Source: an uncultured Bacteroides sp. (lineage in GTDB: Bacteria; Bacteroidota; Bacteroidia; Bacteroidales; Bacteroidaceae). Taken from it: 33,735 bases of DNA. The position numbers and the translations under genes were made by a program. Below the pieces are notes generated by a model. That model saw only the letters and a program-made list of their open reading frames with translations, had not been told where the DNA came from and did not search any database. The stretch is from contig CAMFND010000064.1 of NCBI GenBank assembly GCA_945965395.1, positions 1 through 33,735 on the forward strand, written 5' to 3'. Below are positions 1 to 33,735 of this stretch, piece by piece. Each line of letters starts with the position of its first letter. The stretch's first letter is position 1.

Positions 1-1
1 A

Positions 2-328
2 TTTTTTGTATTAGCTCTCATCTTTTACTGCAAATATAAATTAAAACACAACTCGACTTTCTTTAATGGCTTAACTAATCTTTATATCTTAGGGACAATA
101 CTCTATTTTATAACTTTACCTTTAAGTATATCATTAGCACGTATAGCAGTATATATGGATAGCCTGCAAGTAATACTTATCCCATACATTATTTATCATC
201 AAAAAACATTATATAATAGAGTATTACTTTTCATTTTAATCAGTAGCTATTTTTACTTAAGGCTTTATTCATCTATTATATCTTTTAAGACTGAATATAT
301 TCCTTTTACAACTATCTTTTCAACTTAA
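2..328 (+). CDS. EpsG-like polysaccharide polymerase, C-terminal fragment
   Basis: The open frame runs in from the left edge and stops at 326-328, giving about 108 residues with no start in the window. The piece is strongly hydrophobic, with segments such as LYILGTILYFITLPL and VLLFILISSYFYLRLY separated by a short loop with a conserved-looking arginine (SLARIAVYMDSLQVILIPY). That arginine/tyrosine loop followed by an 'iliPy' stretch, and a tyrosine/proline-rich end (EYIPFTT), resemble the C-terminus of EpsG-type Wzy polymerases, inner-membrane proteins that polymerise lipid-linked repeat units. It lies 2 nt before a glycosyltransferase and upstream of wzz, which fits a polymerase. It is AT-rich, as such genes usually are. 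The family call rests on a fragment; another multi-spanning membrane protein such as a flippase is possible but less likely. Confidence 0.6.
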   Translation, partial: FFVLALIFYCKYKLKHNSTFFNGLTNLYILGTILYFITLPLSISLARIAVYMDSLQVILIPYIIYHQKTLYNRVLLFILISSYFYLRLYSSIISFKTEYIPFTTIFST

Positions 329-330
329 AT

Positions 331-1440
331 ATGAAACTAATATTTTCAGGCAATACAGCGTGGAGCATGTATAATTTTAGAAGACAAGTATTTAAACATT
401 GCATCAATAAAGGATACGATGTTTATGTTATAGCTCCAAAAGATAATGTATTTGATAAAAAATTAATAGAGATAGGATGCAAATTTATCCCTATCAAACT
501 GGACAGAAAAGGAACCAACCCTTTTAGTGATATAAAATTATGTTTCAAATATTACCAGATATTCAAACAAATTCAACCCTCTGGATGTTTCTTCTACACT
601 ATAAAACCTAATATATATGGAAGTATTGCAGCCTCTTTACTACGTATTCCATATATACCTATAACTACAGGATTGGGATATATATTTAATGCAAAAAATT
701 ACATTAGCATAATAGCCAAAAAGCTATATAAATTAGCATTCCAAAAGGCCCCCCAAGTATGGTTCTTAAATCAAGAAGACATCAATTCTTTTATATCAGA
801 GAAAATCATCCCCCCATCAAAAGCCAAACTTTTAAGAGGAGAAGGGATTGATTTAGATTATTTTAAAATTCATGAAGACGCTCAAGAAGAAGAAATAACT
901 TTTATTTTAATTGGTCGGATGCTTTGGGATAAAGGTGTAGGAGTATTTGCAAATGCTGCAAAATTATTAAAGAAGAAATACTCTCAAGTTCAATTCTTAA
1001 TATTAGGTCCAATTGATGTAAATAACCCCAAAGGGATTCCTCAAAAGCAATTAGAAGAATGGAATAATCAAAATATTATACGTTATTTAGGAGAGACAGA
1101 GGATGTAAGAAATTATATCAATAAATGTACTTGTGTCGTACTTCCCTCATTTTATCGCGAAGGAGTTCCATTATGCCTAATGGAAGGAGCAGCATCCGGT
1201 AAGCCACTTATTACAACAAACAATATAGGATGTAAAGAAGTCGTCGAAGATGGATATAATGGTTTTTTATGTGAAGCCCAAAATGTTGAAAGTTTAGCTT
1301 CTGCAATGGAGAAAATAATCAACTTATCACCAGAAGAAAGAAAAATAATGGGAAAAAATGGAAGAAAAAAAATGGAAAAAGAATTCAATATAGACTTAAT
1401 CATTAAAAAATATGAGTCTGCCATAAACCAATTAAAATAA
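331..1440 (+). CDS. Glycosyltransferase family 4 (GT-B fold)
   Basis: This 369-aa protein probably adds a sugar to an undecaprenyl-linked glycan on the inner face of the cytoplasmic membrane. The N-terminal half (residues 1-170) looks like the acceptor-side Rossmann domain, with FSGNTAWSMYNFR at the start. The C-terminal half is the Glycos_transf_1 domain: a GRMLWDKG phosphate-binding segment (R196, K201) and the E-x7-E motif in REGVPLCLMEGAASGKP (E277 and E285). Length is normal for GT4. It starts 2 nt after the polymerase stop, so the two are co-transcribed. It resembles PglA-like enzymes that act early on the lipid carrier, but donor and acceptor cannot be read from sequence. Composition is very AT-rich, typical of horizontally exchanged capsule genes. 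Confidence 0.85.
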   Translation: MKLIFSGNTAWSMYNFRRQVFKHCINKGYDVYVIAPKDNVFDKKLIEIGCKFIPIKLDRKGTNPFSDIKLCFKYYQIFKQIQPSGCFFYTIKPNIYGSIAASLLRIPYIPITTGLGYIFNAKNYISIIAKKLYKLAFQKAPQVWFLNQEDINSFISEKIIPPSKAKLLRGEGIDLDYFKIHEDAQEEEITFILIGRMLWDKGVGVFANAAKLLKKKYSQVQFLILGPIDVNNPKGIPQKQLEEWNNQNIIRYLGETEDVRNYINKCTCVVLPSFYREGVPLCLMEGAASGKPLITTNNIGCKEVVEDGYNGFLCEAQNVESLASAMEKIINLSPEERKIMGKNGRKKMEKEFNIDLIIKKYESAINQLK

Positions 1441-1550
1441 TTATTTTCTATTCCTACATCAAATGATACTTCTACTTAAATCAAAAAATATAAACAAATT
1501 GGAATTTAATTCTTAAATATATCATAACAACGATACAATTAATAAACAAT

Positions 1551-2642
1551 ATGATAGAAGAAAATAAACAACAAGAAATATCAGAAATAGATCTAGTTAC
1601 CCTATTCCATAAACTAATACAAAAGCGTAAAAGTCTATATAAGGCCATTGGAGCAGGTATCATTGCAGGATCAATCATCGGATTCAGCCTGCCAAAAACT
1701 TACCAAGTAGACGTAAGTCTTTCTCCTGAATCCGGAGTCAGCGCTACCAGTGGATTATCCGGTATTGCTTCCATGTTCGGTTTAGGAAACTCCTCTGCTG
1801 GATTTGGAGAAGATGCGCTGACTTTCAACATGTTTCCTGAGATTGTAAAGACAAATCCTTTTGCTTTGGAAATGCTTCAAATACCCATTCAAACTCAAAA
1901 AGGAGACTGCGTTATACTCTATGATTACCTAGATACGGAAAAAAAGCCCTGGTGGAGTCATATAATGGGAGCTCCCGGAATGCTTATAGGAGGAATAAAA
2001 TCACTCTTTAAAGAAGAACAAAAAGATAGCATAAAAGCAATTGATCCATTTCGTCTTACTCCGGAACAAAGCGGAAGAATAGGAATGCTGAAAAAAGTAT
2101 TGGAAGTGGAAACAGACAAAAAAAGCAATATGACGAAAGTCACTGTTTCTCTGCAAGACCCGCTTGCAGCTGCAATCGTGGCAGACAGTGCTGTACACAA
2201 ACTACAGGAATACATCACCGATTACCGTACCCGCAAGGCTAAACAAGATTATGATTTCCAGCTTAGTCTATGCGAACAATACAAGAAGGAGTATTTTGAA
2301 GCTCAGCAGGAATATGCAAAATTTGCAGATGCTAACCGCAATGTCATCCTTCAGACTGTAACCTCTGAAAAAGAAAGATTACAGAAGAATCTAACTTTAG
2401 CAGAACAAATCTATAGCCAGTCCATGGGACAGTTGCAGGTTCTGCGTGGGAAAGTACAGGAGGCCAAACCGGTGTTTGCCGTAGTAGAACCGGCCACTGT
2501 ACCACTTGCTCCGGCATCTCCCAAGAAAATGCTCATCATCATTGCCTTTGCATTCTTAGCTTTTGTGCTTGAGTCTGCATGGATTCTTTTCGGGAAAGAC
2601 ATTTATCATGATTTCAAGAATGAACTGACAAAGAAAGATTAA
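1551..2642 (+). CDS. wzz: Wzz-family chain-length determinant
   Basis: This 363-aa inner-membrane protein is expected to set polysaccharide chain length by working with the Wzy polymerase. It has the classic layout: a short cytoplasmic N-terminus, a first membrane segment at about residues 31-47 (AIGAGIIAGSIIGFSL), a long periplasmic region with a helical coiled-coil part (about 220-310), a proline-rich motif (PATVPLAPASPKK, from residue 314) and a second membrane segment at about 326-346. No C-terminal tyrosine-kinase domain is present, so it is the Wzz rather than the Wzc type. It follows the polymerase/glycosyltransferase pair after a 110-nt AT-rich gap. GC content rises here relative to the genes before it, so it may sit at the edge of the exchanged part of the locus. 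Confidence 0.88.
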   Translation: MIEENKQQEISEIDLVTLFHKLIQKRKSLYKAIGAGIIAGSIIGFSLPKTYQVDVSLSPESGVSATSGLSGIASMFGLGNSSAGFGEDALTFNMFPEIVKTNPFALEMLQIPIQTQKGDCVILYDYLDTEKKPWWSHIMGAPGMLIGGIKSLFKEEQKDSIKAIDPFRLTPEQSGRIGMLKKVLEVETDKKSNMTKVTVSLQDPLAAAIVADSAVHKLQEYITDYRTRKAKQDYDFQLSLCEQYKKEYFEAQQEYAKFADANRNVILQTVTSEKERLQKNLTLAEQIYSQSMGQLQVLRGKVQEAKPVFAVVEPATVPLAPASPKKMLIIIAFAFLAFVLESAWILFGKDIYHDFKNELTKKD

Positions 2643-2677
2643 TTCCAATACCATATCATTATTTTATCTTTACACAT

Positions 2678-4255
2678 ATGAAATATCCTATAGGCATACA
2701 AACATTCGAACAAATCATAATGGATGGATATATCTATGTAGACAAGACTGATTTAATATATTCACTTGTAACAAAAGGGAAAATATACTTTCTCAGCCGC
2801 CCGAGACGATTTGGGAAAAGTCTTCTGCTATCTACGCTGGAAAATTATTTTCAGGGTAGAAAAGACTTGTTTGAAGGGTTAAAAATAAGCAAACTGGAAA
2901 ATAACTGGCTTTCCTATCCGGTATTTCACATTGATTTTAATGGAGTAAACTTTAACCAGCCAAGGGCTTTGGAGGCTAAGCTGGAAGGCTACATTTCCTC
3001 TTGGGAAAGGATATACGGAATAAATCCAGGAATTGACTTCAACTTGGGTTCCAGATTTGAGAATGTATTAAGGGCAGCAGCCCAGAAATATCAGCGGGGA
3101 GCTGTGGTCCTGGTGGATGAATATGACAAGCCGCTGCTGGATGTATTGGACCGTGACGAAAAATTGCTCAACCATAACCGTGATATACTGAAGGCTTTTT
3201 ATTCTACATTTAAACTGGCTGACAGATATCTTCAGTTTGTATTTCTAACAGGAGTAACCAGATTCTCTCAGGTCAGTGTCTTCAGTGGACTCAACAGTCC
3301 GAAAGATATCACTATAAATGAAGAATATGAGGCAATATGCGGTATCACAGAAGAGGAACTGCAATTGTATTTTCAAACTTCAATCCAAGAAATGGCGAAA
3401 AGAGAAGAATGTACTGCCAACGAAATGAAACAGATTCTGAAACGGCAATATGATGGGTATCATTTCAGTGAACGGATGAAGGATATTTATAACCCATTCA
3501 GCATTTTGAATGCATTCGACTCCAAACGCCCTTATGACTTCTGGTTCAGTTCGGGCACACCTGAATACTTAATCCGGTTATTGAACTTATCGAATGAGAA
3601 CATCAACGAAATTACCGGAAAATATTATGGCTCAAGTAATTTCATGGACTATAAAGCGCATGCGGAAAATCCTTTGCCTATGCTTTTTCAAAGTGGTTAT
3701 CTCACTATTAAAGATTACGACAAAAGAAGAAACCGTTTCATGCTGGATTTTCCAAACAATGAGGTGAAAAGTGGATTACTGACCTTAATAGCATCCAACT
3801 ATCTTAAAACAAATGAGGATACACGTAATATTGCACAAGAAATGGTATTTTCTTTGGAAGATGGGAATCTGGAAAAATTTCATGCCATACTTACAGCTTT
3901 TCTCGCAGAAAGACCCTATACCATGCGAAGAAAAGAAAATGAGCGAGAAAAAGAACGGTATTTCCATTATACATTTTATCTGATTCTTCGACTAATGAGC
4001 GTGTACACGGTATATACCGAAAAGGAACAAAGCCAGGGAAGAGTGGACTGCATTATAGAAACACCCAAATTCGTATATATTTTTGAATTTAAACTGAACA
4101 GTACAGCTAAAGAAGCCCTTCAACAAATTGAATCCAAGGGATATGCGAATCCATATAAAAATGATAAAAGAAAATTATATAAAGTCGGTATCAGCTTTTC
4201 ATCTGAAACAGATACAATAAAAGACTGGGATGTACAAAGTTCAGACGAAAAATAA
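2678..4255 (+). CDS. AAA-ATPase-like protein with C-terminal PD-(D/E)XK nuclease-like domain
   Basis: A 525-aa protein of the AAA-ATPase_like plus PDDEXK_9 family, which is abundant and often multicopy in Bacteroidales and has no settled function. The conserved opening (YPIGIQTFEQ, then YIYVDKTDLIYSLV) leads into a Walker A-like segment RPRRFGKS (41-48) and a Walker B-like VVLVDEYD (143-150). Near the C-terminus GRVD (D457) and FEFK (E470, K472) give a D...E-x-K nuclease core, apparently intact. It starts 35 nt after wzz and ends 24 nt before wzi, so it lies inside the capsule transcription unit although it has no known glycan role. Codon use resembles the wzi side rather than the AT-rich glycosyltransferase. 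It could be a mobile or selfish passenger or a defence-like nuclease; both are inference. Confidence 0.9.
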   Translation: MKYPIGIQTFEQIIMDGYIYVDKTDLIYSLVTKGKIYFLSRPRRFGKSLLLSTLENYFQGRKDLFEGLKISKLENNWLSYPVFHIDFNGVNFNQPRALEAKLEGYISSWERIYGINPGIDFNLGSRFENVLRAAAQKYQRGAVVLVDEYDKPLLDVLDRDEKLLNHNRDILKAFYSTFKLADRYLQFVFLTGVTRFSQVSVFSGLNSPKDITINEEYEAICGITEEELQLYFQTSIQEMAKREECTANEMKQILKRQYDGYHFSERMKDIYNPFSILNAFDSKRPYDFWFSSGTPEYLIRLLNLSNENINEITGKYYGSSNFMDYKAHAENPLPMLFQSGYLTIKDYDKRRNRFMLDFPNNEVKSGLLTLIASNYLKTNEDTRNIAQEMVFSLEDGNLEKFHAILTAFLAERPYTMRRKENEREKERYFHYTFYLILRLMSVYTVYTEKEQSQGRVDCIIETPKFVYIFEFKLNSTAKEALQQIESKGYANPYKNDKRKLYKVGISFSSETDTIKDWDVQSSDEK

Positions 4256-4279
4256 TGATCTGATAAAAACAAAAAACAA

Positions 4280-5767
4280 ATGAAAAAACACTTACTAATA
4301 ATCTGTGGCTTATTTTTATGTACATCCATTTCTGGACAGACTGAAAACTCTTCCCTCACCTACCATGTAGAGTTAGGAACTACTGCCGGAGACGGGACGT
4401 ATGCTCCTTTGTGGTTTACAGGAAACCGCTATGGACTGGGTAGTACAAATCCTAATTCAGGCTACCTGTTAGCCGGTATCTCCTATAATAAACAATTTCC
4501 TCATGGATGGCGCATTGACGCGGGATTGGATATGGCTGGAGGTATCCACCAGGCACAGGACGTATTCATCCATCAGATATACAGTGATTTTTCCTGGAAG
4601 ATGCTGACACTGAGTATCGGAAGCAAGGAACGTCTGGGGTTTCCGCTGACCAAAAATACAGCACTGAGCAGCGGAATGATGGTGGAAGGTCCTAACACGC
4701 AGCCTATTCCGCAAATCAGAGGAGAAATCAAGGAGTTCTTGAACGTACCAGGTACTAAAGGATGGCTGGCTTTTAAAGGACACATTGCCTATGGTTCGTT
4801 CACAGAGAATGGCTGGCAGAAAGATTTTGTAAGACCAGGGCAGTATTTCACAAAAGATGTGCTTTACCATAGCAAATCGCTTATGCTACGATTAGGTAAC
4901 AAGGAGAAACTGCCATTGGAATTTGAATTTGGAATCTTAATGGCTACTCAATTTGGAGGCGATAAATACCTGAAGAAAGAGGATGGAAGCACAGAAAAGG
5001 TGCTGGACATGCCCGAAAACCTGAAAGCTTACTGGAAAGCACTCTTTCCACAAGCAGGAGGAAGTGATACACCGGAAGGAGAACAGGTAAACGTAGAAGG
5101 GAATATGATGGGAAGCTGGAATTTTGCCTTAAATTACTATTTGGGCGAATGGAAATTCCGGGCTTATCTGGAGCATTATTTTGAGGATCACTCTCAAATG
5201 TTCTGGGAGTACGGACGCTGGAAAGACGGACAAATCGGTCTGGAAATTACTTTTCCGAAGAACCGCTGGATAACTTCTGCTGTATGGGAAGGACTTAGTA
5301 CAAAAGATCAGACAGGTCCACTTTTATATGATGGTTTTTGGGGACAGTTCCCTGAATATCAAATTAGTGCCAACGATAACTATTACAATCACTACATCTA
5401 TGGTGCCTGGCAATATTTAGGAATGGGAATGGGAAACCCACTTTTACCAGGACCTGCCTATAACGAAGGCCATAACATTACCTTCCGGAGTAACCGAGTA
5501 AGAGCACATCATCTGGGTATCAACGGACAACCTTCTTCGGAATGGGGATACCGCATGCTGATTTCATTTACCCGGCACTGGGGTACATACGACATTCCTC
5601 TTGACCAACAACGAAAACAATTCAGTTCGCTCTATGAAGCAACTTATACACCGAAATGGGCAAAGGGATGGAGTGCTTCGGCAGCACTGGGAGTGGACCG
5701 GGGCAATTACTTGGGTAATTCCACAGGAGGCATGCTGACCATCAGAAAAACAGGAGTGATTTTTTAA
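4280..5767 (+). CDS. wzi: Wzi-family capsule assembly outer-membrane protein
   Basis: A 495-aa secreted protein with a clear signal peptide (MKKHLLIICGLFLCTSISGQ, cleavage near residue 20). The rest is rich in aromatic residues in alternating beta-strand patterns, as in an outer-membrane barrel. Stretches such as APLWFTGNRYGLGS near the N-terminus and LNYYLGEWKFRAYLEHYFEDHS in the middle match the Caps_assemb_Wzi family seen throughout Bacteroides capsule loci. Wzi proteins help attach or organise capsule at the outer membrane. It sits between the AAA-ATPase-like gene (24-nt gap) and a small lipoprotein (14-nt gap), all in one direction. The family call is strong; which polysaccharide it serves is inferred from position. 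Confidence 0.88.
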   Translation: MKKHLLIICGLFLCTSISGQTENSSLTYHVELGTTAGDGTYAPLWFTGNRYGLGSTNPNSGYLLAGISYNKQFPHGWRIDAGLDMAGGIHQAQDVFIHQIYSDFSWKMLTLSIGSKERLGFPLTKNTALSSGMMVEGPNTQPIPQIRGEIKEFLNVPGTKGWLAFKGHIAYGSFTENGWQKDFVRPGQYFTKDVLYHSKSLMLRLGNKEKLPLEFEFGILMATQFGGDKYLKKEDGSTEKVLDMPENLKAYWKALFPQAGGSDTPEGEQVNVEGNMMGSWNFALNYYLGEWKFRAYLEHYFEDHSQMFWEYGRWKDGQIGLEITFPKNRWITSAVWEGLSTKDQTGPLLYDGFWGQFPEYQISANDNYYNHYIYGAWQYLGMGMGNPLLPGPAYNEGHNITFRSNRVRAHHLGINGQPSSEWGYRMLISFTRHWGTYDIPLDQQRKQFSSLYEATYTPKWAKGWSASAALGVDRGNYLGNSTGGMLTIRKTGVIF

Positions 5768-5781
5768 TTGAAGAAAGAAGT

Positions 5782-6225
5782 ATGAAACGAATTTTCTATA
5801 TAGGGCTTTGCATGGTAATGCTGGCCATAGTATGTAACAGCTGTAAAAAAGAACCTATTAACAGTAATATTGAAGGGCACTGGCAATTATTAGAGTTCAC
5901 TACAAAAGCTGACAATGAAATACATCCGTGCGAACGCATTTACTATAGTATCCAACTTTGGGTAGTGGAAGTGGCAGAAAAGCAAGGAGCACAGGGATTG
6001 ACTCCTTTCCGTGGAAGATACCAGTACGATGAAGCAAGTAATAGCATCACCATGAACGATATGAGCACGTATGCGACTCCAGAAAACTCCCGTCCGGCTG
6101 AGGTATGGGAATTGGAGCCCTACGGACTAAACAATGTGAATACGACGTTCAAGGTAGTGGAAACAAACGGGAAATACATGACCTTAGAGTCTGATTATGC
6201 CATACTAAAGTTCAAAAAGTTTTAA
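5782..6225 (+). CDS. Lipocalin-like lipoprotein
   Basis: A 147-aa protein with a hydrophobic leader ending in CNSCKKE; Cys21 is the likely lipidated residue. The mature part has the pattern of small Bacteroidetes lipocalin-like proteins: NIEGHWQLLEF at the start (a 'G-x-W' strand), then short beta-strands and a closing YAILKFKKF strand. These proteins are thought to be small barrels exposed in the periplasm or on the surface, with unknown ligands. It follows wzi by 14 nt and is the last gene before a strong hairpin terminator, so it is probably co-expressed with wzi. A direct role in capsule assembly is only suggested by position. Confidence 0.7.
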   Translation: MKRIFYIGLCMVMLAIVCNSCKKEPINSNIEGHWQLLEFTTKADNEIHPCERIYYSIQLWVVEVAEKQGAQGLTPFRGRYQYDEASNSITMNDMSTYATPENSRPAEVWELEPYGLNNVNTTFKVVETNGKYMTLESDYAILKFKKF

Positions 6226-6277
6226 TCTGAAAAGATAATAAATGACTTGTCACAATCCAGGCGGACAATACAGAACA

Positions 6278-6323
6278 AAGTTCCCGTTTCTACATTCATC
6301 GTATACGGTAGAAACGGGAACTT
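6278..6323. terminator. Perfect 16-bp inverted repeat between convergent genes
   Basis: Arms at 6278-6293 (AAGTTCCCGTTTCTAC) and 6308-6323 are exact reverse complements around a 14-nt loop, and the loop contains the 8-bp palindrome CGTATACG (6300-6307). It lies 52 nt after the lipoprotein stop and 17 nt before the end of the convergent 91-aa gene, so it probably terminates both. The following T-run on the plus strand is short (ATTTTG). Confidence 0.75.
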
Positions 6324-6339
6324 CATTTTGATGGCTGAA

Positions 6340-6615
6340 TCAACAGTTCATTTTTTGGGGACCACTGCAGAGATAAGCAGCCGGCCCCAGCACTTCTTTA
6401 ACAATCATATCGTTATCTGCATTAACATTATTTGTGCCTTTGGCATTATAAACTAGCTTCTCACCTTTCAAGAAGTTCCGCTTGACAGGAACTCCTTTAA
6501 GATAAATTCTCCATTCTTTCTCTCCTGCTTTTTGCAACACATACTCAACGTTAGCAACTACTTCATGTTCGTTATCAGAACGTAAAGTTCCACCATTTAT
6601 TATTACATCCATCAT
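6340..6615 (-). CDS. Small protein of unknown function, 91 aa
   Basis: Read on the minus strand, with ATG at 6615 (a second ATG follows directly at 6612) and TGA at 6340-6342. I do not recognise a family. The protein is soluble-looking, has no signal peptide or membrane segment, and alternates short hydrophobic and charged stretches (VVANVEYVLQKAG, EWRIYLKGVPVKRNF, LKGEKLVYNAKG), suggesting a small mostly-beta fold. It ends in GPQKMNC. It lies 139 nt downstream of the C11 protease stop on the same strand, beyond a 12-bp palindrome, and ends at a strong bidirectional hairpin. It may belong to the same cluster as the protease or be independent. The opposite-strand frame at 6247-6456 has no family resemblance, and the hairpin spacing favours this strand. 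Confidence 0.6.
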   Translation of the reverse strand: MMDVIINGGTLRSDNEHEVVANVEYVLQKAGEKEWRIYLKGVPVKRNFLKGEKLVYNAKGTNNVNADNDMIVKEVLGPAAYLCSGPQKMNC

Positions 6616-6683
6616 TAAAAATTTTAAATTTCTCCTACTCTATATCAAAGGCTTTTCGGAATCTGCCTGTATAATTTACCTCT

Positions 6684-6695
6684 TGTAAGCTTACA
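6684..6695. repeat. 12-bp palindrome TGTAAGCTTACA
   Basis: A perfect 12-bp palindrome in the 139-nt gap between the C11 protease stop and the start of the 91-aa gene. It has no loop and no T-run, so it looks more like a dimeric protein binding site than a terminator. No partner is identified. Confidence 0.35.
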
Positions 6696-6754
6696 GCCAT
6701 AAAATTATGCAAAAACACTACACTTAATAATATGTATTTTCTCAATCCGGCAAA

Positions 6755-8611
6755 TCATTTTCTGAAATCAGTGAAACGGGTATAATGTCTACGCCCGTAG
6801 AGATCGACCAGACAATAACCATAACGGTATGTGCCTGAGGGTACAGAAAGCAAATTCACTTTCAGGTCTTTCTTTTTTTGGGCTACAACAGAGTCAACAG
6901 GCTGGTAACAGACGGAAGAGTTATTATCGGACTGAAACTCCGGACACAGATAGACGATACGATCGTTCTTGCAGATAGGGGTAATTCCTTTGTCGGGGGT
7001 TTGGTCATTGAGATGCCGACGGGCACCTGCCACTACCCCACCGGGATTCTTCTCGTCGTAACGGAGAATCAGGTCGGAACGCTCGCCATTAAACAAGACG
7101 GGAACGGTATAATTCAACGAACGGCTGTCGGAAAAGGTCATGTAAGCAGCTACGGTTTTTCCTCCGATATGAATCCATTTCCGGTTCCACTGCCCCAAGG
7201 AATCTGACGTATTTTCTATCTGCCCGTGGGGGGTCAAGGTTATCCCGTCGCCGTCCATACCATAGGAAAGCCATCTTCCATCGGATGTCTGTGACAGCAG
7301 AACAGCATAAATCTTACGGGTGTGCAGAATCATATCGGTAGAAAGAGCGTCGGGCAGTACCTTGTCGGGGAAGGTGGAAGAAGAGGCACTGGCATAGCCG
7401 GCCTGCCACTGGCGGACGTACTCCCGCACGAAACTGAAATAATCGGGTGAAAATCCGCAATGATAGTATTCTTCCAACGAACGGGCCTGACTGAGGTTAT
7501 AGCAGGGGAAATAGAGAGAAAGCCCGCACACGGCATCGTGACTGAACGAACCGGAGGTGCCGGAACAGACCACGGCTTCGCGCAGCCGGGTGCGTATGTC
7601 ACAAAGAAGGCTACTATCGGAAGGTTCTGCCATCCGGTTACAAAGGTCGAGCAAATCGGTCATATCAGGGCCACAGAAGGTAAACGCCGGCATGCCGAAC
7701 GACTTGCTTTGTGACCGGGCTTTGGAGAAGCGAGGAAAGGCGGCCGGAACAAGGGCAGCACGCTGACTGGAGAAGAATTGTCCGACACTGGCTGTCAATG
7801 CCGGAACAGCATCGAGCTGGGTAACGGAAAGAGTGACTTCTTCGTTGCCACCATAAGCATTAATGTAAGAGCAGACCATCTTTTTATAGAGGTCGGGAAC
7901 CGCAGAAGGGGTATAGGATGCCAAAAGAGGTATGACACTACGGTAATCCCACCCACCACCTGGCTCCAGCTCTTGCGAGGCTATCAGGTAGTCGGCATAA
8001 GGCGAAAGAGCGGTTGCGGTTTCAAGGGTAGCCATGAGGCAGGCATCGAAGCCTATAAAAGCAAATTTCTTGTTATCGGGAAGACGGGAGGATTCAAGCC
8101 CCTCACAGATTTCACGCAAGGACAGGGAACGGTCGTCGGGATAACATTCGTCGTAACCGAATCCACCGACGGATCCGGAACCGTGATTCCAGAATATCAG
8201 ACCGTAATAGGCTGCCGGAAAAGCGCTTTGTCCGATACGGAGAAACTGACTCAGGGTAGAGGGATGGCCCATGCTGCCTGCTGCAAAGGTGTGCCACTTC
8301 TGAATACTTTGACGGGTAACGGCGACACAGGTAAGGCTGTCGGACGAAATGGACAAACCGAGGCTGTCTCTAGTATGCCACTGACGGGTTCCTCCTAACA
8401 ACATGACTATAGTCAGATTGTCAATATTTATGGAATCTTTCATCGCGGAAAGAATTTCACGAATGTCAGAAGTGGCCAGTTTGTGGGTAGTTTCCAAATT
8501 AGACCCGTTCATGTAAACGAACAGGGTAAAACTGGATGAGGGAGCACCATTCAGTTCCTGACTAAATAGTAAAGTAAAAAGGCTGAACAGGAGGTTACAA
8601 ATCTTCTTCAT
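6755..8611 (-). CDS. Clostripain-family (C11) cysteine protease, exported
   Basis: This is a peptidase C11 protein, related to clostripain and Bacteroides fragipain, which cleave after arginine or lysine. The catalytic pair is visible: His in FWNHGSGSVGG (about residue 143) and Cys in GFDACLMAT (about 191), with the typical ECYPDD segment between. The frame is open upstream to 8716, but the ATG at 8611 (or the adjacent 8614) starts a good signal peptide, MKKICNLLFSLFTLLFSQ, while the longer version has a hydrophilic front. There is no lipobox cysteine, so a free periplasmic or secreted enzyme is expected. From this start it is 618 aa, with about 400 residues beyond the catalytic core, ending in a beta-rich module. 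Its start overlaps the stop of the 1063-aa gene by 17 nt, implying translational coupling. The substrate is unknown. Confidence 0.88.
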   Translation of the reverse strand: MKKICNLLFSLFTLLFSQELNGAPSSSFTLFVYMNGSNLETTHKLATSDIREILSAMKDSINIDNLTIVMLLGGTRQWHTRDSLGLSISSDSLTCVAVTRQSIQKWHTFAAGSMGHPSTLSQFLRIGQSAFPAAYYGLIFWNHGSGSVGGFGYDECYPDDRSLSLREICEGLESSRLPDNKKFAFIGFDACLMATLETATALSPYADYLIASQELEPGGGWDYRSVIPLLASYTPSAVPDLYKKMVCSYINAYGGNEEVTLSVTQLDAVPALTASVGQFFSSQRAALVPAAFPRFSKARSQSKSFGMPAFTFCGPDMTDLLDLCNRMAEPSDSSLLCDIRTRLREAVVCSGTSGSFSHDAVCGLSLYFPCYNLSQARSLEEYYHCGFSPDYFSFVREYVRQWQAGYASASSSTFPDKVLPDALSTDMILHTRKIYAVLLSQTSDGRWLSYGMDGDGITLTPHGQIENTSDSLGQWNRKWIHIGGKTVAAYMTFSDSRSLNYTVPVLFNGERSDLILRYDEKNPGGVVAGARRHLNDQTPDKGITPICKNDRIVYLCPEFQSDNNSSVCYQPVDSVVAQKKKDLKVNLLSVPSGTYRYGYCLVDLYGRRHYTRFTDFRK

Positions 8612-11600
8612 CATCGGTCGTATCATTGTTTTCTTGTTTATGGAATGTGTCACCCGGGTTACGGAATTCATAAAGAGCCAAAGCCAGAGTGCGGCGGATG
8701 TCTTCTGCAGTCTCACCTTGCTGGTCGCCCAAATTCTTTTGAATCAGTTCACTCATGGTGTCGGCATAGTATGTATTGGCATCTTTAGCGGAAATTTCAC
8801 TTTCGGCTGCACGGCTGCGACGGGCACGGCGACAGGTTTCAGTGTTTCGTTCCAGACGCTCGAACAGAGAAGCACGGGAAGCACTGAAAGCACGGGACTG
8901 ATTTTCCTGGGATAAGGAATGAACAACATCGATCAAGACATCCATCTGCTGCTCCATATCGTCAGAAATATCGGCACGGCTGGCTTGCTTTTCCTGACGC
9001 AGGGTCTGAATCAGGGTGGACAGTGAGGTTTCAAAACTATCGTCGAATGCATCTACATGCTGCTGCCGGAAAATTTCTTCTTCCCACCGGAGTGAAGTCA
9101 GGCGACAGGCATTTTCGCGGGCATTAGGGTCTTCTTCATTAAAAGCTTCGAAATAGGCATTGTTGGCATCGAGGAAGAATTCGTCCATGCGGTCGCGAAG
9201 CTGCTGTAGAGTGGCGTAATCTTTGCAAGTCTGACGCATATCGGCACACACAGCCCACAAGGAAGGATCGAGTTTCGCTTCATCACACTCAATAGCCCGT
9301 TTGCCTTGCTGAATATCTTTCAGTCCCTTGTCGGACTCACTGGTAGCCGACTGGCTGATGAAAGACTTAATGTTTTCAAGAAGATTATCGAGGTTAAGCT
9401 CCTTCTCTACCCTAACTTCTTTTCCTAACACGATAAGCACAAGCTTGCCCCAGATTTTACGAGTGGCTGCTGTTACTTCCGCTCCTAACTCAAACGACTT
9501 AATCCAAAGTAATCGGGTAACTGCCCCAATGACATGGGTCAGCGAATTGAGTACACCACCAACGACATCGCTTCCTAACTGGAGAGCTTTCTTAGCCAGT
9601 TCAAGGGTGCCGTATGCCACTCCAATGGCCACCTTCACACCTGCCTTAGCTATCTCAAGCCCAGCTATCTCGGCTGCACGAGCGGCTTTAATCCAAAATT
9701 TGTACCACTTGGTCCGACGGATAATCTGGCGGCATTCTTCTATCCGCCGGTTGAAATCGTCAATCTGTCTTTGCAGACTAACCACTTCACGCTGGGCTTC
9801 GTCAAGCTTGCGGGTAGCATCTTCAATACTGGACTTTACGCTCTGAGCTGCAGATTTCAAATGGTTCTGGGCTTTTTGAATAATTTCCAGAAAACCGCTG
9901 GTATCGAATACTATGCTAAGCTTAAATCCGGCAGAAGCAAAATCTTTCACCCCTCCCTGCAGGTTCAGTACGGTTTTGAACCCCCAATAGATGTATTCGA
10001 TATTCACAAATACCATCCGGTCTCTGACAAGGACCAAAGTGTCAAGCTGAAAGACGGACAGGATGGAAATATGGGCACTCAGGTAGAAGGTCAGTTCGGC
10101 TTTTTCACGCTGGACATTCAGATACATGACAGGGCCGTTGCCGGAGGACTGGACTAACTGTCCGGCCAGACCTCCGGCAACCGGCTCCATGGGAAGGGGC
10201 TTTTGGGACTTTTCGAGAATAAAGAAACTGCCCAGAACTATCCTGTCCATTTGGACAAGAGACACAAGAGACTTACCCTTATCGGCCAGAAAAAGGAAAC
10301 GGACTTTCTTGTCAAACAGTTCAAGGGTACCGCAAATAAAGAATCCTGCCGGAAGTTGGCTATTACCCACTGTCAAAGGTTCTGCGCAAATATATAGCTG
10401 GCAGTTAAGAGAAATTTTTCCGTTACAGTCTATACGGTAATGACGCATGGTGTCTTTATCGGTGAGTATGTACTGGCCGGTGTTGTTACCTAACGGAGTA
10501 AGCTGGGCTTCTCCAGTGATGTGCAAGGTAGAATCTATCTGATGATTGAAATCGGCTACAACTTCCTGCAGCTGTTTCTGTCGGACTGTATCATAGTCTG
10601 CCAGAGAGATGTCTGACGGTATGGATTTTACTCCTCCTCCAGCCAAACGAGTTTCTGTAAGATCAAAATCGCCCACAGCTATCACATCCAGACACTCAAG
10701 AGCATCCCACTGAATGTCGACAACCTCAACAATCAAATCACGCAAAGATATACGACCGGTATCGGAAGTCAAAGCGGCCGTAAGTAAGGTAATTTTAGGG
10801 GGATAAGGACCAAAGGCAAAACCTCCGAACAAGGATAAACGGGGGGTATTGATACGTCCAATCATACCTAATGTCAATCCGGAAGGAGTGACACCGATAT
10901 TGAGCCCAAGGTCGGAAAAAGAGAGACGGGTATTAAGAGATATACGGGCATCGGATGAAGCAGAAAGCGCAAAAGAGGTGTTGGAGGCTGAACCGCTCAT
11001 CGTAAAAGAAAGAAGCTGCCCGTCAAGCTTAAAAATAAAGGTACCGGAAACGGCACAAAAGAAATCGGTGGCAGATTTCTGAATCTGAAAGTTCAATCCG
11101 TCAAAAATAAATCCTTCGGTTTCGATACGTCCGCTCGACAACTGTGCTCCGAAACTCTGGCCGGACAAACTGCCGCCAACTATAAACTGCACGGTCTGAA
11201 GTCCGGTAAGTTGCCGAATGCATTGTCCGAAGCAATTCAGACTGAGATCGAACTCTCCCAAGGCCAGAAGCTGATAGGTCGTACAAACTGGAGACAGTTT
11301 TATATTCTTGAAATCGGGGAAAAACTGCTGTAGCAAATGAAGATCCTGACCGGTTCCGTCATAGCGGACAAGCAGTGCCAGCTGGCTGATTCCTAACCAT
11401 CCGGCGACTTCCGCTACCGTCCGTTCGAATGTATTGCCACTTTTCAAGCGGTCTGTAGAAAGAAAAAAAAGAAGCTGACGGGAATCACCGGAAAGCGTAA
11501 TGCCGCAATTCAGGCCGGAAAAGGTGAGCGACAACGCACTATAACGGGACTGTCGGACAAATTCGACAGAAAAGTCGGATGAACTGCTCGGAATGACCGT

Positions 11601-11786
11601 CAGATGGCTGGCCAAGGAAGAAACTCCAACATCCTCACAGTTCATCAAGTCAGACAGCTGTCTGCCACGGGTACTCAAGAAGCCCATGACGGTAAGTTCT
11701 CCCTGCATACGGCCTATGCCAAAAGTGGCCGGAAATCCGAATAATTCACCTTCTGCCAGAAGAATAGAGTTTATGTGCTGTTTCAT
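8595..11786 (-). CDS. Large protein of unknown function: beta-rich half, coiled coil, Gly/Ala-rich helices
   Basis: A 1063-aa protein I cannot assign to a family. No signal peptide is visible, so it is probably made in the cytoplasm. Residues 1-630 are dominated by short alternating strands with repeated 'GLNxxI/FxL' style units (SLTFSGLNCGITLSG near 87; FDGLNFQIQKS near 228; LSFSDLGLNIGVTPSGL near 288). Residues about 635-693 form a charged heptad-like coiled coil. About 697-790 is alanine/glycine-rich and amphipathic to hydrophobic (EIAKAGVKVAIGVAYG; VVGGVLNSLTHVIGAV). The rest is helical with an acidic tail (DDEEDL). It starts 42 nt after the LytTR gene and its end overlaps the C11 protease gene. 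Large beta-rich families such as DUF6603 are worth comparing, but I see no decisive motif. Confidence 0.8.
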   Translation of the reverse strand: MKQHINSILLAEGELFGFPATFGIGRMQGELTVMGFLSTRGRQLSDLMNCEDVGVSSLASHLTVIPSSSSDFSVEFVRQSRYSALSLTFSGLNCGITLSGDSRQLLFFLSTDRLKSGNTFERTVAEVAGWLGISQLALLVRYDGTGQDLHLLQQFFPDFKNIKLSPVCTTYQLLALGEFDLSLNCFGQCIRQLTGLQTVQFIVGGSLSGQSFGAQLSSGRIETEGFIFDGLNFQIQKSATDFFCAVSGTFIFKLDGQLLSFTMSGSASNTSFALSASSDARISLNTRLSFSDLGLNIGVTPSGLTLGMIGRINTPRLSLFGGFAFGPYPPKITLLTAALTSDTGRISLRDLIVEVVDIQWDALECLDVIAVGDFDLTETRLAGGGVKSIPSDISLADYDTVRQKQLQEVVADFNHQIDSTLHITGEAQLTPLGNNTGQYILTDKDTMRHYRIDCNGKISLNCQLYICAEPLTVGNSQLPAGFFICGTLELFDKKVRFLFLADKGKSLVSLVQMDRIVLGSFFILEKSQKPLPMEPVAGGLAGQLVQSSGNGPVMYLNVQREKAELTFYLSAHISILSVFQLDTLVLVRDRMVFVNIEYIYWGFKTVLNLQGGVKDFASAGFKLSIVFDTSGFLEIIQKAQNHLKSAAQSVKSSIEDATRKLDEAQREVVSLQRQIDDFNRRIEECRQIIRRTKWYKFWIKAARAAEIAGLEIAKAGVKVAIGVAYGTLELAKKALQLGSDVVGGVLNSLTHVIGAVTRLLWIKSFELGAEVTAATRKIWGKLVLIVLGKEVRVEKELNLDNLLENIKSFISQSATSESDKGLKDIQQGKRAIECDEAKLDPSLWAVCADMRQTCKDYATLQQLRDRMDEFFLDANNAYFEAFNEEDPNARENACRLTSLRWEEEIFRQQHVDAFDDSFETSLSTLIQTLRQEKQASRADISDDMEQQMDVLIDVVHSLSQENQSRAFSASRASLFERLERNTETCRRARRSRAAESEISAKDANTYYADTMSELIQKNLGDQQGETAEDIRRTLALALYEFRNPGDTFHKQENNDTTDDEEDL

Positions 11787-11828
11787 AATCTTTCATCAAT
11801 TAAATTCTTTGAAATTATAAAATCAGAT

Positions 11829-12308
11829 TCAAATATCTTTTTCTGTAAACCCCTGATTGTCACGGACTCCTAAGAATATAAAACGTTCGAATACTTTTTT
11901 CCTATATTCATCGCTTATCTTAAGCACTTGATTGCCGATAAGAAAAGAACGCCCGCTCAATCCTTTTACATGACGGATATTAATTAAATAAGATCGATGG
12001 ATGCGTATGAACGTATCTCCTGGCAAACGCTCTTCAATGCGAGCTAAAGGATAAGACAAAGTAAATTTTCGGTTACAGGTGGCATAAAGGTGACAATAAC
12101 TGCTACTGGCCTTAATCCACATAATCTCATCCAGTGTCAAATGTACGTAACCGTTTTGATACCAAACCAATGTATCTTGTTTTACATGAGAGTTTAAATT
12201 ACTCCTTATAGGCAATTCTTCCAAGTCAGCCCCTCTGACCACACGAACAGGGCAATCTTTCATTTCTGAGGGAAGAATAATCACAATTTCCGAGTTAAGC
12301 TGTTTCAT
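11829..12308 (-). CDS. Stand-alone LytTR-domain transcription regulator
   Basis: A 159-aa DNA-binding protein. Residues about 46-145 form a LytTR domain: DEIMWIKASSSYCHLY (60-75), FIRIHRSYLIN (100-110) and LKISDEYRKKV (129-139) are the conserved strand and recognition segments. The first 45 residues are not a receiver domain and contain no phospho-acceptor aspartate pattern, so it is not a classical two-component regulator. LytTR proteins bind paired sites with a GTT core. It is preceded by an 11-bp inverted repeat only 6 nt upstream and followed after 42 nt by the 1063-aa gene, so it probably controls itself and that operon. What signal it senses cannot be seen. Confidence in the family is high; the regulon is inference. 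Confidence 0.9.
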   Translation of the reverse strand: MKQLNSEIVIILPSEMKDCPVRVVRGADLEELPIRSNLNSHVKQDTLVWYQNGYVHLTLDEIMWIKASSSYCHLYATCNRKFTLSYPLARIEERLPGDTFIRIHRSYLINIRHVKGLSGRSFLIGNQVLKISDEYRKKVFERFIFLGVRDNQGFTEKDI

Positions 12309-12313
12309 ATTTT

Positions 12314-12344
12314 ACATTTCGTTTTCACAAATCAAACGAAATGT
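12314..12344. promoter_or_regulatory. 11-bp inverted repeat in the leader of the LytTR gene
   Basis: Arms ACATTTCGTTT (12314-12324) and AAACGAAATGT (12334-12344) are perfect reverse complements around a 9-nt spacer, ending 6 nt before the LytTR start codon at 12308. Without a T-run towards the gene it is not a terminator. It could be an operator for the LytTR protein (its CGTT core suits that family) or an RNA hairpin blocking translation initiation. Confidence 0.55.
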
Positions 12345-12443
12345 TGTGTCTGTCAGCTCATTTGTTTTCTAAAGCCCATGAATTTTCTTCTAAAATCTTA
12401 TTTAACTTTCATAGATAAATTCGTTTTTCATCGAAGAAACAAA

Positions 12444-12483
12444 ACATCTCAGGCAAAAAACATTTATTTCCCGCCTGAGATGT
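12444..12483 (-). terminator. Terminator of the 182-aa gene
   Basis: Arms ACATCTCAGGC (12444-12454) and GCCTGAGATGT (12473-12483) match perfectly over 11 bp with an 18-nt loop. Read in the minus direction the stem is followed by TTTGTTTC. It sits 7 nt after the 182-aa gene stop and separates that gene from the LytTR operon, so the latter likely has its own promoter. Confidence 0.75.
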
Positions 12484-12489
12484 CACAAA

Positions 12490-13038
12490 TCATGCGTCCA
12501 GCTGTTGCAACATACGCGAAATATTACCAATGCCCATTTGTGCCAATACACTAGTCCTTTCAGTATTCCAAACGGCCACAAACAGACTATTTATCTCTAT
12601 CACTCCTAAACGAGGTAATGCATTGGAGACATCTACTGAAATGGCAAATGCATATTCGGTAAATCCATTATCAGAAACTGCCCCACTTCCACTTTGGGTT
12701 TCAGAAGCTTTTTCAGTACCTTCAGTCTGTTTTCCAGGCATCTCCTTATATAAAAAAGCTGCCTTCAACTGAAAATCAATCTCATCCCACTTGAAAGGAC
12801 TTTTCTCATTCTGCACATTCTCTAAGTTTCCCTTGATTTTGTCTTCTGCCCCTTCAATGCCAAAAGCATCTTTAAATTCATCCACCATTTCTCCCAGTTT
12901 CACTGTATTAGGTGAATTGACTGTGATAGGCATAACCAATAATGCGCTTTTCTGATCTGTCTTCTCATAAATAGCTGCAAGATTGGTCTTCAGCAAATCA
13001 AAATTGACTCCCAACACTAAATTCATGTTCTGTGTCAT
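12490..13038 (-). CDS. Protein of unknown function, 182 aa
   Basis: I do not recognise a family. The protein starts MTQNMNLVLGVNFDLLK, has no signal peptide, and is predicted soluble. Residues 1-60 contain ALLVMPITVNSPNTVKLGEM; 82-99 hold WDEIDFQLKAAFLYKE; 101-125 is a low-complexity Thr/Ser/Gly/Glu linker; 127-160 returns to beta-type strands (YAFAISVDVSN, GVIEINSLFVAVWN). The 'EIDFQLKAAF' and 'VIEINSLFVAVW' units recall in style the 'GLNFQI' strands of the 1063-aa protein two genes downstream, but I cannot show homology. It has its own promoter and terminator and is transcribed towards the LytTR gene. It ends with a short amphipathic helix (NISRMLQQLDA). Position and shared repeat-type operators suggest it belongs to the same system. 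Confidence 0.7.
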   Translation of the reverse strand: MTQNMNLVLGVNFDLLKTNLAAIYEKTDQKSALLVMPITVNSPNTVKLGEMVDEFKDAFGIEGAEDKIKGNLENVQNEKSPFKWDEIDFQLKAAFLYKEMPGKQTEGTEKASETQSGSGAVSDNGFTEYAFAISVDVSNALPRLGVIEINSLFVAVWNTERTSVLAQMGIGNISRMLQQLDA

Positions 13039-13093
13039 AATACTACTATTTTAAAATTAATAATGAAATAATGACTCCAATGGAATCTTTATC

Positions 13094-13121
13094 CGTTTAC
13101 GTGACGTTGTAAATGTAAACG
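13094..13121. promoter_or_regulatory. Inverted repeat CGTTTAC-N14-GTAAACG, candidate operator
   Basis: Two 7-bp arms (13094-13100 and 13115-13121) flank a spacer that contains another GTT core (ACGTTGT). TCCGTTTAC at the left arm fits the LytTR half-site pattern closely. The element lies just at or after the predicted transcription start of the 182-aa gene, a position where a bound protein would block transcription. Confidence 0.5.
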
Positions 13122-13127
13122 ATAAGA

Positions 13128-13156
13128 CAAAACTAAACTTCATTCATTTTTCCAAA
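13128..13156 (-). promoter_or_regulatory. Candidate promoter of the 182-aa gene
   Basis: On the minus strand TAGTTTTG (13128-13135) matches the Bacteroides -7 consensus TAnnTTTG exactly. A TTTG lies upstream at 13153-13156, but its 17-nt spacing is shorter than the usual 19-21. The start of transcription would fall near 13121, about 80 nt before the ATG. Confidence 0.5.
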
Positions 13157-13234
13157 CCACACTTATTTCCTCTGAAAACAAAAAATAAAAGATACACACA
13201 ACTTTCACTTTTCAGAATTAGCTTCTGACTGAAA

Positions 13235-13266
13235 TTTGTTTTCCTGCAAATTATTCATTTACTTTG
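13235..13266 (+). promoter_or_regulatory. Candidate promoter of the Rpn gene
   Basis: TTTG at 13235-13238, a 20-nt spacer, then TTACTTTG at 13259-13266 (seven of eight positions of the extended -7 pattern counting the free ones). Transcription would start near 13273, 24 nt before the ATG at 13297. Confidence 0.55.
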
Positions 13267-13296
13267 TAAAAGGAACAATAGAGGATAAATTGCCGT

Positions 13297-14178
13297 ATGG
13301 AAAATTATATTCGTTTTGACTGGGCTATGAAGCGTTTGCTGCGCAACAAAGCCAATTACGCGGTGCTGGAAGGACTGCTCACCACACTGTTAGAGGAAAA
13401 GGTGACCATCCACAAGCTGTTGGAAAGCGAAAGTAACCAGGAGGATGAGTTTGACAAGTACAACCGCGTGGACATGTTAGCGGAAAACTCGAAGGGGGAA
13501 TTGGTGCTCATCGAGGTGCAGAACAATAATGAGTATGCGTACTTCCAGCGCATGTTGTTCGGTGCGTCCAAATTAGTGACGGAATACATCAACCGGGGCG
13601 AAGGATACGAGAAAGTAAGGAAAGTGTATAGCGTGAACATCGTGTATTTCTCGTTAGGACATGGAAAGGATTTCGTGTATCACGGGAAAACGGAGTTCGT
13701 GGGTATCCATAACGGAGACATCCTGGAGTTGAGTCCGTTCCAGAAGCAGACATTCAAGGTGGACAAGGTAAGCCAGCTTTATCCTGAGTATTATATTCTG
13801 AAAGTGAACGACTTTAACCGGGTAGCTAAAACGCCGCTGGAGGAATGGATTTATTACCTGAACACGGGAAATGTGCCTGAAAATGCTACGGCACCAGGAC
13901 TGGATACCGTAAAAGAGCAACTAAAGTTGAACCGCATGAGTCGGGAAGAGTTGAAAGCATATTACAAGCATCTGGATAATATCGTGATTCTGCGGGACAA
14001 CATCATGACGGAACGTGCGGAAGGACGTGCGGAAGGACGTGCAGAGGGACTGGCGGAGGGGTGCGCAGAAGAAAAAGCAGCTATAGCACGCAACCTGAAA
14101 GTATTAGGCATGACGGCAGAACAGATTGCACAAGCTACCGGACTGACAAAGGAAGAGGTGGAGAAAATTCACTTTTAA
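13297..14178 (+). CDS. Rpn-family recombination-promoting nuclease / putative transposase (PD-(D/E)XK)
   Basis: A 293-aa member of the PDDEXK_2 / Rpn group, often annotated as transposase though it is not in an insertion sequence here. The opening (FDWAMKRLLRNKANYAVLEGLL) and the core YNRVDM (D59) followed by VLIEVQ (E73, Q75) show the intact D...E-x-Q active site. Residues about 239-254 carry an AEGR/AEGL tandem repeat, and the end (GMTAEQIAQATGLTKEEVEKI) is a small helix-turn-helix-like module common at the tail of these proteins. Rpn proteins in other bacteria have been linked to DNA cleavage, recombination and phage defence. It stands alone, divergent from the 182-aa gene, with its own promoter and terminator; no terminal inverted repeats are seen. 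Confidence 0.9.
   Translation: MENYIRFDWAMKRLLRNKANYAVLEGLLTTLLEEKVTIHKLLESESNQEDEFDKYNRVDMLAENSKGELVLIEVQNNNEYAYFQRMLFGASKLVTEYINRGEGYEKVRKVYSVNIVYFSLGHGKDFVYHGKTEFVGIHNGDILELSPFQKQTFKVDKVSQLYPEYYILKVNDFNRVAKTPLEEWIYYLNTGNVPENATAPGLDTVKEQLKLNRMSREELKAYYKHLDNIVILRDNIMTERAEGRAEGRAEGLAEGCAEEKAAIARNLKVLGMTAEQIAQATGLTKEEVEKIHF
14014..14061 (+). repeat. 12-bp tandem repeat within the Rpn gene (four units)
   Basis: CGTGCGGAAGGA at 14014-14025 is repeated exactly at 14026-14037, then with changes at 14038-14049 and 14050-14061. It encodes the R/L-A-E-G units. Because 12 is a multiple of 3, gain or loss of a unit would keep the frame, so length variation between strains is plausible. Confidence 0.85.
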
Positions 14179-14219
14179 CTCCATACGTTCTTCAGTCCTA
14201 AAAACAAAGAACTTGAAGA

Positions 14220-14255
14220 AAAGCCCCGGCTGTCATTGGCAGTACGGGGCTTTTT
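14220..14255 (+). terminator. Rho-independent terminator of the Rpn gene
   Basis: AAAGCCCCG (14220-14228) pairs with CGGGGCTTT (14245-14253), followed by T residues to 14255. It lies 41 nt after the stop codon. The predicted gmd promoter overlaps its 3' side. Confidence 0.85.
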
Positions 14256-14266
14256 CTATATCTTTG
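14235..14266 (+). promoter_or_regulatory. Candidate promoter of gmd-fcl-upxY
   Basis: TATCTTTG at 14259-14266 is an exact -7 match; ATTG at 14235-14238 with a 20-nt spacer is one base off the -33 element. The start point would be near 14273, leaving a leader of about 15 nt before the gmd ATG at 14288. Confidence 0.55.
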
Positions 14267-14287
14267 TGGGGTAAAATTTGATTATTT

Positions 14288-15382
14288 ATGGAAAGAAAAA
14301 CAGCATTAATCACAGGTATTACAGGGCAGGACGGTTCGTTTCTGGCCGAATTCTTATTGGATAAAGGTTATGACGTACACGGTACCATCCGCCGTTCATC
14401 GGTAGACTTCCGCGAACGTATCGCACATCTGGAAGGACGACCGAACTTTCACTTGCACTATGCGGATTTGAGTGACTCAATGAGCATTTTGCAGGTAGTT
14501 AGCAAAGTACAGCCTACAGAAATTTACAACCTGGCTGCACAAAGCCACGTACAGGTAAGTTTCGATTCTCCGGAATTTACCGCCAACGTGGATGCAACAG
14601 GTGTGCTCCGCGTGTTAGAGGCTGTCCGTCTGTGCGGATTGACAAATACCTGCCGCATATACCAGGCATCTACTTCGGAACTTTACGGAAAGGTGGAAGA
14701 AGTGCCGCAGAATGAAAACACGCCGTTCCATCCTTACAGCCCGTATGCAGTGGCTAAGCTGTATGGCTTCTGGATTGTGAAGGAATACCGCGAGGCTTAC
14801 AACATGTATTGCTGCTCGGGTATCTTGTTCAACCATGAATCGGAACGTCGTGGTGAAACTTTCGTGACACGTAAGATTACGCTGGCTGCTGCCCGCATTG
14901 CACAGGGAAAACAGGAGAAGCTGTATTTGGGTAACCTGGACTCACTGCGCGACTGGGGTTATGCCAAGGATTACGTGGAATGTATGTGGCTGATTCTACA
15001 GCATGAAACGCCGGAAGATTTCGTCATCGCTACGGGCGTACAGCACAGTGTACGTGAATTCTGTTACCTGGCATTCAAGTATACGGGCATCGAACTGGAA
15101 TTCAAGGGTGAAGGTATCAACGAAAAGGGTTACGACAAGGCTACCGGCAAGTGTCTGGTAGAGGTAAGCGAGGATTTCTACCGCCCGACAGACGTAGTAA
15201 ACCTCTGGGGTGACCCGACGAAGGCAAAGGCTAAATTAGGCTGGAATCCGTCGAAGACAACCTTCGAAGAGCTGGTAAAAATCATGGTGGATGCGGATAT
15301 GGCGAAAGTGGCCGTAGAAAAGGCAGGAGAACAGATTCGCACGAACCTGGCAGAGTATCTGGAAAAGGGAATCGTGAAATAA
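14288..15382 (+). CDS. gmd: GDP-mannose 4,6-dehydratase
   Basis: This 364-aa cytoplasmic enzyme converts GDP-D-mannose to GDP-4-keto-6-deoxy-D-mannose, the first step of GDP-L-fucose synthesis. The N-terminus has the NAD(P)-binding TGITGQDGS (9-17). The catalytic set is present: STSE (128-131) with Glu131, and YSPYAVAK with Tyr153 and Lys157. Length and the extended motif [11 protein letters not shown] are typical of bacterial Gmd, an extended short-chain dehydrogenase. It is followed by fcl after an 83-nt gap, giving the complete two-step pathway from GDP-mannose. In Bacteroides GDP-fucose feeds capsules and protein O-glycans. Confidence 0.97.
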
Positions 15383-15465
15383 TGAAAAATTAATAATGAA
15401 GAATGAAGATTATATGTTCTTTTGTTCTTCTGTCTCTGAAACAATGAACAATTAATTTGTCGAAT

Positions 15466-16581
15466 ATGGACAAATCAGCAAAGATATATGTAGCGGGACA
15501 CCACGGACTGGTGGGTTCCGCTATCTGGAATAACCTGAAGAAAAGAGGTTATAATAACCTGGTAGGACGTTCGCACAAGGAATTGGATTTGCTGGACCCA
15601 ATAGCGGTAAAAAAGTTCTTTGACGAAGAACAGCCGGATGCGGTGATTCTGGCTGCGGCACACGTGGGGGGCATCATGGCCAACCTGCAATACCGCGCGG
15701 ACTTTATCTACCAGAACTTACAGATTCAGCAGAACGTGATTGGCGAAAGTTTCCGTCACGGGGTGAAGAAGTTGCTGTTCCTGGGCAGTACTTGCATTTA
15801 TCCGCGTGAGGCTCCGCAACCGATGAAAGAAGAGGTGCTCCTCACCTCTCCGCTGGAATATACGAACGAACCGTATGCCATCGCAAAGATTGCGGGACTG
15901 AAGATGTGTGAAAGCTTCAACCTGCAGTATGGCACGAATTACATCGCCGTAATGCCGACCAACCTGTACGGACCGAATGATAACTTCCACCTGGAAAACA
16001 GTCATGTACTGCCGGCTATGATTCGCAAGATTCACCTGGCGAAATGCCTGAACGAAGGCGACTGGGATGCGGTACGCAAGGATATCAACCTGCGCCCGGT
16101 GGAAGGTGTAAACGGAAATAATACGGACGAGGAGATTCTGGAAAAGCTGTCGAAGTTCGGCATCACACCGGAGGCTGTTACGCTTTGGGGTACGGGAAAG
16201 CCGATGCGTGAGTTCCTGTGGAGCGAGGAAATGGCGGATGCCAGCGTGCATGTGCTGCTGAACGTAGACTTCAAGCAGACGTATGATGCGTCAAAAAAGA
16301 ATGCGGACGGTATTACTGAAATCCGTAACTGCCACATCAACGTGGGTACGGGAAAGGAAGTGTCTATCCGTGAAGTGGCAGAGAAAATCATGAAGGAAAT
16401 CGGCTTCAAGGGTGAGCTGCGCTGGGACGCATCGAAACCAGACGGCACACTGCGCAAGCTGACGGACGTAAGCAAGCTGCACAGCCTGGGATGGCACCAT
16501 AAAGTAGAAATAGACGAAGGTATTCACCGCTTGTATGAATGGTATCTGAAGGGTATCTGCATCAATCATCAGACAGTATAA
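15466..16581 (+). CDS. fcl: GDP-L-fucose synthase
   Basis: This enzyme (371 aa) epimerises and reduces Gmd's product to GDP-L-fucose with NADPH. VAGHHGLVGSAI (9-20) is the nucleotide-binding loop; GSTCIYP holds Ser108 and Cys110, and PYAIAKIAG holds Tyr137 and Lys141, the catalytic residues. The frame is open to a TTG at 15457, but the ATG at 15466 gives the normal start directly before the beta-strand KIYVAGHHG. It is about 50 residues longer than the E. coli enzyme because of an insert after residue 190 (around DWDAVRKDINLRPVEGV), which I recall as usual in Bacteroidetes. It ends 5 nt before the UpxY gene, so the two are probably translated together. Confidence 0.95.
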   Translation: MDKSAKIYVAGHHGLVGSAIWNNLKKRGYNNLVGRSHKELDLLDPIAVKKFFDEEQPDAVILAAAHVGGIMANLQYRADFIYQNLQIQQNVIGESFRHGVKKLLFLGSTCIYPREAPQPMKEEVLLTSPLEYTNEPYAIAKIAGLKMCESFNLQYGTNYIAVMPTNLYGPNDNFHLENSHVLPAMIRKIHLAKCLNEGDWDAVRKDINLRPVEGVNGNNTDEEILEKLSKFGITPEAVTLWGTGKPMREFLWSEEMADASVHVLLNVDFKQTYDASKKNADGITEIRNCHINVGTGKEVSIREVAEKIMKEIGFKGELRWDASKPDGTLRKLTDVSKLHSLGWHHKVEIDEGIHRLYEWYLKGICINHQTV

Positions 16582-16586
16582 TCCGA

Positions 16587-17102
16587 ATGGAAGAGAAAAC
16601 AGAGAGACACTGGCATGCTTTCTACGTAAGAATGCACCACGAGAAAAAAACGGCAGAAAAATTAGAAATGCTTCACGTGGAGCATTTCTTACCCATACAG
16701 GAAGTGGTACGTCAGTGGAGTGACCGGAAAAAGAAAATCAAGCAGGTCGTAATTCCGATGTTGATTTTTATCTGCACAGATGAAAAGGGACGGATTGAAC
16801 TGCTACAGAATTTCCCGTCGCTAACTGGCTGCCTGATAGACCCGGCAACCCGACGACCGGCTATCATCCGGGACAAAGAGATGGAACAGTTTAAGTTTAT
16901 GCTGGATTACTCCGAAGAGACTGTACGGTTCCAAAATGAACCGCTAGCCCCAGGGGAACAGGTAGAAGTTATCAAAGGTTCTCTGAAAGGTCTTAAAGGC
17001 GAACTGGTAGAGATAGGAGGACACTCGCAGGTAATGATACGCATTGATCACCTGGGTTATGCCACCGTGGAAATACCAGCAGGATACGTAAAGAAAGTAT
17101 AA
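16587..17102 (+). CDS. UpxY-family transcription antiterminator (NusG-like)
   Basis: A 171-aa NusG-like protein. WHAFYVRMHHEKKTAEKL (9-26) opens the NGN domain, LPIQEVVRQWSDRKKK follows, and PGEQVEVIKGSLKGLKGEL (about 122-140) is the KOW motif. In Bacteroides, UpxY proteins let RNA polymerase read through the leader of a particular capsule operon and are normally the first gene of that operon. The frame is open to 16539 inside fcl, but the ATG at 16587, 5 nt after the fcl stop, gives the usual N-terminus (MEEKTERHWHAFYV). Here it is the last gene of gmd-fcl-upxY: a strong terminator and the convergent PBP1A gene follow, and no upxZ partner or glycan operon is present. It may act elsewhere or be a remnant. 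Confidence 0.9.
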   Translation: MEEKTERHWHAFYVRMHHEKKTAEKLEMLHVEHFLPIQEVVRQWSDRKKKIKQVVIPMLIFICTDEKGRIELLQNFPSLTGCLIDPATRRPAIIRDKEMEQFKFMLDYSEETVRFQNEPLAPGEQVEVIKGSLKGLKGELVEIGGHSQVMIRIDHLGYATVEIPAGYVKKV

Positions 17103-17140
17103 GGCTGGTTTCTCAAAAGAGAAAGCGGGAATATAAAGAA

Positions 17141-17186
17141 AACGGCGGGAAGTTGCACATGTGTTGAAAAGCAACTTCCCGCCGTT
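17141..17186. terminator. Bidirectional terminator between upxY and the PBP1A gene
   Basis: Perfect 16-bp arms AACGGCGGGAAGTTGC (17141-17156) and its complement (17171-17186), loop of 14 nt, followed by CTTTGTT on the plus strand and by TTCTTTATA on the minus strand. It ends 5 nt before the PBP1A stop and serves both converging genes. Confidence 0.9.
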
Positions 17187-17191
17187 CTTTG

Positions 17192-19519
17192 TTATTGGAA
17201 GAATACGTCATCAAGACGTGTGGTATTTTCTTCTTCTATCTCTGTCAGACGGTCTTTACAAGGATCAAAATCACCTGGTATATCGAAAGTCTCGTCTTGA
17301 GAGTAACCTAATGTTTTATCGGCATAGACTTTTTGCATATAAATACCCCAGATAGGCAGCGCCATAGAAGCCCCCTGACCGTCGCGCATCGTATCGAAAT
17401 GGATGTCGCGTTCTTCACCACCTACCCAGCAACCGGATACCAACGAAGGTGTGAAGCCCATAAACCATCCGTCGGAGTTGCGGTTGGTAGTTCCTGTCTT
17501 ACCTCCCATATCGGCCTTGATGCCATACAAACGACGAACACGTCCACCGGTACCTTCATTGATTACGGCCCGCAGCATAACGAGCATCTTATAGGCTGTA
17601 GACTCGCTAATGACTTCATTCACTTGTGGCGTGAAGTTGGCTATAACGTTACCATCATTATCTTCAATGCGGGTGACAAATAGCGGAGCAGTACGGATAC
17701 CTTTATTCACAAAGGCGGTATAAGCACTGACCATCTCTCCTACCGAAATCTCACAAGGCCCAAGGCAGAGGGAAACGGTAGGCTGAACATCCTTATTCAA
17801 TACACCGAATGAATGTATCAGGCGAACCAGGTCATACGGACTGAGCTTGCTCATCAGGTAGGCTGAAATCCAGTTATTGGAATTAGCCAATCCCCATTTC
17901 AATGTCACGACTTCTCCATAATGTGACTTGGAGCTGTTACGGGGCGACCAAGCCTTTCCGTTCTCATCGAAGAGGGTCTGCTCTACATTGCGGACTTCAT
18001 CACATGGTGAGAAACCGTTCTCCATGGCAAGCGCATACAAATAAGGTTTGATGGTTGAACCTACCTGACGACGGCCTACCATAGCCATATCATACTGGAA
18101 ATAGTTGTAATTAGGTCCTCCCACATATGCTTTCACATGTCCCGTAATCGGGTCCATGGACATAAACCCTGCACGCAAAAAATGTTTATAGTACTTGATG
18201 GAGTCAAGCGGAGTCATAATTGTATCTTTTTCTCCATCCCATGAGAATACGGACATTTCATATTTGGTGTTGAATGCTTTCATGATTTCTGCTTCCGAAC
18301 ATCCGTCGGCCTTCATGGTACGGTAACGGTCGCTCTGATGAATAGAGCGATTCAGAATCTGTTCCACTTCCTCCGGTGTAAGCTGATTGGTATAAGGAGC
18401 TGTCTTCCGACCACTCTTTTCCTTAAAGAAACGAGGTTGCAGGTATTTGGCCACATGTTCATATACAGCTTCTTCGGCATACCGCTGCATGCGGGAGTTG
18501 ATTGTGGTATAAATCTTCAATCCGTCTACATAAAGATTGTAATTAGTGCCGTCTTTCTTTTTATTCTTCGCACACCAGCCATACAACGGGTTCGTTTCCC
18601 AAGCCAAAGAATCTTCATAATATTTCTGCATCTGCCAGCCACGGTAATCGCCCCGGTCCGGTTTACGGGCTGTCATCACACCACGCAGATATTCACGAAA
18701 ATAGGTAGCCAATCCGTCTTTATGGTCGACAGGCTGGAATTTCAGCACCAAAGGAAGCGCCTGCAAAGAATCACATTCTTCCTGAGTAAGGAAACCTGCC
18801 TTACGCATCTGGTCGAGCACGGTATTACGACGTCCGCGAGAACGTTCGTTAAAACGACGGGGGTTATAGAGAGAAGGGTTCTTACACATACCTATCAAGG
18901 TAGCGGCTTCTTCTATTTTCAAGTTCTTAGGGTCTTTGGCAAAATAAGTCTTGGCTGCCGTTTTGATACCTACGGCGTTATTTAAAAAATCGAACTTATT
19001 AAGATACATGGTAAGGATTTCCTCTTTTGTGTAATAGCGTTCCAGTTTTACCGCAATCACCCACTCGATAGGTTTCTGCAACAGACGCTCCATCACATTG
19101 TCGGCTGTCGGTGAATAGAACTGCTTGGCCAGCTGCTGGGTAATGGTACTACCTCCACCGGCATGTTTCTGCATGAAGATTCCACGTTTGATAACCGCAC
19201 GCATGAAAGCACGGGCATCGATACCGGAATGGTCTTCAAAACGCACATCCTCAGTGGCTACCAGAGCATGTACCAGATGGGGAGAAAGGTCTTCATAGCC
19301 CACATACACGCGGTTTTCCTTACTAAGCGACCAGGTTCCCAACAGTTTTCCGTCTTCAGAAATGACCTGAGTGGCAAACTTCAGATTCGGGTTTTCCAAC
19401 TCTTCCACTGGGGGAACATAACCTATTTTACCTTTTGCAATGGCCGTAAAAACGATGGCAACTGCGGCAATGCAGAGGAACACAAAACCCCACATTACAT
19501 ATATAAATATCTTTCTCAT
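17192..19519 (-). CDS. mrcA: Penicillin-binding protein 1A (bifunctional transglycosylase/transpeptidase)
   Basis: A class A PBP that polymerises and cross-links peptidoglycan outside the cytoplasmic membrane. From the ATG at 19519 it is 775 aa with a membrane anchor at about 5-28 (FIYVMWGFVFLCIAAVAIVF). The GT51 domain has ATEDVRFEDHSGID with catalytic Glu90 and GGGSTITQQLAKQ. The transpeptidase domain has GSTIKP (Ser488, Lys491), SNN (547-549) and KTGT (674-677), all intact. The frame extends to 19582, but a -7-like element at 19556-19563 would put the start of transcription near 19549, inside that extension, so the shorter form is preferred. It is divergent from pyrB. Confidence 0.96.
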   Translation of the reverse strand: MRKIFIYVMWGFVFLCIAAVAIVFTAIAKGKIGYVPPVEELENPNLKFATQVISEDGKLLGTWSLSKENRVYVGYEDLSPHLVHALVATEDVRFEDHSGIDARAFMRAVIKRGIFMQKHAGGGSTITQQLAKQFYSPTADNVMERLLQKPIEWVIAVKLERYYTKEEILTMYLNKFDFLNNAVGIKTAAKTYFAKDPKNLKIEEAATLIGMCKNPSLYNPRRFNERSRGRRNTVLDQMRKAGFLTQEECDSLQALPLVLKFQPVDHKDGLATYFREYLRGVMTARKPDRGDYRGWQMQKYYEDSLAWETNPLYGWCAKNKKKDGTNYNLYVDGLKIYTTINSRMQRYAEEAVYEHVAKYLQPRFFKEKSGRKTAPYTNQLTPEEVEQILNRSIHQSDRYRTMKADGCSEAEIMKAFNTKYEMSVFSWDGEKDTIMTPLDSIKYYKHFLRAGFMSMDPITGHVKAYVGGPNYNYFQYDMAMVGRRQVGSTIKPYLYALAMENGFSPCDEVRNVEQTLFDENGKAWSPRNSSKSHYGEVVTLKWGLANSNNWISAYLMSKLSPYDLVRLIHSFGVLNKDVQPTVSLCLGPCEISVGEMVSAYTAFVNKGIRTAPLFVTRIEDNDGNVIANFTPQVNEVISESTAYKMLVMLRAVINEGTGGRVRRLYGIKADMGGKTGTTNRNSDGWFMGFTPSLVSGCWVGGEERDIHFDTMRDGQGASMALPIWGIYMQKVYADKTLGYSQDETFDIPGDFDPCKDRLTEIEEENTTRLDDVFFQ

Positions 19520-19555
19520 ACTTTTATTATATTCATTAATTAGACTTTTAAGCCG

Positions 19556-19563
19556 CAAATTTA
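19556..19563 (-). promoter_or_regulatory. Candidate -7 element for the PBP1A gene
   Basis: TAAATTTG on the minus strand matches TAnnTTTG. A TTTG lies 16 nt further upstream, shorter than the normal 19-21 spacing, so only the -7 part is convincing. It supports the downstream ATG at 19519. Confidence 0.45.
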
Positions 19564-19667
19564 CGGAAAATCTTTGTAACAAAGACTTATTTTCCGCAAT
19601 ATCCTCTTAAATGCGAAAACGTAGTCCGAAATATCCTAAAAACGGTGGGATTTCTATTTTTTTTACC

Positions 19668-19675
19668 TACCTTTG
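19668..19675 (+). promoter_or_regulatory. Candidate -7 element for the pyrB operon
   Basis: TACCTTTG matches the Bacteroides -7 consensus exactly and lies 37 nt before the pyrB ATG. No TTTG is found at the right distance upstream; a T-rich stretch (19651-19664) occupies the spacer. Confidence 0.5.
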
Positions 19676-19712
19676 AACTCCGGTATTATAAAAGTAATCA
19701 AAAACAGCTAAC

Positions 19713-20654
19713 ATGGAAAATAGAAGTTTAGTTACTATCGCCGAACATTCCAAAGAGAAAATCATGTATCTTCTGGAAATGGCAAGAGAGTTTGAAAAAA
19801 AACCTAACCGCCACCTGCTGGCAGAAAAAGTAGTTGCCACCCTGTTCTTTGAACCATCCACCCGTACCCGTCTGAGCTTTGAAACGGCAGCCAATCGCCT
19901 GGGAGCAAGAGTCATCGGATTTACCGATCCGAAGGTGACCAGTTCCTCTAAGGGAGAAACGCTGAAGGATACCATCATGATGGTGAGCAACTATGCAGAC
20001 ATCATCGTGATGAGACATTATCTGGAAGGTGCTGCACGTTACGCCAGTGAAGTGGCCCCGGTGCCCATCGTAAATGCCGGAGATGGTGCAAACCAGCATC
20101 CTTCACAAACAATGCTGGATTTATACTCCATCTATAAGACTCAAGGTACACTGGAAAACCTGAACATTTATATGGTAGGTGACTTGAAATACGGAAGAAC
20201 GGTTCACTCGCTGCTGATGGCTATGCGACACTTCAATCCTACTTTCCATTTCATTGCTCCGGACGAACTGAAAATGCCGGACGAATACAAGCTGTATTGC
20301 CAGAAACATCACATCAAATACGTGGAACATACTGATTTCACCGAAGAAACCATTGCAGATGCAGATATTCTGTATATGACTCGTGTACAGCGGGAACGTT
20401 TCACTGACCTGATGGAATATGAAAGAGTGAAAGATGTGTATATCCTGAACAACAAGATGCTGGAACATACACGCCCGAACCTGAAAATCCTCCACCCGCT
20501 TCCTCGTGTGAACGAGATTACTTACGACGTGGACGATAATCCGAAAGCTTACTATTTCCAACAGGCCAAGAACGGTCTTTATGCCCGCCAGGCCATCCTT
20601 TGCGATGTGTTAGGAATTACACTCGACGAGGTAAAAGCTGATACTGAAAAATAA
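19713..20654 (+). CDS. pyrB: Aspartate carbamoyltransferase, catalytic chain
   Basis: This 313-aa cytoplasmic enzyme joins carbamoyl phosphate and aspartate in pyrimidine synthesis. The carbamoyl-phosphate loop [13 protein letters not shown] is present (STRT at 49-52), with SSSKGET (the loop donated to the neighbouring subunit), HPSQTMLDL, and HPLPRVNEI near the C-terminus. The length matches the E. coli catalytic chain. It lies 28 nt before pyrI, so a holoenzyme with regulatory chains is expected, controlled allosterically by nucleotides as in enteric bacteria. Confidence 0.97.
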
Positions 20655-20682
20655 TCCGGAAAACTATTCAATTCAACTAACT

Positions 20683-21141
20683 ATGAGTGAAAAGAAAGAA
20701 TTACAGGTGGCTGCACTGAAAAACGGTACAGTCATTGACCATATACCTTCCAATAAATTATTTACAGTCGTATCCTTACTAGGACTGCAGGATGAAGATG
20801 CCAACATCACAATAGGCAACAACTTTGAAAGCAAGAAATTAGGCAAAAAGGGAATCATCAAGATTGCCGACCGCTTCTTTACGGAAGAAGAAATCAGCCG
20901 CTTGTCGGTGGTGGCTTCCAAAATCAAGCTGAACATCATCCGCGACTATGAAGTAGTAGAAAAGAAAGAAGTGGAAATGCCTGACGAGCTGAGAGGTATC
21001 GTGAAATGCAACAACCCGAAATGTATCAGCAACAACGAGCCGATGCAAACATGGTTTCACGTCATCGACAAGGAGAAAGGCTTGTTGAAGTGCCATTACT
21101 GCGAAAAAGAGCAGCAGAAGGATAACATCAAACTTCTGTAA
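20683..21141 (+). CDS. pyrI: Aspartate carbamoyltransferase, regulatory chain
   Basis: A 152-aa subunit that binds nucleotide effectors and bridges PyrB trimers. The N-terminal effector domain includes [17 protein letters not shown] (9-25), with the lysine and aspartate region typical of the nucleotide site. The C-terminal zinc domain has four cysteines at 109, 114, 137 and 140 in the C-x4-C-x22-C-x2-C arrangement. It follows pyrB by 28 nt and precedes the flavin reductase-like gene by only 3 nt, so all are probably one transcript. Confidence 0.96.
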
Positions 21142-21144
21142 ACC

Positions 21145-21711
21145 ATGAAGCAGGACTGGAAACCAGGTACAATGATTTATCCTCTTCCGGCTGCCCTGGT
21201 TACATGCGGCAGCTGCGAAGAAGAATATAACATTATCACCGTAGCGTGGGTAGGTACAATCTGTACCAACCCACCTATGTGTTATATTTCCGTCAGACCG
21301 GAACGGCACTCCTATCCTATTCTGAAAAAGAATATGGAATTTGTCATTAATCTGACCACCAAAGACATGGCTTTTGCCACAGACTGGTGCGGAGTTCGTT
21401 CAGGCAAAGACTACAACAAGTTCCGGGAGATGAAATTAACTCCAGGAAAGGCAGCCATGGTGCAGGCTCCTCTCATTGAAGAGTCGCCCCTCTGCATTGA
21501 ATGCCGGGTAAAGGAAATCGTCGCTTTAGGTTCACATCACATGTTTATTGCGGACGTAGTCAACGTGAAAGCAGACGAAAAATATCTGAATTCGGAAACC
21601 GGCAAATTTGAACTGGCCCAATCTAACCTACTGGTTTATGCCCACGGGGGATATTACGAATTAGGAGAGAAAATCGGCAAGTTCGGATGGTCGGTCGAGA
21701 AAAAGAAATAA
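21145..21711 (+). CDS. Flavin reductase-like / FMN-binding split-barrel protein
   Basis: A 188-aa cytoplasmic protein of the flavin reductase-like domain family, which binds FMN in a split beta-barrel. Visible features are PLPAALVTCGS near the start, NIITVAWVGTICTNPPMCYISVRPERHSY (segments around residues 28-56) and the segment LYNSETGKFEL-like end with a domain-closing YYELGEK. It starts 3 nt after pyrI and ends 7 nt before the next gene, so it is translated as part of this operon. The substrate is unknown; a role in pyrimidine metabolism is suggested only by position. Confidence 0.88.
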   Translation: MKQDWKPGTMIYPLPAALVTCGSCEEEYNIITVAWVGTICTNPPMCYISVRPERHSYPILKKNMEFVINLTTKDMAFATDWCGVRSGKDYNKFREMKLTPGKAAMVQAPLIEESPLCIECRVKEIVALGSHHMFIADVVNVKADEKYLNSETGKFELAQSNLLVYAHGGYYELGEKIGKFGWSVEKKK

Positions 21712-21718
21712 CTGATTT

Positions 21719-22456
21719 ATGATAAAAGAAGCACTATTCACCCTCATCGGAAGCGGTGTGCTGGCAGTGAGTGAGCTGCAAGCACAGGCCGTAACTGCGC
21801 CCATGGTTACGCTGAAACAGCCGCGTTTTAATTTGGGAGTGAAAGCCGGCTTCAACTCTTCCATGTTCTTTACGGATGAGATTTCTATCAACGGGAAAGA
21901 ACTGGAGCTTGCACAGAATAATTATAAAGTGGGATATTTCACAGCAGTGTTCTGCCGTTTCAATATGAAGAAACATCACTTCATACAACCGGAATTTTCC
22001 TGCAACATCACACAAGGGAGTATTTCTATTCCCAGCACATTAGCCAATTCAGAAATTTTGAAGGAGAACGCCCTTATCAAAAAAAGAATGACCACACTTG
22101 ACCTGCCCATTCTTTACGGTTATAAGTTTATTGACGTACATCCGTATGGAATGGCCTTTTTCGTAGGTCCCAAGGTGACATGGGTATGGGAGAAACATTG
22201 TTCTACCGAATTTACAGGCTTTTACCAACAGGAAATAAAGGAAGAACAATATCCGTTCCAGTACAGCGGAGTCGTGGGACTGGCTGTCAACGTATCCAAC
22301 ATCTTCTTTGATTTCCGCTACGAGGTGGGACTTCATAATACCATCCGTTCTATCACTTATAACACCGACCTGACCGAAGCTCCGCATAACGAAGGAAAAA
22401 TCAAGCTGGAGCAACGGAAAAACATTCTGAGTTTTTCGGTCGGAGTTATTTTCTAA
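21719..22456 (+). CDS. PorT-like outer-membrane beta-barrel protein
   Basis: A 245-aa exported protein: hydrophobic leader MIKEALFTLIGSGVLAVSEL with probable cleavage after AQA (about 23). The mature part begins with FNLGVKAGFNSSMFF, the usual first strand of the small outer-membrane barrel family (OMP_b-brl_2/PorT-like) and ends with a strand terminating in aromatic phenylalanine (FSVGVIF), the outer-membrane barrel end signal. PorT itself works in type IX secretion, but most paralogues have unknown roles, so no function is claimed. It lies 7 nt after the flavin reductase-like gene and 30 nt before glyA. Confidence 0.82.
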   Translation: MIKEALFTLIGSGVLAVSELQAQAVTAPMVTLKQPRFNLGVKAGFNSSMFFTDEISINGKELELAQNNYKVGYFTAVFCRFNMKKHHFIQPEFSCNITQGSISIPSTLANSEILKENALIKKRMTTLDLPILYGYKFIDVHPYGMAFFVGPKVTWVWEKHCSTEFTGFYQQEIKEEQYPFQYSGVVGLAVNVSNIFFDFRYEVGLHNTIRSITYNTDLTEAPHNEGKIKLEQRKNILSFSVGVIF

Positions 22457-22486
22457 CAGGATTTTTCACTTTAAAACAACTATATC

Positions 22487-23767
22487 ATGAAACGAGACGA
22501 TTCTATTTTTAGCATCATTGAGAAAGAACACCAGAGACAATTGAAAGGCATTGAACTGATTGCCTCAGAAAACTTTGTAAGTGAACAAGTCATGCAGGCT
22601 ATGGGGTCTTGCCTGACCAACAAATATGCAGAAGGATATCCTGGGAAAAGATATTACGGAGGATGCGAAGTGGTAGACCAGAGCGAACAGCTGGCTATCG
22701 ACCGCATCAAGCAGATTTTCGGAGCTGAATGGGCAAACGTACAGCCTCACTCAGGTGCACAGGCCAATGCGGCCGTATTCCTGGCGGTATTGAATCCAGG
22801 CGACAAGTTCATGGGTTTGAACCTGGCACACGGCGGACATCTGTCTCATGGCTCTGCAGTAAATACTTCAGGTATTCTGTACACTCCATGTGAATATAAC
22901 CTGAACAAGGAAACGGGTCGCGTAGATTATGACCAGATGGAAGAAATCGCCTTGAGAGAGCACCCGAAATTGATTGTGGGTGGTGGTTCGGCTTATTCAC
23001 GTGAATGGGACTACAAACGCATGCGTGAAATCGCCGACAAGGTAGGTGCTATCCTGATGATTGATATGGCGCATCCGGCCGGACTGATTGCTGCCGGCTT
23101 GCTTGACAATCCGGTGAAATACGCACATATCGTGACTTCAACTACTCACAAAACGCTTCGTGGTCCGCGTGGTGGTATCATCCTGATGGGTAAAGACTTC
23201 CCGAACCCATGGGGAAAGAAAACTCCGAAAGGCGAAATCAAGATGATGTCACAATTGCTGGATTCAGCTGTATTCCCCGGTATTCAGGGTGGCCCGCTGG
23301 AACACGTTATTGCAGCTAAAGCCGTAGCATTCTACGAATGTATGCAACCGGAATACAAAGAATACCAGACTCAGGTACAGAAAAACGCCCGCGTATTGGC
23401 TCAGGCTTTGATGGATCGTGGTTTCACTATCGTATCGGGAGGAACAGATAATCACTCTATGCTGGTAGACCTGCGCAGCAAATATCCGGACTTAACAGGG
23501 AAAGTAGCTGAAAAAGCGTTGGTAGCAGCCGACATCACCGTCAACAAAAACATGGTACCGTTCGACACCCGCTCTGCATTCCAGACATCGGGTATCCGCT
23601 TAGGAACTCCGGCCATTACGACCCGTGGTGCCAAAGAAGAACTGATGTACGAGATTGCAGAAATGATTGAAACCGTACTGTCAAATGTAGACAACGAAGA
23701 AGTTATCGCTTCTGTACGTCATCGCGTAAATGAAACGATGGAAAACTATCCTATATTTGCATATTAA
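22487..23767 (+). CDS. glyA: Serine hydroxymethyltransferase
   Basis: This 426-aa PLP enzyme interconverts serine and glycine with tetrahydrofolate, the main source of one-carbon units for purine and thymidylate synthesis. Signature elements are [12 protein letters not shown] (21-32), the [17 protein letters not shown] segment (45-61), DMAHPAGL (193-200) and the PLP lysine Lys222 within [14 protein letters not shown]. Length and order match bacterial GlyA. It is the fifth gene of the run that begins with pyrB, 30 nt after the outer-membrane protein; whether it also has its own promoter cannot be seen. Confidence 0.97.
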
Positions 23768-23791
23768 CTAAACGACTAAAAACAGAAAAAA

Positions 23792-24508
23792 ATGAAAACA
23801 ATGAATTCTATGGCTATCTTACTGAGCGCATGCTTGGTATTTAGCGGATGTGGTATGACTAATACAGCCAAAGGGGGAATGATTGGAGGCGGAAGTGGAG
23901 CTGCCTTGGGAGCATTAATCGGAGGTATTGCCGGTCATGGAAAAGGAGCAGCCATTGGAGCGGCTGTAGGTGCTGCCGTAGGTACGGGTGCCGGCGTACT
24001 GATTGGCAAGAAAATGGACAAGGCTGCCGCACAAGCAGAACAGATTGAAGGCGCACAGGTAGAACAGGTAACCGACAACAACGGATTACAGGCTGTAAAG
24101 GTAACTTTCGACTCAGGCATTTTGTTTAATACCAGCAGTGCCACACTGAGCACCTCTGCCAAATCGGCATTGAGCAAGTTTGCCAACAATGTGCTTAACC
24201 AGAATAAGGACATGGACGTAGCCATCTACGGGTATACTGACAACACCGGTTGGAAAAACAGTACAGCAGAACAGAGCCGCCAGAAGAATCTGGACCTTTC
24301 GCAAGAACGTGCCCAGAGCGTATCAAGCTATCTGTTAGCCTGCGGCGCTTCTTCCAGCCAGATTAAATCTGTCACAGGTATGGGTGAAGAAAATCCCGTA
24401 GCAGACAATTCAACCGCTGCAGGCCGTCAGGAAAACCGCCGTGTAGAAGTGTATATGTATGCCAGCCAGCAAATGATTCAGCAGGCTGAAGCTGGAACTT
24501 TGCAATAA
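23792..24508 (+). CDS. OmpA-family lipoprotein with glycine-zipper region
   Basis: A 238-aa lipoprotein. The leader ends in LVFSGC, with Cys20 the lipidated residue. Residues about 28-72 form a glycine/alanine zipper (GGGSGAALGALIGGIAGHG and AAIGAAVGAAVGTGAGVLIG), which may insert in or associate with a membrane. Residues about 105-228 are an OmpA-like peptidoglycan-binding domain: IYGYTDNTG, a 'LSQERAQSVSSYL' helix and GRQENRRVEVYM. It tethers outer membrane to cell wall. It starts 24 nt after glyA and ends before a clear terminator, so it may be the last gene of the pyrB transcription unit. Confidence 0.92.
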   Translation: MKTMNSMAILLSACLVFSGCGMTNTAKGGMIGGGSGAALGALIGGIAGHGKGAAIGAAVGAAVGTGAGVLIGKKMDKAAAQAEQIEGAQVEQVTDNNGLQAVKVTFDSGILFNTSSATLSTSAKSALSKFANNVLNQNKDMDVAIYGYTDNTGWKNSTAEQSRQKNLDLSQERAQSVSSYLLACGASSSQIKSVTGMGEENPVADNSTAAGRQENRRVEVYMYASQQMIQQAEAGTLQ

Positions 24509-24534
24509 CCCCCAATTTCATAGTAACAAACATC

Positions 24535-24568
24535 ATTATGCCGGGTCTTCAGATCCGGCATAATTTTC
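24535..24568 (+). terminator. Terminator after the OmpA-family gene
   Basis: ATTATGCCGG (24535-24544) pairs perfectly with CCGGCATAAT (24555-24564) around a 10-nt loop, followed by TTTTC. It lies 26 nt after the stop codon and 20 nt before mtgA. Confidence 0.85.
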
Positions 24569-24587
24569 ATCTCCATATCAGACACTA

Positions 24588-25283
24588 ATGAACAGAAAAC
24601 GAATTCTAAGATATACACGTAACCTGATTATCTTTTTCTTTGCATCTACCATTCTTTCCGTTATCGCCTTAAGATTTATTCCGGTCTACATCACTCCCCT
24701 GATGGTGATACGAAGCGTAGCACAACTGGCAAAAGGTGAAAAGGTAGTCATGAAGCACAAATGGGTACCTAAAGAGAAAATATCACGTCACCTTCCGATG
24801 GCGGTCATCGCCTCTGAAGATAACCGTTTTGCCAGTCACAATGGTTTTGACTTCAAGGAAATAAGCAAAGCAATAGAAGAAAACAAAAAGCGCAAGAAAG
24901 CCAGAGGAGCAAGTACCATCAGCCAGCAGACAGCCAAAAATGTATTCTTATGGCCCTCCTCTTCCTGGATAAGAAAAGGATTCGAAGTCTACTTCACGGT
25001 GCTGATTGAGCTGATATGGGACAAAGAAAGAATCATGGAAGTCTACCTGAACTCCATCGAAATGGGGGATGGTATATATGGAGCAGAAGCCGTGGCGAAA
25101 GCTCACTTTCACACCACGGCCTCTCAACTCACCCGCAAACAATGTGCACTTATTGCAGCCAGTCTCCCGAATCCAAGGAAATACAATTCCGGAAAGCCCA
25201 GCCCTTACATGTACAAGCGTCAGCGGAAAATCATGTATCTGATGAAATGTGTTCCTGCATTCCCGGAAAAATCCGGAAAGTAA
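24588..25283 (+). CDS. mtgA: Monofunctional biosynthetic peptidoglycan transglycosylase
   Basis: A 231-aa GT51 enzyme that polymerises lipid II into glycan strands without cross-linking. An N-terminal membrane anchor is at about 12-30 ([19 protein letters not shown]). The catalytic region has [17 protein letters not shown] (Glu77) and [17 protein letters not shown], then [20 protein letters not shown]. Nothing follows the GT51 domain, so it is the stand-alone type. It is convergent with the TRIC-like gene, with only 15 nt between the two stops. It complements the PBP1A gene 5 kb upstream. Confidence 0.95.
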
Positions 25284-25292
25284 GAAGGTTTC

Positions 25293-25310
25293 CCGGAACT
25301 AAGGTTCCGG
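25293..25310. terminator. Short hairpin between mtgA and the TRIC-like gene
   Basis: CCGGAAC (25293-25299) and GTTCCGG (25304-25310) form a perfect 7-bp stem with a TAAG loop, overlapping the stop codon of the minus-strand gene. There is no long T-run on either side, so its strength as a terminator is uncertain. Confidence 0.4.
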
Positions 25311-25934
25311 ATCCCCTTTCAAAATCGGAAGCGTAATCTTATATTTAACTGCTAAAATACGGGCCACAAACACGGTTACTCCCCCAATAATCTGTGCAAG
25401 TACGGATTCCATATCCAATATCAGACAAATCCAGTAAACTAGTCCGCCAATCACACAAGCCATAGCGTAAATCTCTTTACGGAATATCAGCGGAATCTCG
25501 TTGATAAATATATCACGCAGCACTCCTCCTGCCGCACCGGTGATACTACCCATGATAATGGCAATCCAGAACGGATAACCCAGCGCATACGCCTTACTGA
25601 ATCCTACAATTGTAAACAAAGCCAGTCCGATGGTGTCAAAAATAAAGAAGGTATTGTTCAAGCGAATCACATACTTCCCGAACAAGATGACAAAGAACAT
25701 GGCAAAAGCCGTACAAATGAGGTACATCGGATCGGTCATCCAGGCTGGAGTCACATCCAGCAAAACATCACGAATGGTTCCACCACCGATAGCCGTAGCC
25801 AGTCCCACCACATAAGCACCAAACCAGTCAAACCGCTTCGCCGAGGCAAGGCGAATACCGCTTATGGCAAATGCAAAAGTCCCCACAAAATCCAGTATCG
25901 TTACAAACGAAGGCATCTGAAAAAAAACATCCAT
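25299..25934 (-). CDS. TRIC/UPF0126-family membrane protein
   Basis: A 211-aa inner-membrane protein with about seven membrane segments in two similar halves. Each half carries the family signature: GGGTIRD (50-56) and AAGGVLRD (134-141). Prokaryotic members resemble trimeric intracellular cation channels and conduct monovalent ions in reconstituted systems; older annotation calls them UPF0126 or glycine-transporter-like. It lies 10 nt downstream of the DUF3078 gene and is probably co-transcribed with it. The physiological ion and role in this organism are unknown. Confidence 0.92.
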   Translation of the reverse strand: MDVFFQMPSFVTILDFVGTFAFAISGIRLASAKRFDWFGAYVVGLATAIGGGTIRDVLLDVTPAWMTDPMYLICTAFAMFFVILFGKYVIRLNNTFFIFDTIGLALFTIVGFSKAYALGYPFWIAIIMGSITGAAGGVLRDIFINEIPLIFRKEIYAMACVIGGLVYWICLILDMESVLAQIIGGVTVFVARILAVKYKITLPILKGDPEP

Positions 25935-25944
25935 AGCAAATATT

Positions 25945-27426
25945 TTACCAAGTATAACTCAAACCAAAACTAAGCAATTCCTGCAACTGTAAATAACTTC
26001 TACCTTCTTCACGAGTCACCCCATCATCAAACCGGCCATGAACGAACAGTTTCGTAGAAAGATATTGATTAATGGTAAAGGTAAAGGTATTTTCCCATTC
26101 ACCCAACACTTTCTCGTAATTGGTCGTATAAGACAAGCGGGACTCCCACATCAAGATTGAAAACATTTTCCACTTTAATGTAGACTCCAGACGAGAACCC
26201 CATACACTTTCCCGTTTATGACCTGCTTCAATGTTAAACTTTGCCGGGTCTACCCTGTCACTGGCCACGCTGTACAAGGTGTAGTTTATCGGATTTATCA
26301 GCACAGACAAGTTACACACGCCATCCTTGATGAACTTATAGTCCATACCGAGACCGACGTTCAATTCGGCCGGCGAGAAGAAAGCAGAAACCAGTTTATC
26401 GGAGTTGGTCTCATAGTTTGAGAAGAACTGCGTCTTAAATTCAGCCGACAAAGTGTAGTACCATGTACTGAAGGCTTTATAACCCAACTTGGAACTCAAG
26501 CGGAGCAAGTCATTGTTAGCCTTGTAGCTGTGTACGGTATCCGAAGGTGCCGTGATAAAGCCTAACTTCCATTCAATCTTGTTTTCAAACTGAATACGCT
26601 GCCTGTCATCATAATTCGCCTGCCAGGTAAATCCGGAAAGCAACGATTTTGTACTTTCACCACCCTTATACCAGTTCTTCGAAATATAGTTCTGCGAGAA
26701 CTGTAAATAACCGTTTCCACCAAAAGTCCAGAAATTAGGTTTGATAACCAGCAAGTCTTTTTCTGTCACCCGGTTCGGAAGCTCATCATTCTGCATCATA
26801 TCCAGCAAGTTCTCTTTTCGCGGCTGGTCTACAAGCACTTCACCATATATCGGTTTTAACCCTTTTAAATTCTCCTCATTTTGTTTCACCAAGCTCGGAT
26901 AAGACAAATAAAAAGACAGCAGCTGCCGGTTCACAGTCCTATCCACCTGTGCTGAATGACACAAATCCGCTACCAGAGGCAATTGCTTTTCCAATACATT
27001 CTCTTTTATAAAAGGTATCTGCGGTTTCCAGTCGGAAATACTGAAGGCCTGTTCTATCGGTGCCTCATAATAAGTAGCCGGCATCGACAGTTTATAGTAA
27101 TCCGGATTCGGACGGATACCCGTTATCAGCAGATAAATATCATCCCATCGTTCCAGCTGCGCATTGTACTCCCGACGAAAATTCTGCATCATCCGCCAGA
27201 AATTCCGAACCTCCAGCGGAGGGAGCTCCACCTTTTTCCTTACAGCTGGAACTACTTTCACCGGTGATGGTTCCTGTAAGCTGTCTACAGGAGCTGCTAC
27301 ATTCAAAGAATCTACCGCATTTTTTACTGTATCCGATTTTACCGTATCCGAAGACACTTCCATTTCTTGTGCAGCCAACCCACCGCACACCATAAGCAAA
27401 ACCAAGAAAAGACTCGTCTTTTTCAT
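25945..27426 (-). CDS. DUF3078-domain outer-membrane protein
   Basis: A 493-aa exported protein, with signal peptide MKKTSLFLVLLMVCGGLAAQ. After a serine/valine/proline-rich stretch, the C-terminal half is a beta-barrel-like DUF3078 domain: SQNYISKNWYKGGESTKSLL is the hallmark segment, followed by repeated aromatic strands and a closing LSFGLSYTW. The family is Bacteroidetes-specific and of unknown function. The frame is open to 27453, but a -7-like element at 27451-27458 places transcription start near 27444, inside that extension; the ATG at 27426 (or 27435) is therefore chosen. It leads a two-gene unit with the TRIC-like gene. Confidence 0.88.
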   Translation of the reverse strand: MKKTSLFLVLLMVCGGLAAQEMEVSSDTVKSDTVKNAVDSLNVAAPVDSLQEPSPVKVVPAVRKKVELPPLEVRNFWRMMQNFRREYNAQLERWDDIYLLITGIRPNPDYYKLSMPATYYEAPIEQAFSISDWKPQIPFIKENVLEKQLPLVADLCHSAQVDRTVNRQLLSFYLSYPSLVKQNEENLKGLKPIYGEVLVDQPRKENLLDMMQNDELPNRVTEKDLLVIKPNFWTFGGNGYLQFSQNYISKNWYKGGESTKSLLSGFTWQANYDDRQRIQFENKIEWKLGFITAPSDTVHSYKANNDLLRLSSKLGYKAFSTWYYTLSAEFKTQFFSNYETNSDKLVSAFFSPAELNVGLGMDYKFIKDGVCNLSVLINPINYTLYSVASDRVDPAKFNIEAGHKRESVWGSRLESTLKWKMFSILMWESRLSYTTNYEKVLGEWENTFTFTINQYLSTKLFVHGRFDDGVTREEGRSYLQLQELLSFGLSYTW

Positions 27427-27450
27427 TTTTGTCATTCTTAAAATCTTATG

Positions 27451-27458
27451 CAAAAGTA
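27451..27458 (-). promoter_or_regulatory. Candidate -7 element for the DUF3078 gene
   Basis: TACTTTTG on the minus strand matches TAnnTTTG; no TTTG lies at the expected -33 distance. It rules against the ATG at 27453, which overlaps it. Confidence 0.45.
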
Positions 27459-27606
27459 CGATTTATTTCTAAAAAAAGTTTGTTTTCACACCTACTAATT
27501 GTACTTAAAAACAATTTTCTGCCCACCTTTGTTTAAAATTTCATTTGTACATCCATCAGAAAACGTAAGGATATTTGAAGTTAAACGTGGTTTTGCTCTA
27601 CTTACT

Positions 27607-27637
27607 TTTGCGGGTTCAGCTTTTTTTTATAATTTTG
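27607..27637 (+). promoter_or_regulatory. Promoter of pyrG-yidC
   Basis: TTTG (27607-27610), a 19-nt spacer and TAATTTTG (27630-27637) match both elements of the Bacteroides housekeeping promoter. Transcription would start near 27644, giving a leader of about 124 nt before the pyrG start. Confidence 0.75.
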
Positions 27638-27661
27638 CAAACTTGAAGAAGTAGTTCTTCC

Positions 27662-27690
27662 ATGCCGGAAGAAATATCGCTCACCGGCAT
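27662..27690 (+). promoter_or_regulatory. Hairpin in the pyrG leader
   Basis: ATGCCGG (27662-27668) pairs with CCGGCAT (27684-27690) across a 15-nt loop, in the predicted 5' untranslated region of pyrG. There is no U-run directly after it, so it is not a standard attenuator. A function in CTP-responsive control is speculation. Confidence 0.35.
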
Positions 27691-27767
27691 TCCTGCTGTC
27701 ACTTTCTTAAGAGAAAAGAAAGCAGACCGCATTAAATTGTTGGATTTAATTTTTAAATATTCATATT

Positions 27768-29366
27768 GTGGCAGAAACAAAGTATATTTTCGTAACAGGT
27801 GGTGTAGCCTCTTCATTAGGAAAAGGAATCATCTCATCATCTATTGGCAAGTTGCTGCAGGCCAGAGGCTACAGCGTAACCATCCAGAAGTTCGACCCGT
27901 ATATCAACATCGACCCGGGAACACTGAATCCCTATGAACACGGAGAGTGCTACGTAACCGTAGACGGACATGAAGCCGACCTCGACCTGGGACACTACGA
28001 ACGCTTCTTAGGCATCCAAACTACCAAAGCCAACAACATCACTACCGGACGCATCTACAAGAGTGTAATCGACAAGGAACGTCGTGGTGACTATCTTGGC
28101 AAGACTATCCAGATTATCCCTCACATCACTGACGAAATTAAGCGCAATGTCAAATTGCTGGGCAACAAATATAAATTCGATTTCGTCATTACTGAAATCG
28201 GAGGTACTGTAGGCGACATCGAATCACTTCCTTATCTGGAAAGTATCCGCCAGCTGAAATGGGAGTTAGGCAAGAACGCCTTGTGCGTACACTTGACTTA
28301 TGTACCTTACCTGGCTGCTGCCGGTGAATTGAAAACCAAACCTACCCAGCATTCTGTAAAAGAGCTGCAGTCTGTAGGTATTCAGCCGGATATTCTGGTG
28401 CTTCGTACAGAGCACGAGCTCAGCACGGGCCTGAGAAAGAAAGTGGCTTTGTTCTGTAATGTAGATGAAAGTGCGGTTATCCAGTCAATGGACATGCCGA
28501 CCATCTACGAAGTACCTTTGCGCATGCAGGAACAGAAACTGGATGTAACTATCCTTGAAAAGATGGGACTTCCGGTAGGCGAAACTCCTACTCTCGGTCC
28601 GTGGAGAGACTTCCTGAACCGTCGTCACAATGCCACTGAAAAGGTAAGAATCGGACTGGTAGGAAAATACGATTTGCAGGATGCATACAAATCAATCTTG
28701 GAAGCCCTTTCACAAGCTGCGACTTACAATGACCGCAAGGCCGACATTCACTTTATCAATAGTGAAAACCTGACCGACGACAACATTGAAGAGCACCTGA
28801 AAGACATGGACGGTGTCATCATCTGCCCGGGATTCGGACAGCGTGGTATCGAAGGTAAGTTCGTAGCCATCAAGTACTGCCGTACACACAACGTTCCGAC
28901 ATTCGGTATCTGTCTGGGCATGCAGTGTATCGCCATCGAATTCGCACGAAACGTACTGGGATATGCCGATGCCAACAGCCGCGAAATGGACGAAAAGACT
29001 CCGCACAATGTAATCGACATTATGGAGGAACAGAAATCCATCACGAACATGGGTGGTACCATGCGCCTGGGAGCCTACGAATGTGTTGTTGACCCGAACT
29101 CCAAGACTTACGAAGCTTACCAAAGCGAACACATTCAGGAACGCCACCGCCACCGTTACGAATTCAACAACAGCTACAAGGAAGAATTCGAAAAGGCGGG
29201 CATGAAGTGCGTAGGTATCAATCCGGAATCTGACCTGGTGGAAATCGTGGAAATCCCGACCTTGAAATGGTTTATCGGTACACAGTTCCATCCGGAATAC
29301 AGCAGTACGGTATTGAAACCACATCCGTTGTTCCTGTCCTTCATCAAGGCAGCTATCAGCAAATAA
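27768..29366 (+). CDS. pyrG: CTP synthase (glutamine-hydrolysing)
   Basis: This 532-aa cytoplasmic enzyme makes CTP from UTP, ATP and glutamine. The synthase domain begins YIFVTGGVASSLGKGI (6-21), with EIGGTVGDIE further on. The C-terminal glutamine amidotransferase domain has the nucleophile Cys382 in GICLGMQC and His508/Glu510 in FHPEYSS. The start codon is GTG: there is no in-frame ATG between the predicted promoter and this point, and MAETKYIFVTGG is the expected N-terminus. It precedes yidC by 29 nt, so the two are probably co-transcribed. Confidence 0.97.
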   Translation: MAETKYIFVTGGVASSLGKGIISSSIGKLLQARGYSVTIQKFDPYINIDPGTLNPYEHGECYVTVDGHEADLDLGHYERFLGIQTTKANNITTGRIYKSVIDKERRGDYLGKTIQIIPHITDEIKRNVKLLGNKYKFDFVITEIGGTVGDIESLPYLESIRQLKWELGKNALCVHLTYVPYLAAAGELKTKPTQHSVKELQSVGIQPDILVLRTEHELSTGLRKKVALFCNVDESAVIQSMDMPTIYEVPLRMQEQKLDVTILEKMGLPVGETPTLGPWRDFLNRRHNATEKVRIGLVGKYDLQDAYKSILEALSQAATYNDRKADIHFINSENLTDDNIEEHLKDMDGVIICPGFGQRGIEGKFVAIKYCRTHNVPTFGICLGMQCIAIEFARNVLGYADANSREMDEKTPHNVIDIMEEQKSITNMGGTMRLGAYECVVDPNSKTYEAYQSEHIQERHRHRYEFNNSYKEEFEKAGMKCVGINPESDLVEIVEIPTLKWFIGTQFHPEYSSTVLKPHPLFLSFIKAAISK

Positions 29367-29395
29367 ACCAAACATAACATTGTAAAGAAATAGAA

Positions 29396-31255
29396 ATGGA
29401 CAAAAACACGTTAGTGGGCTTTATCCTGATTGGAGCGGTTATCGTGGGATTCGGTATCTACAACCGCCCCAGCCAGGAAGAAAGAGCACGCGCACAGCAC
29501 TATCAGGACTCTATCCAACAGGTTATCAAGCAAAAACAGGAAGCCCAGGAAAAGCAGGCAGCAGCAGCCATTGAAGCAGCACGCCCTGACAGCACTTCCC
29601 TCTTCTTCCAGGCCGCACAGGGTACGGAACAGTTTACCGTACTGGAGAACGAGCTGGTTCAGCTGACTTTCTCCAACAAAGGCGGACGAGTAAGCAAGGC
29701 CCTGCTGAAAGAGTATAAAGACCAGAAGAAGCAGCCTCTCGTTCTGTTCGACGGCGAAGATGCTTCCATGAATTTCGGTTTTGAAGGAAAGAACGAGAAC
29801 ATTCTCAGCCAGCAGATGTATTTCGAGGCGACTAATGTAACCGACTCTACCGTGACCATGCGACTGAACGCAGCCAATGGCGGACACCTGGACTTCAACT
29901 ACCGACTGCTGCCCAACTCGTATATGGTAGACCTTACCGTTCAGGCCAGCGGCATGCAGAATTTCTTCTCTCCTTCTACCAAGAGCATGAACATCGAATG
30001 GAAACAGCGTGCCCGCCAGATGGAGAAAGGTTACAACTTCGAACAGCGTTACACCTCACTTACCTACAAACCGACAGGTGATGATTTTGACTACTTGAGC
30101 GAAACAAAGGATGAAAAAGAAACCATTCCTGAATCACTCGACTGGGTAGCTTTCAAAAATCAGTATTTCTCCTGCGTGTTCATGGCAGAGCAGAACTTTG
30201 ACAACGCTACGCTCGAATCTAAAATGGAACAGCAGGGAAGCGGTTACATGAAGAACTATGCAGCCGACATGAAGACAGCTTTCGACCCGACAGGTGCCAA
30301 AGCTTCACACCTGCAGTTCTACTTTGGTCCGAACCACTTCAAGACACTGCTGGCCAGCAACGACCTGAGCTTTAAAGATAAAGATCAGGAACTGGAAGAC
30401 CTGGTTTACCTGGGATGGCCGATTATCCGTCTGATTAACCGCTGGTTCACCATCAACTTGTTCGACTGGTTGTCAGGCTGGGGACTGAGCATGGGTATGG
30501 TTATCCTGCTTATGACCATCATCGTCAAGGTACTGGTACTCCCTACCACCTGGAAGTCGTTCATCTCGTCTGCCAAGATGCGTGCCCTGAAACCATATGT
30601 AGATAAGATTAACGCCAAATATCCGAAACAGGAAGATGCCCTGAAGAAACAGCAGGAAACCATGGCCCTCTATCGTCAGTACAATGTCAGCCCTATGGGC
30701 GGCTGTCTGCCGATGTTGTTACAGACTCCGGTGTTCATGGCCCTCTTCTTCTTCGTGCCGAACGCTATCGAGTTGCGCCAGCAGGGATTCTTGTGGGCTG
30801 ATGACCTTTCGGCTTACGACGACCTGCTTAGCTGGAGTTACCACATTCCGCTGCTAGGCAATCATCTGAGCCTGTTCTGTCTGTTGTTCAGTATCACTAC
30901 GGTACTCAATCAGATTATCATGATGAAACAGCAGGACATGGGTAACAATCCGCAGATGGCTGCCATGAAATGGATGATGTACATCATGCCTGTGATGTTC
31001 TTCTTCATCTTCAACGACTATGCATCCGGATTGAGCTACTACTACTTCATCTCCGGTCTGATTGGTATCATTACCATGTGGATTATGCGACGCATGACCG
31101 ATGAAAAGAAACTGCTCGCCCAGTTGGAAGCCAACAAGAAAGAACCTTCACAGCAAAAAGCAAGCGGACTGATGGCCAAACTGGAAGCCCTGCAGAAAGA
31201 GCAGGAACGTCTCCAGAAAGAGCGTCAGGAACGCATGGGAGGTAAGAAAAGATAA
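29396..31255 (+). CDS. yidC: Membrane protein insertase YidC
   Basis: A 619-aa inner-membrane protein that inserts and folds membrane proteins, with or without SecYEG. It has the Gram-negative layout: an N-terminal membrane segment (about 5-22, LVGFILIGAVIVGFGIYN), a coiled glutamine/alanine-rich linker, a large periplasmic beta domain (about 75-345), then the conserved five-helix core with LYRQYNVSPMGGCLPMLLQTP and FIFNDYASGLSYYYFISGL. The tail is long and highly charged (KEQERLQKERQERMGGKKR), as seen where YidC contacts ribosomes. It follows pyrG by 29 nt and ends before a strong terminator. Confidence 0.97.
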   Translation: MDKNTLVGFILIGAVIVGFGIYNRPSQEERARAQHYQDSIQQVIKQKQEAQEKQAAAAIEAARPDSTSLFFQAAQGTEQFTVLENELVQLTFSNKGGRVSKALLKEYKDQKKQPLVLFDGEDASMNFGFEGKNENILSQQMYFEATNVTDSTVTMRLNAANGGHLDFNYRLLPNSYMVDLTVQASGMQNFFSPSTKSMNIEWKQRARQMEKGYNFEQRYTSLTYKPTGDDFDYLSETKDEKETIPESLDWVAFKNQYFSCVFMAEQNFDNATLESKMEQQGSGYMKNYAADMKTAFDPTGAKASHLQFYFGPNHFKTLLASNDLSFKDKDQELEDLVYLGWPIIRLINRWFTINLFDWLSGWGLSMGMVILLMTIIVKVLVLPTTWKSFISSAKMRALKPYVDKINAKYPKQEDALKKQQETMALYRQYNVSPMGGCLPMLLQTPVFMALFFFVPNAIELRQQGFLWADDLSAYDDLLSWSYHIPLLGNHLSLFCLLFSITTVLNQIIMMKQQDMGNNPQMAAMKWMMYIMPVMFFFIFNDYASGLSYYYFISGLIGIITMWIMRRMTDEKKLLAQLEANKKEPSQQKASGLMAKLEALQKEQERLQKERQERMGGKKR

Positions 31256-31277
31256 AAAGAATCTCGTTTAATACGGC

Positions 31278-31328
31278 AGAGCGCCCCTCAATGGCATACC
31301 GACAAGCCATCGAGGGGCGCTCTTTTTT
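31278..31328 (+). terminator. Strong terminator after yidC
   Basis: AGAGCGCCCCTC (31278-31289) pairs with GAGGGGCGCTCT (31312-31323). After one mismatch, ATGGC (31291-31295) pairs with GCCAT (31306-31310), and a run of T residues follows. It lies 22 nt after the yidC stop. Confidence 0.93.
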
Positions 31329-31360
31329 CTACTACATTCCTCTTTTTCCATTTATTGTCT

Positions 31361-31368
31361 TACCTTTG
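31361..31368 (+). promoter_or_regulatory. Candidate -7 element for the S9 peptidase gene
   Basis: TACCTTTG matches TAnnTTTG exactly, 42 nt before the ATG at 31411. The expected TTTG upstream is not present; that stretch is T-rich (31341-31355). Confidence 0.5.
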
Positions 31369-31410
31369 CAGAAGAGAATTGTCACACAGATTAAACCATC
31401 AAATAAACAC

Positions 31411-33537
31411 ATGAAAAAAACAGATTTTATGACTATGACAGCAGCCATGATGCTCGCCACATCGGCCTGTGTGGGTCCTGAAAAAGCCGCACAGACAGAT
31501 GGTCCCATCATCGGCAAGCAGGAGGTTACGGTAAAAGACGGCCGTATGACCCCTGAAACGCTCTGGGCCATGGGACGCATCGGAAGTTCCTGTGTATCGC
31601 CCGACGGCAAACGCATTGCCTATACAGTATCTTACTACAGCGTGAAAGAGAACAAGAGCCACCTGGTAATCTACGTAATGAATGCCGACGGCTCAGGCAA
31701 CCAGCTGCTCACCACTACAGCTGCCAGCGAGGGAGAACCTGCATGGATCAAGAACGGCAGCAAGCTTGCTTTCCTGGCACCCGATGCCGACGGTAACAGC
31801 CAGATTTGGGAAATGAATCCCGACGGCAGCGAACGCGTACAGCTTTCTTCATTTGCCGGAGGTATTGACGGATTCAAGTTCTCACCCGACGAGAGCAAGG
31901 TGCTCTTCATCTCACAGGTGAAATACGGCGAACGCACCGTCGACAAATATCCTGACCTGGACAAGGCCAGCGGAATGGTGATAGACGACCTGATGTACAA
32001 GCACTGGGATGAATGGGTACAGACCGTACCGCATCCGTTCGTGGCTCCGTTTGCCGGAAGCAAGGTGGGCGAAGCAACCGACATCCTGGCCGGTGAACCC
32101 TACGAATCGCCGATGAAGCCTTTCGGTGGCATCGAACAGCTTACCTGGAGTCCTGACTCCAAATGCATTGCGTATACCTGCCGCAAGAAAACCGGACTGG
32201 AATATGCTATTTCTACCGATTCGGACATTTACCTGTATAATCTGGAAACCAAGCAGACCCGCAATCTCTGCAAGGAAGACGCTACCGATAAGAACATGGG
32301 TTACGACACGAACCCGCAGTTCTCCCCCGACGGTGGATTCATTGCCTGGCAAAGCATGGAACGCGACGGATACGAAAGCGACCGCAACCGCCTTTGCGTA
32401 ATGGATTTGAAAAACGGCAAGAAAACTTACGTTACAGAAGCCTTCCAGTCGGGTGTAGACAGCTACTGCTGGGCTCCGGACAACCAGACTCTCTATTTCA
32501 CCGGTGTATGGCATGCCACCAGCATGATTCACCGCACAAACCTGAAGGGTGAAGTGGAACAGCTTACAGAAGGCATGTACGACTATGCTTCTGTAGAAAT
32601 GCTGGGCGACGGACAGCTTCTTACCAAGCGCCACTCTATCAGCGAAGCCGACGAGCTGTTCACCGTCAACCTGAGCAAGGGCAACGAAGTAACCCGCATC
32701 ACGCAGGAAAACGACCACATCTTCAAACAGTTGAAGCTAGGTAAAGTAGAAGCCCGCTGGACAAAGACCGTCGACGGTAAAGACATGCTCTCGTGGGTAA
32801 TCTACCCGGTAGACTTCGACCCGAACAAGAAATACCCCACCCTGCTGTTCTGCGAAGGTGGTCCGCAAAGCCCCGTCAGCCAGTTCTGGAGCTACCGCTG
32901 GAACTTCCAGATTATGGCTGCCAACGATTACATCATCATCGCCCCTAACCGCCGCGGTCTGCCGGGATTCGGCATGGAATGGCTGGAAGAAACCAGCACC
33001 AACTACGGCGGACACTGCATGGATGACTACCTGACTGCCATCGACGACATCGCCAAGGAACCGTACGTAGACAAAGACCGTCTGGGCTGCGTAGGTGCCA
33101 GCTTCGGAGGATACTCAGTATACTGGCTGGCCGGACATCACAACAAGCGTTTCAAGGCCTTCATCGCACACGACGGATTCTTCAACATGGAGCAGCAGTA
33201 CCTCGAAACCGAAGAACTCTGGTTCACCAACTGGGATTTGGGTGGCCCGTACTGGGAGAAGAACAATCCAGCTGTAAAGCGTAGCTATGCCAACTCTCCT
33301 CACCTGTTTGTCGACAAATGGGATACGCCTATCCTCTGCATCCACGGCGAGAAAGACTACCGCATCCTGGCTTCACAGGGTATGGCCGCATTCAACGCTG
33401 CCAAACTGAGAGGCATTCCTGCCGAACTGCTGATTTTCCCGGACGAAAACCACTGGGTATTGAAACCGCAGAACGGTATTTTGTGGCAACGTACTTTCTT
33501 CAACTGGCTTGACCGCTGGCTGAAACCACAGAAATAA
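31411..33537 (+). CDS. S9-family (prolyl oligopeptidase-like) peptidase, lipoprotein
   Basis: A 708-aa serine peptidase of the dipeptidyl/acylaminoacyl peptidase type. The leader MKKTDFMTMTAAMMLATSAC suggests lipidation at Cys20. The N-terminal two thirds is a propeller with WD40-like/PD40 repeats (ISPDGKRIAYT-type blades such as SPDSKCIAYTC and SPDGGFIAWQS). The alpha/beta-hydrolase domain has Ser564 in GASFGGYS, Asp649 in HGEKDYR and His681 in DENHW. The frame is open to 31291, but that region is the yidC terminator and lies before the -7 element, so 31411 is the start. It probably trims short peptides in the periplasm or at the surface. It is a single-gene unit. Confidence 0.93.
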   Translation: MKKTDFMTMTAAMMLATSACVGPEKAAQTDGPIIGKQEVTVKDGRMTPETLWAMGRIGSSCVSPDGKRIAYTVSYYSVKENKSHLVIYVMNADGSGNQLLTTTAASEGEPAWIKNGSKLAFLAPDADGNSQIWEMNPDGSERVQLSSFAGGIDGFKFSPDESKVLFISQVKYGERTVDKYPDLDKASGMVIDDLMYKHWDEWVQTVPHPFVAPFAGSKVGEATDILAGEPYESPMKPFGGIEQLTWSPDSKCIAYTCRKKTGLEYAISTDSDIYLYNLETKQTRNLCKEDATDKNMGYDTNPQFSPDGGFIAWQSMERDGYESDRNRLCVMDLKNGKKTYVTEAFQSGVDSYCWAPDNQTLYFTGVWHATSMIHRTNLKGEVEQLTEGMYDYASVEMLGDGQLLTKRHSISEADELFTVNLSKGNEVTRITQENDHIFKQLKLGKVEARWTKTVDGKDMLSWVIYPVDFDPNKKYPTLLFCEGGPQSPVSQFWSYRWNFQIMAANDYIIIAPNRRGLPGFGMEWLEETSTNYGGHCMDDYLTAIDDIAKEPYVDKDRLGCVGASFGGYSVYWLAGHHNKRFKAFIAHDGFFNMEQQYLETEELWFTNWDLGGPYWEKNNPAVKRSYANSPHLFVDKWDTPILCIHGEKDYRILASQGMAAFNAAKLRGIPAELLIFPDENHWVLKPQNGILWQRTFFNWLDRWLKPQK

Positions 33538-33546
33538 GTCACGCAC

Positions 33547-33644
33547 ATCCGGACGCCTTTAAAAAAAGATTTTTTCTATTTCCTTGAATTTCAAACGATT
33601 TTAAAAATCTCCGAAAAAATCTTACAAAAAAAGAGCGTCTGGAT
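33547..33644 (+). terminator. Nested inverted repeats after the S9 peptidase gene
   Basis: Outer arms ATCCGGACGC (33547-33556) and GCGTCTGGAT (33635-33644) pair with one G-U. Inner arms AGATTTTTTC (33567-33576) and GAAAAAATCT (33613-33622) pair perfectly. The structure starts 10 nt after the stop and its right end touches the -33 box of the tRNA promoter. It may act as a terminator, though no T-run follows. Confidence 0.45.
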
Positions 33645-33675
33645 TTGCATATTAAAATAAAAAGCCATACCTTTG
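33644..33675 (+). promoter_or_regulatory. Promoter of the tRNA gene
   Basis: TTTG (33644-33647), a 20-nt spacer and TACCTTTG (33668-33675) match both Bacteroides promoter elements. Transcription would begin near 33682, about 17 nt before the tRNA. Confidence 0.75.
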
Positions 33676-33698
33676 CATCGCTTTTGAGAAAGACACTT

Positions 33699-33735
33699 CG
33701 GGGTGTAGCGCAGTCCGGTTAGCGCACCTGCTTTG
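33699..33735 (+). tRNA. tRNA, probably Pro (TGG), 5' part, cut by the window edge
   Basis: The sequence from CGGGGTG (acceptor 5' strand, 33699-33705) through TA, a D-arm GCGC...GCGC and the first half of the anticodon arm (CCTGC then TTTG) is a standard tRNA start. The window stops at the second anticodon base, so the visible anticodon is TG-. The acceptor and D-arm sequence resemble bacterial tRNA-Pro (TGG); Ala, Ser or Thr cannot be excluded from these bases alone. Confidence 0.8.

Follow-up and report, generated by a model that had tools for sequence, protein, structure and literature searches.

A pair of genes encoding proteins of 182 and 1063 aa forms the core of a module that is constant in three related species, while a gene for a LytTR regulator is linked to the pair in all three but moves. 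The pair is rare, and a protease gene accompanies it in some genomes only; its regulation is fairly well supported, whereas its role is proposed more tentatively. New here is a direct repeat of two 11-bp half-sites with a 20-bp period, predicted from sequence before both the 182-aa gene and the LytTR gene; two relatives have similar sites. As a tentative explanation, to which we give a probability of about 0.4, the locus would be a LytTR-autoregulated module of two cytosolic proteins, joined in two species by an exported protease, and the pair would serve as antagonism or effector cargo. If this is right, a regulator with two predicted binding sites is at hand for a small set of two genes that is accessible to study in Phocaeicola plebeius, a cultured type strain.

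The window, i.e. the whole stretch of 33,735 nucleotides that was analysed, is contig C64 of a 3.7 Mb genome that is 94.3% complete. All five frames reported in the initial annotation were recovered on its minus strand (ORF list of the window), as were the 42-nt gap between the LytTR and 1063-aa genes (11787-11828) and the 17-nt overlap of the protease gene with the end of the 1063-aa gene. The latter applies to the ATG of MKK and increases to 32 nt with the upstream ATG of MIRPMMKK. The G+C contents of the 182-aa and LytTR genes are 0.39 and 0.38, against 0.48 and 0.50 for the 1063-aa and protease genes, respectively.

Table 1. Features of the locus by position in the window (columns: feature, positions, strand, remarks).
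182-aa gene	12490..13038	-	core of module; ORF list
LytTR gene, 159 aa	11829..12308	-	Pfam match
1063-aa gene	8595..11786	-	core of module; ORF list
C11 (clostripain-family) protease gene, product probably exported	6755..8626	-	623 aa from first ATG, 618 aa from 8611
91-aa gene	6340..6615	-	neighbour, judged outside the module
DUF805b RNA motif	6632..6669	-	just upstream of 91-aa gene; 37.4 bits
Predicted direct-repeat site before 182-aa gene	13146..13178	-	two 11-bp half-sites, 20-bp period
Second predicted direct-repeat site, before LytTR gene	12363..12395	-	left out of matrix building
Terminator-like hairpin 3' of 182-aa gene	12443..12484	-	19 pairs
Junction where P. plebeius has an extra 6.9 kb	13179..13237	.	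sheath relic, ATPase, DUF2589, sheath, 659-aa gene

The 1063-aa and 182-aa proteins were present in the same three of the 61 genomes of the genus: the window's own, G311, which we take to be P. plebeius DSM 17135, and G307. A scan of genome contigs for close relatives placed the nearest relative of the 1063-aa protein in P. plebeius, with 84% identity and a single locus, while the G307 protein is 45% identical. The homologues of the 182-aa protein have 187 and 170 aa and each is encoded beside the large gene. In the window, the 182-aa, LytTR, 1063-aa and C11 genes follow one another on one strand. In P. plebeius, the small gene, a 1062-aa gene and C11 share a strand, with LytTR convergent behind C11, and G307 carries the 170-aa, 1057-aa and LytTR genes on one strand of a 7.7-kb contig, where a 349-aa gene is divergent from the small gene. 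The pair is thus found on one strand in three of three genomes, either adjacent or with LytTR between. A system of five genes had been proposed, of which the pair was kept; the five-gene set did not hold, as LytTR is placed differently, C11 occurs in two of the three genomes and the 91-aa gene in the fetched loci of neither relative. A gene set of this kind had been taken to be undescribed, and none was found in a limited literature search.

The 91-aa gene is considered to lie outside the module because it is absent from the relatives' fetched loci and has its own DUF805b motif. Its protein gave no match beyond its own copy in the fetched loci, those of both relatives included. The motif exceeds the gathering score of 35.6 and was found twice at that score in the window and 15 loci (~272 kb), i.e. 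upstream of the 91-aa gene and, in G307, upstream of the 349-aa gene.

In wider samples, no full-length relatives beyond the own copy were detected for the 1063-aa protein among 301 family, 395 phylum or 393 order genomes, nor for the 182-aa protein among the 393 order genomes, samples that must be thin, since neither P. plebeius nor G307 came up in them as a match. Order-level matches at E up to 0.01 (three for the 1063-aa protein besides its own, four for the 182-aa protein) were discarded as chance similarities, being weak and covering short stretches; in the 1063-aa protein they fell in the coiled coil. No relative of the large protein occurred among the phages or plasmids searched, and viral contigs scanned with the 1063-, 182- and 91-aa proteins, the P. 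plebeius sheath and a DUF2589 protein gave none either. Because it is present in only 3 of 61 genus genomes, the pair is not housekeeping.

Between the window and P. plebeius, the C11, 182-aa and LytTR proteins are 78, 56 and 50% identical, respectively. The dN/dS values for the same comparison were 0.12 for the 1063-aa gene, 0.17 for C11 and 0.41 for the 182-aa gene, with 0.03 for the neighbouring Rpn gene as a control; for LytTR the value was saturated and none is given. Frames are intact in every copy read, and those of the 182-aa, 1063-aa and C11 genes are under purifying selection. The two LytTR proteins may not be orthologous, as they share only ~50% identity where the large proteins share 84%.

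The LytTR protein matched PF04397 at E 1.7e-16 (Pfam), which upholds its first identification; it has a conserved N-terminal stretch and is without receiver or membrane segment. An upstream alignment of the small gene, together with inspection of 12 intergenic stretches, showed that a half-site like CGTTCGGAAAA recurs 20 bp on. Five starting sites were picked by eye, namely those before the small gene in the window, P. plebeius and G307 (170 aa) and those before the LytTR genes of G307 and of a fourth genome, G041. With leave-one-out matrices, the omitted site was the best match of its own locus for the window, P. plebeius and G041, and each of the two G307 sites came second, behind the other one. 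The site at 13146 was first of 67,406 positions with the matrix of the four other sites. Three high-scoring sites lie outside the matrix: before the window's LytTR gene (12363), before the divergent 349-aa gene of G307 (L007:6155) and between the LytTR and DUF2589 genes of G041 (L024:10905). Elsewhere in the 14 loci scanned no score exceeded 16.4, a value reached within a reading frame of G302 (L028).

The top two matches of the four foreign sites in the window were 13146 and 12363. With this four-site matrix, which includes the P. plebeius site, related by descent to the window's upstream DNA (72%), 1 of 300 shuffles equalled the score of 13146 and the second-best match reached that of 12363 in 2 of 300. 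The 12363 site was second-best in the window with either four or six foreign sites. With the strictest matrix, built from the three G307 and G041 sites only, 13146 still ranked first, 13 of 200 shuffles reaching its score, and 12363 ranked third, while the score of the P. plebeius site was reached in 0 of 200. The matrix scan found no repeat site before the LytTR gene of P. plebeius. The regulated unit suggested in the initial annotation is borne out by the linkage of LytTR in all three genomes and by these upstream sites.

All three genomes have a hairpin behind the small gene, with fold z-scores of -6.44 in the window, -5.22 in P. plebeius and -3.61 in G307, and 0, 0 and 1 of 200 shuffles as good, respectively. 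The window's hairpin agrees with the terminator first assigned to the 182-aa gene and is the strongest of the 8 in the scanned stretch, a number that is no excess over the 9.1 expected by chance. Its occurrence in all three genomes fits the production of more small than large protein.

The identity of the C11 protease also stood, with a match to Peptidase_C11 at E 2.7e-37 (Pfam Clostripain family, 129.6 bits). The motifs FWNHGSG (HG) and GFDACLM (DAC) are intact, and we take their His and Cys to be the catalytic residues of C11. The N-terminus, judged by eye, is hydrophobic and is probably a signal peptide, so that the protein would be exported. A search at E 1e-10 matched 14 of 61 genus genomes, at full length only the own one and P. 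plebeius; the other 12 matches were partial with 25-38% identity. An orthologue is encoded in two of the three pair-bearing genomes and none was found in G307, which is 82% complete. The protease is not essential to the core because it is missing there. The coding overlap with the large gene is retained in P. plebeius. A basic patch near residue 989 of the 1063-aa protein was considered as a C11 cut site; it is conserved in the two species that have C11 and altered in G307, but the G307 protein is lysine-rich throughout, and no weight was given to the patch. Toxin activation by C11 proteases of gut Bacteroidales is described in two papers (PMC8406203, PMC9308784).

In the preferred explanation, LytTR would bind the 11-bp direct repeat with its 20-bp period before the 182-aa gene and activate this gene. 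It would also bind before its own gene in the window and in G307, resulting in positive feedback. The hairpin would leave the small protein in excess. Synthesis of the large protein would be lower and would depend on read-through in the relatives, and in the window on the LytTR promoter. The pair would most likely be conditionally made antagonism or effector cargo that is released from the cell. The product of the C11 gene, which in two species overlaps the 3' end of the 1063-aa gene, is presumably exported and would mature this cargo or act on an outside target.

In P. plebeius, genes for an AAA ATPase, for a DUF2589 protein and for a sheath lie divergent to the small gene. The sheath matched solved extracellular injection sheaths with a best E of 4.1e-148. 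It shares 53.1% identity with a sheath encoded on a plasmid of P. distasonis, which also carries two tube genes. The sheath family PF17482 had one match in P. plebeius and none in the window's genome (G000) or G307 (82% complete). The tube family PF06841, which does match the P. distasonis tubes, had none over cut-off in the three genomes and one chance-level match in G000 (E 0.53). A sheath-gene relic in two pieces (L006:593-697, 731-817) lies between the small gene and the ATPase of P. plebeius, and a piece like GDP-fucose synthase (L006:2426-2554) precedes DUF2589. Window positions 12745-13178 match L006:14-447 and positions 13238-14071 match L006:7334-8167; the window is continuous across the 6.9-kb block and lacks it. 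We read the block as a decaying injection locus beside a kept module. It is possible that the injection locus and the pair once belonged together, an association seen in one species.

DUF2589 was detected in 6 of 61 genus genomes, and six such stretches from four genomes were fetched besides those of P. plebeius and contig C73 of the window's genome, which holds a DUF2589 relic with a stop. The G041 locus encodes, in order, LytTR, DUF2589, 261 aa, DUF2589, 175 aa, 111 aa and a muramidase with a peptidoglycan-binding domain. Over its length, this LytTR shares 34% identity with that of the window, and the other fetched DUF2589 stretches had no LytTR match.

Alternatively, the pair may belong, as cargo or as an accessory, to a Bacteroidales contractile injection system that has lost its structural genes to decay. 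The sheath of extracellular type with ATPase and DUF2589 beside the small gene, the relic on C73 and the similar LytTR and site at G041 point that way, but we consider it unlikely, as this neighbourhood occurs in one of three species, neither G000 nor G307 (82% complete) gave a sheath match, no tube passed the cut-off in the three genomes, and part of a foreign gene stands with the sheath relic in the P. plebeius locus, while the large gene has a dN/dS of only 0.12. The literature searched gave nothing on contractile injection together with clostripain or with plebeius.

The proteins of the pair have few recognisable features. The 182-, 1063- and 91-aa proteins had no Pfam match over cut-off, and only weak or chance-level matches in NCBIfam, PADLOC and PHROGs, those of the 1063-aa protein mostly in its coiled coil. 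The possibility that the large protein belongs to a well-characterised housekeeping family was checked and no family match emerged. Hydropathy revealed no signal peptide or membrane segment in the 182-aa protein; inspection of the 1063-aa protein showed no export signal and no clear membrane segment, and no toxin or adhesin was recognised in either. The large protein contains 17 cysteines and has an acidic tail. Its low-confidence model (mean pLDDT 38.1) suggests strands at 8-345 and 427-612 and a coiled coil at 635-759, beyond which the chain would be helical; the mean pLDDT of the 182-aa model is 44.4. Compared as profiles with solved structures, neither had a match (best E 0.09 and 1.1 for the 1063- and 182-aa proteins, respectively).

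Several relationships were tried and rejected. The 182-aa protein as a DUF2589 relative gave an hhalign probability of 0.4% over 16 columns and no Pfam match, and as a copy of a 1063-aa protein domain its best score was under the shuffle mean, with 26 of 40 shuffles as good. A search for internal repeats in the 1063-aa protein gave trivial overlaps and one weak pair (probability 10.9%). A likeness of this protein to large strand-rich DUF6603-type proteins was considered, and Pfam gave no match of that kind with the threshold relaxed to E 10.

A LytTR-controlled complex inside the cell with a structural, storage or stress role, with C11 as an independent overlapping neighbour, would agree with the lack of export signals and clear membrane segments, with the coiled coil and acidic helical end of the low-confidence model and with the missing C11 of G307. 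We hold it as unlikely as injection cargo; occurrence in so few genus genomes argues against housekeeping and the C11 coding overlap is retained in P. plebeius. Defence against phages or plasmids is quite improbable: the distribution is patchy and the neighbourhood changeable, but PADLOC gave only weak coiled-coil matches (best E 0.0019). Equally improbable are accessory genes passing through a rearranging region and heading for loss, as the adjoining indels and gene relics and the unlike G+C contents are set against intact frames, low dN/dS for the 1063-aa and C11 genes and conserved repeat sites and hairpins.

A broader extension of the preferred explanation is a long shot. One type of LytTR regulon might cover DUF2589 loci and the 349-aa gene of G307 as well as the 182/1063 module, with small abundant proteins (182-aa or DUF2589 type) and the large protein forming released particles or complexes matured by exported C11; this would be a class of released effectors not described before. 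A LytTR type tied to DUF2589 loci would, if right, be undescribed, and DUF2589 is rarely mentioned in the literature searched.

Among known systems, Bacteroidales and other extracellular contractile injection systems (BIS; PMC7394362) resemble the P. plebeius locus in sheath, AAA ATPase and sheath relic, whereas the window's genome is without sheath or tube match and the 182- and 1063-aa proteins match no injection-system protein in the libraries searched. With clostripain and fragipain the protease shares the HG and DAC motifs and a weak match to solved C11 (best E 5.5e-11), but it has ~620 aa, ~300 residues of them past the matched stretch, and its gene overlaps the 1063-aa gene. The G041 locus is similar in its LytTR and in the same site type before LytTR and before DUF2589, but encodes DUF2589 proteins and a muramidase without the 182- or 1063-aa protein. 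In the LRS (HdrRM, BrsRM and Bacteroides LRS-like operons) a membrane inhibitor gene adjoins the regulator, whereas a simple hydropathy scan of 6340-13038 found none, with one borderline stretch in the 1063-aa protein at 569, and the window's presumed targets are proteins of no recognised family. According to PMC6193735, most LytTR sites have 9-bp repeats spaced by 11-13 bp and mediate autoregulation, and those of Bacteroides have 11-bp repeats spaced by 11 bp (period 22). The window's half-sites differ from the published Bacteroides ones; their period of 20 agrees with 9-bp repeats spaced by 11 bp. The module shares with the LRS a soluble LytTR and predicted direct repeats before its own and presumed target genes, and the predicted site before the regulator's own gene, at 12363-12395, has a period of 20, within the range of 20-22.

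The DUF805b RNA motif was matched twice in about 272 kb searched, once in the window and once in G307, in each case directly 5' of a gene. In the window this is the 91-aa gene neighbouring the module, while in G307 it is the 349-aa gene, which runs divergently to the small gene and has a repeat site (predicted LytTR site) of its own. Family and solved-structure relatives of the 349-aa protein were looked for and none were found.

The P. plebeius locus carries pieces of two genes and a 659-aa protein gene that is not present at the window junction (13179..13237). Its product has multiple hydrophobic segments and a zinc-ribbon match under threshold. The Rpn-type copies of window and P. plebeius differ in AEGR repeat number near the end. 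A FopS small RNA was also recorded in P. plebeius (L012:9665-9733).

Features in the window and compared loci
Feature	Position	Remark
349-aa protein gene	L007:6278-7327	G307
DUF805b RNA motif	window 6632-6669
DUF805b RNA motif	L007:6233-6268	G307
Second sheath gene, pieces	L006:593-817	P. plebeius
GDP-fucose synthase gene, piece	L006:2426-2554	P. plebeius
659-aa protein gene	L006:5134-7113	P. plebeius
DUF2589 relic containing stop	L011:1578-2204	G000:C73
Gene row with LytTR, two DUF2589 genes, muramidase	L024:10440-15372	G041
Endonuclease/exonuclease/phosphatase-family protein gene	L028:104-805	G302
Rpn-type nuclease/transposase gene	window 13297-14178	293 aa
Rpn-type nuclease/transposase gene	L006:7393-8340	315 aa, P. 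plebeius

DUF2589 also occurs at other loci. The relic on C73 of the window's own genome is followed by a piece with 72% identity to a 170-aa protein of G303 that is probably M15-peptidase-like. In genome G041, the genes preceding the LytTR-DUF2589-muramidase row are presumably of conjugative-element type, and a group II intron end (L026:6203-6350) adjoins a DUF2589 locus. The endonuclease/exonuclease/phosphatase-family gene of G302 likewise adjoins DUF2589, and compared with cytolethal distending toxin subunit B its product gave a weak match, under the cut-off.
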